Shown here piece after piece: positions 1 to 64,000 of a stretch of DNA of 64,000 nt. Each line of letters opens with the position of its first letter. Position 1 is the stretch's first letter. Under the pieces are notes generated by a model that ran no database searches, had not been told where the DNA came from, and saw only the letters and a program-made list of their open reading frames with translations. The stretch is taken from positions 1 through 64,000 of the forward strand of contig NZ_JAIUFY010000007.1 of the NCBI RefSeq assembly GCF_020165855.1, written 5' to 3'. This DNA is from Celeribacter litoreus (GTDB lineage: Bacteria > Pseudomonadota > Alphaproteobacteria > Rhodobacterales > Rhodobacteraceae). The position numbers and the translations under genes were made by a program.

Positions 1-114
1 TTCTGGCAACTCGCCATCTCCGGGGCTGCGATCATCATCGCCGTGACCTTCAACTCCCGCGCTGGCCGCTCGAAAGGCCGTGTCATCCTCAAATCCGCGG
101 AGCATGCCCAATGA
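1..114 (+). CDS. rhaP: Rhamnose ABC transporter permease, C-terminal end only
   Basis: Only the last 37 codons are present; the gene begins outside the window. The residues are a hydrophobic stretch (LAISGAAIIIAV) followed by a basic tail, as at the C-terminus of RbsC-type sugar permeases. The TGA stop overlaps the ATG of the next permease (ATGA), so the two are translationally coupled. The order permease, permease, mutarotase, kinase matches the rhaPQUK order of rhizobial L-rhamnose loci. The rhaP name rests on that order, since the fragment is too short to identify alone. Confidence 0.7.
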   Translation, partial: FWQLAISGAAIIIAVTFNSRAGRSKGRVILKSAEHAQ

Positions 115-1115
115 GCCTTGCAGAGACACAACAGACCACCGCCCGCCAAATCCCCGACCGGCTGACGACGCCCCTCGCGCGGACGCTCAAAAGCTGGGAA
201 AGCCTGCTCCTGTTGGTGGCCGTCGGGATTTTCATCCTCAACAGCTTCGCCTCGCCCTACTTCCTGAACGCATGGAACCTCTCGGACGCGACGTTCAACT
301 TCACGGAAAAGGCAATGATCGCGTTCGCCATGGCGCTCTTGATCATCGCGGGGGAGATTGATCTCTCTGTCGCCTCCATCATCGCGCTCGCCTCCACCGC
401 GATGGGTCTCGTGATGCAGGCCGGATTTGGCACCCCCGCGATTGTCGCCACGGGTCTCGTGACGGGTCTCCTGTGCGGTGCCTTCAACGGGGTGCTCGTC
501 ACCCGCCTCGGCCTGCCGTCCATCGTTGTGACCATCGGGACCATGAGCCTCTTTCGCGGGATCAGCTACATCGTCCTCGGCGACGGCGCGTTTCGCGGCT
601 ACCCGAGTGAGTTTGCGTGGTTCGGTCAGGGCTATGTCTTCTGGGTGATCACCGTCGAACTGACGATCTTTGCGATCCTCGCGGTGATATACGGCATCGT
701 GCTCCACAAAACCAACTTCGGCCGCGCGGTCTATGCCATCGGCAACAACGCCACCGCCGCGACCTTTTCCGGTATCCGTGTAGAGCGGGTGAAATTCATC
801 CTCTTTCTGCTCACGGGCCTCATGTCGGGTCTGGCGGCGGTCTGCCTCACCTCACGTCTTGGCTCCACCCGTCCGTCCATCGCCTCCGGCATGGAATTGG
901 AAGTCGTCACCATGGTCGTCCTCGGCGGTGTGAGCATCCTCGGCGGCTCCGGTTCCATCCCCGGCGTCGTGATCGCGGCCTTCGTGATGGGTCTCGTGAC
1001 CTTCGGCCTTGGCCTGTTGAACGTGCCGGGCATCGTGATGTCGATCGTCGTCGGCGCGCTCCTGATCGGCGTGATCGCCCTGCCGCGCATCTACCATAAC
1101 CTGCGGGGGAAATGA
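111..1115 (+). CDS. rhaQ: L-rhamnose ABC transporter permease
   Basis: A 334-residue integral membrane protein of the RbsC/branched-chain permease family, with about eight to ten hydrophobic segments from residue 30 onward. The family signatures GEIDLSVAS (about 81-89) and [14 protein letters not shown] (about 265-280) are visible. It should form the inner-membrane channel with RhaP, powered by an ATPase encoded upstream of the window. It overlaps rhaP by 4 bp and the mutarotase gene by a few bases, so it belongs to one operon. The substrate L-rhamnose is inferred from the adjacent mutarotase and kinase. Confidence 0.85.
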
Positions 1116-1429
1116 TGGAGAAATACGCCTTTCGCATGGTCCTCAATGAGGGATGTCTCGACGAATATCGCAAACGCCATGACGAGATCTGGCCGGAGCT
1201 TGTCACCCTGCTCAAAGACGCGGGCGTCGAAGATTACTCCATCCACTACGACCCCGAGACCCGCCATCTGTTCGGCGTCCTCTGGCGGCGCGACGATCAC
1301 GGCATGGCGGACCTGCCCGACCATCCTGTGATGAAGCGCTGGTGGGCGCATATGGCGGATATCATGGAGACCCATCCGGACAACCGCCCGAAAGAGCAAC
1401 CCCTCGAAACCGTGTTCCACCTGCCATGA
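1115..1429 (+). CDS. rhaU: L-rhamnose mutarotase
   Basis: A 104-residue protein of the RhaM/RhaU family, which interconverts the alpha and beta anomers of L-rhamnose in the cytoplasm. With the start at 1115 the catalytic Tyr18 and His22 (EYRKRH) fall exactly where they lie in the E. coli enzyme, and the KRWWAHM double tryptophan is also present. An ATG three bases earlier (1112) is possible, but the GGGGGA ribosome site would then sit only 2 nt away. The stop overlaps the kinase start (ATGA). Confidence 0.9.
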
Positions 1430-2805
1430 CCACGCCGCGCCATATCGCCGTTCTCGATGTCGGGAAAACCAACGCCAAGCTTGCGTTGGTTGACGCGGGA
1501 AGTCTGACGGAACTCGCCGTCGTCACCCGCCCGAACACCGTTCTCGCGGGACCGCCGTGGCCGCATTTCGATCTCGAAGGGCATTGGGCCTTCTTCCTCG
1601 ACAATCTCACGGCGTTTCATGCAAGCCACGGGATCGACGCGATTTCTGTCACCACGCACGGTGCCTCGGCTGTGTTGCTCGATGCGGACGGAGGCCTCGC
1701 CGCGCCGATGCTCGACTATGAACACGACGGGCCGGATAGCCTCACCTCCGAGTATGACGCCCTCCGCCCGCCATTCTCGGAGACCGGATCGGCCCGCCTC
1801 GGCATGGGCCTCAACGTCGGCGCACAGCTCTTTTGGCAGTTCGAGTCTGATCCGACCCTTCGCGACCGCGTCGCCCATGTGCTCACCTATCCGCAATATT
1901 GGGGCTATCGCCTCACGGGGCGAATGGCGACGGATGTGACCTCGCTCGGATGTCACACCGATCTGTGGAACCCGTGGGAGGGGCGGTTTTCGTCGCTTGT
2001 GGACCGTCTCGGCCTCACCGACAAACTCGCTCCTGCGCATCCCTCCGCTGATGTGCTCGGCACGGTGTCTGAGGAGATCAGCGCCCGCACGGGTCTCTCG
2101 CCCGACACACCGGTCGTCTGCGGCATCCACGATTCCAACGCCTCGCTCCTGCCCCATGTCCTCGGACGTCAGGGCGCGTTTTCCGTCGTCTCGACGGGAA
2201 CTTGGGTCGTCGTCATGTCGGTCGGTGGACGTTCTACCACGCTCGATCCAGACCGCGATACGCTCGTCAATGTAAACGCCTTGGGCCATGCCGTGCCCTC
2301 CGCGCGCTTCATGGGCGGGCGCGAATATGAAATCATCCGCGCGGGCGGCGAGACAGAGGTCACAGACGCCGACCGCGCCGCCGTGCTCGCAGAACAGATC
2401 ATGCTCCTCCCAGCCGTTGAGCCGGGGTCTGGCCCGTTCAGAGGGCGTGAGGCCACGTGGCACAATGAGCCGAACGAGCAAGGACAGCGCATGGCCGCGC
2501 TCGGCTTCTACCTCGGGCTGATGTCCAAGACCTGCCTCGATCTCGTCGGCGCAGACGGTCCTGTGATCGTCGAAGGCCCCTTTGCGCGGAACCGCGAATA
2601 CCTCGATATGCTTGCGACACTGCACGAAGATGGGGTCGAGATTGCGGCGTCCGCGACGGGCACCTCTGTGGGCGCAGCGATGCTATTCGCGGAAAATGCC
2701 TCCCCGCCGGAAACCCATAAGGTCACGCCCACACAGAGCGACGCGCTCCTGTCCTATGCCGCCGCATGGAAAGCCAGAGTTGAAGGGGAAACCACATGCG
2801 CCTGA
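1426..2805 (+). CDS. rhaK: Rhamnose-operon carbohydrate kinase (FGGY family)
   Basis: A 459-residue FGGY-family sugar kinase. The N-terminal phosphate-binding loop reads [10 protein letters not shown] (about residues 8-17), and the C-terminal domain starts near [11 protein letters not shown] (about residue 230) with the conserved catalytic Asp. It would phosphorylate the sugar taken up by the RhaPQ transporter, as rhizobial RhaK does. The ATG at 1426 overlaps the mutarotase stop. A longer frame extends upstream, but its extra residues overlap rhaU and look unlike the family. A fuculokinase-like substrate cannot be excluded from sequence alone. Confidence 0.87.
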
Positions 2806-3941
2806 CCGATTGTCACAACTTCCACGACTTCCGCCGCCTCGCCGAACGTCGCCTCCCCGGTCCGATTTTCAACTACATCGACGGCGGGGCGGATGACGAA
2901 GTGACCCTGCGCCGCAACACGGAGTCTTTCGAGCACGTCGATCTCGTCCCCAACGTGCTGCGCGGCGTGACCGATGTGGACCTCTCGACAGAGATCATGG
3001 GGCAAAAACTCGACCTGCCCGTCTACCTGTCCCCCACCGCGCTTCAGCGCCTCTTCCACCACGAGGGCGAGCGCGCCACGGCGGCCGCCGCCGCGAAGTT
3101 CGGCACAATGTTCGGGGTCTCCTCCCTCGGCACCGTGTCGATGGCGGAGCTCGCCGCGAAACACGACACGCCGCAGGTCTACCAGTTCTATTTCCACAAG
3201 GATCGCGGCCTCAATTCCGCGATGATGCAAAAGGCGAAAGAGAGCGGCATTCAGGTGATGATGCTCACCGTCGACAGCATCACCGGCGGCAACCGCGAAC
3301 GCGATCTGCGCACGGGCTTTTCGATCCCCTTCCGCCTGACGCTCGCGGGTTTGATCCAGTTCGCGATCAAGCCGATGTGGGGGATCAATTACGTCACCCA
3401 TGAAAAATTCAGCCTGCCCCAACTCGATGCCCATATCGACATGAAAGGCGATACGCTCACCATCGGACGCTACTTCACGGAGATGCTCGACCCGTCGATG
3501 AACTGGGACGATGTGGAACGCATGGTCGCCGAGTGGGGCGGGCCGTTCTGTCTCAAAGGGGTGATGAGCGTCGAGGATGCGAAGAAGGCCGCAGAGATTG
3601 GCTGTCAGGGCATCGTGCTCTCGAACCACGGCGGGCGGCAGTTGGACGGATCACGGTCGGGCTTTGATCAACTCGACGAGATTGTGCAGGCCGTTGGCGA
3701 CAAGATCGACGTCATGGTCGATGGCGGGTTCCAGCGCGGCACCCATGTGCTCAAGGCGCTCGCGCTTGGCGCGAAAGCCGTGGGTCTTGGCCGCGCCTAT
3801 CTCTATGCGCTCGCGGCGGCGGGTCAGCCGGGGATTGAGAGAATGCTCACCCAACTGACCGCAGAGATCACCCGCGACATGCGCCTGATGGGCGTGACGC
3901 GGGTCTCTGATCTGACGCCGGATATGCTGCGCTATCGCTGA
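2796..3941 (+). CDS. lldD: FMN-dependent alpha-hydroxyacid dehydrogenase (L-lactate dehydrogenase type)
   Basis: A 381-residue TIM-barrel flavoprotein. SNHGGRQLDGSRSG (about 276-289) carries the catalytic His and Arg, and VDGGFQRGTHVLKAL with GAKAVGLGR forms the FMN phosphate site. It would oxidise L-lactate or a related 2-hydroxyacid and pass electrons to the respiratory chain. It overlaps the end of rhaK by 10 bp. Rhamnose breakdown yields L-lactaldehyde and then L-lactate, so this gene could complete that pathway. That link is inference; the exact hydroxyacid is not fixed by the sequence. Its 3' end overlaps the convergent glycerophosphodiesterase gene. Confidence 0.85.
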   Translation: MRLTDCHNFHDFRRLAERRLPGPIFNYIDGGADDEVTLRRNTESFEHVDLVPNVLRGVTDVDLSTEIMGQKLDLPVYLSPTALQRLFHHEGERATAAAAAKFGTMFGVSSLGTVSMAELAAKHDTPQVYQFYFHKDRGLNSAMMQKAKESGIQVMMLTVDSITGGNRERDLRTGFSIPFRLTLAGLIQFAIKPMWGINYVTHEKFSLPQLDAHIDMKGDTLTIGRYFTEMLDPSMNWDDVERMVAEWGGPFCLKGVMSVEDAKKAAEIGCQGIVLSNHGGRQLDGSRSGFDQLDEIVQAVGDKIDVMVDGGFQRGTHVLKALALGAKAVGLGRAYLYALAAAGQPGIERMLTQLTAEITRDMRLMGVTRVSDLTPDMLRYR

Positions 3942-4771
3942 CAGGCCGCGAAGAGGCCCTCGGGATTGTCCGTCGTGATCTGATCCACGCCCAAATCCAT
4001 GAGGCGTTTGCAGAGGGCGACGGTCTCCGGCGTTGTGGACTGGACCGTGTAGGCGTCGATCCGGCATCCTTCTGCGTGGAAGGCCGCGATCATGTCGAAG
4101 TCCCGCGACAGCGCATCGAGGATGAGGCGAATGTCGAGATAGATGACCCGCGCGCGGCCTGCCTCACTCATGGCGTGGGACACAAAGCTCACATCATCAC
4201 CCGACAGCGCGAGCGCCTCTCTCATCCCGAAGTGACAGGGATCGTGCCCGACCTGCATCTTCGGAAGCGCCTCCGCCAGCAGACCGACCGCTTTGGCGTC
4301 GCCGCCCGAGAGGATCATGTGTTGCTGAACAGGAGCGACGGCGCGGGCGAAGGCGTCCACGTCAGCCTGCGTGAGTGTCTTGGAGGTCTCTTTGAGATCA
4401 AGCTGGAGCAACGCCCCGTCGCCGACCGTCATCTCGGACAGCGTAGCGCAGAGATCAGAGAGCAGAGCGACCGGCGTGTCCGTCACCTGCCCCGCATTGT
4501 CGCGGCGCGTGAGGGACCGGATTTGATCTGCGGTCGCGTCCGCGACGCGCCCCGACCCCGTCGTCGCACGGTCCAGTATTTCGTCATGAAGCACGGCAAA
4601 GCCCCCGCCCGCATGGCGCACGAGGTCGATCTCGACTGAGGCGCCGAGTTGCATGCCTTCGATGATCCGCGCGGGGGCGAATTCCATATCAGAGGCGCAT
4701 TTGCGCCCCCGATGCCATTTGAGCCACGTCCGGCCTTTGGGGTGGAGGATCGTGACAGGAGCGTCAGACAT
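3932..4771 (-). CDS. Glycerophosphodiester phosphodiesterase family protein
   Basis: About 279 residues with GDPD-family motifs: WHRG (His-Arg pair), SVEIDLV (metal ligands Glu and Asp) and LHDEILDRATTGSG. These enzymes cleave glycerophosphodiesters to glycerol-3-phosphate and an alcohol. I see no signal peptide with the start at 4771, so it is probably cytoplasmic. The start overlaps the upstream ABC ATPase stop by 8 bp, making it the last gene of a five-gene transport operon and suggesting the imported substrate is a phosphodiester. A start at 4840 would add residues read through the ATPase gene and is unlikely. Confidence 0.85.
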   Translation of the reverse strand: MSDAPVTILHPKGRTWLKWHRGRKCASDMEFAPARIIEGMQLGASVEIDLVRHAGGGFAVLHDEILDRATTGSGRVADATADQIRSLTRRDNAGQVTDTPVALLSDLCATLSEMTVGDGALLQLDLKETSKTLTQADVDAFARAVAPVQQHMILSGGDAKAVGLLAEALPKMQVGHDPCHFGMREALALSGDDVSFVSHAMSEAGRARVIYLDIRLILDALSRDFDMIAAFHAEGCRIDAYTVQSTTPETVALCKRLMDLGVDQITTDNPEGLFAACQR

Positions 4772-5828
4772 GGGCCACCTCCCGCATCTCAACAGGCGCA
4801 ACATCGGCGAGCTTTTCGGTGCCACGGAACACGGTGACACGGTCAGCGCTCAGCGAAACCGGCTGTCCGGTCGCGAGACGCGTGGCGGGCGGGCACATGG
4901 CCTTCACCCGCGTGCCATCCGCGAGGTCAATGTCCACAAGGATATGCGTGCCGTAATCCGTGGTGCGATGCACTCGCGCGGTTGAGGTCGCCGACGGGGT
5001 CACCACGATGGCCTCGGGCCGGATGGCGAGTTCCACGGGTCCGTCGCTCACAGAGGCCTCAATCTGGAAGACCGCATGATCGCTCCGTCCGCCGCGCATG
5101 TCACAGGCGAGGAAGTTCATCGACCCGATGAACCCCGCAACAAACCGCGTCTCTGGGGCGCGATACATCTGATCGGGGCTGGCCACCTGTTCGATCTCTC
5201 CGCCCTGCAACACGACGATGCGATCGGCGAGCGCCAGTGCTTCGTCCTGACCATGGGTCACGAAGAGCGTGGTGATCCCCAGACGGCGCTGGATGTCGCG
5301 CAACTCTTCGCGGAGGTGTTCGCGCAGGTGTTGGTCGAGGCTCGCGAAGGGTTCGTCGAGCAACAGGATTTTCGGCTCCAGCACGAGCGCGCGGGCAATG
5401 GCGACACGTTGTTGTTGCCCGCCCGAAAGCTGCCAGACACGGCGGCTGCCATAGTCGGCGAGGCCCACCAACTCGAGCGCCCCCGCCACTTTCTCCTGAA
5501 TCTCGCGGCGCGGCATCCGGCGGAGTTTGAGGCCAAAGGCGATGTTGTCCGCGACCGACATATGGGACCAGAGCGCGTGGCTCTGAAACACCATCCCCGT
5601 CGGGCGTTTCTCCGGCGGGATGCGCGTGACATCCTGCCCGTCGATCAGAATGGCACCGCGATCCGGAGTTTCGAACCCGCCCGCCATGCGCAGGATCGTG
5701 GATTTGCCGGACCCCGACGGGCCGAGCAGGCAGACAAGTTCGCCGTCTTCCACATCGAGGGAAATGTCGCGGATCACATCCGTGCCGTCGAAGGACTTGC
5801 CGATATTTTTGAGTGAGAGTTGAGCCAT
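4764..5828 (-). CDS. ABC transporter ATP-binding protein (UgpC/PotA-like)
   Basis: A 354-residue importer ATPase. Walker A is GPSGSGKST (about residues 38-46), the signature LSGGQQQRVAIARAL lies near 133, and Walker B ILLLDEPFASLD follows. A C-terminal TOBE-like region of about 110 residues is present, as in the CUT1/Fe3+/polyamine ATPases. The start at 5828 has a GAGGAAA ribosome site 5-6 nt upstream. It energises the two permeases encoded just upstream and overlaps the phosphodiesterase gene at its end. Confidence 0.92.
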   Translation of the reverse strand: MAQLSLKNIGKSFDGTDVIRDISLDVEDGELVCLLGPSGSGKSTILRMAGGFETPDRGAILIDGQDVTRIPPEKRPTGMVFQSHALWSHMSVADNIAFGLKLRRMPRREIQEKVAGALELVGLADYGSRRVWQLSGGQQQRVAIARALVLEPKILLLDEPFASLDQHLREHLREELRDIQRRLGITTLFVTHGQDEALALADRIVVLQGGEIEQVASPDQMYRAPETRFVAGFIGSMNFLACDMRGGRSDHAVFQIEASVSDGPVELAIRPEAIVVTPSATSTARVHRTTDYGTHILVDIDLADGTRVKAMCPPATRLATGQPVSLSADRVTVFRGTEKLADVAPVEMREVAHV

Positions 5829-5838
5829 AATGTTTTCC

Positions 5839-6699
5839 TCAGACGCCGAAGCCTTTGGCAAAGGATGCGGACCCGACGAGACGGCGGGTGAACATCAGCG
5901 CGATGAAGCTCGGAATCCACAAAAGGACCGAAAGCACCGCGCCGTATTGCACGACGATCTGGTTGTTGATGAAGGTGATCATGAGGACGGGCATGGTGCG
6001 GATTTCCGGCGCACCGATGAGCCAAGCGCCCTCGGTTTCGTAGAAGGTGCCGACAAAGCTCAGGAGCACGGCGGCAAAGATGGTGGGCGCGGCCTGCGGC
6101 AGGCTCACGGACCAGAAGACCCGCAGAGGGCCAGCGCCCGCATCCCGCGCCGCCTCTTCCATCGCGCGGTCCACGTTCTGAAACGCCGCGACGGGAATCC
6201 AGATCATCATCATGAGCGTGCCGACGAGCTGAATGAGCACGACGCCCCAGAAGGTCGAAATCAGGCCGAGGTTGAGAAAGATGCCCGCAATCGCGACCAG
6301 CAGGCCGAACTTTGGAAAAGCGTGCGAGGCGAGGAAGGACAGGAACAGGACATTGCGTCCCGGAAAGTCCAACCGCGCAAAGGCATAGGCCGCCGGCAGA
6401 CAGATGATCGCGGAGAGCAGTGTCACCGTGACCGAGAGCCGGATCGACAGGAACATCGCGCCCCACACATCCGGCCGCGCGAGCGTGGCATTCCAGAACC
6501 GCAAACCGAACTCCTGCGGCAGGAGGCTCGGGTAGCGCCAGACCTCGGCAAAGGCCCAGATCGCGACAACGACGAGCGGGACGACGACAACGAGGCCAAG
6601 CACCGCCACGATCCCGAGGCCGAGCCAGTCGGTCTTTTTGGTCTTATGCGTGGGCACATGGCTGTCCCTCGCCATGGTGACGGGGTCTATGGCAGTCAT
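5839..6699 (-). CDS. ABC transporter permease (second subunit)
   Basis: A 286-residue permease with about six transmembrane helices and the EAA loop (MEEAARDAGAGPLRVFWSVSLP, about residues 175-196) that docks on the ATPase. It pairs with the permease encoded immediately upstream, which it overlaps by 4 bp (ATGA). The type (PotC/ModB superfamily) fits the family-1 binding protein and TOBE-type ATPase of this operon. The substrate is not evident from the sequence. Confidence 0.9.
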   Translation of the reverse strand: MTAIDPVTMARDSHVPTHKTKKTDWLGLGIVAVLGLVVVVPLVVVAIWAFAEVWRYPSLLPQEFGLRFWNATLARPDVWGAMFLSIRLSVTVTLLSAIICLPAAYAFARLDFPGRNVLFLSFLASHAFPKFGLLVAIAGIFLNLGLISTFWGVVLIQLVGTLMMMIWIPVAAFQNVDRAMEEAARDAGAGPLRVFWSVSLPQAAPTIFAAVLLSFVGTFYETEGAWLIGAPEIRTMPVLMITFINNQIVVQYGAVLSVLLWIPSFIALMFTRRLVGSASFAKGFGV

Positions 6700-7592
6700 C
6701 GACGCGCCTCCCGGTTCTTGGCGATGGAGCGGACGTAGAAGGCCCCGAACCCCGCGCAGATGATAAAGGTGATGACGGCCTGCGTGACGGCCATGCGGGT
6801 GTCGAGCACCTGAGAGAAGGTCCGCTGCATGAACGGGCCCATCATCTCCGGCGAGGCGGGGCCGAGGACGTAGGGCAGCGTGAAGGCGGAGAAAATGCTC
6901 AGCACCGTAAAGGACAGCACCACGAGCATCGCATTCCCGATCTGCGGCAGGATGATGTGCCGGAGGAGTGCAAAGTGCCGCGCACCTGCGTCCCGTGCCG
7001 CCTCGACGGCGTTATCCGACACACCCCCAAGACCCGCGACGAGCATGAGGGTCGTGAGCGGAATGTTGTCCCACACGAGACCGATGATCGGCCCCCACGG
7101 GGTCAGGTAGGGCGAATTGATTTTCGGCAGGCCCACCGCATTCAGCACCAGATCGACGGCCCCGTTAGGACCAATGGTGCGGATCAACGCGTAGGCGAGG
7201 ATCACCGACGGCACGAACATCGGAAAGAGCGCGAGGCCCTGAACCAACGCCGCAACCCGGCTCTTGGCGAACCGCAGATAGAGCGCGAGCGGCAGGCACG
7301 TCGCCATGAGCAGGGCAGCACAAACCGCCGTCACCCAAAGCGTGAGCCAGAGGTTCGAGAGCGAATAGCCGTCCGTGAGAAACTGGTGATAGCTGTCGAA
7401 ACCGAACCGGACGCCAGCGTCACCCTTCACAAAGAGCGTGCGTCCGATCGCGTTGAAGATCGGATAGATGATGAGCCAACCAAGAAGCATGACCGGCGCA
7501 GAAACGAGAAGGAGGCCCGTGAGCCCCCTTCCGTGACGTTTTGCCTGGCCACCCTTCCGGATACTGCGATCCGGGGATGCCAAAGTCGTCAT
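6696..7592 (-). CDS. ABC transporter permease (first subunit)
   Basis: A 298-residue inner-membrane permease with about six helices and an EAA loop (VEAARDAGARHFALLRHIILP, near residues 200-220). The start at 7592 lies 5 bp after the binding protein stop. A more distal in-frame start at 7637 would overlap the binding protein gene and add residues unlike the family. The gene is the second of the minus-strand transport operon and forms the channel together with the next gene. Confidence 0.9.
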   Translation of the reverse strand: MTTLASPDRSIRKGGQAKRHGRGLTGLLLVSAPVMLLGWLIIYPIFNAIGRTLFVKGDAGVRFGFDSYHQFLTDGYSLSNLWLTLWVTAVCAALLMATCLPLALYLRFAKSRVAALVQGLALFPMFVPSVILAYALIRTIGPNGAVDLVLNAVGLPKINSPYLTPWGPIIGLVWDNIPLTTLMLVAGLGGVSDNAVEAARDAGARHFALLRHIILPQIGNAMLVVLSFTVLSIFSAFTLPYVLGPASPEMMGPFMQRTFSQVLDTRMAVTQAVITFIICAGFGAFYVRSIAKNREARR

Positions 7593-7597
7593 GGTGC

Positions 7598-8755
7598 TTA
7601 GCCCCGCGAAATGCCCGGAGCGACGTAGCGATACCAACCATCGTTGATCGCCGCGTCCCAGTCACCGCCCGGGAAGGTCGGGATGGAGGCCGGAATGACG
7701 TCTTTGTACTTCTCGCGCAGCGCCGCATCGACGTGATCCCACGACACGCCCGGGAAACCGCCAAGCTCGGTGATGATCTTGGACTGCACTTCTTCGGAGA
7801 GCACATAGTTTACGAGCTGCATGGCAACGTCTTGGTGGGAGGCGTTGGTCGGCACGGTGATCCGGCTGAACCCACCGCAAAGCGCGAGGTCCTGAAGCTG
7901 GACGAGACCGGTGGTTTCCGGCAGCACACCCATGTTGAGCGCCTGAAGAACCTGATCGGACCACACCGGCGTCATAGTCACAACGCCTTGAGCCAAAAGC
8001 TGGATCGACTGCGTGTTACCGGAGGAGTAGGACCCGCCTTCATAGAGGCTCGGGGCCAGAGCGTTCAGGATGCCCCATGCGCCCGGCAGGGTCTCCGCCG
8101 CGTAGGCGTCGGAGTAGTTGGCAAGGGTGAATTTCATCGGGTCGCGACCGTTGGCTTCGTGGATCGCACGACGCACGAAGTTGCCGCCGGAGCCGCCTTT
8201 GTCCGGACGGTTGTAGATGAACTGGCCCGGGTTTGCGTGAATCCACGCGGTCATTTCGTCCCATGTTTTCGGAGCGTCTTCGGCGGACACGCGGGTCGCG
8301 TCATAGGCGAGCAGCACCTGAGAGCCACGGTAGGGCAAATCGAAATCGGTCTGTTTCGCGGCAGGGTTCACACGGCCCCAACCGTCGACATTGGCTTCCG
8401 CAAAGTTGACCCAGAGACCTGCGTCGATGGAACCTGCGGTCTGGTCCGGCGTGTAGGCTTCGAACAGATCGACCTGCGGGTCGTTGGAGGTGCCGAGAGC
8501 CGCCATCGCACGGTCGGCAATTGCACGCAGACCGGCACCGTCACCCGCATCAACCACGCGCACTTTCGCGTCCGCATTCACAGCGCGGAAGCCCGGAAGA
8601 ATGACGTTGGTCCAGAAATCGGAGATGTTGCTGTCAGAGCCGGTGTAAACGTTGACGAAGCCGTCGGCAGCGAGCGCGATGCGCGGCATGGCAAGCGTTG
8701 CGGAAGAGAGAGCTGCCGTTTTGAGAAGGCCGCGGCGCGAAATTTGGGAGGTCAT
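7598..8755 (-). CDS. Tat-exported ABC transporter substrate-binding protein (family 1)
   Basis: A 385-residue periplasmic binding protein and first gene of the operon. It opens with a twin-arginine signal (SRRGLLKTAALSSATLA, cleavage likely after ALA near residue 29). The mature part (FVNVYTGSDSNISDFW, PQVDLFEAYTPDQTAGS, GGSGGNFVRRAI) resembles extracellular solute-binding protein family 1 and YnjB-like proteins. Export in folded form by Tat suggests cofactor or metal binding or simply family habit. The co-transcribed phosphodiesterase points to glycerophosphodiesters or another organophosphate as ligand, which is inference. Confidence 0.88.
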   Translation of the reverse strand: MTSQISRRGLLKTAALSSATLAMPRIALAADGFVNVYTGSDSNISDFWTNVILPGFRAVNADAKVRVVDAGDGAGLRAIADRAMAALGTSNDPQVDLFEAYTPDQTAGSIDAGLWVNFAEANVDGWGRVNPAAKQTDFDLPYRGSQVLLAYDATRVSAEDAPKTWDEMTAWIHANPGQFIYNRPDKGGSGGNFVRRAIHEANGRDPMKFTLANYSDAYAAETLPGAWGILNALAPSLYEGGSYSSGNTQSIQLLAQGVVTMTPVWSDQVLQALNMGVLPETTGLVQLQDLALCGGFSRITVPTNASHQDVAMQLVNYVLSEEVQSKIITELGGFPGVSWDHVDAALREKYKDVIPASIPTFPGGDWDAAINDGWYRYVAPGISRG

Positions 8756-8958
8756 GACATATCCTGTCTAGTCTTGGAAAATCATCGCCAAAGGGAGGAT
8801 CGGCGATTTGATCAAGTGGTCAGATAGGAACGCTTCGCTGCACTTCGATGAAAGTTTCACGACAGATATATGAAATTCGGCAGCGCTAACAATCGTGCTT
8901 TGACTAGCCCCGAAAATGGTGTTTGAGCTGTCCTGTTCCCTTCGATCGGTCAAGACTC

Positions 8959-10125
8959 ATGCCATTCCCCATGCCGCTCACGCTTCTCCCCGCGTGCATC
9001 TTCTTCGCCAATGCGACGCTCTACGTGACGCTCTATTCCCGCCTGCCGGAGGTGAGCAACGCACAGGGTGTTTCGCCCTCCGCACTCGGTCTGGCGCTCT
9101 TGGCGCAGACGATCGGGACGTTGATGGGCTTTCCATTGGCGACGCCGGTGATCGACCGCTTCGGCGCACGCCGCGTTGCGGGGGCCACCATGTTTGCGGC
9201 GCTGATCCTTTTGCCCGCCGCGGCGACAGGCATCATCGCACCGGGGCTTTGGGGCATTGCCATTCCGCTCTGGTTTTACGGGTTCGCGATGGCCATCATG
9301 GAGGTCGCGAAAAACCTCATCGCCGCACGGATCGAAGAGCGCAGCGGCAAAAACGTGATCTCGAAGAGCCACGGCTTCTGGTCCGCCGGTCTCTTTGTCG
9401 GCGCGCTCCTTGGCGGGTGGGCCGCAGGCAATGGCATGACCACCGGAGAGGAACTGCTCTGGCTCGGCGCAGCGTTTCTGCCTCTCGCCCTTCTCCTGCT
9501 GGCCCGCGCCGGTGATCCCGAACCGATGGGCCCCGCGCCCGATAGCGGCCCGCGCTTTTCCAAACCCGACGCCTTTGTCGTCGCCCTCCTCATTCTGGTC
9601 GCGGGGTTCAGTATCACCGAGGGCGTCATCTATGACTGGTCCATGTTCTACCTCCGCGAAGAACTAGCCCTCGACGCCACGTTCGCTGCGAAAACCTATG
9701 CCGCCTTCACCATCGGGATGTTCGTCGCGCGGATGGTCGGGGATGACCTGCGCAAGCGTCTGTCCACAGATCGCCTGATCCGCCTCATGGCCGTCGTCGT
9801 TCTGCTCGGCATTGCGATCACGGTCTTCGGGCCGGAGTTTTCTCTCGGCCTGCTCTACGTCGGCTTCGTGCTGATCGGCTCCGGCGTGGCTCTCGCCGCG
9901 CCTGTGGCGACCTCGCTCGCCATGCGTCACCCGACCCGGTCCGCGACCAAGACGATGGCGTCCTATTCCCTTATCTCTCTCTTGGCGCTCTTCGCGGTGC
10001 CGCCGCTCATGGGGACGGTCGTCGAAACCCATGGCGCGGTCTGGGCGATCCTGTCTGCCTCGCCCCTTCTGGCCTTTGTCGCGCTCTTTGCCCCTCGCGT
10101 TGTCGCGCGGATGCGGGACACCTGA
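8959..10125 (+). CDS. MFS transporter (YbjJ/fucose permease-like)
   Basis: About 388 residues with twelve predicted hydrophobic helices, the helix 2-3 loop motif TPVIDRFGARRVAG near residue 64, and a central charged loop (GDPEPMGPAPDSGPRFSKPD) between the two six-helix halves. It is a major facilitator of the sugar-permease/YbjJ type, so it may import or export a small solute. The ATG at 8959 is preferred to an in-frame TTG at 8923; neither has a clear ribosome site. It is followed 30 bp later by a PHP-domain hydrolase gene, probably in the same transcript. Confidence 0.8.
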   Translation: MPFPMPLTLLPACIFFANATLYVTLYSRLPEVSNAQGVSPSALGLALLAQTIGTLMGFPLATPVIDRFGARRVAGATMFAALILLPAAATGIIAPGLWGIAIPLWFYGFAMAIMEVAKNLIAARIEERSGKNVISKSHGFWSAGLFVGALLGGWAAGNGMTTGEELLWLGAAFLPLALLLLARAGDPEPMGPAPDSGPRFSKPDAFVVALLILVAGFSITEGVIYDWSMFYLREELALDATFAAKTYAAFTIGMFVARMVGDDLRKRLSTDRLIRLMAVVVLLGIAITVFGPEFSLGLLYVGFVLIGSGVALAAPVATSLAMRHPTRSATKTMASYSLISLLALFAVPPLMGTVVETHGAVWAILSASPLLAFVALFAPRVVARMRDT

Positions 10126-10155
10126 GCCGCCCCACATTTCAGTCACGAGATCATC

Positions 10156-11517
10156 ATGCCCCAGACATTCACCGGACACCTCGGCCTCGACCACATGGGC
10201 ACACATGTGCCGCACGCTTTCACTGTGCCGGAGGGCGTTGGCACCCTGCGGATACGCTTTACCCACGATCCCGCCCATCCGGGCAGCGGCGACATCCCGC
10301 ACCAGCTTTCGATCTCCGTCTACGGTCCCAATGGCGCGCGCGGGACGCGGCACAACAACGCCGACCAAAGCCCCGTGATCTCCACGCACCATGCCTCCCC
10401 CGGCTATCTCCCCGGCCCGATTGAAGCCGGAGACTGGCGGGTCGAGATTGACGTCCACCGCATCCTTCCGCCGGGCGGGGTGTCCTATCGTATCGAGGTG
10501 GACTGGGACGCGGACGAGTTGCCCGCACCTGACGCCCCGCCCGTCCAAACAGCCACGCGAAACCGTGGCGAGGGCTGGTATAAGGGCGATCTGCACGGCC
10601 ATACGCTCCATTCCGACGGCGCGCTCACCGTCGCGGAGTATCTCGACTATGCGCTAGAACGCGGCTTCGATTTCGTCGCCCTGACCGACCACAACACCAC
10701 CTCCGCGCTGCCGGAGCTTATGGCCCGCGCGGGGGAAGCGATCACCATTCTTCCGGGCGAGGAACTCACCACCTACAACGGCCATGCGCTCGTCCTCGGG
10801 ACAACGGCGTGGGTCGATTGGGCCATCCGTGACGGTCAGACGATGGCCGGCCGCGCGCGTGAGGTCACGGAGGACGGCAAGGTCTTCGTCATCGCGCACC
10901 CGAAATCCGAGGGCCATCCCTTTTGCACCGGATGTCGCTGGGCCTTTGCCGACCTGCTCCCCGGTCCGGCGCGGCATGTGGAGGTTTGGAACGGGCCGTG
11001 GACGTCCTGCCCGCAAAACCCCGGCGGGGTCGCGCTCTTCTATCGCTGGCTGAACGAGGGCTACCGGATGATTGCCACCTGCGGCACCGACACGCACCGC
11101 CGCGCCAAACCGGACCAGCGCCACGGGTTCAACGTCATTCGCGCCGCGGACAACACGCTCCCTGCCCTGCTCGACGGTCTACGCGCCGGCGAATCCTATA
11201 TCACCAGCGGCCCGTTGCTCTACGCGCAGGCCATCAGCGCAGGTGAGAGCGCCACGTTTGGCGACTGCCTTCCGGCGGGCGAGGTCACGGCGACATGTGT
11301 CCTCGGCGACGAGGACATGCCCGGCGACCTCACTCTGACCCTCATCCACAACGGCAAAGTCATCGCCCGCACACCCTGCGCGACGGGACTGGAACATAGC
11401 GCGGTCCTCACGGCGGGGTCCGGCGATTGGATCACATGGGAACTCCGCGACAGCGACGGCGCACTGCACACGATCACCAACGCCATCCTCTTTGGCGGCG
11501 AAGAGGCGTGGATATAA
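10156..11517 (+). CDS. PHP-domain metallohydrolase (CehA/McbA family)
   Basis: A 453-residue protein. After an N-terminal beta-rich domain of about 140 residues comes a PHP domain with metal ligands in GDLHGHTLHSDG (about 149-160), LTDHNT (about 178-183), GEELTTYNGHALVLG, and HP near 250, and CGTDTHRR near 315. The C-terminal 90 residues look like an immunoglobulin-like or binding module. CehA/McbA members hydrolyse esters, carbamates or phosphoesters. No signal peptide is evident. The substrate is unknown; the MFS transporter gene upstream may supply it. Confidence 0.82.
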   Translation: MPQTFTGHLGLDHMGTHVPHAFTVPEGVGTLRIRFTHDPAHPGSGDIPHQLSISVYGPNGARGTRHNNADQSPVISTHHASPGYLPGPIEAGDWRVEIDVHRILPPGGVSYRIEVDWDADELPAPDAPPVQTATRNRGEGWYKGDLHGHTLHSDGALTVAEYLDYALERGFDFVALTDHNTTSALPELMARAGEAITILPGEELTTYNGHALVLGTTAWVDWAIRDGQTMAGRAREVTEDGKVFVIAHPKSEGHPFCTGCRWAFADLLPGPARHVEVWNGPWTSCPQNPGGVALFYRWLNEGYRMIATCGTDTHRRAKPDQRHGFNVIRAADNTLPALLDGLRAGESYITSGPLLYAQAISAGESATFGDCLPAGEVTATCVLGDEDMPGDLTLTLIHNGKVIARTPCATGLEHSAVLTAGSGDWITWELRDSDGALHTITNAILFGGEEAWI

Positions 11518-11524
11518 CCCCGCC

Positions 11525-12418
11525 TCACTCCTCCGCGCGCGGCACGCCGTAGTCGCCGCAGAGCGAGACGAGCACCTTGTGCAGCGCCGTCGTGAGTTCG
11601 TGGCGGGGCGATCCCGTGCGTTCCACGAGGCCGATCTGTCGGGTCAGTTGCGGCGTGCCGAACGGAATGCGGACGAGGTTCATGTCCTCTGGTTCCTGCA
11701 ACGCCACATGCGGCACGACGGAGATGCCGAGCCCCTGACGAACGCAGGTCACAATCGAGCCAATGGTGTCGATTTGCGCCACGTCCTGCGTGACGGCACC
11801 GATGCGCGACAGCTCTGTGTCGATCAGATTGGCGAGCGGCACCTGACTGTGGAACCGGACATAGGGCATCGTATTGAGCAAATGAATCGGGTCGCGACTC
11901 TCGGTATTTCGGGGCGCAATGAGCCAAAGAGGCTCCCGAAGGAAGGGAGTCCACCGCAATGCAGCCGGAAAACCGACGTGTTCCGCGACCATTGCGGCGT
12001 CCAAACGGCCCGACGCGACATCCGCAATCAATGTTGAGGAGAGCGAGACCCGCAGGCTGATTGTCAGCTTCGGATAGGTGTCGCGCATCTGCAAAATCGT
12101 CCGCGGCAGCAGGTTGAGCGCACTGGAGCGCACCGAGCCGAGCAACAGCTTTCCCGCCACCAGATCACCGCGCAGACTGGCCTTCGCATCCTCCTGACGC
12201 TGGAGAATATCCTTCGCCATTTCAATGACCTGCATCCCGTGCGGCGTGAGCTTTGGCGGCCTGTGGGTGCGGTCGAACAGCGTGACGTTCAGCTCCTGTT
12301 CGAGGGCCTGAATCTGTTGGCTGACCGCAGAGGGCGTGAGGCCGACAACATCGGCGGCATGGGCAAATGTGCCGTGGCTCTGGATCGCCAAAAGGGTTTT
12401 GAGTTGACGCGTGTCCAT
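11525..12418 (-). CDS. LysR-family transcriptional regulator
   Basis: A 297-residue LysR regulator. The N-terminal winged helix (LLAIQSHGTFAHAADVVGLTPSAVSQQIQ, broken here as residues 8-36, with SAVSQQ as recognition helix) is followed by an effector domain of about 200 residues. The start at 12418 follows the family length; an upstream ATG at 12451 adds 11 residues. It is divergent from the dehydrogenase/RraA/TctCBA operon, the classic arrangement for a LysR activator of that operon, with a 191-bp AT-rich spacer between them that must hold both promoters. Confidence 0.93.
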   Translation of the reverse strand: MDTRQLKTLLAIQSHGTFAHAADVVGLTPSAVSQQIQALEQELNVTLFDRTHRPPKLTPHGMQVIEMAKDILQRQEDAKASLRGDLVAGKLLLGSVRSSALNLLPRTILQMRDTYPKLTISLRVSLSSTLIADVASGRLDAAMVAEHVGFPAALRWTPFLREPLWLIAPRNTESRDPIHLLNTMPYVRFHSQVPLANLIDTELSRIGAVTQDVAQIDTIGSIVTCVRQGLGISVVPHVALQEPEDMNLVRIPFGTPQLTRQIGLVERTGSPRHELTTALHKVLVSLCGDYGVPRAEE

Positions 12419-12609
12419 TCCTAAATCCAGTTTTTCTAAACTTAATAACAAGAATTAATCGCTTTTGTGAAGAGTATCTTCGTCTTACGGTGCTCGCCAC
12501 ACGGAGGAGACTGCCCGTGCTCTGCTGGGAGGCAGACACGGTGATCCCAAATACAGAATTTTGAAGACTGCGCTCGGCTCTGGCTGGGGCGCAACTGGAG
12601 ACATGTGCG
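12419..12609. promoter_or_regulatory. Divergent promoter region, LysR gene and catabolic operon
   Basis: The first 45 bases next to the LysR gene are AT-rich (TTTTTCTAAACTTAATAAC) unlike the GC-rich surroundings, and contain TTCT and AGAA half-sites 13 bp apart, in keeping with a LysR T-N11-A type operator. No strong -35/-10 pair stands out for the rightward operon. Assignment as the shared regulatory region rests on gene arrangement. Confidence 0.5.
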
Positions 12610-13617
12610 ATGAGCAAGACGATCCTTGTAACCGGCCCCGATCTCGCCCCTGCTGCGAAAACGCTCGCTGCCGAGCGCGGCTATAGCCTCGTTTACGGCC
12701 CGGCCTACGCAGAGGCCTCTGTGCTCGCTGATCTGATGGTCGAAAGCGGCGCGGTCGGCATCGTGTCTCGTCTGGGTCGCATCGACGCGCAGGTGATGGA
12801 TGCTGCGCCCCAGCTCAAAGTGATCTCCAAACACGGCGTCGGCGTCGATAACATCGACCTCGCCGCCGCTGGCGAACGCGGCGTGCCTGTCCTCGTTGCA
12901 ACGGGGGCCAACGCGGTCTCCGTGGCCGAACACGCCATCGCTCTCATGCTCGCCACCGTGAAACGCGTGCTGCCGCTCGACGCGAGCCTCCGCGATGGCC
13001 GTTGGGAGAAACCCGGTTTTCAGGGCCGCGAACTCTTTGGTGCGACCATGGGTCTGATGGGCATCGGCGCGATTGCGCGGGCCACTGGCCTCATGGCAAA
13101 GGGCCTCGGCCTCAACCTGATCGCATATGACCCGTTCGCCCCCGACAGCCTGTTCGAAGAGATCGGCGCGAAACGCTGCACCACGACCGAAGAGCTTTTC
13201 GCCGCCTCCGACGTCCTGTCGCTGCACTGCCCGCTGACCGACAGCACCCGTGGCATCGTGAACGCCGAAGCGCTCGCCCAGATGCCGAAAGGCTCCTACG
13301 TGGTGAACACCGCGCGCGGCGGTCTCATCGACGAACCTGCTCTCGTGGCGGCGGTGGAATCCGGTCACATCGCAGGTGCCGGTCTCGACACCTTCGCCTC
13401 TGAACCGCCGGGTGCTGACCACATCTTCTTCTCGCAGCCCAACATCGTGATGACCCCGCACATCGGCGGCGTCACCGCTCAGGCCAATGCCCGCGTCGGC
13501 GTCGAAGCCCTGACTGGCATCTTTCAGGTGCTCGAAGGCGAATCCGTCGCCCCCGCGCGCATCGCCAACCGCAAATTCCTGACCGCCGATGCGGTCCTTA
13601 CCACAGTGGAGAAATAA
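12610..13617 (+). CDS. D-2-hydroxyacid dehydrogenase (phosphoglycerate dehydrogenase-like)
   Basis: A 335-residue NAD-dependent dehydrogenase. It has the NAD fold motif MGLMGIGAIARATGL (about 138-152), the substrate-anchoring NTARGGLIDE (about 233-242) and the catalytic His in HIGGVTAQA (near 285). It would interconvert a 2-hydroxyacid and a 2-ketoacid. It lacks the C-terminal ACT domain of full-length SerA, so it is likely catabolic. First gene of the operon opposite the LysR gene, and followed 1 bp later by the RraA-like aldolase, which acts on ketoacid-type substrates. Confidence 0.87.
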   Translation: MSKTILVTGPDLAPAAKTLAAERGYSLVYGPAYAEASVLADLMVESGAVGIVSRLGRIDAQVMDAAPQLKVISKHGVGVDNIDLAAAGERGVPVLVATGANAVSVAEHAIALMLATVKRVLPLDASLRDGRWEKPGFQGRELFGATMGLMGIGAIARATGLMAKGLGLNLIAYDPFAPDSLFEEIGAKRCTTTEELFAASDVLSLHCPLTDSTRGIVNAEALAQMPKGSYVVNTARGGLIDEPALVAAVESGHIAGAGLDTFASEPPGADHIFFSQPNIVMTPHIGGVTAQANARVGVEALTGIFQVLEGESVAPARIANRKFLTADAVLTTVEK

Positions 13618-13618
13618 T

Positions 13619-14299
13619 ATGCCTGTCGGTTTCCGTATCCTCAACCGCACCCAGGTCGCATCCAAAGATCTGGTCGACGCCTATGCCAAGCTCCCTGTCG
13701 CCAACGTGTCGGACAGCATGTCCCGCATGACCGCCGCTGGCCCGACCCTGCGCCCGATGCACGCCTCCGGCGGCATGGCCGGTGTTGCGCTCACGGTGAA
13801 AGCCCGCCCGGGTGACAACCTGATGCTGCACAAAGCCATCGACATGGCCGTGCCGGGTGACGTGATCGTCGTTGACGCGGGTGGTGATCTGACCAACGCG
13901 CTGATGGGTGAACTGATGCTCGCCTATGCCGTGAAAAAAGGCGTGGCCGGTTTCGTGCTCAACGGTGCAATCCGCGACGTTGACGCCTTTGTCGAAACCA
14001 ACCTGCCGACCTTCGCCGCCGGTGTGAGCCACCGTGGCCCGTACAAAGACGGCCCGGGCGAAATCAACGTCCCGATCAGCCTCGGCGGCATGGTGATCCA
14101 CCCGGGTGACATCGTGATCGGCGACAGCGATGGAGTGCACTGTGTGCCGCTCGCAGACGCGGAAGAGGTTCTGAAAAAGACACAGGCCAAATCCGACGCC
14201 GAAATCAACCAGATGAAAGCCATCGCCGAAGGCACGAACGACCGCACCTGGGTCGACGCTGCTCTGACGCGGCTTGGCTGTGAATTCCCGGCCGAGTGA
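13619..14299 (+). CDS. RraA-like aldolase / oxaloacetate decarboxylase family protein
   Basis: A 226-residue protein of the RraA/4-hydroxy-4-methyl-2-oxoglutarate aldolase fold. The signature is GELMLAYAVKKG followed by GFVLNGAIRDVDAF, where the Arg and Asp bind the ketoacid and metal. Bacterial members of this type commonly cleave 4-carboxy-4-hydroxy-2-oxoadipate or HMG, or decarboxylate oxaloacetate. The start at 13619 has GGAGA upstream and follows the dehydrogenase stop directly. Its place in a carboxylate-uptake operon supports a role in breakdown of a branched or hydroxylated ketoacid. Confidence 0.85.
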   Translation: MPVGFRILNRTQVASKDLVDAYAKLPVANVSDSMSRMTAAGPTLRPMHASGGMAGVALTVKARPGDNLMLHKAIDMAVPGDVIVVDAGGDLTNALMGELMLAYAVKKGVAGFVLNGAIRDVDAFVETNLPTFAAGVSHRGPYKDGPGEINVPISLGGMVIHPGDIVIGDSDGVHCVPLADAEEVLKKTQAKSDAEINQMKAIAEGTNDRTWVDAALTRLGCEFPAE

Positions 14300-14347
14300 G
14301 GCCGGGATTATCCCTAACTGACTATTCGCATGAACAGGAGGAGTAGC

Positions 14348-15301
14348 ATGCATAAACTGTTTCAGAAAACCGCCCTCGTGGGCGCCTTTGTCCTCGCAGC
14401 GGGCGCTGCCGTGGCCGAATATCCGGAAAAGCCGATCGAAGTGATCGTCGGGTATTCCGCAGGCGGCGGCACCGATGTGATGGCGCGCACGGCCGCTCCG
14501 TTCATCGAGAAATATCTCGGTGACGGTGCAAGCCTCGTCGTCAAGAACATGCCCGGCGCGTCCGGTCAGATCGGTGTGACCGAGGTGGCGAATGCGGATC
14601 CTGACGGATACACGCTCGGCACGTTCAACCTGCCGGGGATGATGGCCCGCACCATCGACCGTAAGGCCGATTACGACCGCGAGAGCTTTACCTATCTCGC
14701 CAACGTCGTGAACGACCCGAACGTGATCGTAACCGCGAAAAGCAGCGGCCTCGACACGATGGACAAACTGATCGAAGCCGCCAAGGCCGATCCGGGCGCC
14801 ATCACCGTCGGTATGTCGAGCCTCGGCGGTGACGACCACTTCATGTTGATCAAGCTCGAAGGTCTGACCGAGAGCGAGTTCACCATCGTGCCGTTCAAAG
14901 GCTCCGCGCCTGCACGGACCGCACTCATGGGTGGCCACGTTGCCATGGGCATTCTCAACATCTCCGAGGTCGCCAGCTTCCAGGAAGAGCTGAACGTGCT
15001 CGGTGTTGCGACAACGGAACGCTCTGACTTCGCACCGGAACTGCCGACGCTCCAGGAGCAAGGCTTTGACGTGGTCAACGGCTCCATGCGCGGCTTTGTG
15101 GCCCCTGCCGGTCTGCCCGAGGACGTCGTTGCCAAACTCGACGCAGCGTTTGCGCAACTCGCCAGCGATCCGGACTTCCTTCAGGCGATGAAAGACACCG
15201 CCAACCCGGTCGAAGTCGTCCGTGGCGAAGAGTTCAAGGCGTTGACCTCGGATCTCTACGATCTGGCAAACCAGGTGTGGCAAGAGACCCCCTGGAACTA
15301 A
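14348..15301 (+). CDS. Tripartite tricarboxylate transporter binding protein (TctC/Bug), copy 1
   Basis: A 317-residue periplasmic protein with a Sec signal (FVLAAGAAVAEY, cleavage near residue 23) and the Bug-family motif VGYSAGGGTDVMART. The start at 14348 has a strong AGGAGG site. It captures a carboxylate for the TctAB membrane part encoded next. This copy has the full domain-crossing strand LNVLGVATTERSDF, unlike the second copy in the operon. A perfect hairpin follows the stop, which may stabilise its mRNA relative to the membrane genes. Confidence 0.93.
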   Translation: MHKLFQKTALVGAFVLAAGAAVAEYPEKPIEVIVGYSAGGGTDVMARTAAPFIEKYLGDGASLVVKNMPGASGQIGVTEVANADPDGYTLGTFNLPGMMARTIDRKADYDRESFTYLANVVNDPNVIVTAKSSGLDTMDKLIEAAKADPGAITVGMSSLGGDDHFMLIKLEGLTESEFTIVPFKGSAPARTALMGGHVAMGILNISEVASFQEELNVLGVATTERSDFAPELPTLQEQGFDVVNGSMRGFVAPAGLPEDVVAKLDAAFAQLASDPDFLQAMKDTANPVEVVRGEEFKALTSDLYDLANQVWQETPWN

Positions 15302-15310
15302 CCCTCCTGA

Positions 15311-15338
15311 CCGCAGGCGGCTGATCTGTCGCCTGCGG
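15311..15338 (+). other. Intercistronic stem-loop after tctC
   Basis: A perfect 9-bp inverted repeat, CCGCAGGCG and CGCCTGCGG, with a 10-nt loop sits 10 bp after the tctC stop, followed by ATCAAAAA and not a U-tract. This fits an mRNA-stabilising or partially terminating hairpin that lets the binding protein be made in excess over the TctAB permease. Confidence 0.6.
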
Positions 15339-15450
15339 ATCAAAAACGCGCCGGGGCCTCGCTTCCACCTCCCTGACGAGATCCCGGCGTGTGATTTTTC
15401 GCGGCTCGGCCGCAACGCCGTTCCCCCCCTATCTCTTTGGAGCTTCAACC

Positions 15451-15912
15451 ATGTCCGAAGGTCAAAAAAATCGCTTCTTGCGTCCCGAAACACTGAGCGC
15501 AGTCGGCATTCTCGTTGTTGCCGCCGGTTTTCTGATCCCGACGACCGACTTGCGGTCGATTTCGGCACTGCTGCCCGCCGCCATGCTGATCGGTCTGATC
15601 ATCCTGTCGCTGCTGCTGCTGTTGTCCGATCAACGCAAAGCTTCTGCGGGTGAAGCCGCCGAGAAAGTGACCAACTCGCCCAAGCGCGTGATCGGGGCGT
15701 TCTGTCTCATCGTCGCCTATGCCGTCGCCTCCGACATGATCGGTTTCTACATCAGCACCGTCATTGCCGTGCCGACCGTGGCCTATGTCTTTGGCTTCCG
15801 CAATCCGCTCGGTCTCGCGATCGCGACTGCGATCGTCGTTGGCTCCATCTGGCTGATTTTTGATTTCGGGATGTCGCAGGACTTCCCCACTGGCCGTCTC
15901 TGGCAGAACTGA
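15451..15912 (+). CDS. Tripartite tricarboxylate transporter small membrane subunit (TctB)
   Basis: A 153-residue protein with four hydrophobic segments (ILVVAAGFLIP, LLPAAMLIGLIILSLLLLL, AFCLIVAYAVASDMIGF and a C-terminal pair), the usual TctB layout. The start at 15451 has TTGGAG upstream; an earlier in-frame ATG would read through the intergenic stem region. It lies between tctC and tctA, 7 bp before tctA, so it is the small subunit of the same transporter. Confidence 0.88.
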   Translation: MSEGQKNRFLRPETLSAVGILVVAAGFLIPTTDLRSISALLPAAMLIGLIILSLLLLLSDQRKASAGEAAEKVTNSPKRVIGAFCLIVAYAVASDMIGFYISTVIAVPTVAYVFGFRNPLGLAIATAIVVGSIWLIFDFGMSQDFPTGRLWQN

Positions 15913-15919
15913 GGCTCCC

Positions 15920-17428
15920 ATGTATTCTGATCTACTCCACGCCCTTCCCGAAGTTTTCGCCCTCACAAACTTCATCGCCGTGATCATCGGCGTTCTCGCC
16001 GGTATCGTTGTCGGCGCTATGCCGGGCCTGAGCGCTACCATGGCGATCTCGGTCCTCGTGCCTTTCACTTTCGGTCTTGAGCCGCTCGTTGCGCTCGGCC
16101 TGATGGCGGGTATCTACAACGGCGCCATGTATGGCGGTGCGATCCCGGCAGTGCTGCTGCGCATTCCCGGCACGCCTGCCGCCGTGGCCACCACCTTTGA
16201 CGGCTACCCGATGGCCCAAAAGGGTCAGGGCGGTTTTGCCCTTCAGGTCGCTGTTGTGTCCTCCTCCATCGGCGGTATTGCCTCGGCCTTCGCGCTGATG
16301 CTGCTCGCGCCGCCGCTGTCCAAAGTGACGCTGCTCTTCGGTCCGGCCGAAGTGTTCTGGGTCGCTGTGTTCGGTCTCGCCTCCATCATCTTCCTGCTCG
16401 GCGGGAATCCGGTGAAGGGCCTGATCTCCGCGTGTTTCGGCGTCTTTGTCTCCGTCATCGGCTCTGACCCGATCTACGGCAACGACCGCTTCACCTTTGG
16501 TCAGCTCGAACTGCTCGACGGCATCAACATCGTGATCCTGCTCGTGGGTCTTTACGCGCTCCCGCCGGTGATCGACCTGCTCGAAACCCCGCTCAAAACC
16601 GACAGCGTCGAAGGCGAGAAACTCGGCACCGAGCCGATCTGGAAAGCCCTGCCCAAAATGAAGGGCTACTGGAAAACATGGCTGCGTGGCTCTTTCATCG
16701 GCATCTGGATCGGCATCCTGCCGGGCGCAGGTGGCTCCATGGCCGCGTTCATGTCCTACAACGAAGCGCGTCGTAGCTCCAAAAAGCCTGACGACTGGGG
16801 CAAAGGTGAACCCGAAGGCGTCGCAGCCGCAGAAACCGCGAACAACGCAGACACCGCGTCCGCGCTGATCCCGGCCCTGACGCTCGGCATCCCGGGGACG
16901 GCTGTGGCGGCTGTTATGCTCGGTGGTCTGCTCGTGCATGGTCTGCAACCGGGTCCGATGCTCTTCCGTGACAACCCTGATGTTGTGTTCGGCTTCATGT
17001 GGCAGTTCCTCTTCGGTGCGATCCTGCTCGTGCTGCTCGGCGGCTCTCTCGCCACCAACAGCTTCGCGCGTCTGCTGAACCTGCCGCGTCCGCTGCTCGG
17101 GTCGATCATCATCGTCCTCATGCTGATCGGGGTCTATTCGATCCACGGCCGTATGTTCGACGTCTACATGATGCTCGGGTTCGGTGCTGTCGGTTGGGTG
17201 ATGGACAAACTGAAGTTCCCGCTCCCGCCTGTGGTGCTCGGCCTGATCCTAGGTGCATTCGCCGAAGAGAACCTGCGTCTCGCCCTGCGGATTGGTCGCG
17301 GTGACTGGGCCGTGCTCTTCAAGAACACCACCAGCCTCGTGCTCGTCGCTCTCACCGTTGCCGTCGTTGTCGGTCCGATGATCAAGCGTCGCTTCATCGA
17401 CAGCCGCAAAAAGGAAGGCGAGGCCTGA
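15920..17428 (+). CDS. Tripartite tricarboxylate transporter large permease (TctA)
   Basis: A 502-residue membrane protein with about ten to twelve helices and the two TctA signatures: MPGLSATMAISVLVPFTFGL near residue 35 and GILPGAGGSMAAFMSYNEA near 270. YGGAIPAVLLRIPGTPA is also conserved. It forms the sodium- or proton-coupled channel for the carboxylate delivered by TctC. It overlaps nothing but is packed between tctB and the amidohydrolase gene, 3 bp away. Confidence 0.94.
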   Translation: MYSDLLHALPEVFALTNFIAVIIGVLAGIVVGAMPGLSATMAISVLVPFTFGLEPLVALGLMAGIYNGAMYGGAIPAVLLRIPGTPAAVATTFDGYPMAQKGQGGFALQVAVVSSSIGGIASAFALMLLAPPLSKVTLLFGPAEVFWVAVFGLASIIFLLGGNPVKGLISACFGVFVSVIGSDPIYGNDRFTFGQLELLDGINIVILLVGLYALPPVIDLLETPLKTDSVEGEKLGTEPIWKALPKMKGYWKTWLRGSFIGIWIGILPGAGGSMAAFMSYNEARRSSKKPDDWGKGEPEGVAAAETANNADTASALIPALTLGIPGTAVAAVMLGGLLVHGLQPGPMLFRDNPDVVFGFMWQFLFGAILLVLLGGSLATNSFARLLNLPRPLLGSIIIVLMLIGVYSIHGRMFDVYMMLGFGAVGWVMDKLKFPLPPVVLGLILGAFAEENLRLALRIGRGDWAVLFKNTTSLVLVALTVAVVVGPMIKRRFIDSRKKEGEA

Positions 17429-17431
17429 TCC

Positions 17432-18475
17432 ATGGCGCTGGCAAGCCCTCATCATACCGTCCGTGAGGACTGGCTGGCCTTGGTCCGCGAAGAGGTGATT
17501 GATCCCGCGCAGCCGATTTTCGACTGCCATCATCACCTCTGGGACCGGCCGGAGGGTCGTTATCGGGCCGAGGAGCTTGCCGCCGACATTGGCGATGGTC
17601 ACGACCTGCGCGCCAGCCTCTATGTCCAATGCCGCACCGGATATGATGAAAGCGGCCCCGAAGCCCTTCGTCCGGTGGGTGAGGTGCGCACGATCCTCGA
17701 GTGGGGACGTGCGCAGCCGCAGTTTCCGGTCGGTCTCGTAGCCTTTGCCGATCTTCAACTGGGCGCCGATGTGCGCCCGGTTCTCGATGCTCTCAAAGCC
17801 GCAGGCGAAGGCCGCGTAAAGGGCATTCGCAACACAACCGCGTGGCACGCCGATCCGGCCGTGCGCTCAAATCCGCGCCCTGCCCCTGACGGGCTGTTGC
17901 GCACCCCTGCGTTCTACGAAGGGGCCCGTGCGGTGGCCGAGGCGGGGCTTTGCCTCGATGTCTGGGCCTATCAAAGCCAACTCTCCGAGGTCGCGGCACT
18001 CGCCCGTGCCCTGCCGGACCTGACAGTGGTCGTGGATCATTGCGGTGGCCCTTTGGGGATCGGGCCCTACCGCATCAATGACGCGACCTGTTTCGCGGAC
18101 TGGCGCAGCGCCTTGGCCGAGGTGGCCGCGCTGCCCAACACGCGGATCAAGATCGGCGGCTTTGGTCTCTCGGTCATGGGCTATCGCTATGCCGATGCCC
18201 CCCTGCCACCGCACTCCGAAATTCTCGCGGCTGACTGGCAACCGCATGTGGCCGCCTGTCTCGATCTCTTCGGTGCAGAGCGCGCCATGTTCGAGAGCAA
18301 CTTTCCCGTCGACAAAGGGCAGTTCGGCTACCGGACGCTCTGGAATGCCTTCAAACGGCTCGCTGCAGATCTGGACGCCTCTGCGCGCGACGATCTGTTC
18401 TGGCGCACCGCCGCCCGCTGCTACGGCATCGACGACACACTTTTCACGACATCAACCGGGAGGACCCTGTCATGA
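17432..18475 (+). CDS. Amidohydrolase family 2 protein (COG3618-type TIM-barrel hydrolase)
   Basis: A 347-residue metal-dependent TIM-barrel hydrolase. The N-terminal metal motif is FDCHHHLWDRPEGRY (about 30-44), with VVVDHCGG near 195 and the terminal MFESNFPVDKG near 285 carrying the metal-binding or catalytic Asp. This family includes lactonases such as L-fuconolactonase and sulfomuconolactone hydrolase. It lies inside the carboxylate-uptake operon together with an SMP-30 lactonase, so a lactone or pyrone ring-opening step is likely; the exact substrate is not readable. Confidence 0.85.
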   Translation: MALASPHHTVREDWLALVREEVIDPAQPIFDCHHHLWDRPEGRYRAEELAADIGDGHDLRASLYVQCRTGYDESGPEALRPVGEVRTILEWGRAQPQFPVGLVAFADLQLGADVRPVLDALKAAGEGRVKGIRNTTAWHADPAVRSNPRPAPDGLLRTPAFYEGARAVAEAGLCLDVWAYQSQLSEVAALARALPDLTVVVDHCGGPLGIGPYRINDATCFADWRSALAEVAALPNTRIKIGGFGLSVMGYRYADAPLPPHSEILAADWQPHVAACLDLFGAERAMFESNFPVDKGQFGYRTLWNAFKRLAADLDASARDDLFWRTAARCYGIDDTLFTTSTGRTLS

Positions 18476-19389
18476 GAAAAACCCTATCCGCCGCGCTGCT
18501 CGCGGCGATGGCCGTCGCCACCCCTGCGCTGGCCGAATACCCCGAGAAACCGATCGAAGTCATCGTTGGCTATTCCGCCGGCGGCGGCACCGACGTGATG
18601 GCCCGCACCGTGGCGAAGTTCCTTGAAACCGCGCTCGGCGATGGCGCCGCTGTGGTTGTCAAAAACATGCCCGGCGCAGGGGGCCAGATCGGCTTTACCG
18701 AAGTCGCGAATGCCGATCCGGATGGCTACACGCTCGGCACGTTCAACCTGCCTGCCGCTTTGGCTCTGACCAACGACCGTAATGCCGATTACGACGTGAC
18801 GAGCTACACCTACCTCGCCAACTTCGTCGAAGACCCGAACACCGTTGTCGTGAGCGCAGAGTCCGAATTCGAAACCCTCGACGAACTCTTGGCCGCGGCC
18901 AAAGCCGATCCGGGCGCAATCACCGTGGGTCTGTCGTCTCTCGGCGGCAATGACCACTTCTCCGCGAACATGATCGCCCAGGCATCCGGAGCCGAATTCA
19001 CCCTCGTGCCGTTCAAAGGCGCGTCGATGGCCCGCACCGCTCTGATGGGCAAACACGTTGCCGCAGGCACCATGACCCTCAGCCAAACCGCGTCTTTCCA
19101 GGACGAACGCTCCGCCTTCCGCCCGGACGTGCCGACCGCGAAAGAACTCGGATACGATGCGCAAATGTCGTCGCTCCGTGGTATCGTAGCACCGGCGGGT
19201 CTCGATCCGGAGGTCGAAGCAAAGCTCGAGGCCGCACTGAGCGCAGTGAACGCCATGGAGGAGTTTCAGGCGATGATGGCCGAGCAGGGCAACCCGATTT
19301 CTTTCGTATCGGGTGACGCGTTCGAAGCCGTTGCCGTTCAGCAAGATGGTGTCGCACGGGCAATCTGGGAAGAGACGCCCTGGAAATGA
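18472..19389 (+). CDS. TctC/Bug-family binding protein, copy 2, with internal deletion
   Basis: A 305-residue paralogue of the first TctC in this operon, with a Sec signal (cleavage after LAE region near residue 22) and the same VGYSAGGGTDVMART motif and ETPWK end. Aligning the two copies shows an in-frame loss of 10 residues here: copy 1 reads ASFQEELNVLGVATTERS, this copy ASFQDERS. The missing part is the conserved beta-strand found in Bug proteins before the PDVPT motif. It may bind a different ligand or be non-functional. It overlaps the amidohydrolase stop by 4 bp. Confidence 0.88.
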   Translation: MRKTLSAALLAAMAVATPALAEYPEKPIEVIVGYSAGGGTDVMARTVAKFLETALGDGAAVVVKNMPGAGGQIGFTEVANADPDGYTLGTFNLPAALALTNDRNADYDVTSYTYLANFVEDPNTVVVSAESEFETLDELLAAAKADPGAITVGLSSLGGNDHFSANMIAQASGAEFTLVPFKGASMARTALMGKHVAAGTMTLSQTASFQDERSAFRPDVPTAKELGYDAQMSSLRGIVAPAGLDPEVEAKLEAALSAVNAMEEFQAMMAEQGNPISFVSGDAFEAVAVQQDGVARAIWEETPWK

Positions 19390-19395
19390 TCTTTT

Positions 19396-19422
19396 CCGGC
19401 GTTGCCCCTTCGGGCGCGCCGG
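19396..19422 (+). other. Intercistronic stem-loop before dctP
   Basis: CCGGCG pairs with CGCCGG and encloses a second GCCC-CTTC-GGGC hairpin. It lies just after the second tctC gene with no U-tract, so processing or mRNA stabilisation is more likely than termination. The dctP ribosome site (AGGAGG) follows about 40 nt later. Confidence 0.5.
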
Positions 19423-19471
19423 TCCATACCGCCGAGGAGGAGACCTTCGGCATCTCTAGGAGGATAAACAC

Positions 19472-20446
19472 ATGAATTTCAAAACCATCGCCGCCACCGC
19501 GCTCACGCTGACCCTGCCGCTCGCAGCACAGGCTGACGACTGGACCGCCTACACCTACTCGTCTGTGTCCACCACGTCCGCCGTGAAAGGCATGACCCGC
19601 ATCTCGGAACGCGTCGCTGCGGAAACCGACGGCGAACTCGACATCACCCTGCACCTCGGCAAAACGCTTCAGATCGCATCCGCCGACATCACGCAGGCTG
19701 TCGGTGACGGCATCGTCGATTTCGCAGCAGACTTCTTCTTTTCCGGCAACGTGCCGATCGCACGTATCCTGAACCTGCCGATGCTCATCGAAAACGATGA
19801 AGAGTGGGCCGCTGCCTATGCCGCCATTGAGCCGACGCTCGTCGAGGCCTTCGCAGACCAGAACGTCGTGCTGCTCGGTGGCTACCGCTATCCGGAACAG
19901 ACGATCTTCACCACCTTCCCGGTCAACAGCCTCGCTGATCTCGACGGTCACAAAATCCGCGTGACCTCGCCGGAACAGGGCAAGTTCGTCGAAGAGTTCG
20001 GCGGCGCCGCAATCACCCTGTCGGGCAGCGAAGTGCCGACCTCTCTGGAGCGTGGCGTGATCGAAGGCGTGCTGACCGCAAGCGCCGGTGGTGCGAAGAA
20101 CTGGCACGAGTTCCTGCCCTACAACTACCGTTTCGCGGTGAACTACGGCAACTCGATGATCATCGCCAATGCCGACGCCTTTGACGCGCTCGATCCGGAA
20201 GTGCAGGAAACGCTCCGCGCCATCGTCGCAGAAGAAGGTCCGGCCACAACGGCGGCGTTCCTCGTGGACGAAGACGCACAAAAAGCGTCGCAATCCGCAG
20301 CGGGTATGACCCTCACCGATGCTGCCGAAGGCGATGTAGACATGGCCGCTGAAAAGCTCGCTCCGTTCTGGGCAAGCTGGGCGGAAGAAAATGGCCCCGA
20401 GTATGTCGAGGCCCTGAAGGTAGTCCGCGATGCAATCGGAAAATAA
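19472..20446 (+). CDS. TRAP transporter substrate-binding protein (DctP family)
   Basis: A 324-residue periplasmic protein with a Sec signal (ALTLTLPLAAQA, cleavage near residue 22). The DctP-type core includes RVTSPEQGKFVEEFGG (domain-crossing region near 165) and LERGVIEGVLTASAGG. AGGAGGATAA upstream is a strong ribosome site. It overlaps the dctQ gene by 17 bp. It delivers an organic acid to the DctQM membrane part, giving the operon a second, independent carboxylate uptake system besides TctABC. Confidence 0.92.
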   Translation: MNFKTIAATALTLTLPLAAQADDWTAYTYSSVSTTSAVKGMTRISERVAAETDGELDITLHLGKTLQIASADITQAVGDGIVDFAADFFFSGNVPIARILNLPMLIENDEEWAAAYAAIEPTLVEAFADQNVVLLGGYRYPEQTIFTTFPVNSLADLDGHKIRVTSPEQGKFVEEFGGAAITLSGSEVPTSLERGVIEGVLTASAGGAKNWHEFLPYNYRFAVNYGNSMIIANADAFDALDPEVQETLRAIVAEEGPATTAAFLVDEDAQKASQSAAGMTLTDAAEGDVDMAAEKLAPFWASWAEENGPEYVEALKVVRDAIGK

Positions 20447-20966
20447 TCCAAACTTTGAAGAACAGAAGGGGCCGGCAACAGCCGGTCCCGTTTTCGACGT
20501 TGCCGAACGCACCACACAGGTTGTGACCGGTGTCGTTCTGGCCGCCCTCGTGATCATGGTCTGCACCGAAGCGTTCCTGCGCGGGGCATTCAACTACTCA
20601 CTGGGCTTCGTCGAAGAACTGACCGGCTACTCCGTCGTGCTGCTGACCTTCCTCGGCGCGGCACAGGCACTCCGTCACGGGGCCCTGTTTCGGGTGCATT
20701 TCCTGTTCGACATCCTGTCGCCCAATGCACAACGCTGGATCACACGCATCTTCGTTGTGATGGCGCTTGTGGTTTGTGCGATCCTCGCATGGAAAACCAA
20801 AGACCTGATGCTCTCGTCCTTCTCGCGCGGCAAATTTGCCCCGACGGTCCTGCGCACGCCGCTGTGGATTCCGCAGATGGTGCTCCCGCTGGGCTTTACC
20901 GTCATCGGTATCTTCCTGGTCGAGAAACTCATCCTGACCTTCCAAAAATCCAAAGAAAGCCTCTGA
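20430..20966 (+). CDS. TRAP transporter small permease (DctQ family)
   Basis: A 178-residue protein with four hydrophobic helices and the DctQ motif EELTGYSVVLLTFLGAAQALR near residues 51-71. A 25-residue polar N-terminus (ENNPNFEEQKGPATAGP) precedes the first helix. It begins 17 bp inside the end of dctP in another frame and ends 1 bp before dctM, so the three genes are coupled. It stabilises the binding protein-permease complex in the inner membrane. Confidence 0.9.
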   Translation: MQSENNPNFEEQKGPATAGPVFDVAERTTQVVTGVVLAALVIMVCTEAFLRGAFNYSLGFVEELTGYSVVLLTFLGAAQALRHGALFRVHFLFDILSPNAQRWITRIFVVMALVVCAILAWKTKDLMLSSFSRGKFAPTVLRTPLWIPQMVLPLGFTVIGIFLVEKLILTFQKSKESL

Positions 20967-20967
20967 C

Positions 20968-22260
20968 ATGGAAGCGATACTTGCCTTTGGCGTTCTGATC
21001 GGCCTCATCCTCGGGGGCATGTGGGTCCAATTCACCGTCGCGAGTGCGGGCCTCTTCTACCTTTGGATGCTCAAAGGGTTTGCTGGCTGGAAGGCACTTG
21101 GCCTCGTCAGCTGGGGCGCCGCCAACAGCTTTACCCTCGCGGCGATCCCGCTCTTCGTGCTGATGGCAGAAATCCTCCTCGGATCCGGCCTCGCCTCCCG
21201 CCTTTATAACGGCGTCGCGCCCTTTATGCGGCGTTTGCCAGGTGGACTGTTGCACACCAACATCGTCGGCAGCGGCATCTTCGCCGCGATCTCGGGCGGT
21301 AGCGCCCCGACCGCCGCAGCGATGTCCACCGTCTCTCTCCCCGAACTGAGCGGCCGCGGCTATAACCGCCGTCTCGTCGCCGGATCGCTGGCCGCTGGCG
21401 GCACGCTGGGCATCCTGATCCCGCCGTCGATCACCATGATCATCTACGCCACCTTTACCGAGACCTCGATCGCGCGCCTCTTCGCCGCCGGTCTGATCCC
21501 GGGTATCGTGCTGGCGCTGCTCTACATGGGCTTCATCATGATCCGCGCCGTAATCAACCCGTCGCTCGCCCCCAAGAGCGAGACCCGCGCAACGCCTGCC
21601 GTGCTGGCGCGGTCGCTCCTCGACATCCTGCCATTCGTTCTGCTGATCTTCATCGTTCTTGGCAGCATCTATGGCGGCTTTGCCACCCCGACCGAAGCGG
21701 GCGCCGTCGGCACCGTGGGCGCGATCATCATCTCCGCGATCTATGGCAAACTGAGCCTCGGCCTCATCACCGAAGCGCTCAAGCGCACGGCGGTCATGAG
21801 CGGCAACATCCTCTTCGTGGTCTTCACCTCGATGATTTTCGCCTATGCAACGGCCCTCTCGGGCGTCGGCGAAGATCTCGTCGCGAAACTCGAAAGCGCG
21901 GAAGTCTCCAAAGTCACCTTCCTCCTGATCATCATGGTGGTCTTCGCGATCCTCGGCTGTTTCATGGAAGGCCTCGGCATGATCGCGATCATCGTGCCCG
22001 TGATCTTCCCTGCGCTTCTGGCGCTCGGGGTCGATCCGATCTGGTTCGGTGTCTTCGTGGTGATCCTCGTGGAACTGGGGCAGCTCACACCACCCTTGGG
22101 CGTGATCCTCTTCGTGGTGGCGAGTTCGTCGGATAAGGTCTCTGTCGAAGACGTCATTCTCGGCACGATGCCCTTCTTCGTCATCATCCTGATCTTTATG
22201 CTCCTGATGATCGCGTTCCCGCAAATCACCCTGTTCCTGCCGGAGGTCACATTCGGATGA
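20968..22260 (+). CDS. TRAP transporter large permease (DctM family)
   Basis: A 430-residue membrane protein with about twelve hydrophobic segments. SGGSAPTAAAMSTVSLPEL (about 108-126) and GGTLGILIPPSITMIIYA (about 144-161) are DctM hallmarks, and the C-terminal half repeats the pattern (ELGQLTPPLGVILFVVAS). It uses the sodium gradient to import the DctP ligand. It overlaps the SMP-30 gene by 4 bp at its end. Confidence 0.93.
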   Translation: MEAILAFGVLIGLILGGMWVQFTVASAGLFYLWMLKGFAGWKALGLVSWGAANSFTLAAIPLFVLMAEILLGSGLASRLYNGVAPFMRRLPGGLLHTNIVGSGIFAAISGGSAPTAAAMSTVSLPELSGRGYNRRLVAGSLAAGGTLGILIPPSITMIIYATFTETSIARLFAAGLIPGIVLALLYMGFIMIRAVINPSLAPKSETRATPAVLARSLLDILPFVLLIFIVLGSIYGGFATPTEAGAVGTVGAIIISAIYGKLSLGLITEALKRTAVMSGNILFVVFTSMIFAYATALSGVGEDLVAKLESAEVSKVTFLLIIMVVFAILGCFMEGLGMIAIIVPVIFPALLALGVDPIWFGVFVVILVELGQLTPPLGVILFVVASSSDKVSVEDVILGTMPFFVIILIFMLLMIAFPQITLFLPEVTFG

Positions 22261-23210
22261 CGACCCACACCTACCCTGCCCCCGAACCGGTGGTCCTCGA
22301 TGCAGAGGTGTTCACCGAACTGCCGACCGCGCTGCGGCGCACGGGCGTGTCGTCCTACTGGGCGGACAAGAACCGTGGCGGTGAAGCGGTGGACAGCTTT
22401 GTCGAAGGGCCGTCCTTTGACCGCGCGGGCAATCTCTACTTCGTCGATATCCCCTTCGGTCGCGTGTTTCGCGCGACGCCGGAGGGTGTCGTCAGCCAGA
22501 TTGCCGAATACGAGGGACAGCCCAACGGGTTGAAAATCCACCGTGACGGGCGGATCTTCCTCGCGGATTATCAGAATGGCATCATGCTCCTCGACCCGGA
22601 GAGCGGAGCGGTCACACCCGCCCTCGCCGATTGCGACACGGAAGGGTTCAAGGGCTGCAACGACCTGCACTTCGGTCGTGACGGCACGTTGTTCTTCACC
22701 GATCAGGGTCAAACCGGCCTCCACGATCCGACCGGCCGCGTCTACCGCTGGAACGAAGGCACCGGACGCCTCGATTGCCTGATCGACACCGCGCCGAGCC
22801 CGAATGGTCTCGTGCTCGATCTCGCGGAGCGTGTGCTGTTTCTCGCCGTGACCCGCGCCAATGCGGTGTGGCGTCTGATCCTGTCCCCGAGCGGACGGGT
22901 CAACAAAGCGGGGCTGTTCATTCAGTTCTCCGGCGGTCGCGCGGGACCCGATGGACTCGCGCTCACGGCGCAGGGCGGTGTCGTGGTCTGTCAAACCGGC
23001 ATGGGCCTCGTCTGGGTGCACAACGCGCTCGGTCAGCCGATTGCCGTCGTCCGTTCTCCGCGCGGTCTCGGCACGACCAACTGCGCCTTCGGCGGACCGG
23101 ACGGACGCAGCCTCTTTATCACCGAATCCGACAGCGGCTCTATCCTCAAGGTCGATTTCCCGCCCGAACTCGGCATCTCCGGCGCGCCGATGTTCTCACA
23201 GGCAGACTGA
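22257..23210 (+). CDS. SMP-30/gluconolactonase family lactonase
   Basis: A 317-residue six-bladed beta-propeller. Repeated blade motifs DRAGNLYFVDIPFGRVFR, FKGCNDLHFGRDGTLFFTD and SPNGLVLDLAERVLF carry the Asn and Asp ligands of the central metal. Family members hydrolyse sugar-acid lactones. It is last in the LysR-linked operon, overlapping dctM, and joins the amidohydrolase as a second lactonase candidate. A hairpin overlapping the convergent downstream gene ends the operon. Confidence 0.88.
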   Translation: MTTHTYPAPEPVVLDAEVFTELPTALRRTGVSSYWADKNRGGEAVDSFVEGPSFDRAGNLYFVDIPFGRVFRATPEGVVSQIAEYEGQPNGLKIHRDGRIFLADYQNGIMLLDPESGAVTPALADCDTEGFKGCNDLHFGRDGTLFFTDQGQTGLHDPTGRVYRWNEGTGRLDCLIDTAPSPNGLVLDLAERVLFLAVTRANAVWRLILSPSGRVNKAGLFIQFSGGRAGPDGLALTAQGGVVVCQTGMGLVWVHNALGQPIAVVRSPRGLGTTNCAFGGPDGRSLFITESDSGSILKVDFPPELGISGAPMFSQAD

Positions 23211-23216
23211 TATACC

Positions 23217-23245
23217 GACGACCGACGCATCCCGTGTCGGTCGTC
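23217..23245. terminator. Hairpin between convergent SMP-30 and nucleotidyltransferase genes
   Basis: GACGACCGAC and GTCGGTCGTC form a perfect 10-bp stem with a 9-nt loop, starting 6 bp after the lactonase stop and overlapping the stop codon of the opposite gene. There is no T-run on either side, so it may act as a hairpin barrier or as a weak bidirectional terminator. Confidence 0.55.
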
Positions 23246-24263
23246 AGACCACCCCGCGCAACGTCTCTGCCACCTCCGGCAGGAGCGCGAGACTGGCCTC
23301 AATCCGCGCGCGCCAACGGGGACCCTGGGCCAGCGCGTCGTCATAAGCCTCGGCGAGATCGTCGGGCCGATCCGCCGCCAGAACCTCAATCAAAAACGCC
23401 GCCTGCGCGCGGTCTTTGCGGGACTTCGCCTGATCTTCGCCCCCACGCCGCCGATCCGCGACGATGAGTTTGTGGATCGCAAACCGTTCCGGCCGCGGGA
23501 TTTGCACCAGGATACCGGACCGATAGAGCGCCACCGCGGGGATCGGTTCTGCAATCAGGTAGTTCAGGTAATTAAGCCCCTGCGCACTCACCCCGAGCGC
23601 GGGCAGAGGTTTCACCGTCTCGTCCCCAAACGCGGGCGTCAGGAATTCGACCAGAGCCTCCCCGCTCGCCTGCCGCCACCGCCATACCTGCCGCGTGCCG
23701 ACACTCGGGACCGGATCGAATTTCAGCGCCTGAAGGATCGTGTCCGGCGCTTCTTCCACCTGATCGCCGAGGGCGACGGACAGGCGTTCGAAACTCGCAA
23801 AGTCGATGTCGCCCGTCTGAGCCAACTCTTCGCTGTCGAACCGCACGCCAAGCTCACCCTGATACAGCCCATAGGCCCCCGTCCCGATCAGCGTCCCGCC
23901 GAGACGAAACACCCCTGCCCGTGCAAAGGCGGACAACAACGCGCCGGTGTCACGGTCTAGCGCCATGAACCCTTCGGCCCGCAATACGCGCGACAGGCGG
24001 GCCATCGTCTTGCGGCGGCCCTCGCTCTCGGCCTTGAGCGCAACGGCATTCTCGATCCGCGACCGCAATTCCGGCGTCGCCTCCCCGAGATAGCGGCTCC
24101 GCATCGTCGTCCCGATCCGGAACTTGTCATAGAGATACACCCGCCCGCCGCGCTGCCGCTCTTCGATAGAGCCAACGATTTCAGACGCGGCTTCATCAAG
24201 GTGAAGGCGTTTCAAATCCTGATAGGCCACCTGCGCGGCGCGGGAGTGGGATGTGACGGTCAT
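23244..24263 (-). CDS. GSU2403-type nucleotidyltransferase-fold protein
   Basis: A 339-residue protein. The nucleotidyltransferase core is at LGGTLIGTGAYGLYQGELG (about 140-158) followed by TGDIDFASF (about 170), which has the DxD metal pair. The N-terminal 130 residues are helical and charged, and the C-terminus ends in a helical region. This resembles the family of Pfam NTP_transf_8 proteins of unknown role. It stands alone, and two 32-bp direct repeats lie directly upstream. A role in defence or RNA modification is possible but nothing here proves it. Confidence 0.75.
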   Translation of the reverse strand: MTVTSHSRAAQVAYQDLKRLHLDEAASEIVGSIEERQRGGRVYLYDKFRIGTTMRSRYLGEATPELRSRIENAVALKAESEGRRKTMARLSRVLRAEGFMALDRDTGALLSAFARAGVFRLGGTLIGTGAYGLYQGELGVRFDSEELAQTGDIDFASFERLSVALGDQVEEAPDTILQALKFDPVPSVGTRQVWRWRQASGEALVEFLTPAFGDETVKPLPALGVSAQGLNYLNYLIAEPIPAVALYRSGILVQIPRPERFAIHKLIVADRRRGGEDQAKSRKDRAQAAFLIEVLAADRPDDLAEAYDDALAQGPRWRARIEASLALLPEVAETLRGVV

Positions 24264-24275
24264 TATCGCTCTGAC

Positions 24276-24344
24276 ATGTGTGCAGCAAAAATATTACTGA
24301 TGCACATAACTGATGTGTGCAGCAAAATCAAGAATGATGCACAT
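24276..24344. repeat. Two 32-bp direct repeats with internal dyad symmetry
   Basis: Copies at 24276-24307 and 24313-24344 share their first 15 bases (ATGTGTGCAGCAAAA) and last 10 bases (TGATGCACAT), differing only in the middle. The period is 37 bp. Each unit is itself an imperfect inverted repeat (ATGTGTGCA against TGCACAT). They begin 13 bp upstream of the nucleotidyltransferase start, so they would overlap its promoter or leader and could be an operator pair. Confidence 0.8.
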
Positions 24345-24494
24345 GTCCACTCAGCGGCCCGCGACCAAGGCGTCGGACGGAAGACGGAGATTCGGACTAC
24401 GGGGTGCTGTTGAAGATCAAACGCGCCCAGCAACGTGCATTCAAATATCGCACCAAAGTTCGCTTAAAATTATAAAAATATCGAATAAGAATAC

Positions 24495-24530
24495 AAAAAC
24501 GGGGCCGCATTTCGCCGCCCCGCTTTTCGT
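24495..24530 (-). terminator. Rho-independent terminator of the DoxX/VOC operon
   Basis: On the minus strand the VOC gene stop is followed within 15 bp by CGGGGC, a short loop region GGCGAAATGC and GCCCCG, then TTTTTG. The stem and T-run fit an intrinsic terminator. The stretch between it and the nucleotidyltransferase gene (24345-24494) contains no gene I can support. Confidence 0.75.
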
Positions 24531-24539
24531 TTTCACGCC

Positions 24540-25406
24540 TTAGACGAACCGGATGCGTGTGCCCCAGTCGTCCTCGTAGAACATCGGCTCTCCGCCGTCG
24601 CGGCGGATGAGTTCGACGTAGTCGAGACCCGCGTCGCGGTCGGAACGGCGGCCGGATCGGGCGCTGAGCCATTCGTTGACGGCGATGTGGTGGTGATAGC
24701 CGCCTGTGGACAGGAACACCGCATCCCGACGCGTGCTCACCGCATCGAACCCGAGCGCATCGCTCCACCATTTGCCGGCACGCGTCGCGTTGCCGACCTT
24801 CAGGTGCACGTGGCCGATGCTCGTGCCCACCGGCGCGCCGGTCCAGCGCGGCGGCAAGAGACCGAGGGTGCCCATGATGCCATCGACATCCAAAGCAAAG
24901 GTGCCCATCTGCACCTCCCCCGCAACCCATTGCCAGGTCTCTTCCGGTTTGTCGGCGTAGATCTCCACACCGTTGCCTTCGGGATCGGTGAGATAAATCG
25001 CCTCGCTCACACGGTGATCAGCGGTGCCGGTGACGGGCAGTTGCTCCGCAATGGCCATAGAGATCCACTGCGCGAGCGCCTCACGCGACGGCAGCAAAAA
25101 CGCGGTGTGGAACAGGCCGGACTCGCGCTGACCGGGGAGGCGAAGCCCCTCTTCCTGCGTCAGACCGAGGAGACGTTGCCCGGCAACACCGAGCCAGATG
25201 GTCGATCCCTCACGGCTCACCTCTTTGAGGCCAACAGCCTTTTGATACCACGCAGACAGTGCCTCGGCGTCCTGCGCCTTGAGCCCCACCGCGCCCACAT
25301 GGATCGGCGCGGAGTGCGGGAGGGCGTTGGCCGCATGCGCGACCAACGGCAGGGTGGACGCGAATGCCGCGGCCCCTGCCCCTTTCAAAAGAGTTCTTCG
25401 TTTCAT
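24540..25406 (-). CDS. Exported VOC/glyoxalase-fold protein
   Basis: A 288-residue protein with a Tat-like signal (MKRRTLLKGAGAAAFASTLP, cleavage after AHA near 26). The mature part holds paired VOC modules: HVGAVGLKAQDAEALSAWYQKAVGL near 37 and GHVHLKVGNATRAGKWWSDALGF near 195, with DPEGNGVEIYAD near 147. His and Glu positions suit a catechol 2,3-dioxygenase or glyoxalase fold, yet those enzymes are normally cytoplasmic, so periplasmic export is unusual. It starts on the last base of the doxX stop (TGATG), forming a two-gene operon. Confidence 0.78.
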   Translation of the reverse strand: MKRRTLLKGAGAAAFASTLPLVAHAANALPHSAPIHVGAVGLKAQDAEALSAWYQKAVGLKEVSREGSTIWLGVAGQRLLGLTQEEGLRLPGQRESGLFHTAFLLPSREALAQWISMAIAEQLPVTGTADHRVSEAIYLTDPEGNGVEIYADKPEETWQWVAGEVQMGTFALDVDGIMGTLGLLPPRWTGAPVGTSIGHVHLKVGNATRAGKWWSDALGFDAVSTRRDAVFLSTGGYHHHIAVNEWLSARSGRRSDRDAGLDYVELIRRDGGEPMFYEDDWGTRIRFV

Positions 25407-25852
25407 CACAGCTCTTTCTTGATCAGCCGATCCAGCGAGAAACGGCCGCCACCTTTGGTCACAAAGCTCAGCGTCACGGCGGACCAGATGAGCGAAAGTT
25501 CAGCGCCCTTATAGCCCTGATCGAGCTTGATCCAGTGGAAGTAAATGGTGACCAGCAGGATCACCGTGGTTCCAGCGGCAGCAAGACGCGTCAGAAGACC
25601 AAGCGCGAGGAGCAAGCCGCCCCCGAATTCAGTCACAGAGAGAAGGATGGACCAGAACCAGCCCGGAGCAAAGCCCATGCCCGCCACCATATCGGCGGCG
25701 CCGGTCGGGTTTTGAATTTTCGGCCAGCCGTGGGCCATGAGCGCCACGCCACAGATGACACGCAACCAAAGCTGCGCGAGGGGCGCGGTGGCGGCGTAGA
25801 CGGGAGCGAGAGCAGGAATAAAGAGAGCGGTGCGGTCGGTTTCGTTAGACAT
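25406..25852 (-). CDS. DoxX family membrane protein
   Basis: A 148-residue protein with four hydrophobic helices and the DoxX pattern LRVICGVALMAHGWPKI near residue 33, GAADMVAGMGFAPGWFW, and FGGGLLLALGLLTRLAA. The start at 25852 has GGAGA 8 nt upstream; an in-frame start at 25879 lacks one. DoxX proteins are membrane partners of redox enzymes or thiosulfate and thiol systems. Coupling to an exported VOC protein suggests the two work together at the periplasmic face. Confidence 0.85.
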   Translation of the reverse strand: MSNETDRTALFIPALAPVYAATAPLAQLWLRVICGVALMAHGWPKIQNPTGAADMVAGMGFAPGWFWSILLSVTEFGGGLLLALGLLTRLAAAGTTVILLVTIYFHWIKLDQGYKGAELSLIWSAVTLSFVTKGGGRFSLDRLIKKEL

Positions 25853-25935
25853 AAGTGTATCTCCATAGGGTGCGTTCACCGGAACGGCGACGCGTAAAGT
25901 CAGGCGCGGAATGCGCGACGATGTGGGAATGGAGA

Positions 25936-26241
25936 TCAGGCTCTCGGAGGTCGGAAATCCGGCGGCACAATCCGGTCTGCGAGATCAAGTTCGCTCAGAG
26001 ACAGGGCAAGTTTGTCCCCCGCATCGCGAGGGGTCATCGGGTCCTGCGCGGCTGTGATCGTGCAGGTGAAACAGGGTTTCTCCGCAGGCGCGTGCACGTG
26101 GACCGCGGCGCCGGGCGCATAACACACGTCTTCGATGACCACTGTGCTCGGGCACGTGCTCCCCTGCGCCGCCGAGGCGGGCAGAAGCGCGGACATCAGG
26201 ATGGCCGCAGCAGACAGACAAAGAAGAAGGTAACGCAGCAT
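25936..26241 (-). CDS. Small secreted cysteine-containing protein, unknown function
   Basis: A 101-residue protein with a clear Sec signal (LLLCLSAAAILMSALLPASA, cleavage near residue 25). The mature part is about 76 residues with four cysteines (CPSTV, VCYAP, PCFTC), so two disulfides are possible. GAGGAG upstream is a good ribosome site. I do not recognise the family. It lies 83 bp upstream of doxX on the same strand and might share its transcript, which would place it with the periplasmic VOC protein. Confidence 0.6.
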   Translation of the reverse strand: MLRYLLLCLSAAAILMSALLPASAAQGSTCPSTVVIEDVCYAPGAAVHVHAPAEKPCFTCTITAAQDPMTPRDAGDKLALSLSELDLADRIVPPDFRPPRA

Positions 26242-26431
26242 CCGCGCTCCTCGGTGGTAACTTGCTTCTGGTCTTGTAGCCCCGCCGGAATTTCGATCGC
26301 AAGTTTACCTCGCGTCGGTCACGCAGATGTTATGAGATGAAACGAAGCCCGCCCGACAATGCGTTTTGCCGGATCGAGCCGCCGTGCAGTAGGCTCCGAT
26401 CAACGGACGCGATTTTGAGGAAAGGCCAGCC

Positions 26432-27232
26432 ATGACGCAAAAGCACATCATGTATCACATCCCGATCTGCCCCTACTCGCAACGCCTCGAAATCCTCTTG
26501 GCGCTGCGCGGTCAGAGCGACGCGGTGGAATTCAGGGTCGTGGACATCACCAAACCGCGCGATCCCGAATTGCTCGCCAAGACACGCGGGACGACCGCCC
26601 TTCCCGTGCTGGAAACCCCGGACGGGCGCATCCTCAAAGAGAGCCTCGTGATCCTCCGCTATCTCGATGAGGTCTTGGACGGCCCCGCGCTGCGCCGGAC
26701 CGATCCGGTCGAACACGCGATTGAATCCATGCTCATCACCCGCGAAGGCCCGTTCACCATGGCGGGCTATCTCTATGTGATGAATCAGGACAAAGCCCGC
26801 CGCGACGAGCACCGCGACAAACTCCTGTCAATCTATCGCGACATCAACGACTTCCTCACCCATGAGAGTCCCGACGGCCCGTATCTGTTCGACGACTTCG
26901 GTCTCGCAGAAGCCGTCTTCACCCCGATGTTCAAACGCTTCTGGTTCCTCGACTATTACGAAGATTTCGACCTGCCCGACGGCAAAGACTACGACCGCGT
27001 TCGCGCGTGGCGCGAGGCCTGCATGGCCCACCCCGCCACCGATCAGGTCAGCAAGGAAGAAATCGTCAAACTCTACTACGACTACGCCCTCGGCGCGGGC
27101 AACGGCGCACTGGTAAAGGGACGGTCGGTGTCGAGCTTTGTCTTTGAACCCGACTGGAAAACCCGCCCGATGCCGCCGAAAGACAAATATGCAGGCAGCG
27201 CGACGGACGAGGAACTCGGCCTCATTGCGTGA
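26432..27232 (+). CDS. Glutathione S-transferase family protein
   Basis: A 266-residue protein with an N-terminal thioredoxin-like domain (MYHIPICPYSQRLEILLAL, residues 7-25) carrying a CPYS active site, then GTTALPVLETPDGRILKESLVILRYLDE (the cis-Pro and Ser-Glu glutathione site near 54-80), then a helical C-terminal domain. The Cys site suggests an omega-like or thiol-transferase class. It is followed by a strong terminator, so it is monocistronic. Confidence 0.87.
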   Translation: MTQKHIMYHIPICPYSQRLEILLALRGQSDAVEFRVVDITKPRDPELLAKTRGTTALPVLETPDGRILKESLVILRYLDEVLDGPALRRTDPVEHAIESMLITREGPFTMAGYLYVMNQDKARRDEHRDKLLSIYRDINDFLTHESPDGPYLFDDFGLAEAVFTPMFKRFWFLDYYEDFDLPDGKDYDRVRAWREACMAHPATDQVSKEEIVKLYYDYALGAGNGALVKGRSVSSFVFEPDWKTRPMPPKDKYAGSATDEELGLIA

Positions 27233-27260
27233 CGTTTCGAGACGCGCAGACGGCAGTTGA

Positions 27261-27284
27261 AGGGACGCTTTGGCGTCCCTTTTT
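27261..27284 (+). terminator. Rho-independent terminator of the GST gene
   Basis: AGGGACGC and GCGTCCCT form a perfect 8-bp stem with a 4-nt loop, followed by TTTTT. It lies 29 bp after the GST stop. Confidence 0.9.
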
Positions 27285-27329
27285 CACTTGAACCCACCAC
27301 ATGCCGCGCGCCCGGATTTGCCACACATC

Positions 27330-27358
27330 TTGACTGACTGACCGTCAGTCAGTATAAA
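27330..27358 (+). promoter_or_regulatory. Promoter with embedded TetR-type palindrome
   Basis: TTGACT and TATAAA are separated by exactly 17 bp, a near-ideal housekeeping promoter. The spacer and both hexamer edges are covered by a perfect palindrome at 27333-27353: arms ACTGACTGAC and GTCAGTCAGT around one central C. That is the form of a TetR-family operator. The TetR gene starts 13 bp downstream, so autorepression is strongly implied. Confidence 0.88.
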
Positions 27359-27371
27359 AGACAGAAGGAGC

Positions 27372-28004
27372 ATGGCTATGGGAAGAATCGTCAAAGATCC
27401 GAAAGTGCGGCGCGCAGAGATCGTCGAAACGGCGGAGCGGCTGTTTCGGGCGCACGGATATGCCAACTGCTCCGTCGACATGATCATCCGTGAAATCGGC
27501 GTCGCGAAGGGCACGTTCTACTACTACTTCAAATCCAAACCCGCGATTCTTCAGGCCATCGTGGACAAGACGCTGGACCAGATCGTCGCCATGGCGCGGG
27601 GCGTCGCAGACACCCCCACCCTCACAGCCCTCCAAAAGATGGAGGCCCTCCTCGGCAACAGTCACATGGGCGACGACGAGAGCCTTGAAGTCGCCGACAT
27701 GCTGCATCTGCCGGAGAACCGCGAGCTTCACGAACTGACGAACATCGAGACCATCCTCCGCCTGTCCCCCATCCTCGCGAAGGTGGTTGAGCAGGGAAAT
27801 AAGGAAGGTGTGTTCGACGTCGAACACCCGCTGGAAACCGTCCAGTTCCTCTTCACCGGCGCGCAGTTTCTCACCGACGGCGGCATGTTCCAGTTTTCCG
27901 AATCCGAAATCCGCGCGCGGCGTCTCGTCACGCAAACGATCATTGAAAAAGCCCTCGGCGCAGCAGCGGGCAGTTTTCACTTCATGAACCCGACGCCGAC
28001 CTAG
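27372..28004 (+). CDS. TetR/AcrR-family transcriptional regulator
   Basis: A 210-residue regulator. The helix-turn-helix is at CSVDMIIREIGVAKGTFYYYF (about 34-54), the TetR signature, followed by an all-helical ligand domain. AGGAG precedes the ATG. It sits directly behind a promoter fully covered by a TetR-type palindrome, so it probably represses itself and the CPBP protease gene 66 bp downstream. The inducer is unknown. Confidence 0.93.
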   Translation: MAMGRIVKDPKVRRAEIVETAERLFRAHGYANCSVDMIIREIGVAKGTFYYYFKSKPAILQAIVDKTLDQIVAMARGVADTPTLTALQKMEALLGNSHMGDDESLEVADMLHLPENRELHELTNIETILRLSPILAKVVEQGNKEGVFDVEHPLETVQFLFTGAQFLTDGGMFQFSESEIRARRLVTQTIIEKALGAAAGSFHFMNPTPT

Positions 28005-28070
28005 GCGTCCTCACCCCGCGTTCCGGCATAGCCCGAAACGCGATTAACCAACCATCCGGGGGATCATCCC

Positions 28071-28901
28071 ATGGACCTCACCACCTCAAACACCCGCACC
28101 CGTCGCGTTCCGTCTCTGGCCCTCATCGGCTTTTACGCGCTGACCTTTGGCATCACATGGGGCATCGTCGCCATGTATATTCTCGCACCGGACTGGGCGA
28201 CGGCGCGGTTTGGTGAGATCAGTGGCTCCCACCCGTTCTTCTTTATCGCGACGTGGGCGCCCTGCATCTCCGCCGTCACCCTCGTCCTGTTGTTCGGCGG
28301 AGTTTCGGGGCTCAAATCCTTCCTCTCCCGCCTGACGCTCTGGCGCGTGCCTCTTCCGTGGATGCTCCTCATCGCGCTCGGCCTCCCCGCCGTTTACATG
28401 ATCGGATCGCTGCTCAAGGGCGGACCGCTCCTCACACCGCTTCCGCCCAAAGGCCTCGGCGCGATGGTCAGCCTCACCTTCATGATGCTCTTTCTCGGCC
28501 CCATCGAGGAATTCGGCTGGCGCGGCGTCGCCCAACCAATCCTCCAGCGCCACGTCGCGCCGCTCTTTGCCGGCATGATCATCGGCACCGTCTGGGGCAT
28601 CTGGCATCTACCGGCGTTTTTCCTCGCCAACACCGTATTCGCGACGTGGAATTTCCTGCCGTTCCTGATCGGCAACATCACCCTCGCCGTCCTCGTGACC
28701 CCGCTCTTCAACGCCTCACGCGGCAGCCTCCTGTGGCCGATGCTCTTTCACTGGCAACTGATCCTCCCGATCTGGCCGGACGCGCAGCCCTATGACACAT
28801 GGCTCTACCTTGCCCTGACCGTCGTGGTCGTCTGGTTGAACCGCAACACCATGCTCCGCCGTGCGGGCGCGGTGACAGAGGTCATTCCCGCCGCGTCATA
28901 G
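28071..28901 (+). CDS. CPBP family intramembrane metalloprotease
   Basis: A 276-residue membrane protein with about eight hydrophobic helices. The CPBP (CAAX protease/bacteriocin-processing) motifs are visible: EEFGWRGVAQPIL near residue 144 and WGIWHLPAFF near 178, with the third polar motif FHWQL near 226. It may be an intramembrane endopeptidase. It follows the TetR gene in the same direction and is probably under its control. Its end overlaps the convergent GNAT gene by 6 bp. Confidence 0.85.
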   Translation: MDLTTSNTRTRRVPSLALIGFYALTFGITWGIVAMYILAPDWATARFGEISGSHPFFFIATWAPCISAVTLVLLFGGVSGLKSFLSRLTLWRVPLPWMLLIALGLPAVYMIGSLLKGGPLLTPLPPKGLGAMVSLTFMMLFLGPIEEFGWRGVAQPILQRHVAPLFAGMIIGTVWGIWHLPAFFLANTVFATWNFLPFLIGNITLAVLVTPLFNASRGSLLWPMLFHWQLILPIWPDAQPYDTWLYLALTVVVVWLNRNTMLRRAGAVTEVIPAAS

Positions 28902-29381
28902 CTCCATCGACATCTCGTGCCACGCCATCCCGCCGTGATCCGATTCCGATGGTTGTCGGTAAGTATACCCGAATTTCTGATAGAGCGGGACGTGGTGCTC
29001 TTTGCACATGAGGTGGATCGTGGCCTTGCCCATCTGCCTCATCCGCGCGACGAATTCGGTCATCAGCGCGGTCGAGAGCCCCTGCCCCTGACGTGCGGGA
29101 TCGACGACGACGGACATGATCACGACGTTCGGCGCGGCGGGGTCGTGGCCGATCAGCTCCTTGAACGCCTCATTCGACATCTCGACCTCATAGGCGCAGC
29201 CGCAGTTGATAAAGCCCGCGATGTCCCCATCGATCTCCAGAACGAGAAATCCGTCGGGATAGGTGGCAATCCGCGTCGCGATCTTTTCCAACGTCGCGGC
29301 CTCGTCGCCCTCATAAGCGGTGCTTTCAATCTCATAACAACGGCCCGCGTCCGACGGTCGGGCATTTCGAAAGATGTGCAT
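28896..29381 (-). CDS. GNAT family N-acetyltransferase
   Basis: About 161 residues from the ATG at 29381. The acetyl-CoA pyrophosphate loop is visible as DPARQGQGLSTALMTEFVARM near residue 95, after the beta-strand VVIMSVVVD. Upstream in-frame starts (29411, 29441) would add residues that read like leader and not like the fold. The acceptor substrate is unknown. It converges with the CPBP gene and stands alone. Confidence 0.82.
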   Translation of the reverse strand: MHIFRNARPSDAGRCYEIESTAYEGDEAATLEKIATRIATYPDGFLVLEIDGDIAGFINCGCAYEVEMSNEAFKELIGHDPAAPNVVIMSVVVDPARQGQGLSTALMTEFVARMRQMGKATIHLMCKEHHVPLYQKFGYTYRQPSESDHGGMAWHEMSMEL

Positions 29382-29516
29382 AGGGTCGTCCAAATCTCTT
29401 GAAGCGTTCCACATCATTGCCGCGTCTCCGAGGGGAGGCAAAGGGAATATCCTTGAAAAACGCGCCCCAACGTTGCGAAATGGGGATCACACCCACATCA
29501 GAAAGCAGCCCGTCTC

Positions 29517-30581
29517 ATGTCCGATCCCATTCCGTTCTTTGACGGCCACAATGACTTCCTGCTGAAGCTGATGAAATCCCCCGCCCCGCGCGCGGAGATT
29601 TGGCTCGGGGATGGAGCCATCGGGCATCTTGATCTCGCCCGCATGAAGGCGGCGGGGTTTGTTGGCGGGTTGTTTGCGATCTTTGTGCCTCCGCGCAGCA
29701 CCGGAAAGCCGCCGGATTTCAAAACCGCGATGGCGAACCCGCCCTATGCGATGCCGATGCCGCCGGCGCTCTCTCACGACGTGGCGCAGCCTGACGCGCT
29801 GACCATGGCGGGATTGCTGCACTGGATGGAGCGCGCCGCGCCCGAGAGTTTCCGTGTCTGCCGCAATGCATCCGACATCCGCGCGGCGATTGCCGACGAC
29901 GTGATTGCGGGCGTCATGCATATGGAGGGGGCGGAGGCGATTGGGCCTGATCTCGATAGTCTTTACCTCTTTTACGAGATGGGCTTGCGGTCCCTCGGCC
30001 CAGTGTGGAGCCGCGACACGATCTTTGGCTACGGCGTTCCGATGGCCTTTCCCGGCACGCCGGACATTGGCCCCGGCCTCACGGAAAAGGGCAAAGACCT
30101 CATCCGCCTCTGCGATGAAATTGGCATCCTCATCGACCTGTCGCACCTCAATGAGAAAGGATTCGACGATGTGACGGCGACCTCGACCGCACCGCTGGTC
30201 GCGACGCACTCCAACGTCCACGCCCTCTGCCCCAGCCCGCGCAACCTCACGGACCGGCAATTGCACATGATCCGCGAGCGCGGCGGGATGGTCGGATTTA
30301 ACTTCGCCACCTTCTATATCAATGAGGACGGGAAGGCCGCGAGTGACACCGGATGGGACGCGATGCTGCGCCATATCGACTATCTGATCGAGACGCTCGG
30401 CGAGGATCACGTTGGCCTCGGGTCTGACTTCGACGGCTGTGTGCTGCCCGATCTGATCGGCGATGTGACCGGCGTCCCGCGTTTGTTCGACGCGATGAAG
30501 GCCCACGGCTATGACGCGCCCCTCCTCACGAAACTCGCGCGGGAGAACTGGCTCTCTTGCATTGAACGGTGTGTGACTTGA
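29517..30581 (+). CDS. Membrane dipeptidase (peptidase family M19)
   Basis: A 354-residue renal-dipeptidase-like metallopeptidase. Metal-binding motifs are DGHNDFLL (HxD near residue 10), MHMEGAEA (bridging Glu near 130), VATHSNVHAL (near 225) and LGSDFDG (near 300). No signal peptide is evident, so it is probably cytoplasmic despite the family name. Its stop overlaps the start of a ChaC-like gene. M19 enzymes cleave dipeptides including Cys-Gly, the product of ChaC action on glutathione. Confidence 0.9.
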   Translation: MSDPIPFFDGHNDFLLKLMKSPAPRAEIWLGDGAIGHLDLARMKAAGFVGGLFAIFVPPRSTGKPPDFKTAMANPPYAMPMPPALSHDVAQPDALTMAGLLHWMERAAPESFRVCRNASDIRAAIADDVIAGVMHMEGAEAIGPDLDSLYLFYEMGLRSLGPVWSRDTIFGYGVPMAFPGTPDIGPGLTEKGKDLIRLCDEIGILIDLSHLNEKGFDDVTATSTAPLVATHSNVHALCPSPRNLTDRQLHMIRERGGMVGFNFATFYINEDGKAASDTGWDAMLRHIDYLIETLGEDHVGLGSDFDGCVLPDLIGDVTGVPRLFDAMKAHGYDAPLLTKLARENWLSCIERCVT

Positions 30582-31270
30582 CCACCCCGACCCTGCGCCT
30601 GACCCGTGCGCTGGTCGACCGCCTCCCCGCCCGAACGGACGAACGCGGACCCGCGCTCGTGCAGGAACCACCGGATGAGTTCTACGAAGACACCGCCGCC
30701 GATCTACTCGCGCGGCTCGCGTCGAAGGATGAGGTCTGGATTTTTGCCGCAGGCTCTCTGATCTGGAATCCGCGCATGGAGGTGGCCGACCGCCGCGCGG
30801 CACACCTCACAGGATGGCAGCGCGCCTTTTGCATCCTCGATCGCCGCTATCGTGGCTGCCCGAGCAATCCGGGCCTCATGATGTCCATTGATCGTGGCGG
30901 GAGCTGTTCCGGCGTCGCCCTACGGATGGACACTGGCGACGATCCACACGCCGCGCTCGTGAGCCTATTGAAACAGGAACCGCCCCTGCCGCCCGAACTC
31001 GTCGCCGCCGAAACAGACGCGGGCGTGGTGCAGGCCGTGCTCTTCAACATAGATGAGAGCTTTCCGCTCTACCAACCCGAGCCACCCGTCGACACCCTTG
31101 CCGACATTCTCGCCTCTGCTATCGGACATGTGGGCACGATGGCGGACTACCTGCTCAACACCGTCACAGAACTCGAACGCGCAGGCGTTCACGACGCGCA
31201 TCTCTGGCGGTTGCAAGAAATGGTCGCAGAACGGCTAGAGGCCCTGCCTGATCCGAGCGGGCAAACGTGA
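30569..31270 (+). CDS. Gamma-glutamylcyclotransferase (ChaC-like)
   Basis: About 233 residues. The ChaC motif FAAGSLIWNPRMEV (near 66-79), which corresponds to the YGSL substrate loop, is followed by LTGWQRAFCILDRRYRG and PSNPGLMMSIDRGGSCSGVA. The start is either the GTG at 30569 or the TTG at 30578; both overlap the dipeptidase stop, so translation is coupled. ChaC enzymes release 5-oxoproline from glutathione and leave Cys-Gly for the dipeptidase encoded just upstream. Confidence 0.87.
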   Translation: MCDLTTPTLRLTRALVDRLPARTDERGPALVQEPPDEFYEDTAADLLARLASKDEVWIFAAGSLIWNPRMEVADRRAAHLTGWQRAFCILDRRYRGCPSNPGLMMSIDRGGSCSGVALRMDTGDDPHAALVSLLKQEPPLPPELVAAETDAGVVQAVLFNIDESFPLYQPEPPVDTLADILASAIGHVGTMADYLLNTVTELERAGVHDAHLWRLQEMVAERLEALPDPSGQT

Positions 31271-31299
31271 TCAGACGCTGCTGACTTTTCTCTGATTTT

Positions 31300-31398
31300 C
31301 GAGGAGGGGGAGGAAGGAAACGGCAACCCCAGGGAGGAGGAGGAGGGGTTGCCGTCAAATCCATGAAGCTCAAGGGAGGAGGACGAGCTTCCCTTACT
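31300..31398 (-). ncRNA. Candidate CcsR/cuckoo-type small RNA with two anti-SD hairpins
   Basis: Read on the minus strand, a promoter TTGGCG-17 nt-GATAAG (31428-31433 and 31405-31410) precedes two strong hairpins. The first (31365-31391) has a 7-bp stem GAAGCTC/GAGCTTC with CCTCCTCCC in its loop. The second (31320-31355) has an 11-bp stem ACGGCAACCCC/GGGGTTGCCGT with TCCTCCTCCTCCCT in its loop, followed by TTTCCTTCC. Paired loops exposing CCUCCUCCC define the alphaproteobacterial CcsR/cuckoo small RNAs. The ends are estimates. Confidence 0.72.
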
Positions 31399-31430
31399 TT
31401 ATGCCTTATCTCTTCGCTGCGAACCATCGC

Positions 31431-31451
31431 CAATGCTGCAAAGCAGCATTG
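31431..31451. repeat. 9-bp palindrome upstream of the small RNA
   Basis: CAATGCTGC and GCAGCATTG flank AAA, a perfect hairpin that overlaps the putative -35 region of the small RNA promoter on its upstream side. It could be an operator or the end of a read-through transcript. Confidence 0.5.
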
Positions 31452-31559
31452 CGCTGTGTGCAAGTGTCCTTACGTAAACGACTACCTTGGGGGAACGGTC
31501 CGGCGCGGCGTCAAAGTGGTCTCTCGCACCTGCCAAAACGGGCGCCCTGACGTGCGGAC

Positions 31560-31643
31560 AAAAAAAAGACCGAGCTAAGCTCGGCCTTAAGTCCAACAGG
31601 GAGGTAAAAAGCGCCTCGAGTTTCCTCATGTCGCCCTCTACTG
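31560..31643 (-). ncRNA. Candidate small RNA with anti-SD segment and intrinsic terminator
   Basis: On the minus strand, TTGATA (31672-31677) and TAAATA (31649-31654) are 17 bp apart, a good housekeeping promoter. About 80 nt later a hairpin GGCCGAGC-TTA-GCTCGGTC ends in eight T residues (31560-31567). The transcript contains the anti-Shine-Dalgarno stretch ACCTCCCTG. An ATG inside it opens a frame that runs through the terminator, so a coding role is unlikely. It could also be the tail of the upstream CPBP transcript, which would then share this terminator. Confidence 0.65.
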
Positions 31644-31757
31644 CGCTCTATTTATGTGCGGTTTAAAAACTTATCAAGTAAAACAGTCCTGCAATTCGCA
31701 CATGGCCGTTATGCGTTACTGCACTGCAACAATGCAGGGCGTCTCACCTGCGTTGAA

Positions 31758-32420
31758 TCAGAACGGCCGGACGACATTGCCCGAATAAAAGAACATGCCC
31801 ATTCCGAAGGTAAACAACACATTCCCCGCGACGGAATGCAGAATCACCGCGAGCGGAAAAGACCGCCGCACCTCATAGGCCCACGCGAACACAATCCCGC
31901 CGCCAAAGGTCATGAGCGCCACCGCCCAGTTCCAATAGAGCAGATGCGCGAGGGAAAAGAGCGCAGCATTGAGCGTGAGCGCCACAGGTTTGTGCGGCAG
32001 GATGCTCTCGTAGCGGCGGAAGAACAGAGGGCGAAACACGACCTCTTGCGGCAGGGCCGACACGAGCGGGTAAAGCAGCATGATCGTCAGCCAAAGCGCA
32101 GGATTGCTGCGCAGCAATGCAAAGATCGCTGCGGGTTCCGTCACCGACAAAATCCCCCAAGACACGAGCGCCGTCGCACCCCCAACCCCGAGGATGAGCT
32201 TGACCGGAATCCTTCGACGGCCTTGAAGCAACTCCCGCCACTGAAACCCCGGCGTCAGGTGCAAGAGCACGATCCCGAGACAGGTGGAGAGCGCGAGCAC
32301 GGTGAACATCCGACCGGGCGGCAAGAGAACCGCGACGAGGATCGGAAGGATCACAAAGAACGACAGGAACTCGGCCCATAGCAGCCGGCGGTCGAATGCC
32401 ATCTCAACACGCTCCGTCAT
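31758..32420 (-). CDS. CPBP family intramembrane metalloprotease (variant motif)
   Basis: A 220-residue membrane protein with about six hydrophobic helices. The first CPBP motif reads LPQEVVFRPLFFRRYE (near 125), with QE in place of the usual EE, then FSLAHLLYWNW (His near 158) and AVILHSVAGN (near 195). The Gln-Glu variant is known within the superfamily, so activity is plausible but not certain. It overlaps the XdhC gene stop by 4 bp, hence co-translated with it, an odd functional pairing. Confidence 0.75.
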   Translation of the reverse strand: MTERVEMAFDRRLLWAEFLSFFVILPILVAVLLPPGRMFTVLALSTCLGIVLLHLTPGFQWRELLQGRRRIPVKLILGVGGATALVSWGILSVTEPAAIFALLRSNPALWLTIMLLYPLVSALPQEVVFRPLFFRRYESILPHKPVALTLNAALFSLAHLLYWNWAVALMTFGGGIVFAWAYEVRRSFPLAVILHSVAGNVLFTFGMGMFFYSGNVVRPF

Positions 32421-33349
32421 CTGGCCCGACCGTGATCGAGGACCTGCGCCAATACACCCACGGCCAGATCACGCGGCGATTTCGCGCGGCGGATATAGCC
32501 GAACGGTTGGACCATCCGCGCGATGTCGGCCTCGCTCAGCCCGTTGGCTTGCAACGCATAGCTGCGCAAGGTGCGCGCGCGTTCGCTGCCTTGGGCACCG
32601 ATGTAGAAGGCATCTGACCGGAGCGCATGGGACAGCAGAGCCGTCTCCCGATCATGATCATGGAAAAACACCGCGACCGCCGTGCGCCCGTCGGGCGTCT
32701 CCCCCTCCGGCCAGGCATTGCCAATGAGGAGATGTTCGTAGGGCCCGGATGCATCGCTGAGATAGGTCGTGACAGACAGGTCCGCCGCCTGCGCAAGACG
32801 GGCAAAGTGGCGCGGTTCTTCGCCGCTGCCAAAGATGAGCGCCCGCAATCTCGGTTTCACGGTCAGGATCAAACTGGCCCCGTCCGCCACCCCCGCGACC
32901 AGTCGGCCCTCTTCCGAGACGGACACCGTGACAGGGGTTCGCGCCTGCAAACGTGTCTGCATAGAGGACAGCACCTCCGGCTCCGGCGTCGGGATCAGCG
33001 TCACATCGAGACCGCCACCGCAGGGCAGTTTCAAATCCATAAACGGAGACCCCGCGCCGTAGCGGAGCGTCTTTCCCGCCCCGCTCTGCAGCGCCTCAAT
33101 CCCGTGGAGCGCCACATCTTCGTCGATGCAGCCAGAGGACAGATTGCCGAACCGCGCGCCTGTGTCAGCCACCGCCATCCCCGCGCCGACGGGCCGATAG
33201 GACGTGCCCTCAACCCCCGTGATCAGACAGAGACAGTCGGCCTCCCCCGCAAAGAGCGGCGACAGAGCCAGATCGCTTTCGCACACGGAGACGACACGCG
33301 GGCGCGCGTCGATGCCTTGGAGCAGCTCGTGGTCCTTGTGCATCTTCAT
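32417..33349 (-). CDS. XdhC/CoxI family molybdenum hydroxylase maturation protein, copy 1
   Basis: A 310-residue protein. The N-terminal XdhC domain has LITGVEGTSYRPVGAGMAV and GNLSSGCIDEDVALH (conserved Cys near 70), and the C-terminal Rossmann-like domain has ALIFGSGEEPRHFARLA and FYIGAQGSERAR. XdhC proteins load the sulfurated molybdenum cofactor into xanthine dehydrogenase-type enzymes. The target is probably the IorAB enzyme encoded 1.2 kb away. A close paralogue lies at 57.1 kb. It is followed by the CPBP gene with a 4-bp overlap. Confidence 0.87.
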   Translation of the reverse strand: MKMHKDHELLQGIDARPRVVSVCESDLALSPLFAGEADCLCLITGVEGTSYRPVGAGMAVADTGARFGNLSSGCIDEDVALHGIEALQSGAGKTLRYGAGSPFMDLKLPCGGGLDVTLIPTPEPEVLSSMQTRLQARTPVTVSVSEEGRLVAGVADGASLILTVKPRLRALIFGSGEEPRHFARLAQAADLSVTTYLSDASGPYEHLLIGNAWPEGETPDGRTAVAVFFHDHDRETALLSHALRSDAFYIGAQGSERARTLRSYALQANGLSEADIARMVQPFGYIRRAKSPRDLAVGVLAQVLDHGRAR

Positions 33350-33482
33350 CGTCTGGGTCTCCGTCGCTATTCAGGCTTCACCGCAGAGCGGTGCTCACAC
33401 TATTAGATGGGGCAAACTTTCGGGATGATTAGGCACGAATTGCAAAAAGCGTTTATGTGACCCACTCATGAATGCCCGAGGC

Positions 33483-34187
33483 TCAGGCGTCCGGCGCCTC
33501 GACGTCGTAGCACAGGTGCACCGCGCCCTTCTCCAGCGTATCAATGCTGCGGAACCGGATGTTCGCCTGATCGCGAAGCCCCTCCGGCCCCGCTTCAAAG
33601 AGCGTATGGCTCCCCGTCACGCCACTCACCGACGGCAAAATCACGAGACTGATCCGGTCCACCGCATGTGCGCGCATGAAGTGCCCGTTGATGATCCCGC
33701 CACCGGCGACAATGTAATGATCCCCGCCGAACACCTGTGCCAGACGGTCCAGCAGCCAGAGAGGATCGACATGGCGTTCCGGCGCGACAATGTAGGAAAT
33801 CCCGCGCTCCGCCAGTTCACACAGATGGCTGTTCGAAATGTTCGGCCCGAGCACCATCACGAGATGATCCCCGTCGAGCATCCCGCTCTTCCAATGCAGC
33901 TTGCCATCCGGATCAACCACCACGGCGAGGCTCTCGGTCGCGTCCTGCGCCATATAGCAACAGCGCGCCGCCTCATCGTCTTCTTGCGGTTCACGCGCGT
34001 CACCGTCGGCATAGGGCTCCATCGTCGTGCGCCCGACGATATAGCCACGCGCGCCGAGGTCGCGCAGGATGTCGAAATAGATGGTCTCGTAGTCAGAAAA
34101 CGGGGCGTCGGTGGAGGGGCTCCATTCGGCAACGTCCACGCGCCCGTCAAGCGGGCTGAGCATGTGGCAGGTCACTAAGGGTTTCAT
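33483..34187 (-). CDS. RibD C-terminal domain / dihydrofolate reductase-fold protein
   Basis: A 234-residue reductase of the RibD_C type. MKPLVTCHMLSPLDGRVD at the N-terminus, RGYIVGRTTMEPYA near 50 and IVAGGGIINGHFMRAHAVDRISLVILP near 165 are the substrate and NADPH-binding elements. It may reduce a pterin- or riboflavin-type substrate, but the family is broad. A GAGG site precedes the ATG. It is a single gene on the minus strand, divergent from iorAB. Confidence 0.84.
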   Translation of the reverse strand: MKPLVTCHMLSPLDGRVDVAEWSPSTDAPFSDYETIYFDILRDLGARGYIVGRTTMEPYADGDAREPQEDDEAARCCYMAQDATESLAVVVDPDGKLHWKSGMLDGDHLVMVLGPNISNSHLCELAERGISYIVAPERHVDPLWLLDRLAQVFGGDHYIVAGGGIINGHFMRAHAVDRISLVILPSVSGVTGSHTLFEAGPEGLRDQANIRFRSIDTLEKGAVHLCYDVEAPDA

Positions 34188-34599
34188 GTTTGCCTCGAAA
34201 ATTAGGTGGTGCGTTTCATCTCTCGCCGCGCGGTCCGGTGCGCCGACGAAAGCTAGGTCCTAAGTCCCGCACTGCCGGAAACTCAAACGGATTTCTCCAC
34301 AGGCCTCACCAAACGGCGCTCACGGGTTTGTGAAACGCTCCGCGCAAGTCTCGGTTTTTTCAGGAAAAGCGGCAAAAACTCCGGTCGATTAATCGATCTG
34401 GACCATAAGTGCTATACGCCCCAGCCCCCTAAATGTCGAAAGCCCCGCGCCCCATACTATCATGTGTAAGCAGTCACGCCGGCACAGATCGGCCCTGCAC
34501 ACACAACCCAGCACCCACAACGGGCGCACGGCGAATACAAAGAAACGCATAACGCACATCTCTCTGGCCTCGTCTTCAGACTTCTTCAAAGAGGATTCC
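34188..34599. promoter_or_regulatory. Intergenic region upstream of iorAB
   Basis: No gene is supported in these 412 bases. A 12-bp palindrome TCGATTAATCGA lies near 34384-34395, and TTAATC-17 nt-CTATAC with an upstream TG forms a plausible extended -10 promoter reading toward iorAB, so the palindrome would overlap the -35. The last 130 bases are a long leader ahead of the AGAGGA ribosome site. Confidence 0.4.
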
Positions 34600-35061
34600 A
34601 TGCAACTTACCATTAACAATGAAACCTATGACATCGACGCGGATGGCGAGACGCCGCTGCTTTGGGTCATTCGTGACAACCTCGGCATGACCGGAACGAA
34701 ATACGGCTGCGGCGTCGCCCAATGTGGCGCCTGTTCTGTTTTGGTCGATGGCGTTGTGACGCGCTCCTGCGTGACCCCGATCGAAGTCGTCGAAGGCTCT
34801 CAGATCACAACCATCGAAGCCATTGAATCCGATCCCGTCGGCAAACGCGTCGTCGAGAAATGGGTCGAGCATCAGGTGCCGCAGTGCGGTTACTGCCAGT
34901 CCGGTCAGGTGATGGCCGCGACATCGCTCCTCAAAGAGACCGCGAAACCGACCGAAGAAGACATCGAATACGCGATGCTGAACCTGTGCCGCTGCGGGAC
35001 CTACAATTTCATCAGCGCCGCGATCCATGACCTCGCCGGTGGCGAAGGAGACGCGCAATGA
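34600..35061 (+). CDS. iorA: Isoquinoline 1-oxidoreductase-like [2Fe-2S] subunit
   Basis: A 153-residue iron-sulfur protein of the molybdenum hydroxylase type. The plant-ferredoxin cluster is CGVAQCGACSVLVDG with a following Cys in RSCVTP; the second cluster uses CGYCQSGQ and CRCGTY. It passes electrons from the molybdenum subunit encoded next. The start at 34600 follows AGAGGATTCC. Its stop overlaps the iorB start (ATGA). Close in form to IorA, though the actual substrate (N-heterocycle or aldehyde) is not known. Confidence 0.9.
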   Translation: MQLTINNETYDIDADGETPLLWVIRDNLGMTGTKYGCGVAQCGACSVLVDGVVTRSCVTPIEVVEGSQITTIEAIESDPVGKRVVEKWVEHQVPQCGYCQSGQVMAATSLLKETAKPTEEDIEYAMLNLCRCGTYNFISAAIHDLAGGEGDAQ

Positions 35062-37310
35062 CCTTTGACCGTCCCGCTTCCGCACCTCAAGACCTCCCGA
35101 CCGGCGCACCGGTCAACATGTCGCGCCGCCGCTTTCTGATCGGCACCACGACCGCCACCGCAGGCGCGCTCGTCCTCGGTTTCGGCATCCCGACCAAGGC
35201 CCGCGCCCAAGCCGCGAACATGGCGCCTGGCACCCGCGTTCCGGCCTTCCTCGAAATCCGCCCCGACAACACCGTGCGCTTCCTGAGCCCCTTCGTCGAA
35301 GGCGGCCAAGGCATCTACACCGCCATGGCGCAGATCGTTGGCGAAGAGCTTGACGCCGACCCGTCGTCGTTTGTGGTCGAAAGCGCCCCTGCCGGAACTG
35401 ACTACCTCGTCGTTGGCGGCTCCATGCGTATCACCGGTGGCTCCATGTCCGTGCGGACGAGCTATGACACCATGCGCAAACTCGGCGCGCTTGCCCGTGC
35501 GATGCTGCTCGAAGCGGCTGCCGCGCGTCTCGATGTGCCGGTCTCTGAGTTGACGACCGAACCGGGTCACGTGGTCCATGCCGCCTCCGGTCGCACAGTC
35601 ACCTATGGTGAGATTGCTGACGCCGCGCTTGATCTTGAGGTGCCGGATCCGGAGAGCATCACGCTCAAAGACCCCGCCGATTTCCGCTGGATCCGTCAGC
35701 CGGTCGAACGTCTCGACGTTTATGAAAAATCCACAGGCAAGGCCGTCTACTCCATCGACACCAAAGTTGACGGCATGGTCCACGCCGCCGTGCAACACGC
35801 CCCGCGCCTCGGCCTCACCGTCGGCTCCATCGTGAACGAAGCCGAAGTCGCCGCCATGCCCGGCGTGATCTCCATCCACACCCTGCCGGGCGCTGTCGCC
35901 GTCGTCTCAGAACGCTGGTGGACCGCACGTCGTGCTGTGGAATCGCTCAATGTCGAGTGGAACGAACCCGGCGCGGACGCCGATCCGACCGCGCGCTATA
36001 TGCCCGCCGACTTCTCCACCGCCGCCTTTGCCGAACGCCTCGCCAATGAAACCGGCGAAGGCATGGACGCAGAGAACGAAGGCGATGTTGCCGCCGCGTT
36101 TGCAGAGGCCGAAACCACCCTCGAAGCCACCTATCACAGCCAGTATGTGAACCACGGCCAGCTAGAGCCGCCCTCGACCACGGCGCGGTTTAACGAAGAT
36201 GGCTCGCTCGATGTCTGGATGCCGAACCAAGCACCGGAACAGTTTCAGGGCGCGATTGCGCGGATGACCGGCCTCGAAGCGTCGCAGATCAACATCCACT
36301 CCCCGATGCTCGGCGGGTTCTTCGGGCGTCACTTCCTCTATCCGCACGCCAACCCCTATCCGCAGGCGATCCAACTCGCCAAGGAAACGGGCCGTCCGGT
36401 CAAACTGATCTGGAGCCGCGAAGAAGAGTTCCTCCGCGACCCGCTCCGCCCGATGGCAGCCGTGCGGTTCAAAGGCGCGCTCGACAGCACGGGTATGCCC
36501 GTCGCACTCGAAGCCATCTCCGCGACCGAGGGTCCGACCGAAGGCATCTGGGGCCGCAATCCCGAGAGCGTGGACGGCACCGCCGTCGAAGGTCTGTCGG
36601 GCAAATCCTACGGCATCCCGAACCACCGCATCGCGCAGGTCTACGTCGAAAACCCGACCATGCTCGCCTATTGGCGCTCTGTCGGGAACTCGATGAACGA
36701 CTTCCTCTATGAGTCCTTCCTCGACGAACTCGGCGATACGGGCGGCCAAGACCCGTTCGAGATGCGCATGAAACTGCTTGAGGGCAACACCCGCCTTCAG
36801 ACCCTCCTGCAATCCGTTGCGGATCTGTCCGGCGGTTGGAAACGCGGACCGTTTGAGGCAGAGGACGGCACGATGCGCGCACGCGGTATCGCCATGGCCT
36901 CTCCGTTTGGCAGTCACACCGCCGCCATCGCCGAGGTCTCCATCGACCGTGGCGAAGTGAAGGTGCACGACATCTGGCAGGCCATCGACCCCGGCAGCAT
37001 CGTGAACCCAGCGATCATCGAGGCGCAGGTCAATTCCGCCGTCGCTCTGGGCCTGTCCCAAGTGCTTCTGGAAGAATCCGTCTACGAGAACGGCATGCCG
37101 AAAGCGCGCAACTTCGATATGTATCCGATCCTCTCACCGGACCGGATGCCGCGCGTTCACGTCAAAATCGTTGAGAGCGGTGCCCCCATGGGTGGCATCG
37201 GCGAACCGGGCCTGCCCGCAGTTCCGCCGGCCGTCGCCAACGCCGTTTCGACCCTGACCGGCCAACGCATCAGGTCCATGCCGCTTTCGAAGTATACCTT
37301 CGAAAGCTGA
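35058..37310 (+). CDS. iorB: Isoquinoline 1-oxidoreductase-like molybdopterin subunit, Tat-exported
   Basis: A 750-residue molybdopterin-binding subunit of the xanthine oxidase family, IorB type. A twin-arginine signal starts near residue 22 (MSRRRFLIGTTTATAGALVLG), so the enzyme is moved folded to the periplasm with IorA. Conserved parts include GGFFGRH near 419 and GGIGEPGLPAVPPAVANA near the C-terminus, which holds the catalytic Glu. Such enzymes hydroxylate N-heterocycles or oxidise aldehydes. XdhC-type maturation genes lie on both sides in the window. Confidence 0.9.
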   Translation: MTFDRPASAPQDLPTGAPVNMSRRRFLIGTTTATAGALVLGFGIPTKARAQAANMAPGTRVPAFLEIRPDNTVRFLSPFVEGGQGIYTAMAQIVGEELDADPSSFVVESAPAGTDYLVVGGSMRITGGSMSVRTSYDTMRKLGALARAMLLEAAAARLDVPVSELTTEPGHVVHAASGRTVTYGEIADAALDLEVPDPESITLKDPADFRWIRQPVERLDVYEKSTGKAVYSIDTKVDGMVHAAVQHAPRLGLTVGSIVNEAEVAAMPGVISIHTLPGAVAVVSERWWTARRAVESLNVEWNEPGADADPTARYMPADFSTAAFAERLANETGEGMDAENEGDVAAAFAEAETTLEATYHSQYVNHGQLEPPSTTARFNEDGSLDVWMPNQAPEQFQGAIARMTGLEASQINIHSPMLGGFFGRHFLYPHANPYPQAIQLAKETGRPVKLIWSREEEFLRDPLRPMAAVRFKGALDSTGMPVALEAISATEGPTEGIWGRNPESVDGTAVEGLSGKSYGIPNHRIAQVYVENPTMLAYWRSVGNSMNDFLYESFLDELGDTGGQDPFEMRMKLLEGNTRLQTLLQSVADLSGGWKRGPFEAEDGTMRARGIAMASPFGSHTAAIAEVSIDRGEVKVHDIWQAIDPGSIVNPAIIEAQVNSAVALGLSQVLLEESVYENGMPKARNFDMYPILSPDRMPRVHVKIVESGAPMGGIGEPGLPAVPPAVANAVSTLTGQRIRSMPLSKYTFES

Positions 37311-37327
37311 GCTGACCTGATCCTGCT

Positions 37328-37358
37328 CCGGGCGCTCCTCCCCCACTCCGGCGCCCGG
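37328..37358. terminator. Hairpin between convergent iorB and scpB-like genes
   Basis: CCGGGCGC and GCGCCCGG form a perfect 8-bp stem 18 bp after the iorB stop. The 15-nt loop TCCTCCCCCACTCCG is pyrimidine-rich and resembles an anti-SD loop. No T-run follows, so termination would depend on the stem or on Rho. Confidence 0.55.
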
Positions 37359-37363
37359 GGCAC

Positions 37364-37939
37364 TTATCTTGAGACCCCCGCATCCTGCATCTGCTCACGA
37401 TCCGGCAGGTCTTCGAGCGTTTCCAAGCTGAACGCGACCAGAAACGTCTCTGTCGTCACGAAGGTATATGGCGCACCCCGTCGCGGGCTGCGGGGGCCTG
37501 TGCCGATGAGGTGACGGTCATGCAGGCGGCCAATCAGGTCGCGGCTAATCTCTTTTCCGAAAATATCCTTCAACCCCTCCCGCGTGATCGGCTGGTGATA
37601 GGCGACGGCGGCGAGAACCGCGATGTCGAATTCGCTCAGGTCCTGTAGCTGATCCCCAACATCCGCCGCCGCTTTGATCACCGGCGCGTATTGGGTGCGC
37701 GTGCGGAAAATCCAGCCGTCCGCGACCTTCGCAATTTCGAACGCGCGTCCCTCCAGATCGGCGGCGAGGTCTTCGATCAACAGATCCACTGACGCCCCCT
37801 GCCCCACCACGCGCGTGAGGTCTTCGCGCGGGACAGGCCTGGCGCTCGCAAAGAGCACGGCTTCGATCCGCCGCATCCATTCGCGCCAGCGCAAATCCGG
37901 CGGCAGGTCGTTCAGCTCTCGATCAAGGTCCTGCGCCAT
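37364..37939 (-). CDS. ScpB-like segregation and condensation protein
   Basis: A 191-residue protein with two winged-helix modules as in ScpB: RIEAVLFASARPVPREDLTRVVG (near 24-46) and LAAVAYHQPITREGLKDIFGKEISRDLIGRLHDRHLI (near 108-145). ScpB normally bridges ScpA and SMC in chromosome condensation. No ScpA or SMC gene is next to it; instead it follows a DUF1403 gene by 3 bp and lies beside a recombinase and plasmid genes. A plasmid-specific segregation role is likely, but the partner is unknown. Confidence 0.82.
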   Translation of the reverse strand: MAQDLDRELNDLPPDLRWREWMRRIEAVLFASARPVPREDLTRVVGQGASVDLLIEDLAADLEGRAFEIAKVADGWIFRTRTQYAPVIKAAADVGDQLQDLSEFDIAVLAAVAYHQPITREGLKDIFGKEISRDLIGRLHDRHLIGTGPRSPRRGAPYTFVTTETFLVAFSLETLEDLPDREQMQDAGVSR

Positions 37940-37942
37940 CGC

Positions 37943-38827
37943 TCACACCCCATAGAGCCGAAAGGTGTCGCGTCCGGTGAGTTCGCGCACCGCGCCCAAC
38001 TCCACGAGCCGATCACACAACCGCCGCGCCGCGCGATCCGGCAACGGCAGCGCAGTCGGGGCCACGGCATCCTGCGTCAGAAACATCTCGACCGCCTCCC
38101 CTGCCCCTTTCGCGCGGAGCTTTGGCGCGACGGCAGAGAGATGCGCGGCTTTTCGGGAGAGATCAGAGGCAAGGGTCAGAACCTCCGGCACGGCGGCAAT
38201 CACCGCGCGATGACAGGCCTCAACCAACGCCTCGCCCGTCGCATTGAAATCCGCGCGTTTCAGGCCGAGCGCGAGCAACGGCAGGACATGCGTCGCCCCC
38301 ACCGCTTGAGCCAAGGCCGCCTCCGCCATGATCAACGCCGCGACCCGCGCGCGGGGGCGCTCTGTCAGAACCGTCTCCAACACCGCCGCCGCGCGTCGGA
38401 GCGGCGCACCCTCTCCGGCATCGAGCCACACCGCGACATCCATCGCCTCAACGTCAGGCAACGCACGGTGCAGGCCCCGCGGGGACACGGGCCGTTCCAC
38501 CGCCCGCCGCCAAGAGAGATACATCTCCCCCGCGGGTCCGGGCAGATCGCCGTCACGCAGCAAATGGCAGGTGTCCCGCAACTCCGCCGCCCGTTCAAAC
38601 CGCCCCGAAAGCCCCGCGCAGGCCTCTGCTGCGCGCAAAGCCAACCGATCCCGCAACAAGGCATGGGGCACCTCGGGCCGTGCCGCCACAAGATGCAGAT
38701 GGCTTAGGGCATAGCCCGACAAAAAAGCCACATCTTCAAAGGTTTCCGCACGCCGCGCGGTGACCCAGCGCGGCAAAGGCGCTATGGTGGTCAGGTCTGA
38801 TGCGATGTCTGGCGGAGTCATTTTCAT
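37943..38827 (-). CDS. DUF1403 family protein
   Basis: A 294-residue, Ala- and Arg-rich helical protein. The N-terminus (PLPRWVTARRAETFEDVAFLSGYALSHLHLV, residues 18-48) and CAGLSGRFERAAELRD match what I know of DUF1403, a family of unknown function common on rhizobial and roseobacter plasmids beside a ScpB homologue and an integrase. It has no recognisable catalytic motif. It is divergent from the recombinase gene over 126 bp and co-transcribed with scpB-like. A DNA segregation accessory role is inferred from this context only. Confidence 0.78.
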   Translation of the reverse strand: MKMTPPDIASDLTTIAPLPRWVTARRAETFEDVAFLSGYALSHLHLVAARPEVPHALLRDRLALRAAEACAGLSGRFERAAELRDTCHLLRDGDLPGPAGEMYLSWRRAVERPVSPRGLHRALPDVEAMDVAVWLDAGEGAPLRRAAAVLETVLTERPRARVAALIMAEAALAQAVGATHVLPLLALGLKRADFNATGEALVEACHRAVIAAVPEVLTLASDLSRKAAHLSAVAPKLRAKGAGEAVEMFLTQDAVAPTALPLPDRAARRLCDRLVELGAVRELTGRDTFRLYGV

Positions 38828-38904
38828 GACCGGAGCCTAAATCACCACGGCGCTTTCTTCCAGAAAATACACCCAAAACCGCCGCACTTTTTACGATCCT
38901 GTCA

Positions 38905-38931
38905 TGTCCAATACATTTGCATTATCGGACA
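38905..38931. promoter_or_regulatory. Inverted repeat between DUF1403 and recombinase genes (candidate recombination site)
   Basis: Arms TGTCCAATA and TATCGGACA (8 of 9 positions paired) flank a 9-bp spacer, giving a 27-bp site with the layout of a tyrosine recombinase core (two inverted binding arms around a short crossover region). It lies 22 bp before the recombinase start, in the shared divergent promoter region. It could instead be an operator for one of the two genes. Confidence 0.55.
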
Positions 38932-38953
38932 CAATGGTTATAGGCTCCGAAAT

Positions 38954-40000
38954 ATGGCCAAAACACCGGAAAACCCACCGCACGAAGACGTAGAAATCAC
39001 CCTGCCCGACCATGTGGCGGGATCGGGATCGCTTGAGCAGCTTGTGGAAACTGCGCGCTCCTATGCGGAGGCGACGGTCGCGGAGAACACCGCAAAGGCG
39101 TACGCCGCAGACTGGGCGCATTTCTCGCGCTGGTGCCGGATGAAGGGCGCGGACCCCCTGCCCCCGTCGCCGGAACTCATCGGCCTCTACCTCACCGACC
39201 TCGCGCATCCGTCGGACAAGACCCCGCCTCTGACCGTGGCGAGTATCGAGCGCCGCCTCTCCGGCCTCTCCTGGAACTACGCGCAGCGCGGCCTTTCCCT
39301 GAACCGCAAGGAACGCCACATCGCCCGTATCCTCGCGGGCATCAAACGCAAACACGCGCGCCCACCGATGCAGAAGGAAGCGATCTTTCCCGAGGACATT
39401 CAGGCCATGGTCGCCACCCTGCCCTATGACCTGCGCGGGCTGCGGGATCGGGCGATCCTGCTCTTGGGTTATGCGGGCGGGTTACGACGCACGGAGATCG
39501 TCTGCCTCGACGTGCACAAGGACGACACAGGGGACAGCGGCGGTTGGGTCACGATCTATGAGGAAGGCGCGCTGCTCACGCTCAATTCCAAGACCGGCTG
39601 GCGCGAGGTCGAAATCGGGCGCGGGTCGAGTGACGCGACCTGTCCTGTGCATGCGTTGGAGCAATGGCTGCACTTCGCGAAGATCGGGTTCGGGCCGGTG
39701 TTTGTCCGCACCTCGCGCGATGGCAAGCGTGCTTTGGACGATCGGCTCAGCGACAAACACGTCGCGCGGTTGATCAAGCAGACGGTTCTGAAAGCGGGTC
39801 TGCGTTCGGAGCTACCTGAGAAAGAGCGGCTCGCCCTGTTCTCCGGTCACAGCCTCCGCGCGGGGTTGGCGAGTTCGGCGGACGTGGATGAGCGCTATAT
39901 CCAAAAGCATCTCGGCCATGCCTCTGTGGAGATGACGCGCCGGTATCAGCGGCGGCGGGATCGGTTCCGGATCAACCTCACGAAAGCCGCCGGTCTCTGA
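38954..40000 (+). CDS. Tyrosine recombinase / integrase family protein
   Basis: A 348-residue recombinase. The N-terminal SAM-like domain (ENTAKAYAADWAHFSRWC near 46-63) is followed by a catalytic domain with Arg in GLRRTEI (near 179), Lys in NSKTGW, HSLRAG (His and Arg near 298), LGHAS (His near 321) and the nucleophile Tyr in TRRYQR (near 333), so it is intact. It may resolve plasmid multimers or act on the palindromic site just upstream. No ribosome site is obvious before the ATG. Confidence 0.9.
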   Translation: MAKTPENPPHEDVEITLPDHVAGSGSLEQLVETARSYAEATVAENTAKAYAADWAHFSRWCRMKGADPLPPSPELIGLYLTDLAHPSDKTPPLTVASIERRLSGLSWNYAQRGLSLNRKERHIARILAGIKRKHARPPMQKEAIFPEDIQAMVATLPYDLRGLRDRAILLLGYAGGLRRTEIVCLDVHKDDTGDSGGWVTIYEEGALLTLNSKTGWREVEIGRGSSDATCPVHALEQWLHFAKIGFGPVFVRTSRDGKRALDDRLSDKHVARLIKQTVLKAGLRSELPEKERLALFSGHSLRAGLASSADVDERYIQKHLGHASVEMTRRYQRRRDRFRINLTKAAGL

Positions 40001-40019
40001 CACGCGACGGCAAAAGAAA

Positions 40020-40044
40020 AAGGCGGCCAGTTGGGCCGCCTTTT
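40020..40044. terminator. Bidirectional intrinsic terminator between recombinase and parB
   Basis: AAGGCGGCC and GGCCGCCTT pair perfectly with a 5-nt loop. TTTTGTGTG follows on the plus strand and TTTTTCTTTT on the minus strand, so it can end both the recombinase and the convergent parAB transcripts. Confidence 0.9.
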
Positions 40045-40066
40045 GTGTGTCGTCTGATCGGGTGGA

Positions 40067-41158
40067 TTAGCTGTCCAACTCCGCAAAGAACGCGGCGAGC
40101 GCGGCCTCGAGTTTCTGCTTTTCCATCTGGCCGAAGTCCATGTCGGAGCGAAGTTCAAGGCGCCCATCCTGCACCGCGCAGCGCACTGTCCCCGCGGGGA
40201 CAGTCATGCGGAACGTGGTTTTAAGCGTGTTGGCTTTGCCGGTCTGAGCTTTCTTTTCCGGTGCGCGCACATCCGTGAGCAAGCTGCGCAGCACCTCAAT
40301 CTCTCCCTCTGGCGTTGTCGGCATCACCGCCGCAAGGCGCGATTTCGCACGCGTCACGGCCGCCACATCGTCGGAGAACTTTTTCTCAAGATCGAGACCA
40401 AGGGCCCGCGGGATCGCCTCCGGAAATTTGAGCGCGCTGCCGATGTGATCGAGCAGCGTCGCAAAGTGGCGAATGTAGCTGCGCTTTTGACGGTTCGCAG
40501 ACGCGTAGAGAATGGCGACGGCTTCCTCGACGTTCGCGCATTCGGTTTCCGGATCGGCGGCATAGGCACGGGCGAGCGCGGCCATTTCCGCGAACGAGAT
40601 GTCACGACGCACGAGGTTCTCATCGACCATCCGACGATAGAGACCATCGAGGGCCTCACCGCTCGACATCAGACCGGCGGGAATTTTTGCAAAGCGTTCG
40701 TCGCCGGTTTCCGCGAAAAGTTCGCGGTAGGCGGTGAGACGGCGGAAGCCCTGCACAAGCTCGTATCCCTCGCCAACCTGTTCCACGCGGATCGGGTTCG
40801 ACAGGCCAAGCTCACGGATCGAAATCTTCAACTCGTCCAACTCGGGGTCGCGCGTGATGCTCCGGTCGCGGGTGAGTTTGGTCGTGGACACGGCGTCAAT
40901 CGCCACGAGGTCCACGATCAACCCCTGCTTTTTCATCCGCACGAAATCATGGGCGAGGCGGTCGTTCTCTTCGCGGATCGCGGCCTCGGCGGCTTGGCGT
41001 TCGCGCAGGGCGGAGGCGTTTTCCTGAATGGCGCTGGCCATAGGACCACGGCGGGCCTCACGGGTGTCCGGCTCATCTGTCCCCGCGGGGACAGGGGTGT
41101 CTACCTCGACCGGATCGGTCGGGAAGTCGATGTCAAAGACGCGGCGTTTCTTGCTCAT
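40067..41158 (-). CDS. parB: ParB/RepB-family plasmid partition protein
   Basis: A 363-residue protein. The ParB N-terminal domain includes DELKISIRELGLSNPIRVEQVGEGYELVQGFRRLTAYREL (given in part: VQGFRR is the CTP-binding-type box near 155), followed by a helical KorB-like DNA-binding region with the helix-turn-helix near residues 185-240. It should bind the palindromic sites in and around its own operon and load onto plasmid DNA. It overlaps parA by 4 bp. Two copies of the candidate binding palindrome lie within this coding sequence. Confidence 0.87.
   Translation of the reverse strand: MSKKRRVFDIDFPTDPVEVDTPVPAGTDEPDTREARRGPMASAIQENASALRERQAAEAAIREENDRLAHDFVRMKKQGLIVDLVAIDAVSTTKLTRDRSITRDPELDELKISIRELGLSNPIRVEQVGEGYELVQGFRRLTAYRELFAETGDERFAKIPAGLMSSGEALDGLYRRMVDENLVRRDISFAEMAALARAYAADPETECANVEEAVAILYASANRQKRSYIRHFATLLDHIGSALKFPEAIPRALGLDLEKKFSDDVAAVTRAKSRLAAVMPTTPEGEIEVLRSLLTDVRAPEKKAQTGKANTLKTTFRMTVPAGTVRCAVQDGRLELRSDMDFGQMEKQKLEAALAAFFAELDS
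40188..40201. promoter_or_regulatory. parS-like palindrome, copy 1 (inside parB)
   Basis: A perfect GTCCCCGCGGGGAC palindrome; here the symmetry extends 3 bases on each side (ACT and AGT), to 20 bp. It lies near the 3' end of parB. The identical core occurs three more times within 2.3 kb and nowhere else that I noticed in the window. Confidence 0.7.
41079..41092. promoter_or_regulatory. parS-like palindrome, copy 2 (start of parB)
   Basis: Same 14-bp GTCCCCGCGGGGAC core with CT/AG extending the symmetry to 18 bp. It lies about 70 bp inside the 5' end of parB. Confidence 0.7.
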
Positions 41159-42459
41159 GCCTCATCCTCCAGATTGCCCCAGGCCTCGAGAAGATGCCCG
41201 CGGAATTCTTCATACGCGTTGTCGAAAGAGGACCGTGCGCGGCGCCATGTCTCTCGTGTCATGTCGCGGTAGTCGGTCTCATAGATCGACGACAGGAAGC
41301 GACCGGACTGCTCCACTGCACGGGTCATCTCAATCGGGTTCTGCGTGAGCCTATCCCCGAAAACCTTTTCAAAGGCAGAACGCATCGCACGGTGCAATTC
41401 ATTGCCCGCCTCGAACCGCGTCAGGAGGAAACGGATGTCGTGGAACGCCTTCGGCAGGTTGCTTGTCCCCGCGGGGACAACGCCGTTGAAGGCCGAGAGA
41501 TCTTCGAGCGCTTCGGCGAGCTGACCGATGAAAGAGGTGGTGGAGTCATATTCCCAGTAGCCGGGGCCGGAGGGGATATAGAGCACGTCGGCGGCAAAGA
41601 CCGCGTTCATGGACTGATAGCCGATGGCGGGCGGACAATCGAAGATGATCATGTCGTAGGCGTCGGCGGGCAGGGTGTCGAGATAGCGGCTCACGGCGGC
41701 GAAGAACGACCACTCCGGATTGAGGTGGCGATATTGCGCGGAGGCGAACTCAACAAACGCCGCGTTAGCACAGGACGGGATGATGTCGATGGTCGGCCAG
41801 TTGGTCGGCTTGATAAAGTCCGCGACGCGCAGATCAGAAAGACCCATGTCCGTGATCGAGGAGGGCAGGCGGCGTTGGGGCAGGGCGGAGCCGCTCTCTG
41901 CTCCACGGGTCGCGGCGTTCATGCGCTCCGTCTCATTGATCAGGTCGCGCGCCATGATGCCCCAGACGGTGAACTCTTCCTGCACGTCGGAGAGACCCAT
42001 AGAGTGGGACAGCGTCGCCTGCGGATCGAAGTCCACGCAGAGCACGCGGTAGCCATCGAGCGCGGCGGCGTGCGCGAAGTGGAGCGCAACGGTGGATTTG
42101 CCTGCGCCGCCTTTGAAGTTCGCAATCGCCGCGCGGATCGCCCGCTTGCCCGCTGGACGGGTCGGCATGAGGGACTTGCGGCTCACCTTCAGACGGCGGC
42201 GAAGTTCGTTGATCTCTTCGAGCGTATACCAGCGCTGACGCCCGTCCTCTTCGACAAAGCCCTGCGGCAGGGACGGGTCGGCGGCGAGACGGCCGCGCAT
42301 GGTGGATTGGTTGACCTTGAAGATGAGCTCGGCCACCTCCCAGCTCGAAAATCTGCGGAGCGTCTTCTCACGCTCGGGGGAATAGGTCTGCTGCCGGATA
42401 AATCCCTGCATCTTGAGCGACTGGGCCTGTAGTCGCGACAAGTCCTCATGAGTGAACAT
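41155..42459 (-). CDS. parA: ParA-family partition ATPase
   Basis: A 434-residue ATPase of the long ParA type. An N-terminal MerR-like helix-turn-helix (FSSWEVAELIFKVNQSTMRGR near 38-58) precedes the deviant Walker A motif NFKGGAGKSTVALHFA (near 113-128) and VDFDPQATLSH, with IFDCPPAIGYQS as Walker B region. The N-terminal DNA-binding domain lets such ParA proteins repress their own operon. AGGAGG before the ATG lies directly against a copy of the palindrome, so operator and ribosome site adjoin. First gene of parAB. Confidence 0.92.
   Translation of the reverse strand: MFTHEDLSRLQAQSLKMQGFIRQQTYSPEREKTLRRFSSWEVAELIFKVNQSTMRGRLAADPSLPQGFVEEDGRQRWYTLEEINELRRRLKVSRKSLMPTRPAGKRAIRAAIANFKGGAGKSTVALHFAHAAALDGYRVLCVDFDPQATLSHSMGLSDVQEEFTVWGIMARDLINETERMNAATRGAESGSALPQRRLPSSITDMGLSDLRVADFIKPTNWPTIDIIPSCANAAFVEFASAQYRHLNPEWSFFAAVSRYLDTLPADAYDMIIFDCPPAIGYQSMNAVFAADVLYIPSGPGYWEYDSTTSFIGQLAEALEDLSAFNGVVPAGTSNLPKAFHDIRFLLTRFEAGNELHRAMRSAFEKVFGDRLTQNPIEMTRAVEQSGRFLSSIYETDYRDMTRETWRRARSSFDNAYEEFRGHLLEAWGNLEDEA
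41465..41478. promoter_or_regulatory. parS-like palindrome, copy 3 (inside parA)
   Basis: Same GTCCCCGCGGGGAC core, with TT/AA extending the symmetry to 18 bp. It lies inside the 3' third of parA. Confidence 0.7.
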
Positions 42460-42469
42460 TGTGCCTCCT

Positions 42470-42483
42470 GTCCCCGCGGGGAC
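42470..42483. promoter_or_regulatory. parS-like palindrome, copy 4 (parA leader)
   Basis: The 14-bp core directly abuts the parA ribosome site: on the minus strand it is followed at once by AGGAGGCACA and then the ATG. Protein bound here would block parA translation start or its promoter, so this copy probably doubles as an operator. Confidence 0.75.
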
Positions 42484-43029
42484 GCTTTCTATTATCTATT
42501 TCGGATTTACGCGGAAAACGGAAAAATTGCAAAACCTAAAAACGTAAATTAGAGTAAAACCGTGAAAAGCGCTGAAATGCCGAAAGCCCCATGTTTTCTG
42601 CGCCTTTTCCGGAGGTGCCCTGATTCGGACCGGCGGCCGTGCGCCCGAGAGTCCGGGACGAAATTTCTCGGGCGTGACCCTCTAAATAGGGGGACACATT
42701 TAGGGCCTCTACTATCTATTGGGGGACATTTTACCCCTGATTAGGGGACAGCCTGTGTGACCCCCAATACCATTAATACCTTTCTTTTTCTTTTTTTGAG
42801 GAATTTGGTTGGGAAGATGAAAGCAGGAGTCGCTTGACAGAATCGAAGAACTCAACGCAAATTGTTCCAAGATCACAAAAAACGCTGAGACCGCGTCTGT
42901 TCCGAGGTGTTAACCTTTGACGCGTAGATCTCGGGACACCTTCTTCGGAAGGATTGAGGCAAAGACGGGTCCTGACATCGAGACGGGCCCGACGGATAAA
43001 AGCAGAGACCTCTGCGAGGGGCGAGACAG
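42484..43029. other. Candidate plasmid replication origin region
   Basis: No gene is supported in these 546 bases between divergent parA and replicase genes. They hold an AT-rich parA-proximal part, a 9-bp inverted repeat (CGCCCGAGA at 42642, TCTCGGGCG at 42666), three GGGGACA repeats (42690, 42722, 42744) with one inverted CCCCCAATA at 42760, a near-repeat CTATTATCTATT/CTACTATCTATT, and an AT-rich T-tract near 42780-42797. This is the layout of an iteron-type origin. GGGGACA is also half of the parS-like palindrome. Confidence 0.6.
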
Positions 43030-43731
43030 ATGCTGTCGAAGAAACCGGTTGGCCCACAGGCTGCCGCAGTCAAATATGATGTGCTCACAGCACTCGGGAC
43101 TTATGCCCTCTCCCAGTCCAAGGGGAAACAAGTTCTGTGTCTTCGCCTAATGACCCTCATCACAGCCCGCTATAATTGGCAGCGCAACGAGTTGGCCGTG
43201 GGTCAACGTGAGATCGCCCGAATGTGGGGTGTGGAGGAACGGACCGTCAAACGCGAGATGGCGAAGCTGCGCGCGATGGAATGGCTCGTCGTGAAACGGC
43301 AGGGCGCGCGGGGGCGGGTGACGGAATACGCGCTCTCGGTGGAAAAACTCCTGAAGGACACGCGGCCGATCTGGGCGGCGGTCGGACCGGATTTCGAACA
43401 GCGCCTGGAAGGGCAGGGGGCCAAGCCCGCAGACACGGATGCCAAGGTTGTGCCGCTGCAACGGCAGGGCAGGGCGGTCTCCGCACCGGAGGTTGATAGC
43501 TCTACGGAATGGGGACTGGCGCGAAGCCTGATCTACGCCGAAGACCCCGCGCGGTTCTCAAGCTGGATCGCAGCACTCGAACGTGGAGAGAGGGTCGGAC
43601 GCAGGCTCTACCTCAACGCCCCGAGCCGCTTTCACGCGCATTATGTGGCGACGCATTTGAACACACTGTGTCTCGGCGCCGTCCAACAGGTTGATCCGGA
43701 TATTGATGAAGTGATCGTGGTGTCGAGCTAA
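43030..43731 (+). CDS. DnaA-like plasmid replication initiator
   Basis: A 233-residue protein. Residues 20-100 form a winged-helix domain (GQREIARMWGVEERTVKREMAKL, WLVVKRQGARG). The last 70 residues (GLARSLIYAEDPARFSSWIAAL, RLYLNAPSRFHAHYVATHL) resemble DnaA domain I. No AAA+ ATPase part is present. This combination is the DnaA-like replicase described for Rhodobacterales plasmids. Its placement divergent from parAB across an iteron-like region fits. GAGGGGCGAG precedes the ATG. Confidence 0.82.
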   Translation: MLSKKPVGPQAAAVKYDVLTALGTYALSQSKGKQVLCLRLMTLITARYNWQRNELAVGQREIARMWGVEERTVKREMAKLRAMEWLVVKRQGARGRVTEYALSVEKLLKDTRPIWAAVGPDFEQRLEGQGAKPADTDAKVVPLQRQGRAVSAPEVDSSTEWGLARSLIYAEDPARFSSWIAALERGERVGRRLYLNAPSRFHAHYVATHLNTLCLGAVQQVDPDIDEVIVVSS

Positions 43732-43735
43732 GCGC

Positions 43736-44518
43736 TCAGGATTCCATGGCCTCGGCCACCTCTTTGGCGATTTGTTGCATCATCGGGAGATATTCCTCGA
43801 CGCCTTCACCGCGCGGCAGGACGTGGCTCAGGAGCATGATACCGAACGCGCCGTAGACCTCTTGTTCTCCGACAATCGGCACACTGACGCCCCAGAGGAC
43901 ACCGTCGTGTTGTTCCTTATAATACTCATCGTCGCTGATCGCGTAGCCGCGGTCGCGGACTTCGGCGATGACTTCTTCCACCGGAGCGGGGTCGGAGGCG
44001 CGGCTGTCCCAGGCACTGATCGAGTTCTGGTTGGCGAGATGCCGATAGATCGCCTGGCGGTCCTCATGGGAAACAGCCGAGAGATAGGCGAGGCCGGAGG
44101 AGGTCACCAGCATCGGAAAGCGGTAGCCGGGAATGCGGTTCACCACGAGACCACGGGGTTTGCGGATGGCCTCCACAATCACCATGGCGTCGCCGTCAAA
44201 GGCCGCGAAGGTCATCGGCCATGTGATGTCTTTACTGTATTTCTCCATGACCGCGCCGCCGACACGGCTCAGTTCGCGGTGTTTGTCGTAGCCGTTTGTG
44301 AGCTGCGTGACTTTCCGCGTGACTTCATAGGACGGCCCGTCGGGGCGGCGGTGGACATAGCCCTCATTAATAAGTGTCTCAAGGAGACGCACGATGGTGG
44401 CCTTGTCGATGCCGGTGTCCGCATGGATGCTTCCGACTGTCGCCAATTTGCTCAGACTGACGCATCTGAGCACAGCCATGGCACGTTCGACAGCAACGAC
44501 TTGTCTATAGGATGCCAT
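43736..44518 (-). CDS. IclR-family transcriptional regulator
   Basis: A 260-residue IclR regulator: N-terminal winged helix (RAMAVLRCVSLSKLATVGSI, DKATIVRLLETLINEGYVHR near 12-55) and a C-terminal effector domain (YRFPMLVTSSGLAYLSAV, WGVSVPIVGEQEVYGAFGIML). The start at 44518 has GGGGGAG upstream; an ATG at 44557 is less likely. It is divergent from the SDR/ABC operon, which it probably controls together with the sigma-54 promoter found in the spacer. Confidence 0.92.
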   Translation of the reverse strand: MASYRQVVAVERAMAVLRCVSLSKLATVGSIHADTGIDKATIVRLLETLINEGYVHRRPDGPSYEVTRKVTQLTNGYDKHRELSRVGGAVMEKYSKDITWPMTFAAFDGDAMVIVEAIRKPRGLVVNRIPGYRFPMLVTSSGLAYLSAVSHEDRQAIYRHLANQNSISAWDSRASDPAPVEEVIAEVRDRGYAISDDEYYKEQHDGVLWGVSVPIVGEQEVYGAFGIMLLSHVLPRGEGVEEYLPMMQQIAKEVAEAMES

Positions 44519-44636
44519 GTTTTTTCTCCCCCGTGTTAGATGACGGGAGAGACGCAAATTTTACGCCAAGGCGGGCCTGTGCCGCGCACTTTCTCTCCGC
44601 CTTTTGTCTAACGGTCCAAGTATAGCACGGTTTTTT

Positions 44637-44651
44637 TGAAATACCGTTTCA
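44637..44651. promoter_or_regulatory. TGAAA-N5-TTTCA palindrome (possible IclR operator)
   Basis: A 15-bp inverted repeat TGAAA-TACCG-TTTCA lies between the divergent IclR gene and SDR operon, in the size and form of IclR-family operators, about 85 bp upstream of the -24/-12 promoter. A single copy, so it is suggestive only. Confidence 0.4.
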
Positions 44652-44720
44652 CATGGCGACATCTGCGTCTTTTCCCAAAAAATCAAAAAAATCGGTCTAA
44701 ACGAGCGTGCGCCGCGAAAC

Positions 44721-44736
44721 TGGCACGACGTTTGCG
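44721..44736 (+). promoter_or_regulatory. Sigma-54 promoter of the SDR/ABC operon
   Basis: TGGCACG-ACGT-TTGC matches the sigma-54 consensus fully, with GG and GC exactly 10 bp apart. The start would be near 44747, leaving a leader of about 60 nt before the SDR gene at 44809. An rpoN gene and a sigma-54 activator gene lie 14-16 kb downstream. Confidence 0.85.
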
Positions 44737-44808
44737 AAGTGGTGTTTCACAAACCTGAAGCGTCGTCTTCGGGATCAGGAACGACACAGTAAAGGAAACA
44801 TTCGCAAG

Positions 44809-45663
44809 ATGCCGCAGCAGGAACAGAAAACGTGGCTCATTACCGGAGCCGATAAAGGGCTCGGGTTTCAGACGGCCCGCACCGCGCTTGAGCGTGGGGA
44901 CAATGTTGTCGTGACGGTGATGGCGCCGGATGGTGTTCACAAGCTGATGGAGGACTATCCCGACCGTCTCTGTGCCCTGCATCTGGACGCGCGCGATCAG
45001 GCGAAGGTGGGCACCGTTGTGGCCCGCGCGCATGCCGCCTTTGGCCGTATCGATGTTCTGGTGAACAACGCGGGCTATGGTCTCGTGGCGCTCGCCGAGG
45101 CGACGGGTGCGGACCTTTACCGTCCGATCTTTGAGGTGAACTTCTTCGGCCTCGTAGAAATGACCCGCGCGGTTCTGCCCTACATGCGGGCGCAGCGCTC
45201 CGGCCACATCGTCAACCTGTCCTCTTACGGCGGGTTCATCGGCACGCCGGGCTTTAGCTTTTACTGCGCGACGAAGTTTGCGGTGGAGGGCTATTCCGAG
45301 TCCCTGTCGCGCGAAGTCAAACATCTCGGCATCAACGTCACCTGTGTGGAGCCGGGCGGTTTCCGCAGCGATTTCGCCGGTCCGTCGCTTGCGCAGGACA
45401 TGGACACGCTCGGCGAGGATTACGTCGAGGTTGCAGAGATCGTCGCGAACTACAGCGCGAGCCGCCACGGCAAACAGCCGAACGATCCGTTGCTCTTTGG
45501 CGATGCGCTTTGCGCGCTCGTCGATGCGGACCAGCCGCCGTTCCGTTTGCCGCTCGGCACGGATGCCCACGCCTCGATCATGAATGATCTCAAGGAAGTG
45601 ACCGCAGAGCTCGAGAAGTGGAAGGACCTGTCCGCATCCACGACACGGCCCGTCGACGCATAA
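44809..45663 (+). CDS. Short-chain dehydrogenase/reductase
   Basis: A 284-residue classical SDR. The NAD(P) loop is TGADKGLG (near 13-20), then VNNAGYG (near 86), catalytic Ser in NLSSYGGF (near 138) and Tyr/Lys in FYCATKFAVEG (near 152-156). First gene behind the sigma-54 promoter and an ABC-type uptake operon, so it likely oxidises the imported polyol or sugar. The start at 44809 fits the family length; an upstream in-frame start would include the promoter itself. Confidence 0.9.
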   Translation: MPQQEQKTWLITGADKGLGFQTARTALERGDNVVVTVMAPDGVHKLMEDYPDRLCALHLDARDQAKVGTVVARAHAAFGRIDVLVNNAGYGLVALAEATGADLYRPIFEVNFFGLVEMTRAVLPYMRAQRSGHIVNLSSYGGFIGTPGFSFYCATKFAVEGYSESLSREVKHLGINVTCVEPGGFRSDFAGPSLAQDMDTLGEDYVEVAEIVANYSASRHGKQPNDPLLFGDALCALVDADQPPFRLPLGTDAHASIMNDLKEVTAELEKWKDLSASTTRPVDA

Positions 45664-45715
45664 GACAAACGCCGGCGGGGAGGACTGTCGGCGGACTGAA
45701 TAGGGAGGTTTCACC

Positions 45716-46714
45716 ATGAGTGAGAAGGAAAAGACAAAGGGCGGAAAGGGTCTGTCGTTTAGCCAGGAAGGCATCGTCTTCCTGCTGACCCTCGCGCTGT
45801 TTGTTGCGTTTTCAATAATTTTGCCGAACTTCCTGACGTCCGGCAACGTGATCGCGCTCATGCGCAGTGTGTCGATCCTCGGGATGCTGGCGCTCGGGAT
45901 GAGCCTCGTGGTGATTGGCCGCGGGGTGGACCTGACGATGGTTGCGACGCTTGTGGTCGGGGTCGTCTGGGCGGTGAAGCTCACCAATGACGGGATGCCG
46001 TTTGGCGAGGCGCTGTTCTATGGCGGCCTGCTGGTGAGTGCCTTTGGACTCATCGTTGGTCTCATCGTGGCGTTTGCGGAAATTCCGCCGATCTTTACGA
46101 CGCTCGCCATGGCGCCGGTCATTTTCGGCATCGGCAACCCGTTCCTGTTCAAACAGGACACCCACAACGCGCCGCGCAATGTGGAGTGGCTCGGGGATCT
46201 CGGGTTTGGTGCGACGCTTGGCATTCCGAACACCATTCTCGTGTTCGGTCTTGTGGCGCTCGTGATCCATCTGATCCTGCGCTACACGCGCTTTGGCCGC
46301 TCCATCTATGCGATGGGGGACAACCCGCTGGCCGCGCGCATGACCGGCCTGCCGCTGCGCCCGATCATCGTGTCGCAATACATCATGACCGCGCTCGTGG
46401 CCTATCTCGTTGGCCTCGTCATTCTCGCCTCGAACTCCGGCATCAACTCGCGCCTCGCCTACACGACGCTCGTCTATGACGTGCTGCTCGTGGTCGTGCT
46501 CGGCGGCATTGGTCTGAGCGGGGGGCGCGGCGGTGTGCGCAACGTGATCGTCGGGACGCTGTTCGTCGGCACGCTTTTGAGCGGCATGACGATTCTCAAC
46601 CTGTCCCTGACGGCACAGAACCTGATCAAGTCGGTTGTCATGATGTTGGCTCTCATCGCCGACACGCTCGTCAACCCGCGAGATGAACAAACGTCGCAGC
46701 AGGGAGACATCTGA
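45716..46714 (+). CDS. Sugar ABC transporter permease (RbsC-like)
   Basis: A 332-residue permease with about nine hydrophobic segments and the RbsC-family signatures SLVVIGRGVDLTMVA (near 62-76) and VVLGGIGLSGGRGGVRNVIVG (near 260-280). AGGGAGG lies just upstream. It should form the channel together with the permease domain of the fusion protein encoded two genes later. The substrate is unknown. Confidence 0.9.
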   Translation: MSEKEKTKGGKGLSFSQEGIVFLLTLALFVAFSIILPNFLTSGNVIALMRSVSILGMLALGMSLVVIGRGVDLTMVATLVVGVVWAVKLTNDGMPFGEALFYGGLLVSAFGLIVGLIVAFAEIPPIFTTLAMAPVIFGIGNPFLFKQDTHNAPRNVEWLGDLGFGATLGIPNTILVFGLVALVIHLILRYTRFGRSIYAMGDNPLAARMTGLPLRPIIVSQYIMTALVAYLVGLVILASNSGINSRLAYTTLVYDVLLVVVLGGIGLSGGRGGVRNVIVGTLFVGTLLSGMTILNLSLTAQNLIKSVVMMLALIADTLVNPRDEQTSQQGDI

Positions 46715-46754
46715 CGACGTTCAATTACGAGTTTTAAATAGGGAGGAAACTAGG

Positions 46755-47762
46755 ATGAAACTCAAATCAACACTCATTGGCGCATGTGCGGCGCTGGCTC
46801 TGGCCGGAACCGCCTCTGCCCAGCAGGAACTCAGCAACGCCTCGCGCGACAGCTACATGGAGGCGGTTGCCGGCAAGCGCATCGTCTACATCCCGATGAG
46901 CATGACGACCGACCTCGTTCTGACGTGGCACGCCTTTCTTCAGCGTCAGGCCGACGAGCTTGGCTACACCGTGGACGTGCGCGACCCGAACTGGTCCGCA
47001 GAGGCCGGTGCCCGCGCTCTGACCCAGGCGATCGGTGAAAAGCCGGACCTTATCGTCCTGCAAAACCCCGACGTTCAGGCCTATGCACGCCTGATCCAGC
47101 GCGCCCAGAAAGCCGGGATCAAGATCGTCCAGCTCAACATGGAATCCCTGTCCCAGAGTGACGCCTATGTAGGCGCCGACTGGTATGGCGTCGGCTATAC
47201 CGCCGGTGAAGCGATTGCCGCGCAGTGTGGCGGTGGCAATGGTGCTTCGAACAAGGTTGCTGTCGTGACCGGTGTGCCGACCGCGCCAGTTGATCTGTTC
47301 CAGATGAGCGGCTTCCGTCAGGCGCTCGAAGATGCAGGCTCCGACGTTGAAATCGTGTCCGAGCAATCCGCAGGTTATGACCCGAGCAAGGCCCGCGCGA
47401 TCACCTCTTCCGTTCTGCAACAGCACTCCGATCTCTGCGCCGCCTTCGGCATCTGGGACGGTCAGGACGCCGGTATCGGCGCCGCGATCAAGGAAGCTGG
47501 CATGGCCGATCAGGTGTTTCTCGTGACCTCCGGCGGTGGTGCGCAGACCTCCTGTGACCGCGTTGAGGACGGCAGCTTTGACATGTTCATCGAATACGAC
47601 GCGCGGATGCAGGGTCAGGCCCTAAACACGCTCGTCGCAACGCTGCTGCAAAGCGACCGCGAAGCCGGTGCCGAAAAGCTCGTCTACTACGGCCCGAATT
47701 ACATCGTGACCCCGGAGACCCTGAACCCGGCGTCCTGCTTCGTCGTGGACGAAGGCCAGTAA
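46755..47762 (+). CDS. Sugar ABC transporter substrate-binding protein
   Basis: A 335-residue periplasmic protein of the RbsB type with a Sec signal (LIGACAALALAGTASAQ, cleavage near residue 22). The start at 46755 has GGAGG upstream; an earlier in-frame ATG begins within the permease gene. Core motifs include GEKPDLIVLQNPDVQAYARLIQ near 93 and KVAVVTGVPTAPVDLFQMSGFRQAL near 165. Located between the two permease genes of the operon. Confidence 0.9.
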   Translation: MKLKSTLIGACAALALAGTASAQQELSNASRDSYMEAVAGKRIVYIPMSMTTDLVLTWHAFLQRQADELGYTVDVRDPNWSAEAGARALTQAIGEKPDLIVLQNPDVQAYARLIQRAQKAGIKIVQLNMESLSQSDAYVGADWYGVGYTAGEAIAAQCGGGNGASNKVAVVTGVPTAPVDLFQMSGFRQALEDAGSDVEIVSEQSAGYDPSKARAITSSVLQQHSDLCAAFGIWDGQDAGIGAAIKEAGMADQVFLVTSGGGAQTSCDRVEDGSFDMFIEYDARMQGQALNTLVATLLQSDREAGAEKLVYYGPNYIVTPETLNPASCFVVDEGQ

Positions 47763-47787
47763 ACTTTACAAAAGGAAGAGTGTTCGC

Positions 47788-49899
47788 ATGTCTGCTACCG
47801 ATACTCTGGTCAGACTCCGCTACCGGTTTCTTCCCGACCACATGGTCGGGGAGATCCTGTCGAAGCGGTGGACTGACAATGCCATTCCCTTCACGGCATT
47901 GGTTCTCACGCTTGCCATTTTCGGCAATATCAACCCCGGTATGTTCAGCGCATTCGGGCTCTACGATCTGGCGGGCCAGATCTCGGAGTTCGGTCTGCTT
48001 GCGATCGCTCTGACACTTGTGATGATCTCGGGCGGGATCGACCTGTCGATCGGTTCGGTCTTTGCCCTCTGCGCACTCACTGTCCTGACCGCGCTCAACG
48101 TGTATGGCCTCCCCCTTCCGGTGGCGGTTCTGCTCACGCTTGCGGTCGGGGCCTTCTGCGGCGCGATCAACGGTGTGCTCATCGGCTACATGCGTCTGCG
48201 CGCCTTCCTGACGACGCTTGTGACGCTCGTCATGTTCCGCTCCATCTATGAAATGATCCTGCCCAAGGTTGCGACCGACATCGTGCTCGGCATGCCGGAC
48301 TCTGTGGTCTGGGACAACCTCGGGTTCAGCTCCTTCCTCGGGCTGCCCTACGCCTTCTACATCGCGGCGGTTATCGCGATCGTCTGGCACATCGTCCTGT
48401 CGCGCTCGCGTCCGGGTTGGCACATCGCCGCCGTGGGTGGCGCGCGCCGCTCCGCGCATAACGCGGGCATCAATGTGCGCCTCGTCATCTGCCTGACCTA
48501 TGTCTTCTGCGGCATGATGGTGGCGGCGGCTGCGATCCTCTTTGCCGCGCGTCTCACCAGTGTGGGCACCGACACCGGTCTCGGCATGGAAATCTCTGTC
48601 CTGACCGCTGTGATCCTCGGCGGCACCACGCTCGGCGGTGGTCGCGGGTCTGTGGCCAAAGCACTCATCGGGTCCGTCATCGTGCTCATCATGACCAACG
48701 GTCTGTTGCAGATGGGTGTGATCGGGACGGTCTCCGCGCTCATCCTCGGTGTTGTGCTGCTGCTCGCCGTGTGGCTCGACGTGCGTTGGGTGAAGAACCG
48801 TCAGAAACTCATCGACAGTTCCTATGTCTCGCCCGCCTATATCCAACTCAAGGACGAGGACACGAACACCAGCGTTTACACGGAAAACGACAAGCTCCGG
48901 AACGTGGAAACCATCGGCCTCGGTCAGGTGGAAGGCCCCGAAGATGTCGCCGTGGACCGTCATGGCAACGTCTACTCCGGCTCCCGTCACGGCGAGATCC
49001 ACCGCTGGCTCGCCCCGGATTTCAAAGAGCATGAAATCTTCGCCCATATCGGTGGCGGCACCTTCGGGATGAACTTTGACAAGGACGACAACCTCGTTGT
49101 CTGTGTCGGCGGCATGGGCCTCTATATGGTCACGCCGGAACGTGAAGTCGTCAAACTGACGGACGAAACGAACCGCAGCTGGACCTCTGTCATTGATGAC
49201 AGCCGTATCCAGCTCGCTGATGACCTCGACATCGCGCCGGACGGACGTGTGTTCTTCTCCGAGGCATCGATCCGCTACACCGTGCACGACTGGCCGGTGG
49301 ACATGATCGAAAGCCGCGGCAACGGGCGGATCATCTGCTACGACCCGCGCGACGGCTCCACGAAAACCGTGCTGCGCAACCGCATCTTCCCGAACGGCAT
49401 CGTCTGTCTGCCGGACGGAGAGTCCCTGCTCTTCAACGAAACATGGGCCTGCCGCGTCTGCCGGTATTGGTTCGACGGTCCGAACAAAGGCAAGGTCGAG
49501 GTCGTTCTCGACGGTCTGCCGGGCTATCCGGACAACATCAACCGCGCGTCTGACGGCAACTATTGGGTCTGTCTCGTGGGGATGCGTGGACCGGCGCTCG
49601 ATCTCGCGATGACCCGTCCGTCCTTCCGCCGTCGCATGACGCGGCGCGTGGCTCCCGCCAACTGGATTTATCCGAACATCAACACCGGCTGCATCATCAA
49701 GATCACGGCCGAGGGTGAGGTGCTCGAGTCCATCTGGGACAAAGGCGGCGTCAATCACCCGATGGTCACCTCCTGTAAGGAGCACGAAGGCCATCTCTAC
49801 ATCGGCGGCGTCAGCAACAACCGCGTTGGCCGCTGGAAAATCGAAGGTGCGGACCCGACCTGGTCCAGCCCGGTAGATTATTGGGGTCCGAAATCATGA
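47788..49899 (+). CDS. Fusion of ABC permease and SMP-30/strictosidine synthase-like domain
   Basis: A 703-residue protein. Residues 30-330 are an RbsC-type permease with about nine helices (SGGIDLSIGSVFALC near 85, LGGTTLGGGRGSVAKA near 275). After a short linker, residues 365-700 form an SMP-30-like beta-propeller (VEGPEDVAVDRHGNVYSGS, NGIVCLPDGESLLFNETW, LPGYPDNINRASDGNYWVC). No stop or frame change separates them. The propeller should face the cytoplasm. The next gene encodes a free paralogue of this domain, so import and lactone hydrolysis may be physically linked. Confidence 0.88.
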   Translation: MSATDTLVRLRYRFLPDHMVGEILSKRWTDNAIPFTALVLTLAIFGNINPGMFSAFGLYDLAGQISEFGLLAIALTLVMISGGIDLSIGSVFALCALTVLTALNVYGLPLPVAVLLTLAVGAFCGAINGVLIGYMRLRAFLTTLVTLVMFRSIYEMILPKVATDIVLGMPDSVVWDNLGFSSFLGLPYAFYIAAVIAIVWHIVLSRSRPGWHIAAVGGARRSAHNAGINVRLVICLTYVFCGMMVAAAAILFAARLTSVGTDTGLGMEISVLTAVILGGTTLGGGRGSVAKALIGSVIVLIMTNGLLQMGVIGTVSALILGVVLLLAVWLDVRWVKNRQKLIDSSYVSPAYIQLKDEDTNTSVYTENDKLRNVETIGLGQVEGPEDVAVDRHGNVYSGSRHGEIHRWLAPDFKEHEIFAHIGGGTFGMNFDKDDNLVVCVGGMGLYMVTPEREVVKLTDETNRSWTSVIDDSRIQLADDLDIAPDGRVFFSEASIRYTVHDWPVDMIESRGNGRIICYDPRDGSTKTVLRNRIFPNGIVCLPDGESLLFNETWACRVCRYWFDGPNKGKVEVVLDGLPGYPDNINRASDGNYWVCLVGMRGPALDLAMTRPSFRRRMTRRVAPANWIYPNINTGCIIKITAEGEVLESIWDKGGVNHPMVTSCKEHEGHLYIGGVSNNRVGRWKIEGADPTWSSPVDYWGPKS

Positions 49900-50990
49900 T
49901 CTCTCTCGTTCGTAACAAACTCGACTCCTTCCTCGGACGCGGTGCGTTCAGCACCTCTGTCCCCGTCATGGACGGGCCGCTGCAACCCAACCACGCGTTG
50001 GACCGCGCCGAGGGTCTTCTGACTGCGAATAAGGTCGACAATCTTGTCGATCTAGGCGGTGCTCTCTTCTTCTCCTCCGGCGTCACCCTCCTCCGCGCCC
50101 TCGAGAGCACCGCCGACCAAGTTGCCACCTATGACGCCGAGATTTCCTGTCTCGCGAGCGACGGCCAGAGTGCTCTGGCGGTTGGTCTCGAAGGGCAGGG
50201 GGTCGTCCTGCGGGGCGGCGCCTATGATGGCAAGAAAATCGAAACCCTCGGCGGCGCAAAGCTCGGCTGCGCGACCGCCGCTCTCTTCGAGTCACCCGAT
50301 CTCCTCCTCATTGCGGTTGGCTCGGCGCGTTTCGCTCCAAGTGAGTGGAAACGCGACCTAATGGCGCTCGGAAGCACAGGAAGTGTGTGGCGGATTGATT
50401 TGTCCACCGGCACGGAAACCTGTCTCGGGCGTGGACTGGCCTTCCCCTACGGGATTGCCAAGCGGGACGACGGCGCGGTCGTCGTCTCTGAAGCGTGGCG
50501 TCACCGTCTCGTGGCGCTCACGGGGGGCAAGCCTGTGCCGGTCCTCGAAAACCTGCCGGGCTATCCCGCACGCATCGCGCCTGCCGCGCATGGCGGGTTC
50601 TGGACCTCGCTCTTCGCGCCGCGCAACCAGCTCGTGGAATTTGTTCTGCGGGAGCCGCGCTATCGCCGCGACATGATTGATCAGGTGGACTCCGACTTCT
50701 GGATCGCGCCTGCGCTCCAGTCCGGCGAAAGCTACCGCGAACCGCTTCAGGGCGGGTCCGTCAAGCAAATGGGCATCCTCAAACCCTGGGCACCGGCGTT
50801 TTCCTACGGCCTCGTTGTGCGGTTGGACGAAGATTTCCAACCGGTCGCGAGCTGGCACAGCCGCGCCGACGGCACCCGCCACGGCGTCACCGCCCTGTGC
50901 GAAGCGGACGGACGTCTCGCCGTCGCCGCGAAAGGGGCAGGGGAAATTCTGCTCTTGGAAGAAATCACGATCACCGGAGAGGCCGTCTGA
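49896..50990 (+). CDS. SMP-30/strictosidine synthase-like beta-propeller protein
   Basis: A 364-residue protein paralogous to the C-terminal domain of the preceding fusion: both share LPGYP and the pattern around ARP-YRRDM. Blade motifs include FPYGIAKRDDGAVVVSEAW near 188 and IAPAAHGGFWTSLFAP near 227. It overlaps the fusion gene (ATGA) and the ATPase gene by one base, so all three are coupled. A lactonase role is likely from the fold; catalytic metal ligands look less canonical than in the 22.3-kb SMP-30 protein. Confidence 0.8.
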   Translation: MISLVRNKLDSFLGRGAFSTSVPVMDGPLQPNHALDRAEGLLTANKVDNLVDLGGALFFSSGVTLLRALESTADQVATYDAEISCLASDGQSALAVGLEGQGVVLRGGAYDGKKIETLGGAKLGCATAALFESPDLLLIAVGSARFAPSEWKRDLMALGSTGSVWRIDLSTGTETCLGRGLAFPYGIAKRDDGAVVVSEAWRHRLVALTGGKPVPVLENLPGYPARIAPAAHGGFWTSLFAPRNQLVEFVLREPRYRRDMIDQVDSDFWIAPALQSGESYREPLQGGSVKQMGILKPWAPAFSYGLVVRLDEDFQPVASWHSRADGTRHGVTALCEADGRLAVAAKGAGEILLLEEITITGEAV

Positions 50991-52492
50991 TGGAAACCGT
51001 TCTGGAACTCAAAGGCGCCACGAAAGATTTCCGTGGCATCTACGCGATCCGCGACATCGATCTGAAACTCGGGCGCGGTGAGGTGCACGCCATTCTCGGT
51101 GAGAACGGCGCAGGCAAATCGACGCTCATGAAATCGCTCGCCGGTGTGCACCAGCTCAGCAAGGGCGAGATCATCATGGATGGCAAGCCGGTGACGTTCG
51201 AGTCCCCGTCTGCCGCGCTCGAACAAGGCATCGCGATGGTGTTTCAGGAGACGAACCTCGTCGGCTCCATGACCGTTGCGCAAAACATCTATCTGGGCGA
51301 GGAGAAGTTTCTCAACCGCCTTCGCGGCCTCAACATCCGTGCCCAGTCCTATCTTCTCTCGATGAACTTCGACGTGGATCCGACGGCTCTTGTGAGCACT
51401 TTGGGCGCGGCGCAGCGTCAGATGGTCGAAGTGGCCCGCGCGACGCACCACACGGCGAAGGTCATCATTTTCGATGAACCGACCGCGACGCTCACGCCGG
51501 AGGAAAAGCACCACTTCTTCGAACTGGTGCGACGTCTGAAGGCGAAAGGCGTGTCGATCCTGTTCATCACCCACGCGCTCGAAGAGGCGCTGACGCATTC
51601 GGATCGCATTACGGTGCTTCGCGACGGTCAGAAAGTGGCTGAGGGGCTGGTGTCCGAATTCACCCGCGATGATGTCATTCAGGCGATGGTGGGGCGTGGC
51701 CTCTCCGACGAGCTTTACGGCGCGCGCAAGGGTGTCGAACTGCCGATCCGCACCTCGCGGAACAAGATCCTGAGCGTGGACAACCTCTCGATGGGCAGCA
51801 TCGTCCGCAACAGTTCCTTCTCCATCTACGACGGGCAGGTGACGGGCATGTTCGGCCTCATCGGGTCGGGCCGGACGGAGACGATGCAGATTGTTTGCGG
51901 CGCGCTCAAGCGGAACTTCTTCCACGGCGGCGAAGTGCGTCTCGACGACAAGCCGGTGCGCTACCGCGTGCCGCGTCCGGCGATGAAGGACGGGATCGTT
52001 TATGTGACCGAGGACCGCAAACTCGACGGCTTCTTCGAGACCATGTCGATCCGTGACAACATCATGGTCGGCAAACTCGCGGCGGGCTCGAACCCCGCGT
52101 CGATCGTGTCGATGTCGCAGGCGCAGGACCTCGCGGAAGAGTGGACCAAAGCGCTTGATATCCGCGCGATCAACCCGTCGTCCAAGGTGATCGAGCTGTC
52201 GGGCGGCAACCAGCAGAAGGTTGTGATCGCCAAATCGCTCGTTCAAAAACCGCGTCTCGTGATCTTTGACGAACCGACGCGCGGGGTAGATGTGGGCTCC
52301 ATCGTGGAGATTCACAACCTGATCAACAAGCTCGCCGACGAAGGCATCGCGGTGGTTCTGATCTCGTCTTACCTGCCGGAAATCCTGTCGCTCTCGGACC
52401 GTATCCTCGTCGCCCGCCAAGGGCAGATCGTCGAGGAGATGAGCGCCGCAGAAGCGACCGAAGAAGCCATCATGTACGCGGCCGTGCACTAA
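50990..52492 (+). CDS. Sugar ABC transporter ATP-binding protein (RbsA-like, two domains)
   Basis: A 500-residue ATPase with two nucleotide-binding domains. Domain 1 has Walker A GENGAGKST near 39 and VIIFDEPTATL near 160. Domain 2 has a degenerate Walker A (FGLIGSGRTE near 290), the signature LSGGNQQKVVIAKSL near 400 and LVIFDEPTRGVD near 420, as usual for this class. It energises the RbsC-type permeases of the operon. The start codon shares one base with the previous stop. Confidence 0.93.
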   Translation: METVLELKGATKDFRGIYAIRDIDLKLGRGEVHAILGENGAGKSTLMKSLAGVHQLSKGEIIMDGKPVTFESPSAALEQGIAMVFQETNLVGSMTVAQNIYLGEEKFLNRLRGLNIRAQSYLLSMNFDVDPTALVSTLGAAQRQMVEVARATHHTAKVIIFDEPTATLTPEEKHHFFELVRRLKAKGVSILFITHALEEALTHSDRITVLRDGQKVAEGLVSEFTRDDVIQAMVGRGLSDELYGARKGVELPIRTSRNKILSVDNLSMGSIVRNSSFSIYDGQVTGMFGLIGSGRTETMQIVCGALKRNFFHGGEVRLDDKPVRYRVPRPAMKDGIVYVTEDRKLDGFFETMSIRDNIMVGKLAAGSNPASIVSMSQAQDLAEEWTKALDIRAINPSSKVIELSGGNQQKVVIAKSLVQKPRLVIFDEPTRGVDVGSIVEIHNLINKLADEGIAVVLISSYLPEILSLSDRILVARQGQIVEEMSAAEATEEAIMYAAVH

Positions 52493-52591
52493 CGCATGGC
52501 CGTGCGCCCGCGCGCGAGGGTGCGCGGGAAAACGACACCAGTCCGGATGCCGCGAAGGGCAGGTCGGGCGCAGACGCAAAGGATATGTGTC

Positions 52592-53623
52592 ATGAAGGGA
52601 GTGGTCATTCTCGGGGCTGGGGAACTGGAGATCCGGGATTTCCCTGATCCGGTTCCGGGGCCGGACGAGATCGTCATCAGCATGAAGGCATCGGGGATGT
52701 GCGGGACGGATTTGCACCACCTGCACGAACCCTGCCGCCGCACCGAGGATAAGGTCTTCATCGAAGGTCACGAGCCCTGCGGTGTCGTCGCGATGGTCGG
52801 TGAGGCCGTGCATCCGCAAGAGGCACAGGTCGGCGATCGCGTGATGATCCACCATTACGACGGCTGTCGCGTGTGTAACTACTGCCGCTCCGGCTGGACC
52901 CAGCTTTGCCCGAACGCGAAGGTCATCTATGGCGGTCCGAACGGCCACGGCGCCCACGCGCAATACATGAAAATTCCGGCGCATACGGCGATCAAGATGC
53001 CCGACGAGCTGTCGTTCAAAGCGGGCGCTGCGATCTCCTGTGGCGCGGGCACGGCCTATGGCGCGATCAAGCGCGTCGATCTCTGTGCCGGCGATACGGT
53101 CGCGATTTTCGGGCAGGGGCCTGTGGGTCTCGCCGCGACGATCTTTGCGAAGTCCTACGGTGCGAAAGTCATCGCCCTAGACATCGGCGAAGAACGTCTC
53201 GCCATGGCGAAGTCATTCGGTGCGGATCATATCATCAACCCGCTCGACGGCGATCCGGTGGAGGCCATCCGCGCGCTCACCATTCGCGGCGAGGGCGCGA
53301 CCAAATCGCTCGAATGTAGTTCGAACCCCGACGCCCGCCGTCAGGCCATCGAATGCGTCAAACGCTGGGGCACGGCCTGTATGGTCGGCGCCTATGGCGA
53401 CATCGCCTTCAGCACACAGCACATCATCCAGCTTCAGAAAACCGTGGTTGGCTCTCTGACCTTCTCCAAGACGATGATGGATGACTGCGCGCAATATGTG
53501 GTGGAGCGCGGCATCGATCTCGAACGCCTTTTCACCCACGAATTCAAACTCGATGAGGCCCATGAGGCCTACGCGCTGTTCGATCAGAGAAAGATCGGCA
53601 AGGGCGTCTTCATTTTCGACTGA
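52592..53623 (+). CDS. Zinc-dependent alcohol dehydrogenase
   Basis: A 343-residue medium-chain dehydrogenase. Catalytic zinc ligands lie in GMCGTD (Cys near 38) and EGHEPCG (His near 62); the structural zinc site is CRVCNYCRSGWTQLC. The NAD fold motif is GQGPVGLAA near 173. Similar to sorbitol or threonine dehydrogenase types, so it probably oxidises the imported polyol or its product. The start at 52592 has AAAGGA upstream. It lies between the ABC ATPase and the aldehyde dehydrogenase. Confidence 0.9.
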   Translation: MKGVVILGAGELEIRDFPDPVPGPDEIVISMKASGMCGTDLHHLHEPCRRTEDKVFIEGHEPCGVVAMVGEAVHPQEAQVGDRVMIHHYDGCRVCNYCRSGWTQLCPNAKVIYGGPNGHGAHAQYMKIPAHTAIKMPDELSFKAGAAISCGAGTAYGAIKRVDLCAGDTVAIFGQGPVGLAATIFAKSYGAKVIALDIGEERLAMAKSFGADHIINPLDGDPVEAIRALTIRGEGATKSLECSSNPDARRQAIECVKRWGTACMVGAYGDIAFSTQHIIQLQKTVVGSLTFSKTMMDDCAQYVVERGIDLERLFTHEFKLDEAHEAYALFDQRKIGKGVFIFD

Positions 53624-53646
53624 TGCGACAAGACTGAGGATAACAG

Positions 53647-55059
53647 ATGAAACATTACGGTAAATTCTACATCGACGGTGAATGGGTCGATCCGATTTCT
53701 TCGCGCCCGTTCGAGCTCGTAAATCCGGCGACCGAAGAGGTCTTTGCAACTGTCGCACTCGGCTGCCCCGAGGACGTGGACCGCGCGGTGGCAGCGGCGC
53801 GGGCGGCATTCCCGTCTTTCTCCAAGACCACAAAGGAAGAGCGGATCGAACTGCTCGAAGCGATCATCGCCGTTTATGAAAAGCGCTCCGGCGATATCAT
53901 GGCCGCCCTGACCGAAGAGATGGGCGCGCCCGTGTCGCTCAAGGGTCAGACGGGGGCGGGCCTCGCGTCGATGCGCCAGGCGATTGAAACGCTCAAGAGT
54001 TACGAATTCGAATACCGCGACGGGGTGAACCTGATCTGCCACGAACCGATTGGTGTGGCCGGTCTCATCACGCCGTGGAACTGGCCTGTTCAGCTCGCCT
54101 GTAACAAGATGTCTTCCGCCTTTGCCGCCGGGTGTCCGGTCGTGCTCAAACCCTCGGAATTCACGCCGATCAGCTCCATCATCCTCACTGAGGTGATCCA
54201 TGAGGCCGGTGCGCCGAAGGGGATTTTCAACCTCGTGAACGGCGACGGTCCGGGTGTGGGCAACGCGATCTCTTCGCATGAGGACATCGACATCGTGTCC
54301 TTCACCGGCTCCACCCGCGCGGGCATTCTCATCGCGCAGGCGGCAGCGCCGTCGGTGAAACGCGTGACGCAGGAGCTTGGCGGGAAATCCGCGAACCTCA
54401 TCCTGCCGGACGCCGATCTACAGGCCGCGGCCTATTACAACGTGACCCGCGGCTATTCCAACAGCGGCCAGTCCTGCCACTCTCCGACCCGTATCCTCGT
54501 GCAGGAAGAACAGCTCGAAGAGGTGCTCGGCTATCTGAAAGAAGCGGCAGCGACGCTCAAGGTCGGTGATCCGCTCGATCCGGCGACGACGCAGGGGCCG
54601 GTGGTCAACCGCGCGCAATATGAGCGCATCCAGAGCTACATCCAGTCCGCCATTGATGAGGGCGCGCGTCTGGTTTGTGGCGGTCCGGGCCGTCCGGAAG
54701 GGATCGAGAAGGGCTTCTTTGTGCAGCCGACGATCTTTGCGGTGGATCGTGACATGACCATCGCGCGCGAAGAGATCTTCGGCATGGTGACGTCGGTCAT
54801 CACCTACAAAACGGTCGAGGAAGCTATCGAGATCGCCAACGACACGAGCTACGGCCTCGGCGGGTATGTCTTCGGACGGGACCGCGAGCGCGCGCTCGAC
54901 GTCTGCCGCCAGATCCGCGCAGGTCGTATTTTCTATGACGGCGCACCGGCGAATACCTCTGCTCCGATGGGCGGCTACAAGAAGTCCGGCAACGGGCGCG
55001 AGATGGGCGTCTACGGGATGGAAGAGTATCTCGAACTCAAGGCGATCATCGGGTTCTGA
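53647..55059 (+). CDS. Aldehyde dehydrogenase family protein
   Basis: A 470-residue NAD(P)-dependent aldehyde dehydrogenase. The cofactor motif TPWNWPVQL (near 141), the general-base Glu in TQELGGKSANL (near 243) and the catalytic Cys in SNSGQSCHSPTR (near 277) are intact. It sits 23 bp behind the alcohol dehydrogenase and would oxidise the aldehyde that it makes to an acid. A GAGGATAACAG site precedes the ATG. Confidence 0.92.
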   Translation: MKHYGKFYIDGEWVDPISSRPFELVNPATEEVFATVALGCPEDVDRAVAAARAAFPSFSKTTKEERIELLEAIIAVYEKRSGDIMAALTEEMGAPVSLKGQTGAGLASMRQAIETLKSYEFEYRDGVNLICHEPIGVAGLITPWNWPVQLACNKMSSAFAAGCPVVLKPSEFTPISSIILTEVIHEAGAPKGIFNLVNGDGPGVGNAISSHEDIDIVSFTGSTRAGILIAQAAAPSVKRVTQELGGKSANLILPDADLQAAAYYNVTRGYSNSGQSCHSPTRILVQEEQLEEVLGYLKEAAATLKVGDPLDPATTQGPVVNRAQYERIQSYIQSAIDEGARLVCGGPGRPEGIEKGFFVQPTIFAVDRDMTIAREEIFGMVTSVITYKTVEEAIEIANDTSYGLGGYVFGRDRERALDVCRQIRAGRIFYDGAPANTSAPMGGYKKSGNGREMGVYGMEEYLELKAIIGF

Positions 55060-55161
55060 TCCGCCATGGTCGGTCGCTGGGGTGCCTCAGGGCGTGATGC
55101 CCGTCACGGACATCATGCGGTGCACTCCGGCTCCGCGCCGACACGCGGCGCGGTGGCAGGC

Positions 55162-55314
55162 TCAGGCCTGGGAATGGCCGAGGTGGTGACGCTTGAACGG
55201 GCGGGCGATCAGAGCGGCAACGGAATGGATCAGAGTGCCGAAAACAACAGCGCGCTCTTCCTTGGCGGAACGGAGAGCTTTCGCAAGTGCAGCATCGGTG
55301 TAAGCGGGGTACAT
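55162..55314 (-). CDS. Small basic protein of 50 residues, unknown
   Basis: An open frame on the minus strand below usual length cutoffs. It starts MYPAYTDAALAKALRSAK, then a hydrophobic middle (VVFGTLIHSVAALIA) and a basic His-rich end. AAAGGACATG lies 6 nt before the ATG, a good ribosome site. I do not recognise the family. The rest of the 546-bp gap (55060-55161 and 55315-55605) holds no gene I can support; CTGC-TTT-GCAG lies about 70 bp upstream of the start. Coding status is inferred from the ribosome site and composition. Confidence 0.5.
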   Translation of the reverse strand: MYPAYTDAALAKALRSAKEERAVVFGTLIHSVAALIARPFKRHHLGHSQA

Positions 55315-55605
55315 TTCATGTCCTTTCAATACGATCAGTGGAATTTAGTATGCGCCTAGCGGAGGGAGTAGACCCCCATTCCACAAGGCTGCTTTGCAGG
55401 TGCAGCATGACTCGTTTGCGCTATCACCGCTCTGCGAGCCATGTGCGAAAACGCGGATTTTCATTGAATAACCGGATCATAGGCGCACCGCTTGCCTGTG
55501 ATCCCCTCTTCTCCGACCGACCCGCCGTTGCGGGTCTCAGAGAGTTTCCAAAACCAGGACGCGGCCCGGAGCGCCGCTTTTCCAGAGACTGAAAAGGATG
55601 ACACC

Positions 55606-57069
55606 ATGACGGAAGACGTCGCATCTCACAGCTACACATATCCCGCCGTCGGGCTGCTCATCGACGGGGAATGGATTTATGACCGCGAGCCCTGCCATCA
55701 GGTCAAGAACCCCGCAGACGACCGCATCCTCGGCCCCGTGCCGGGCGCGACGTCGGAGGATTATGACCGCGCACTGGCCGCTGCCGCGAAGGGGTTCGAG
55801 ATCTGGCGCAAGGTGCCGCCGCAGGACCGTGCCGCTCTGTTGAAACGCGTGGCCGTCCTGATGCGCGAACGCGCCGCCGAGATCGCGCCTGCGATCACGC
55901 TTGAGCATGGCAAGCCGCTCGCCGATGCGGAGGCCGAAGTGGTCCGCTCGTCGAGTTTTCTGGAATGGGACGCCGAGCAGCTTTTGCGCGACTATGGCCG
56001 GATCGTTCCGACGCCGCACCCGAACTATCAGTTCGTCGTGCGCGAACCGATTGGCCCCGTCGCGGCCTTTACCCCGTGGAACGTGCCGGTGAGCGCGGCG
56101 GGGCGCAAGCTCGCAGGTTCTCTCGCGGCGGGTTGTTCCGTCATCATCAAACCGGCGAGCCAGACACCTGCCTCCACCTGCCTGCTCGCGCAGTGCTTCA
56201 TCGACGCGGGTCTGCCGGAAGGCGTGCTTCAAGTCATTCACGGCAAATCCTCAGAAGTTTCCGAGCGCCTCATCCTGTCGTCGGTCATCCGCATGGTGAC
56301 GCTGACCGGGTCTGTCGAGGTGGGCAAACAACTCACCCGCCTCGCTGCCGAAGGGGTCAAACCCGTGCTCATGGAACTCGGCGGTCATGCGCCGGTGCTG
56401 ATCGGCCCGGATGTGAATCCGGCGACGGTGGCGGACCTCGCCACGTTCGGCAAATTCCGGATGGCGGGGCAGCTCTGCGTGTCTCCGTCGCGGTTCCTCA
56501 TCCATGAATCCGTCTACTCCGATTTCGTGTCCGAATTCGCGGCCCGCGCGCAGGCGCTCAAGGTCGGTGGCGGGTTTGAAGAGGGGGCCGAGGTTGGTCC
56601 GCTCGTCAACTCGCGCCGGATCGACACGATGGAGCGCCTCGTTGCAGACGCGACCGCACGCGGGGCGAAGGTCCTGAGTGGCGGCGCCCGTGTCGGTAAC
56701 AGCGGCTGTTTCTTCGCGCCAACGGTTCTGGGCGATGTGCCTCTTGATGCTGCCGTGCTGCACGAAGAACCCTTCGGCCCGCTCGCCCCTTGTCTGCCGG
56801 TGTCGGACATGGACGAGGCTTTGAAGATCGCGAATGACATTGAGGTCGGTCTGGCCGGATATGTCTTTACGAACGACATGGTGCTGGCGGATCGGTTGAC
56901 CAACGCGCTCGAATGCGGGTCCGTGGCGCTCAACCAGTTCACCAGCCCCGGCGCAGACGCGCCGTTCGGCGGTCACAAGGAAAGCGGCATCGGCGTCGAA
57001 GGTGGCGCGGAATCGCTGCATTCCTACACGGTGTCCAAGACAATCAGCGAACGGCGTGTGCGCGTATAA
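55606..57069 (+). CDS. NAD(P)-dependent aldehyde dehydrogenase (succinate-semialdehyde type)
   Basis: A 487-residue dehydrogenase. The cofactor motif TPWNVPVSAAGRK near 163, Glu in LMELGGHAPVL near 262 and the catalytic Cys in MAGQLCVSPSR near 296 are intact; the pattern (EHGKPLADAEAEV) is that of the succinate-semialdehyde dehydrogenase branch. The start at 55606 follows AAGGATGACACC. It stands behind a 546-bp gap, so it has its own promoter, and precedes the second xdhC by 75 bp. Confidence 0.9.
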   Translation: MTEDVASHSYTYPAVGLLIDGEWIYDREPCHQVKNPADDRILGPVPGATSEDYDRALAAAAKGFEIWRKVPPQDRAALLKRVAVLMRERAAEIAPAITLEHGKPLADAEAEVVRSSSFLEWDAEQLLRDYGRIVPTPHPNYQFVVREPIGPVAAFTPWNVPVSAAGRKLAGSLAAGCSVIIKPASQTPASTCLLAQCFIDAGLPEGVLQVIHGKSSEVSERLILSSVIRMVTLTGSVEVGKQLTRLAAEGVKPVLMELGGHAPVLIGPDVNPATVADLATFGKFRMAGQLCVSPSRFLIHESVYSDFVSEFAARAQALKVGGGFEEGAEVGPLVNSRRIDTMERLVADATARGAKVLSGGARVGNSGCFFAPTVLGDVPLDAAVLHEEPFGPLAPCLPVSDMDEALKIANDIEVGLAGYVFTNDMVLADRLTNALECGSVALNQFTSPGADAPFGGHKESGIGVEGGAESLHSYTVSKTISERRVRV

Positions 57070-57144
57070 TCGTCATCTGCGATACACAGCACGCTTTGGT
57101 TCGTGTACGGCTATGACTGGCATGCGAAATGCAAGGATGGCTGT

Positions 57145-58071
57145 ATGACAGACCAGAAACCGGACACATCCACGGACATCGCGTTCTCCCAGAGCGCGGT
57201 GTCGATCTGCGAAAGCGACATCGCCCTCGGGGCGCTCTTTTCCGGAGAGGCCGATAGCCTCTGCGTGATCACGGGCGTTGAGGGCACGTCCTATCGACCC
57301 ATCGGGGCGGGGATGGCTGTCGATCTGTCCGGCCACCGGTTTGGCAACCTGTCCTCCGGCTGCGTTGACGAAGATGTCGCGCTGCACGCCGTTGAGGCGC
57401 TGAAATCCGAGGTGTCGAAATCCCTGCGTTACGGATCGGGGTCTCCGTTCATGGACCTGAAGCTGCCGTGCGGTGGGGGGCTCGATGTGGCGATCATTCC
57501 GCGCCCTGATCCCGAGGTGCTCTCCCATATGCAGGCGCGTCTTGAGGCGCGCGAGGCCGTCACCGTTACGGTTCTGCCCGAAGGCGAACTGGTCAAAGGG
57601 GCGGCGGAGCGGGGGCTGGTCCTCACGGTTCAGCCGCGTCTTCGGGTGCTGGTGTTCGGCAATGGCGAAGAGCCACGACAATTCGCGCGGCTGGCGCGGT
57701 CCGTCGATCTCGCGACGCAACTCTACATGAGCGACGCGGACGAAGAGGGCGAGATCGAGCTGATCGGCAATGGCTGGCCCGAGGGGTTGCAGGTGGATCG
57801 TCGGACGGCGGTGCTCGTCTTTTTCCACGACCATGAACGGGAGCCCGCGATCCTCGCGGAAGCTCTCAAAACGGACGCGTTCTACGTCGGTGCGCAGGGC
57901 AGCGAAGGCGCGCGGCGTTTGCGCAGCTATGCTCTACAGGAACGCGGCGTGAGTGAGGAAGAGATCGCGCGGATGGTCTATCCGTTCGGTTACATCCATC
58001 GCGCCAAGTCTCCGCGTGACATTGCCGTCGGCGTGCTCGCGCAGGTCTTGGACCTCGGCCGCAATGCCTGA
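57145..58071 (+). CDS. XdhC/CoxI family molybdenum hydroxylase maturation protein, copy 2
   Basis: A 308-residue close paralogue of the XdhC protein at 32.4 kb: ITGVEGTSYRPIGAGMAV, GNLSSGCVDEDVALH and SPFMDLKLPCGGGLDV are shared. The start at 57145 has AAGGATGG upstream; an earlier in-frame ATG at 57103 lacks one. Its end overlaps the MobA-like gene by 8 bp, a pairing typical of molybdenum cofactor insertion loci. It should act on a molybdenum hydroxylase such as IorAB or one outside the window. Confidence 0.87.
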   Translation: MTDQKPDTSTDIAFSQSAVSICESDIALGALFSGEADSLCVITGVEGTSYRPIGAGMAVDLSGHRFGNLSSGCVDEDVALHAVEALKSEVSKSLRYGSGSPFMDLKLPCGGGLDVAIIPRPDPEVLSHMQARLEAREAVTVTVLPEGELVKGAAERGLVLTVQPRLRVLVFGNGEEPRQFARLARSVDLATQLYMSDADEEGEIELIGNGWPEGLQVDRRTAVLVFFHDHEREPAILAEALKTDAFYVGAQGSEGARRLRSYALQERGVSEEEIARMVYPFGYIHRAKSPRDIAVGVLAQVLDLGRNA

Positions 58072-58633
58072 TCGCGCGGTCATCGTCCTCGCGGCGGGCG
58101 CGTCGCGGCGGTTCGGGGCGGAGGACAAACTCCTCGCGGACCTCGGTGGGCGGCCTGTGTTGTCCTACGCTCTGGAAAAGGCCCGTGCGGCGCCCGCGTC
58201 GCGGCACATCGTGGTCGTGAGTTCCCCTGCGGTAGCTGAACTGGCCAAGGACGCAGGGTTCGAGATCGTCCAGATCGACGCGGGGCAGGGGCAGTCCGAC
58301 AGTCTCAAAGCCGGGATTTCCGCCCTCGCGGACACGACGGACACCGGCGCGATGATCGTTTTGGGGGATATGCCGAATGTTGCGCCAGAAGATTTGGCGC
58401 GGCTCATGTCCTATCCGATGCCCTCCTGTTTCGAGGGGCCGAATGGTCCGACCGTTCCCGCCTGTCTCCCGCGTGACTGGTTTGCGGACATCATGCGCCT
58501 CAGCGGAGATCGCGGGGCGCGGGGGCTGTTGGAGCGTATTCCACACGCCGATCGGGTGCAGGTCTCTGCCGCCACGCTGCGCGACATTGATACGCCGACG
58601 GACCTCACAACCGAGACGACCTGCCGCCCGTAA
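58064..58633 (+). CDS. MobA-like molybdenum cofactor nucleotidyltransferase
   Basis: A 189-residue nucleotidyltransferase: VLAAGASRRFGAEDKLLADLGG (near 9-30) is the nucleotide-binding loop and GDMPNVAPEDL (near 105) the metal-binding Asp region. The MocA/MobA type attaches CMP or GMP to molybdopterin, making the dinucleotide cofactor used by xanthine dehydrogenase-family enzymes. Coupling to xdhC supports the cytosine (MocA-like) variety. The start at 58064 overlaps the xdhC stop by 8 bp. Confidence 0.86.
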   Translation: MPDRAVIVLAAGASRRFGAEDKLLADLGGRPVLSYALEKARAAPASRHIVVVSSPAVAELAKDAGFEIVQIDAGQGQSDSLKAGISALADTTDTGAMIVLGDMPNVAPEDLARLMSYPMPSCFEGPNGPTVPACLPRDWFADIMRLSGDRGARGLLERIPHADRVQVSAATLRDIDTPTDLTTETTCRP

Positions 58634-58662
58634 GCCGCCGGTCTATCCGTCGCGTCAGAGGC

Positions 58663-60324
58663 TTATTCCTCTTCTTCGGTCTCGAGGCTCTCCAGCTTTT
58701 TGTAGAGATAGGAGCGCGACACCCCGAGGTGCTCGGCAGCGCGTTTCTTGTTCCCCTTAAAGCGGATGATCGCGTCGTTGATCAGCTTTGCTTCCAACTC
58801 TTCGAGATTGTCCTTGAGCGTGCCACTCTTTGCGGCGGGCATGGCGAGGAGCGGGCTTTGTTTGCCGGATTTGGCGTTGCCCGGAATGCCCTCAAAGGCG
58901 GAGACGGTCATCTTTCCGTTGTCACAGAACACAAAGGCGCGCTCCATCATGTGGCGCAACTGGCGAATGTTGCCCGGCCATTTCTGCTCCATCAGATAGG
59001 AATGCACGTCCGGATCGATCTCCGGAATGGCGCGGTTATATTGACGCGCCATCTCTGCGGCGAAGTGATTGACGAGGAGCGGGATGTCGTCGAGACGTTC
59101 CTCGAGGCTCGGCAGGTGGATGACGACGGGGCTGATCCGGTAGAAGAGATCGAGGCGGAATTTGCCTTCATCGACCAGTTCCTCCAGATCGCGGTTCGTC
59201 GCGCTACACAGACGGAAATCGACGTGTTTCGGTTTGTCGCCGCCCACGCGTTCGACGATGCGATCTTGCAGAACGCGCAGGAGTTTCGTCTGGGTTTCGA
59301 GCGCCATATCCCCGATCTCGTCGAGGAAGATGGTGCCTTTGTCCGCCTGCTCGAATTTCCCCATGCGGCCCTTGCGGTCGGCGCCGGTGAACGATCCGGC
59401 CTCATAGCCGAACAGTTCGCTTTCCACGAGAGACTCGGGCAGGGCGGCGGCGTTTACGGTCACGAGACGCCCGCTCTGACGTGCGCTCAGCATGTGCATC
59501 GCCTGCGCGACAAGTTCCTTACCCGTGCCGCTTTCCCCTTGAATCAACACAGGAATATCGAGCGGCGCGATTTTGCGGATTTGTTCGCGGACGGATTGGA
59601 TGGCGACGCTCTGACCGATGATGATGTCGAGGAAGTCTTCGCCCTTCTCTTTGCCACGAGAGTCGGCTTTGTACTCCGCAATCTCGGTTTCCAGATCGCG
59701 GATGCGTTTGGACATGGCCTGAAGCTGTTGCGGGCCTTTGAACATCACACGCCCGATGGCGCCGACGACCTTGCCGTTGTGGCGGATCGGGTGGCGGGAG
59801 ACGACGCGCTCTTTGCCTTGCATGTTGTGGATCTGTCCGACCTCAGCAACGCCGGTGCGCACGACCTGGTGCAGGCGGGTGTTCTCGATCACCTGACGGA
59901 CGTTTTTGCCGACGCCTTCGCCATTGCGCATGCCAAAGAACTTTTCGTGGATCGGGGAGATGAAGGCGACTTTTTCTTTGGAGTCCACGACCGCCATCGC
60001 GTCATATGGATCCGTCAGAATGTGGTTCAGAATGTCATAAGCGAAGGGGACGTTGATCACAAAGTTCATGACCACATCGCTCGCGCCTTCGGAGAAGATG
60101 GTGAGGTAGCCCTCCTGAATCTCCGCGCTCATGGCGATGAGTTGGCGGTCATTAAGGGTCACGGGGCGCATCCGCGCAGACACGGTTTCCTCAAACCATT
60201 CCTTGTCGCTCAGCATGGCTTCGATTCGCGGATCGGTCGCTACACCGTGGCTAAAGACGATTTCTCCGTCTGTGTCCGTAATGGCGACACCGTGTATGTC
60301 TACCAGTGCATTTTTGTCCGTCAT
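58663..60324 (-). CDS. Sigma-54-dependent transcriptional activator with PAS domain
   Basis: A 553-residue enhancer-binding protein. Residues 100-215 form a PAS-type sensory domain, then the AAA+ core has Walker A GESGTGKE (263-270), ELFGYEAGSFTGA (303-315) and Walker B TIFLDE (331-336). The C-terminal Fis-type helix-turn-helix is AAEHLGVSRSYLYKKLESL. The sigma-54 contact loop reads GSFTGA where GAFTGA is usual. It is divergent from rpoN across 314 bp, and two -24/-12 promoters occur in the window. Confidence 0.94.
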   Translation of the reverse strand: MTDKNALVDIHGVAITDTDGEIVFSHGVATDPRIEAMLSDKEWFEETVSARMRPVTLNDRQLIAMSAEIQEGYLTIFSEGASDVVMNFVINVPFAYDILNHILTDPYDAMAVVDSKEKVAFISPIHEKFFGMRNGEGVGKNVRQVIENTRLHQVVRTGVAEVGQIHNMQGKERVVSRHPIRHNGKVVGAIGRVMFKGPQQLQAMSKRIRDLETEIAEYKADSRGKEKGEDFLDIIIGQSVAIQSVREQIRKIAPLDIPVLIQGESGTGKELVAQAMHMLSARQSGRLVTVNAAALPESLVESELFGYEAGSFTGADRKGRMGKFEQADKGTIFLDEIGDMALETQTKLLRVLQDRIVERVGGDKPKHVDFRLCSATNRDLEELVDEGKFRLDLFYRISPVVIHLPSLEERLDDIPLLVNHFAAEMARQYNRAIPEIDPDVHSYLMEQKWPGNIRQLRHMMERAFVFCDNGKMTVSAFEGIPGNAKSGKQSPLLAMPAAKSGTLKDNLEELEAKLINDAIIRFKGNKKRAAEHLGVSRSYLYKKLESLETEEEE

Positions 60325-60638
60325 GAGTCCACCCTACTGCTGAATTGGGGGTAATCTAGGAAAGTTTGACGGGTCGCGCAACAAAAAGCGTCCTCGGCGC
60401 GGTCATATGTTATCGCCAACCGACCGTGACGCGGTCGCTTTCATAAAAATTTATCTTGCAAATTAATTTGAGTCCCTCCACAAAAACGGTGCTGGTCGGT
60501 TTTTGTGGAGGAAAGCCGGACCGGCGCGGGGAGAAACGCACAGCTCGTTACCTCATCCCCCGCAGGGAGGAATTCACGTTTTCCATGTCGCTGTGCGCGC
60601 CGTGTGCAGAACGTATTGGCATACATTCTGGAGGGTAT
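60325..60638. promoter_or_regulatory. Divergent promoter region, sigma-54 activator and rpoN
   Basis: No gene is supported in these 314 bases. They include a perfect 12-bp palindrome CAAATTAATTTG (60459-60470), the inverted repeat described separately, and a 6-bp CGACCG/CGGTCG repeat near 60420. A GGAGGG ribosome site precedes rpoN. No -24/-12 motif is present, so neither gene appears to need sigma-54 for its own expression. Confidence 0.5.
60475..60511. repeat. 13-bp perfect inverted repeat in the rpoN leader
   Basis: CCTCCACAAAAAC and GTTTTTGTGGAGG pair perfectly around 11 nt. It lies about 130 bp before the rpoN start. It could be a strong RNA hairpin (leader or terminator) or a regulator binding site. 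The repeats are longer than needed for a chance match. Confidence 0.75.
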
Positions 60639-62090
60639 ATGCAACTAAGACATGACATCGGGACCTTTACGAAGCAGACCGTCGGCATCACGTCGCAGGT
60701 CATCCAGTCAATCCGCATCCTTCAATTCAGCGCCAACGAACTCGAAGATTTCCTGCGCGACCAGGCAGAACGCAATCCGCTCATGGAGCTTGTGTCGCCA
60801 CAGGTCGAAACCGCCCGCCCCCTGAACACTGCGGCTGATGCCTCGCTGCGCGAGCGGACCCCGGAGGCCCGCACCCGCGACGCATCGTCCCCGCGCTCTG
60901 TGGACCGCGATCCGGGCAAGGCCGGGGTTGGCCGCTCCGGCTCCGCCTCCGGATCGTCCCAAACAGATGACAACGGCATCGAACGCTATCTCGCCGCGAG
61001 CGTGAGCCTGCGCGAACATCTCCTGCATCAGGCTGCCATGGCCTTTGACGCGGGCACGGAGGCGATGATCGCCGCCGAACTGATCGAAGCGCTCGACCCG
61101 ACCGGCTATCTCGGCCAGAGCGTCAAATCCATCGCCCGCCGTCTCGGCACCGAAGAAGAGCGTGTCGAAGCCGTGCTCAAACGCGTGCAAGGGTTCGAGC
61201 CGACCGGCGTCGGTGCGCGCGGTCTCGCGGAGTGTCTCGAACTGCAACTGCGGGAAAAGAACCGCTTTGATCCGGCGATGGCGACGCTCGTCGAAAACCT
61301 GCCGCTTCTCGCGAAATATGACCTCAAGAAACTCGCCCGCCTTTGTGGTGTGTCCCTCGAAGACCTCAATGAGATGGCTGCGGAAATCCGTGACCTCGAC
61401 CCGCGTCCGGGTCTGAAGTTCGACACGGCACCCACGCCGCCGGCGCTTCCCGATGTGCTCGTGCATCGCACCGAGGGCGGCGGATATAAGGTCGAACTGA
61501 ACTCCGAATTGCTGCCGCGTGTTCTCGTGAACCGCCAGTATCACGCAGAGATCACCGCCGGAAAACTCAACGCCAAAGACAAACGCTTTGTCGCGGATTG
61601 CATGAAGAACGCGACCTGGCTCGCCCGCAATGTTGATCAGCGCGCACGCACCGTCCTCAATGTCGCGACCGAGATCGTTGCCCAGCAGGACGAATTCCTG
61701 AAACACGGGGTGGAGCATCTCAAACCGCTCAATCTCAGCGATGTGGCCGAAACCGTGGGTGTCCACGTGTCCACCGTCTGCCGCGCCATTTCGAACAAAC
61801 ACCTGATGACGGATCGCGGCCTCTTTGACATGCGGTTCTTCTTTGCGAATTCCATCGGTTCTGTCGATGGCGCGGACGATGTGTCGTCCGAGACCGTGCG
61901 CCACAAAATCGCGGCGCTGGTGAATGCGGAGACCGTGAACAGCGTTCTCTCCGACGAAGCGATCGTCAATGCGCTGCGCGAGGATGGTGTTGATATTGCT
62001 CGCCGAACTGTCGCGAAATACCGCGATATCATGAATATTCCGTCGTCCCTGCAACGCCGCCGCCAGAAAAAGGCAGAAGCGCTCGTTTGA
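60639..62090 (+). CDS. rpoN: RNA polymerase sigma-54 factor
   Basis: A 483-residue sigma-54. Region I has the Gln-rich activator-responsive segment (QTVGITSQVIQSIRILQFS near 13-31); a variable Arg/Ser-rich linker follows (about 75-120); the core-binding and helix-turn-helix parts come next; and the RpoN box ARRTVAKYR lies near 454-462. The start at 60639 has GGAGGG upstream; the frame continues upstream but without signal. It is probably an additional copy besides a chromosomal rpoN, serving the local activator and promoters. Confidence 0.95.
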   Translation: MQLRHDIGTFTKQTVGITSQVIQSIRILQFSANELEDFLRDQAERNPLMELVSPQVETARPLNTAADASLRERTPEARTRDASSPRSVDRDPGKAGVGRSGSASGSSQTDDNGIERYLAASVSLREHLLHQAAMAFDAGTEAMIAAELIEALDPTGYLGQSVKSIARRLGTEEERVEAVLKRVQGFEPTGVGARGLAECLELQLREKNRFDPAMATLVENLPLLAKYDLKKLARLCGVSLEDLNEMAAEIRDLDPRPGLKFDTAPTPPALPDVLVHRTEGGGYKVELNSELLPRVLVNRQYHAEITAGKLNAKDKRFVADCMKNATWLARNVDQRARTVLNVATEIVAQQDEFLKHGVEHLKPLNLSDVAETVGVHVSTVCRAISNKHLMTDRGLFDMRFFFANSIGSVDGADDVSSETVRHKIAALVNAETVNSVLSDEAIVNALREDGVDIARRTVAKYRDIMNIPSSLQRRRQKKAEALV

Positions 62091-62109
62091 CGCGTCACGC
62101 CGGATTCTC

Positions 62110-62126
62110 TGGCACATGGTTTGCGT
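62110..62126 (+). promoter_or_regulatory. Sigma-54 promoter of the enoyl-CoA hydratase operon
   Basis: TGGCAC-ATGGT-TTGC has GG and GC exactly 10 bp apart and differs from consensus only at the base after the CAC. The transcript start would be near 62136, 27 nt before the hydratase gene. It lies 20 bp behind the rpoN stop, next to the sigma-54 gene itself. Confidence 0.85.
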
Positions 62127-62162
62127 TGACTCTGTCAGGAGAAGAGAGAGGGAGCGCAGGCC

Positions 62163-62969
62163 TTGACGGACCAATTTACGGACATTCTTTACGAGATCGA
62201 CGGCAACGTCGCCACGATCACGATCAACCGGCCTGAAAAGTTGAACTCGTGCACACCGCACACGATGCGCGAGATCGAAATGGCTCTCAATATGGCGGGC
62301 AATGACCCCGTCGTGGGCGTCATCGTCTTTACCGGCGCGGGGGAAAAGTCCTTCTGCACGGGGGCCGATGTCTCGCAACAGCGTGACGGCAAGATGGGCA
62401 CCACTGGCCCGCGGGAATTCTCGCCGCCCTATCTGACGTTCAGCCAGTGCCCCAAACCGATCATCGCCCGCGTCAACGGCTATGCCGTCGGTGGCGGCAA
62501 CCACTTTGCCTACTTCTGCGATTTCACCATCTCCGCAGATCACGCGATCTACAGCCAGAGCGAACCGCGCGTTGCCTTTCCGACCTCGGGTCCGGTGATC
62601 AGCTACCTCGTGCGTGTCATCGGCCATAAACGCGCCCGCGAGATGTGGATGCTCGGCCGCAAATACGATGCGCAGACCATGTATGACTGGGGTCTCGTGA
62701 ACGCTGTCGTGCCGATGGCCGATCTCGATGCCGAAGTGAAGAAATGGTGTGACGAGCTGCTCGCCGTCGCCCCCACCTGTCTCAAGGTCTACAAAGCGAC
62801 CTTTGTGCAGGAATTCCAGGATCTGCTCGGGCAGGGCGACAGTCTGCGTCGCTGGCTCGTGCCGGACGATTACCGCGAAACGGAACAACGCGAGGGCACG
62901 ACCGCTTTCCTCGAAAAGCGCAAGCCCGACTATTCCCGCTTCCGTGCCGCACCTGAAAAGAAGGATTGA
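62163..62969 (+). CDS. Enoyl-CoA hydratase/isomerase family protein (BadI/MenB-like)
   Basis: A 268-residue crotonase-fold protein. FCTGADVSQQRDG (near 61-73) and NGYAVGGGNHFAYFCDF (near 105-121) form the oxyanion hole, and the SEPRVAFPTSGP and GRKYDAQTMYDWGLVNAVV parts resemble the BadI/MenB branch, which opens or closes rings on CoA thioesters. It begins with TTG at 62163 behind a GGGAG site; no in-frame ATG lies nearby. First gene behind a sigma-54 promoter, and coupled to the zinc-ribbon gene by a one-base overlap. Confidence 0.85.
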   Translation: MTDQFTDILYEIDGNVATITINRPEKLNSCTPHTMREIEMALNMAGNDPVVGVIVFTGAGEKSFCTGADVSQQRDGKMGTTGPREFSPPYLTFSQCPKPIIARVNGYAVGGGNHFAYFCDFTISADHAIYSQSEPRVAFPTSGPVISYLVRVIGHKRAREMWMLGRKYDAQTMYDWGLVNAVVPMADLDAEVKKWCDELLAVAPTCLKVYKATFVQEFQDLLGQGDSLRRWLVPDDYRETEQREGTTAFLEKRKPDYSRFRAAPEKKD

Positions 62970-63367
62970 TGACCATGGCTTCGACACTCGCGAATGGTGA
63001 CAGCGCCCCGTACTTTGAAGGGGCCGAACAGGGCAAACTGCTGTTCCAGAAATGCACCTCCTGTGGCGAGGTCCAATTCCCGCCGCGCCATCACTGCGCA
63101 AAGTGCTGGGAGGCGGATCTCGAATGGACCGAGAGTGAGGGCAAGGGCGAGGTGGAAACCTTTACCATCGTGCGCCGTGCGCCGCTCGCCGCGTTTCGGG
63201 ACAAAGTGCCCTATGTCGTGGCTTCGGTCATCGTGTCCGAAGGCGTGCGCATGATTGCGTCGCTGACGGGGGAGGATGCGCTCGACGTGGCGATCGGCGA
63301 TGCCGTGACCGTCGATTTCGCGCCTGACGCCGATGGGAACACCCTTCCGGTGTTCCGTCGCAGCTAA
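62969..63367 (+). CDS. DUF35/OB-fold zinc-ribbon protein
   Basis: A 132-residue protein with a rubredoxin-like zinc ribbon (CTSCGEVQFPPRHHCAKC near 28-45) and an OB-fold (GEVETFTIVRRAP, PYVVASVIVSEGVRMIASL). DUF35 proteins accompany thiolases and shape the CoA-binding or acyl-transfer complex. AAGGA precedes the ATG. It is coupled to the hydratase gene and precedes the SDR gene, so a thiolase gene is likely beyond the window. Confidence 0.88.
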   Translation: MTMASTLANGDSAPYFEGAEQGKLLFQKCTSCGEVQFPPRHHCAKCWEADLEWTESEGKGEVETFTIVRRAPLAAFRDKVPYVVASVIVSEGVRMIASLTGEDALDVAIGDAVTVDFAPDADGNTLPVFRRS

Positions 63368-63400
63368 CCCACGTTCGAACGGACACTGAAAGGACACCAC

Positions 63401-64000
63401 ATGGCAGATACCGCCCCAAAGACCCCCCGTAGCCCGCTCGAAACCTTTGCCCCCGATGTGCTGAAAGGCAAAGCCGCCTTTGTCACTGGCGGTGGCACCG
63501 GCATCGGCTTTGGCATCGCCCGCGTTCTGGGCCTGCTCGGTGCGAAAGTATGCATCGTCAGCCGCAAGGAAGACGTGCTCCAGAGCGCCGTCGAAAAACT
63601 CGCCGCTGAGGGCATCACCGCGACCTATTCCGTCACCGACATCCGCGATTTCGACGCGGTTCAGAACGCCGTGGATCACTGCGTTGCCGAGCTTGGCGGG
63701 CTTGATATCCTCGTGAACTGTGCGGCGGGTCTGTTCCACAGCCCTGCGGAGAACCTGACCGAAAACGGGTTCAAGGTCCTCGTCGACATCAACCTCAATG
63801 GCGCATGGGCCTGTTGTAAAGCCGCGTTTGAACCGCTCCGCGCAGCGCCTGACGGTGGCCGGATCGTCAACATCGTGTCACCGTTTGCGTGGCTGAGCTG
63901 GCCGGGATCGGTCAACGCCGCTGCCGCAAAGGCGGGTCTCATCTCCATGGCGCACACGCTCGCCGTCGAGTGGGGTCGTTACAACATCCACGTAAACAAC
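63401..64000 (+). CDS. SDR family oxidoreductase, partial at window end
   Basis: The first 200 codons are present; the gene runs off the end. The NADP loop is TGGGTGIG (near 29-36), then VNCAAG near 108. The usual YxxxK is not there: the position reads AAAAK within NAAAAKAGLI, followed by AVEWGRYNI. That pattern fits the 2,4-dienoyl-CoA reductase branch, which lacks the classical Tyr. A good AAAGGA site precedes the ATG at 63401. It belongs with the hydratase/zinc-ribbon CoA-thioester operon. Confidence 0.85.
   Translation, partial: MADTAPKTPRSPLETFAPDVLKGKAAFVTGGGTGIGFGIARVLGLLGAKVCIVSRKEDVLQSAVEKLAAEGITATYSVTDIRDFDAVQNAVDHCVAELGGLDILVNCAAGLFHSPAENLTENGFKVLVDINLNGAWACCKAAFEPLRAAPDGGRIVNIVSPFAWLSWPGSVNAAAAKAGLISMAHTLAVEWGRYNIHVNN

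Follow-up and report, generated by a model that had tools for sequence, protein, structure and literature searches.

The interval between a ChaC gene and a CPBP/Rce1-like gene of Celeribacter litoreus carries two minus-strand units that are probably extra trans-acting anti-Shine–Dalgarno small RNAs, the upstream one (unit 1) most likely being a regulon member of VtlR/LsrB, a LysR-type regulator. Judged by its sequence, unit 1 is a SorY paralogue and the second SorY copy of this genome, and unit 2 is a single CcsR RNA independent of a DUF1127 host transcript. The units are further members of the known SorY and CcsR families, and the new lead is the link to VtlR: a LysR regulator is encoded beside sorY and boxes precede both RNA loci, which would provide a single candidate switch for SorY and CcsR and tie these RNAs to the VtlR–AbcR–DUF1127 circuit of Rhizobiales.

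The window (the whole 64,000-nt stretch of DNA that was analysed) comes from a 3.66-Mb genome. Both units lie in a 487-nt gap between the ChaC and CPBP/Rce1-like genes, in which both strands were read:

30569–31270, plus strand: ChaC (gamma-glutamylcyclotransferase-like) gene, convergent neighbour (PF04752, 8.1e-25)
31315–31397, minus strand: unit 2, CcsR/cuckoo small RNA, single unit with two hairpins (RF02791, full length, 39.5 bits, E 3.9e-8)
31319–31356, minus strand: hairpin 2 of unit 2, 12 pairs, loop exposing UCCUCCUCCUCCCU (ViennaRNA; both-side changes in 8 of 8 modelled pairs of helix 2)
31365–31391, minus strand: hairpin 1 of unit 2, loop exposing CCUCCUCCC (ViennaRNA; both-side changes in 6 of 6 pairs of helix 1)
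31405–31433, minus strand: weak promoter-like TTGGCG-N17-GATAAG of unit 2 (by eye; sigma-70 scan negative)
31560–31588, minus strand: intrinsic terminator of unit 1 (terminator scan: 10-pair stem and a run of 8 T)
31560–31636, minus strand: unit 1, SorY-like small RNA of roughly 77 nt (RF02651, model positions 1–83, full length, 46.9 bits, E 2.9e-8)
31589–31606, minus strand: anti-Shine–Dalgarno core UACCUCCCUGUUGGACUU of unit 1 (identical to the Rfam SorY consensus)
31649–31678, minus strand: promoter-like CTTGAT ... TAAATA of unit 1 (CTTGa ... TA..T is conserved across 78 aligned SorY/SorX upstream regions)
31758–32420, minus strand: CPBP/Rce1-like membrane protease gene, same-strand neighbour upstream (PF02517, 5.4e-13)

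A sequence-only reading had placed two minus-strand small-RNA units in this interval, which strand reading, folds and Rfam matches confirm. It had taken them for a tandem of CcsR RNAs. This is not borne out, since unit 1 is SorY-like: it matches RF02651 with 46.9 bits (genome-wide E 3.9e-8), less strongly SorX (RF02784, 33.7 bits) and suhB/MmgR (RF00519, 28.3 bits), and shows no CcsR1 match up to E 10. The more general proposal of CcsR/cuckoo-type anti-Shine–Dalgarno RNAs therefore stands for the kind of RNA and for unit 2 (RF02791), and falls for unit 1. The sequence of unit 1 includes ACCTCCCTG and has the SorY arrangement of the core ACCUCCCUGUUGGACUU followed by an intrinsic terminator (10 pairs, 8 T), as had been read for one of the two RNAs, and its fold has a z of -3.34, one of 200 shuffles being equally stable. 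The gene upstream of unit 1 is CPBP/Rce1-like, not the ompR-like gene whose 3′ UTR yields SorX. The alternative of unit 1 as a 3′-UTR RNA of the CPBP gene has less in its favour, since a box and a promoter-like element of its own precede unit 1. By eye, a short reading frame inside unit 1 with its ATG at 31629 was weighed and set aside, having no stop ahead of the terminator.

Unit 2 displays the two hairpins with CCUCCUCCC loops that are typical of CcsR/cuckoo RNAs, its loops exposing UCCUCCUCCCU and UCCUCCUCCUCCCU. Its genome-wide RF02791 match has an E of 5.2e-8, and it also matches ar14 (RF02344, 35.6 bits). The two strong hairpins with exposed loops seen earlier in the letters are reproduced by ViennaRNA (fold z -4.51; none of 200 shuffles equally stable). 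Its second stem had been considered an 11-bp likely terminator; it has 12 pairs by ViennaRNA, and the terminator scan rejects this stem with the trailing UUUCCUUCC, so unit 2 is without a clear intrinsic terminator. The promoter scan found no sigma-70 consensus promoter at either unit. The earlier remark that no DUF1127 gene accompanies the RNAs also holds: a profile built from five DUF1127 proteins found nothing, with E up to 10, among the 99 open frames of at least 25 aa at 29300–33500, and the locus of unit 2 is therefore not a CIN1 locus. Such absence is not unique, since 11 of the 59 distinct CcsR loci examined in the family (among the matches listed) have no upstream DUF1127.

Neither unit reaches the Rfam gathering score (SorY 46.9 vs 111; CcsR1 39.5 vs 65.3), at which the window has no Rfam match at all, and the E values of about 3–4e-8 come from permissive filters. 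The covariance search suggested by the sequence-only reading thus returned RF02791 for unit 2 and RF02651 for unit 1, in both cases below these scores. At E 0.001, 63 of the 71 family genomes match SorY and 58 match CcsR1, while the gathering score is passed in only 1/71 (SorY) and 4/71 (CcsR1); with so few genomes passing these narrow cut-offs, sub-threshold scores weigh little against membership.

The hairpins of CcsR covary across the family. A structure model built from 11 Celeribacter units, which unit 2 matches by construction because the window was included, found 111 units in 31 sources. Of the cells in an alignment of 108 distinct rows, 94.8% pair, and both-side changes occur at every one of the 14 modelled pairs. 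The covariation score is 0.562, as compared with 0.191 (sd 0.009) for shuffles and no more than 0.136 for slid controls; the rows had been aligned to fit the structure, a procedure that works in its favour. Single-sequence folding left the CUCCUCC motifs unpaired in 355 of 363 cases. Conservation in relatives, on which the earlier proposal had been made to depend, is hence found for the family (108 rows) and not for this genomic site.

These data bear on the idea that the units are chance C/T-rich hairpins, which is hardly conceivable. It could draw on the nine-base motif CCTCCTCCC, which alone shows no genomic enrichment (38 copies vs 39 for the backwards-read control pattern), but same-strand pairs of this motif at most 50 nt apart occur at two genome sites only, this locus and the canonical CcsR locus, and the covariance matches (E about 3–4e-8), the family covariation and the fold z of -4.51 all speak against it.

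The same genome has a canonical SorY at C9:38312, adjoining a LysR gene, and a canonical CcsR locus at C8:841.4–841.7k, where a DUF1127 gene (PF06568) is followed by three CcsR pairs; the window pair therefore represents extra copies. Two congeners hold copies of unit 1 (85% identical) at other genomic sites, and the CPBP orthologues of the same two (69–70% identity) have no such RNAs beside them, a third congener giving a CPBP match of 40 residues only. The DNA search with unit 2 across 19 congeners yielded, besides itself, canonical DUF1127–CcsR loci only, in 2 of the 19. Among the matches listed, with coordinates compared by eye, none of the other genomes of the 71 in the family showed a SorY–CcsR pairing elsewhere. 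When plasmids were searched for the locus, two records matched it over short stretches of about 55 bases (89–90% identity).

From this distribution, and from box scores lying below the canonical ones, one might regard both units as decaying duplicates without function. We find this improbable: core, loops, stems and terminator are intact, and unit 1 keeps its 85% identical copies in two congeners. In the alignment of 17 congeneric copies of the unit 1 type the core is changed in two (L053 and L054), whose divergent terminator stems are maintained via both-side changes. In these SorY-like RNAs (L053 at G014:C34, L054 at G016:C15) the core is altered to UACUUCCUUGUUGAACAU, and L054 is situated about 8 kb from a SorY copy resembling unit 1.

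The link to VtlR emerged from the sequences ahead of the RNAs. When 78 SorY/SorX upstream regions were aligned with no prior (L142, which has a short upstream sequence, and L077, a Bacteroidota chance match, being left out), the pattern Gc.ATgc-N7-GCaTa.cgG..aTGc emerged together with CTTGa. On the other strand this box resembles the Brucella VtlR motif, printed as CAATGCAGCCATGCA in the available part of PMC12595884, and it also resembles the Agrobacterium box GCAT-N3-TG-N3-T given in the available part of PMC7486931. Used untrained with at most 4 mismatches, CAATGCAGCCATGCA occurs in 35 of 79 upstream regions (80 loci minus L142) vs 154 of 3925 other sequence windows and 20 of 395 shuffles.

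A 28-position matrix was then trained on 60 vtlR–SorY upstream regions of other genera, Celeribacter (L123) being excluded. By leave-one-out, 58 of the 60 reach a score of 13 and 53 reach 20 (median 28.5). The held-out set comprised the 38 listed loci not used earlier, and all 28 vtlR–SorY loci in it, which may include close relatives of training loci, have a box at 108–122 nt. No box was found in the SorX loci (0/17: 0/14 with a best score of -5.9, plus 0/3). The CcsR survey covered 61 loci from 57 of the 58 matching genomes (G022 omitted; L303 without cluster; the R. sphaeroides locus, present twice as L225 and L315, counted once). Among the matches listed, a site of at least 13 precedes 45 of 48 distinct DUF1127–CcsR loci (46/49 undeduplicated) and 7 of the 11 loci lacking DUF1127; 450-nt segments of the surveyed CcsR loci attain 13 in 7.6% of cases, the boxes themselves included.

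The two boxes of the interval obtain equal scores with this matrix:

31438–31465, minus strand: VtlR/LsrB-type box of unit 2, containing GCAATGCTGCTTTGC of the palindrome AATGCTGC-TTT-GCAGCATT (score 13.2, rank 3 of 127,946 window positions)
31700–31727, minus strand: VtlR/LsrB-type box of unit 1, GCAGTGC-N6-GCATAACGGCCATG (score 13.2, rank 2 of 127,946 window positions)

The box of unit 1 is located 122 nt ahead of its ACCTCCC core, within the training range of 105–146 nt (57 of 60 within 105–123). This canonical spacing makes control of unit 1 by VtlR likely as far as sequence can tell, though 13.2 is low against the leave-one-out median of 28.5 and far under the scores of the canonical boxes in the same genome (25.1 and 29.5). 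It also weighs against the preferred reading that the copies of unit 1 in the two congeners offer no more than a weak, oppositely oriented site (8.3), that the CPBP orthologues of these congeners lack the RNAs, and that another site of the window scores 13.6. The latter, the best VtlR-type site of the window (55383–55410, minus strand), precedes a 50-aa ORF (55314–55165, minus strand) that has no Pfam match and is absent from 19 of 19 congeners, and which may represent a further target, either a small protein or an RNA.

The box of unit 2 stands 84 nt before the first CTCCTCC, which is short compared with the 117–157 nt (six loci) and 263 nt (one locus) of the DUF1127-less loci scoring at least 13. 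Among the matches listed, 4 of the 11 DUF1127-less CcsR loci have no such site, and three of these (L285, L286 and L287), which are extra single CcsR units in two genomes also holding a CcsR row, are in the situation most similar to that of unit 2. Because of the atypical spacing and of these similar extra units without a site of 13, the control of unit 2 by VtlR is less settled than that of unit 1, and the lack of a clear terminator counts against the preferred reading as well.

The two units could instead come from a single precursor that starts at unit 1, partly reads through its terminator and has the CcsR RNA cut out by RNase E, as in ccaF1–CcsR. In R. sphaeroides the CcsR RNAs arise by processing of a precursor, and at unit 2 the promoter-like sequence is weak, the sigma-70 consensus is absent and the box spacing is odd. 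This arrangement is nevertheless doubtful in view of the strong terminator of unit 1 (10 pairs, 8 T) and of the top-ranking box that unit 2 has for itself.

The regulator itself is encoded next to the canonical SorY. The list comprises at least 118 loci, the first 80 analysed initially and 38 others serving as the held-out check. In 89 of the 118 listed loci with ACCTCCCTGTTGGACTT (61/80 and 28/38; three seen in part) a VtlR orthologue lies directly upstream on the same strand, the remaining loci having an OmpR tail, i.e., SorX, in 17 (14 + 3) and neither in 12 (5 + 7). When 30 of the 32 own LysR hits were compared with A. tumefaciens LsrB (PDB 9HH1), the gene that directly precedes the canonical SorY came out on top (39.6% identity, 242 bits, the runner-up reaching 136). 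In the tree, LsrB and seven Rhodobacterales proteins group in a single clade (99/98), to which 29 other own LysR proteins do not belong. R. sphaeroides 2.4.1 presents the same picture: a vtlR orthologue (78% identity) upstream of SorY with a box of 31.3, and a box of 26.9 preceding the CcsR row. Its SorY match falls at 1,632,645 vs 1,632,642 as printed in the available part of the source. The trxB neighbourhood in which vtlR resides in Rhizobiales is not its site here, as vtlR adjoins sorY; at L069 (G000:C8), trxB is flanked by lrp on one side and a sulfate adenylyltransferase-like gene on the other.

Dyads of the GCATAGC kind are frequent among LysR sites, and the assignment to VtlR derives from sequence, so that the box might belong to another factor, a different LysR-type regulator or a nucleoid protein recognising this dyad. 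We regard this as unlikely, given that the published VtlR motif matches untrained, that the box adjoins the vtlR gene itself and that it precedes DUF1127 genes, which are VtlR targets in Brucella according to the available part of PMC12595884. Against the control by VtlR that we favour stand two published observations: the accounts of R. sphaeroides, in their available parts, ascribe control of SorY and CcsR to RpoHI/RpoHII and not to a LysR regulator, and LsrB of S. meliloti does not regulate the adjoining AbcR RNAs. Control by VtlR and by RpoHI/RpoHII can coexist. A partial literature search, which does not prove absence, revealed no paper joining VtlR/LsrB with SorY/CcsR.

In a class-wide sample of 115 genomes, almost all from different families, 64 have regulator matches at E 1e-45 or better; leaving the own genome aside, identity is 33–78%, and the weakest of these matches may represent other LysR proteins. 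LsrB is stated to be unique to Rhizobiales in the available part of PMC11975290; the common clade with Rhodobacterales proteins (99/98) and the matches in 64 of 115 genomes call this into question. For the best 30 loci of the 64 matching genomes, two of them from the family of the window, CCTCCCTGTT follows on the same strand, at most 600 nt downstream, in 21, vs 0/30 upstream and 0/30 antisense. The box is found downstream on the same strand at 14 of the 30 loci, all 14 with the core, and upstream at none; 9 of the 30 lack the CCTCCCTGTT core and 16 lack the box. Many of these downstream RNAs (L321–L348), spread across alphaproteobacterial families, have GUCUCCCAGACGUGAAGCCUCCCUGUU and a terminator in common and are weakly covered by Rfam: 17 of the 30 loci were compared with it, and 10 of these matched SorX, SorY or suhB at E 0.01, in every case with a score under the cut-off. 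The search for ar15 (RF02345), which we take to be AbcR, produced 0/115 and is uninformative, as the control genomes likewise gave no match.

One can suggest from this distribution that VtlR/LsrB may be an ancient dedicated activator of anti-Shine–Dalgarno RNAs across the Alphaproteobacteria, a proposal whose chances we hold to be evenly poised. Here vtlR, the box and a CCUCCCUGUU RNA would form a module in many families (SorY being its Rhodobacterales form), the same box would drive the DUF1127–CcsR loci of Rhodobacterales and stray copies such as the window pair, and AbcR, SorY, SorX and perhaps suhB/MmgR would be branches of one circuit.

As for the window pair, we infer transcription, VtlR binding and mRNA targets as follows. 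Unit 1 would be transcribed from its own promoter, activated by the LysR-type VtlR/LsrB through the predicted box, and would end at its own terminator, while transcription of unit 2 may begin at a box-bearing promoter of its own or reach it by read-through out of unit 1. Both RNAs would expose C/U-rich stretches copying the 16S anti-Shine–Dalgarno sequence. Pairing of these stretches with the ribosome-binding sites in stress or metabolic mRNAs would reduce translation of the targets or make them less stable. This pairing would probably involve Hfq, by analogy with the available parts of the published work on SorY and CcsR. In R. sphaeroides, SorY is expressed in a stress-dependent manner and has takP mRNA as a target, according to the available part of the source. 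The extra copies may either raise the RNA dose or add a separately controlled source.

Compared with SorY of R. sphaeroides (RF02651), unit 1 has the same full-length match, UACCUCCCUGUUGGACUU, terminator, CTTG element and box spacing, but it is situated away from vtlR as a second genome copy, with a weaker box and a 5′ hairpin that departs from the Rfam consensus. SorX (RF02784) loci have the core in common with SorY; unlike unit 1, SorX is cut from an ompR-like mRNA, according to the available part of the published account, and its loci have no box (0/17). Unit 2 has the two hairpins, CCUCCUCCC loops and covarying family stems of CcsR1/cuckoo/ar14 (RF02791, RF02344), whereas it is a single unit and not a row, with neither a DUF1127 (CcaF) gene nor a clear terminator.

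The closest parallel to the regulator and its RNA is the VtlR/LsrB–AbcR module of Rhizobiales, where a similar box occurs and the small RNA genes are likewise directly downstream of vtlR, as described for AbcR in A. tumefaciens and S. meliloti in the available parts of PMC7486931 and the S. meliloti source. The proteins differ in their cysteines, since the Rhodobacterales VtlR proteins compared (L196, L316 and nine named loci; n=11) have 0–2 (at most one in 10 of 11, two in 1 of 11), while LsrB has four in the aligned part; with so few cysteines, the redox sensing of LsrB may not apply to Rhodobacterales. The RNA itself also differs, being AbcR in Rhizobiales and SorY in Rhodobacterales.
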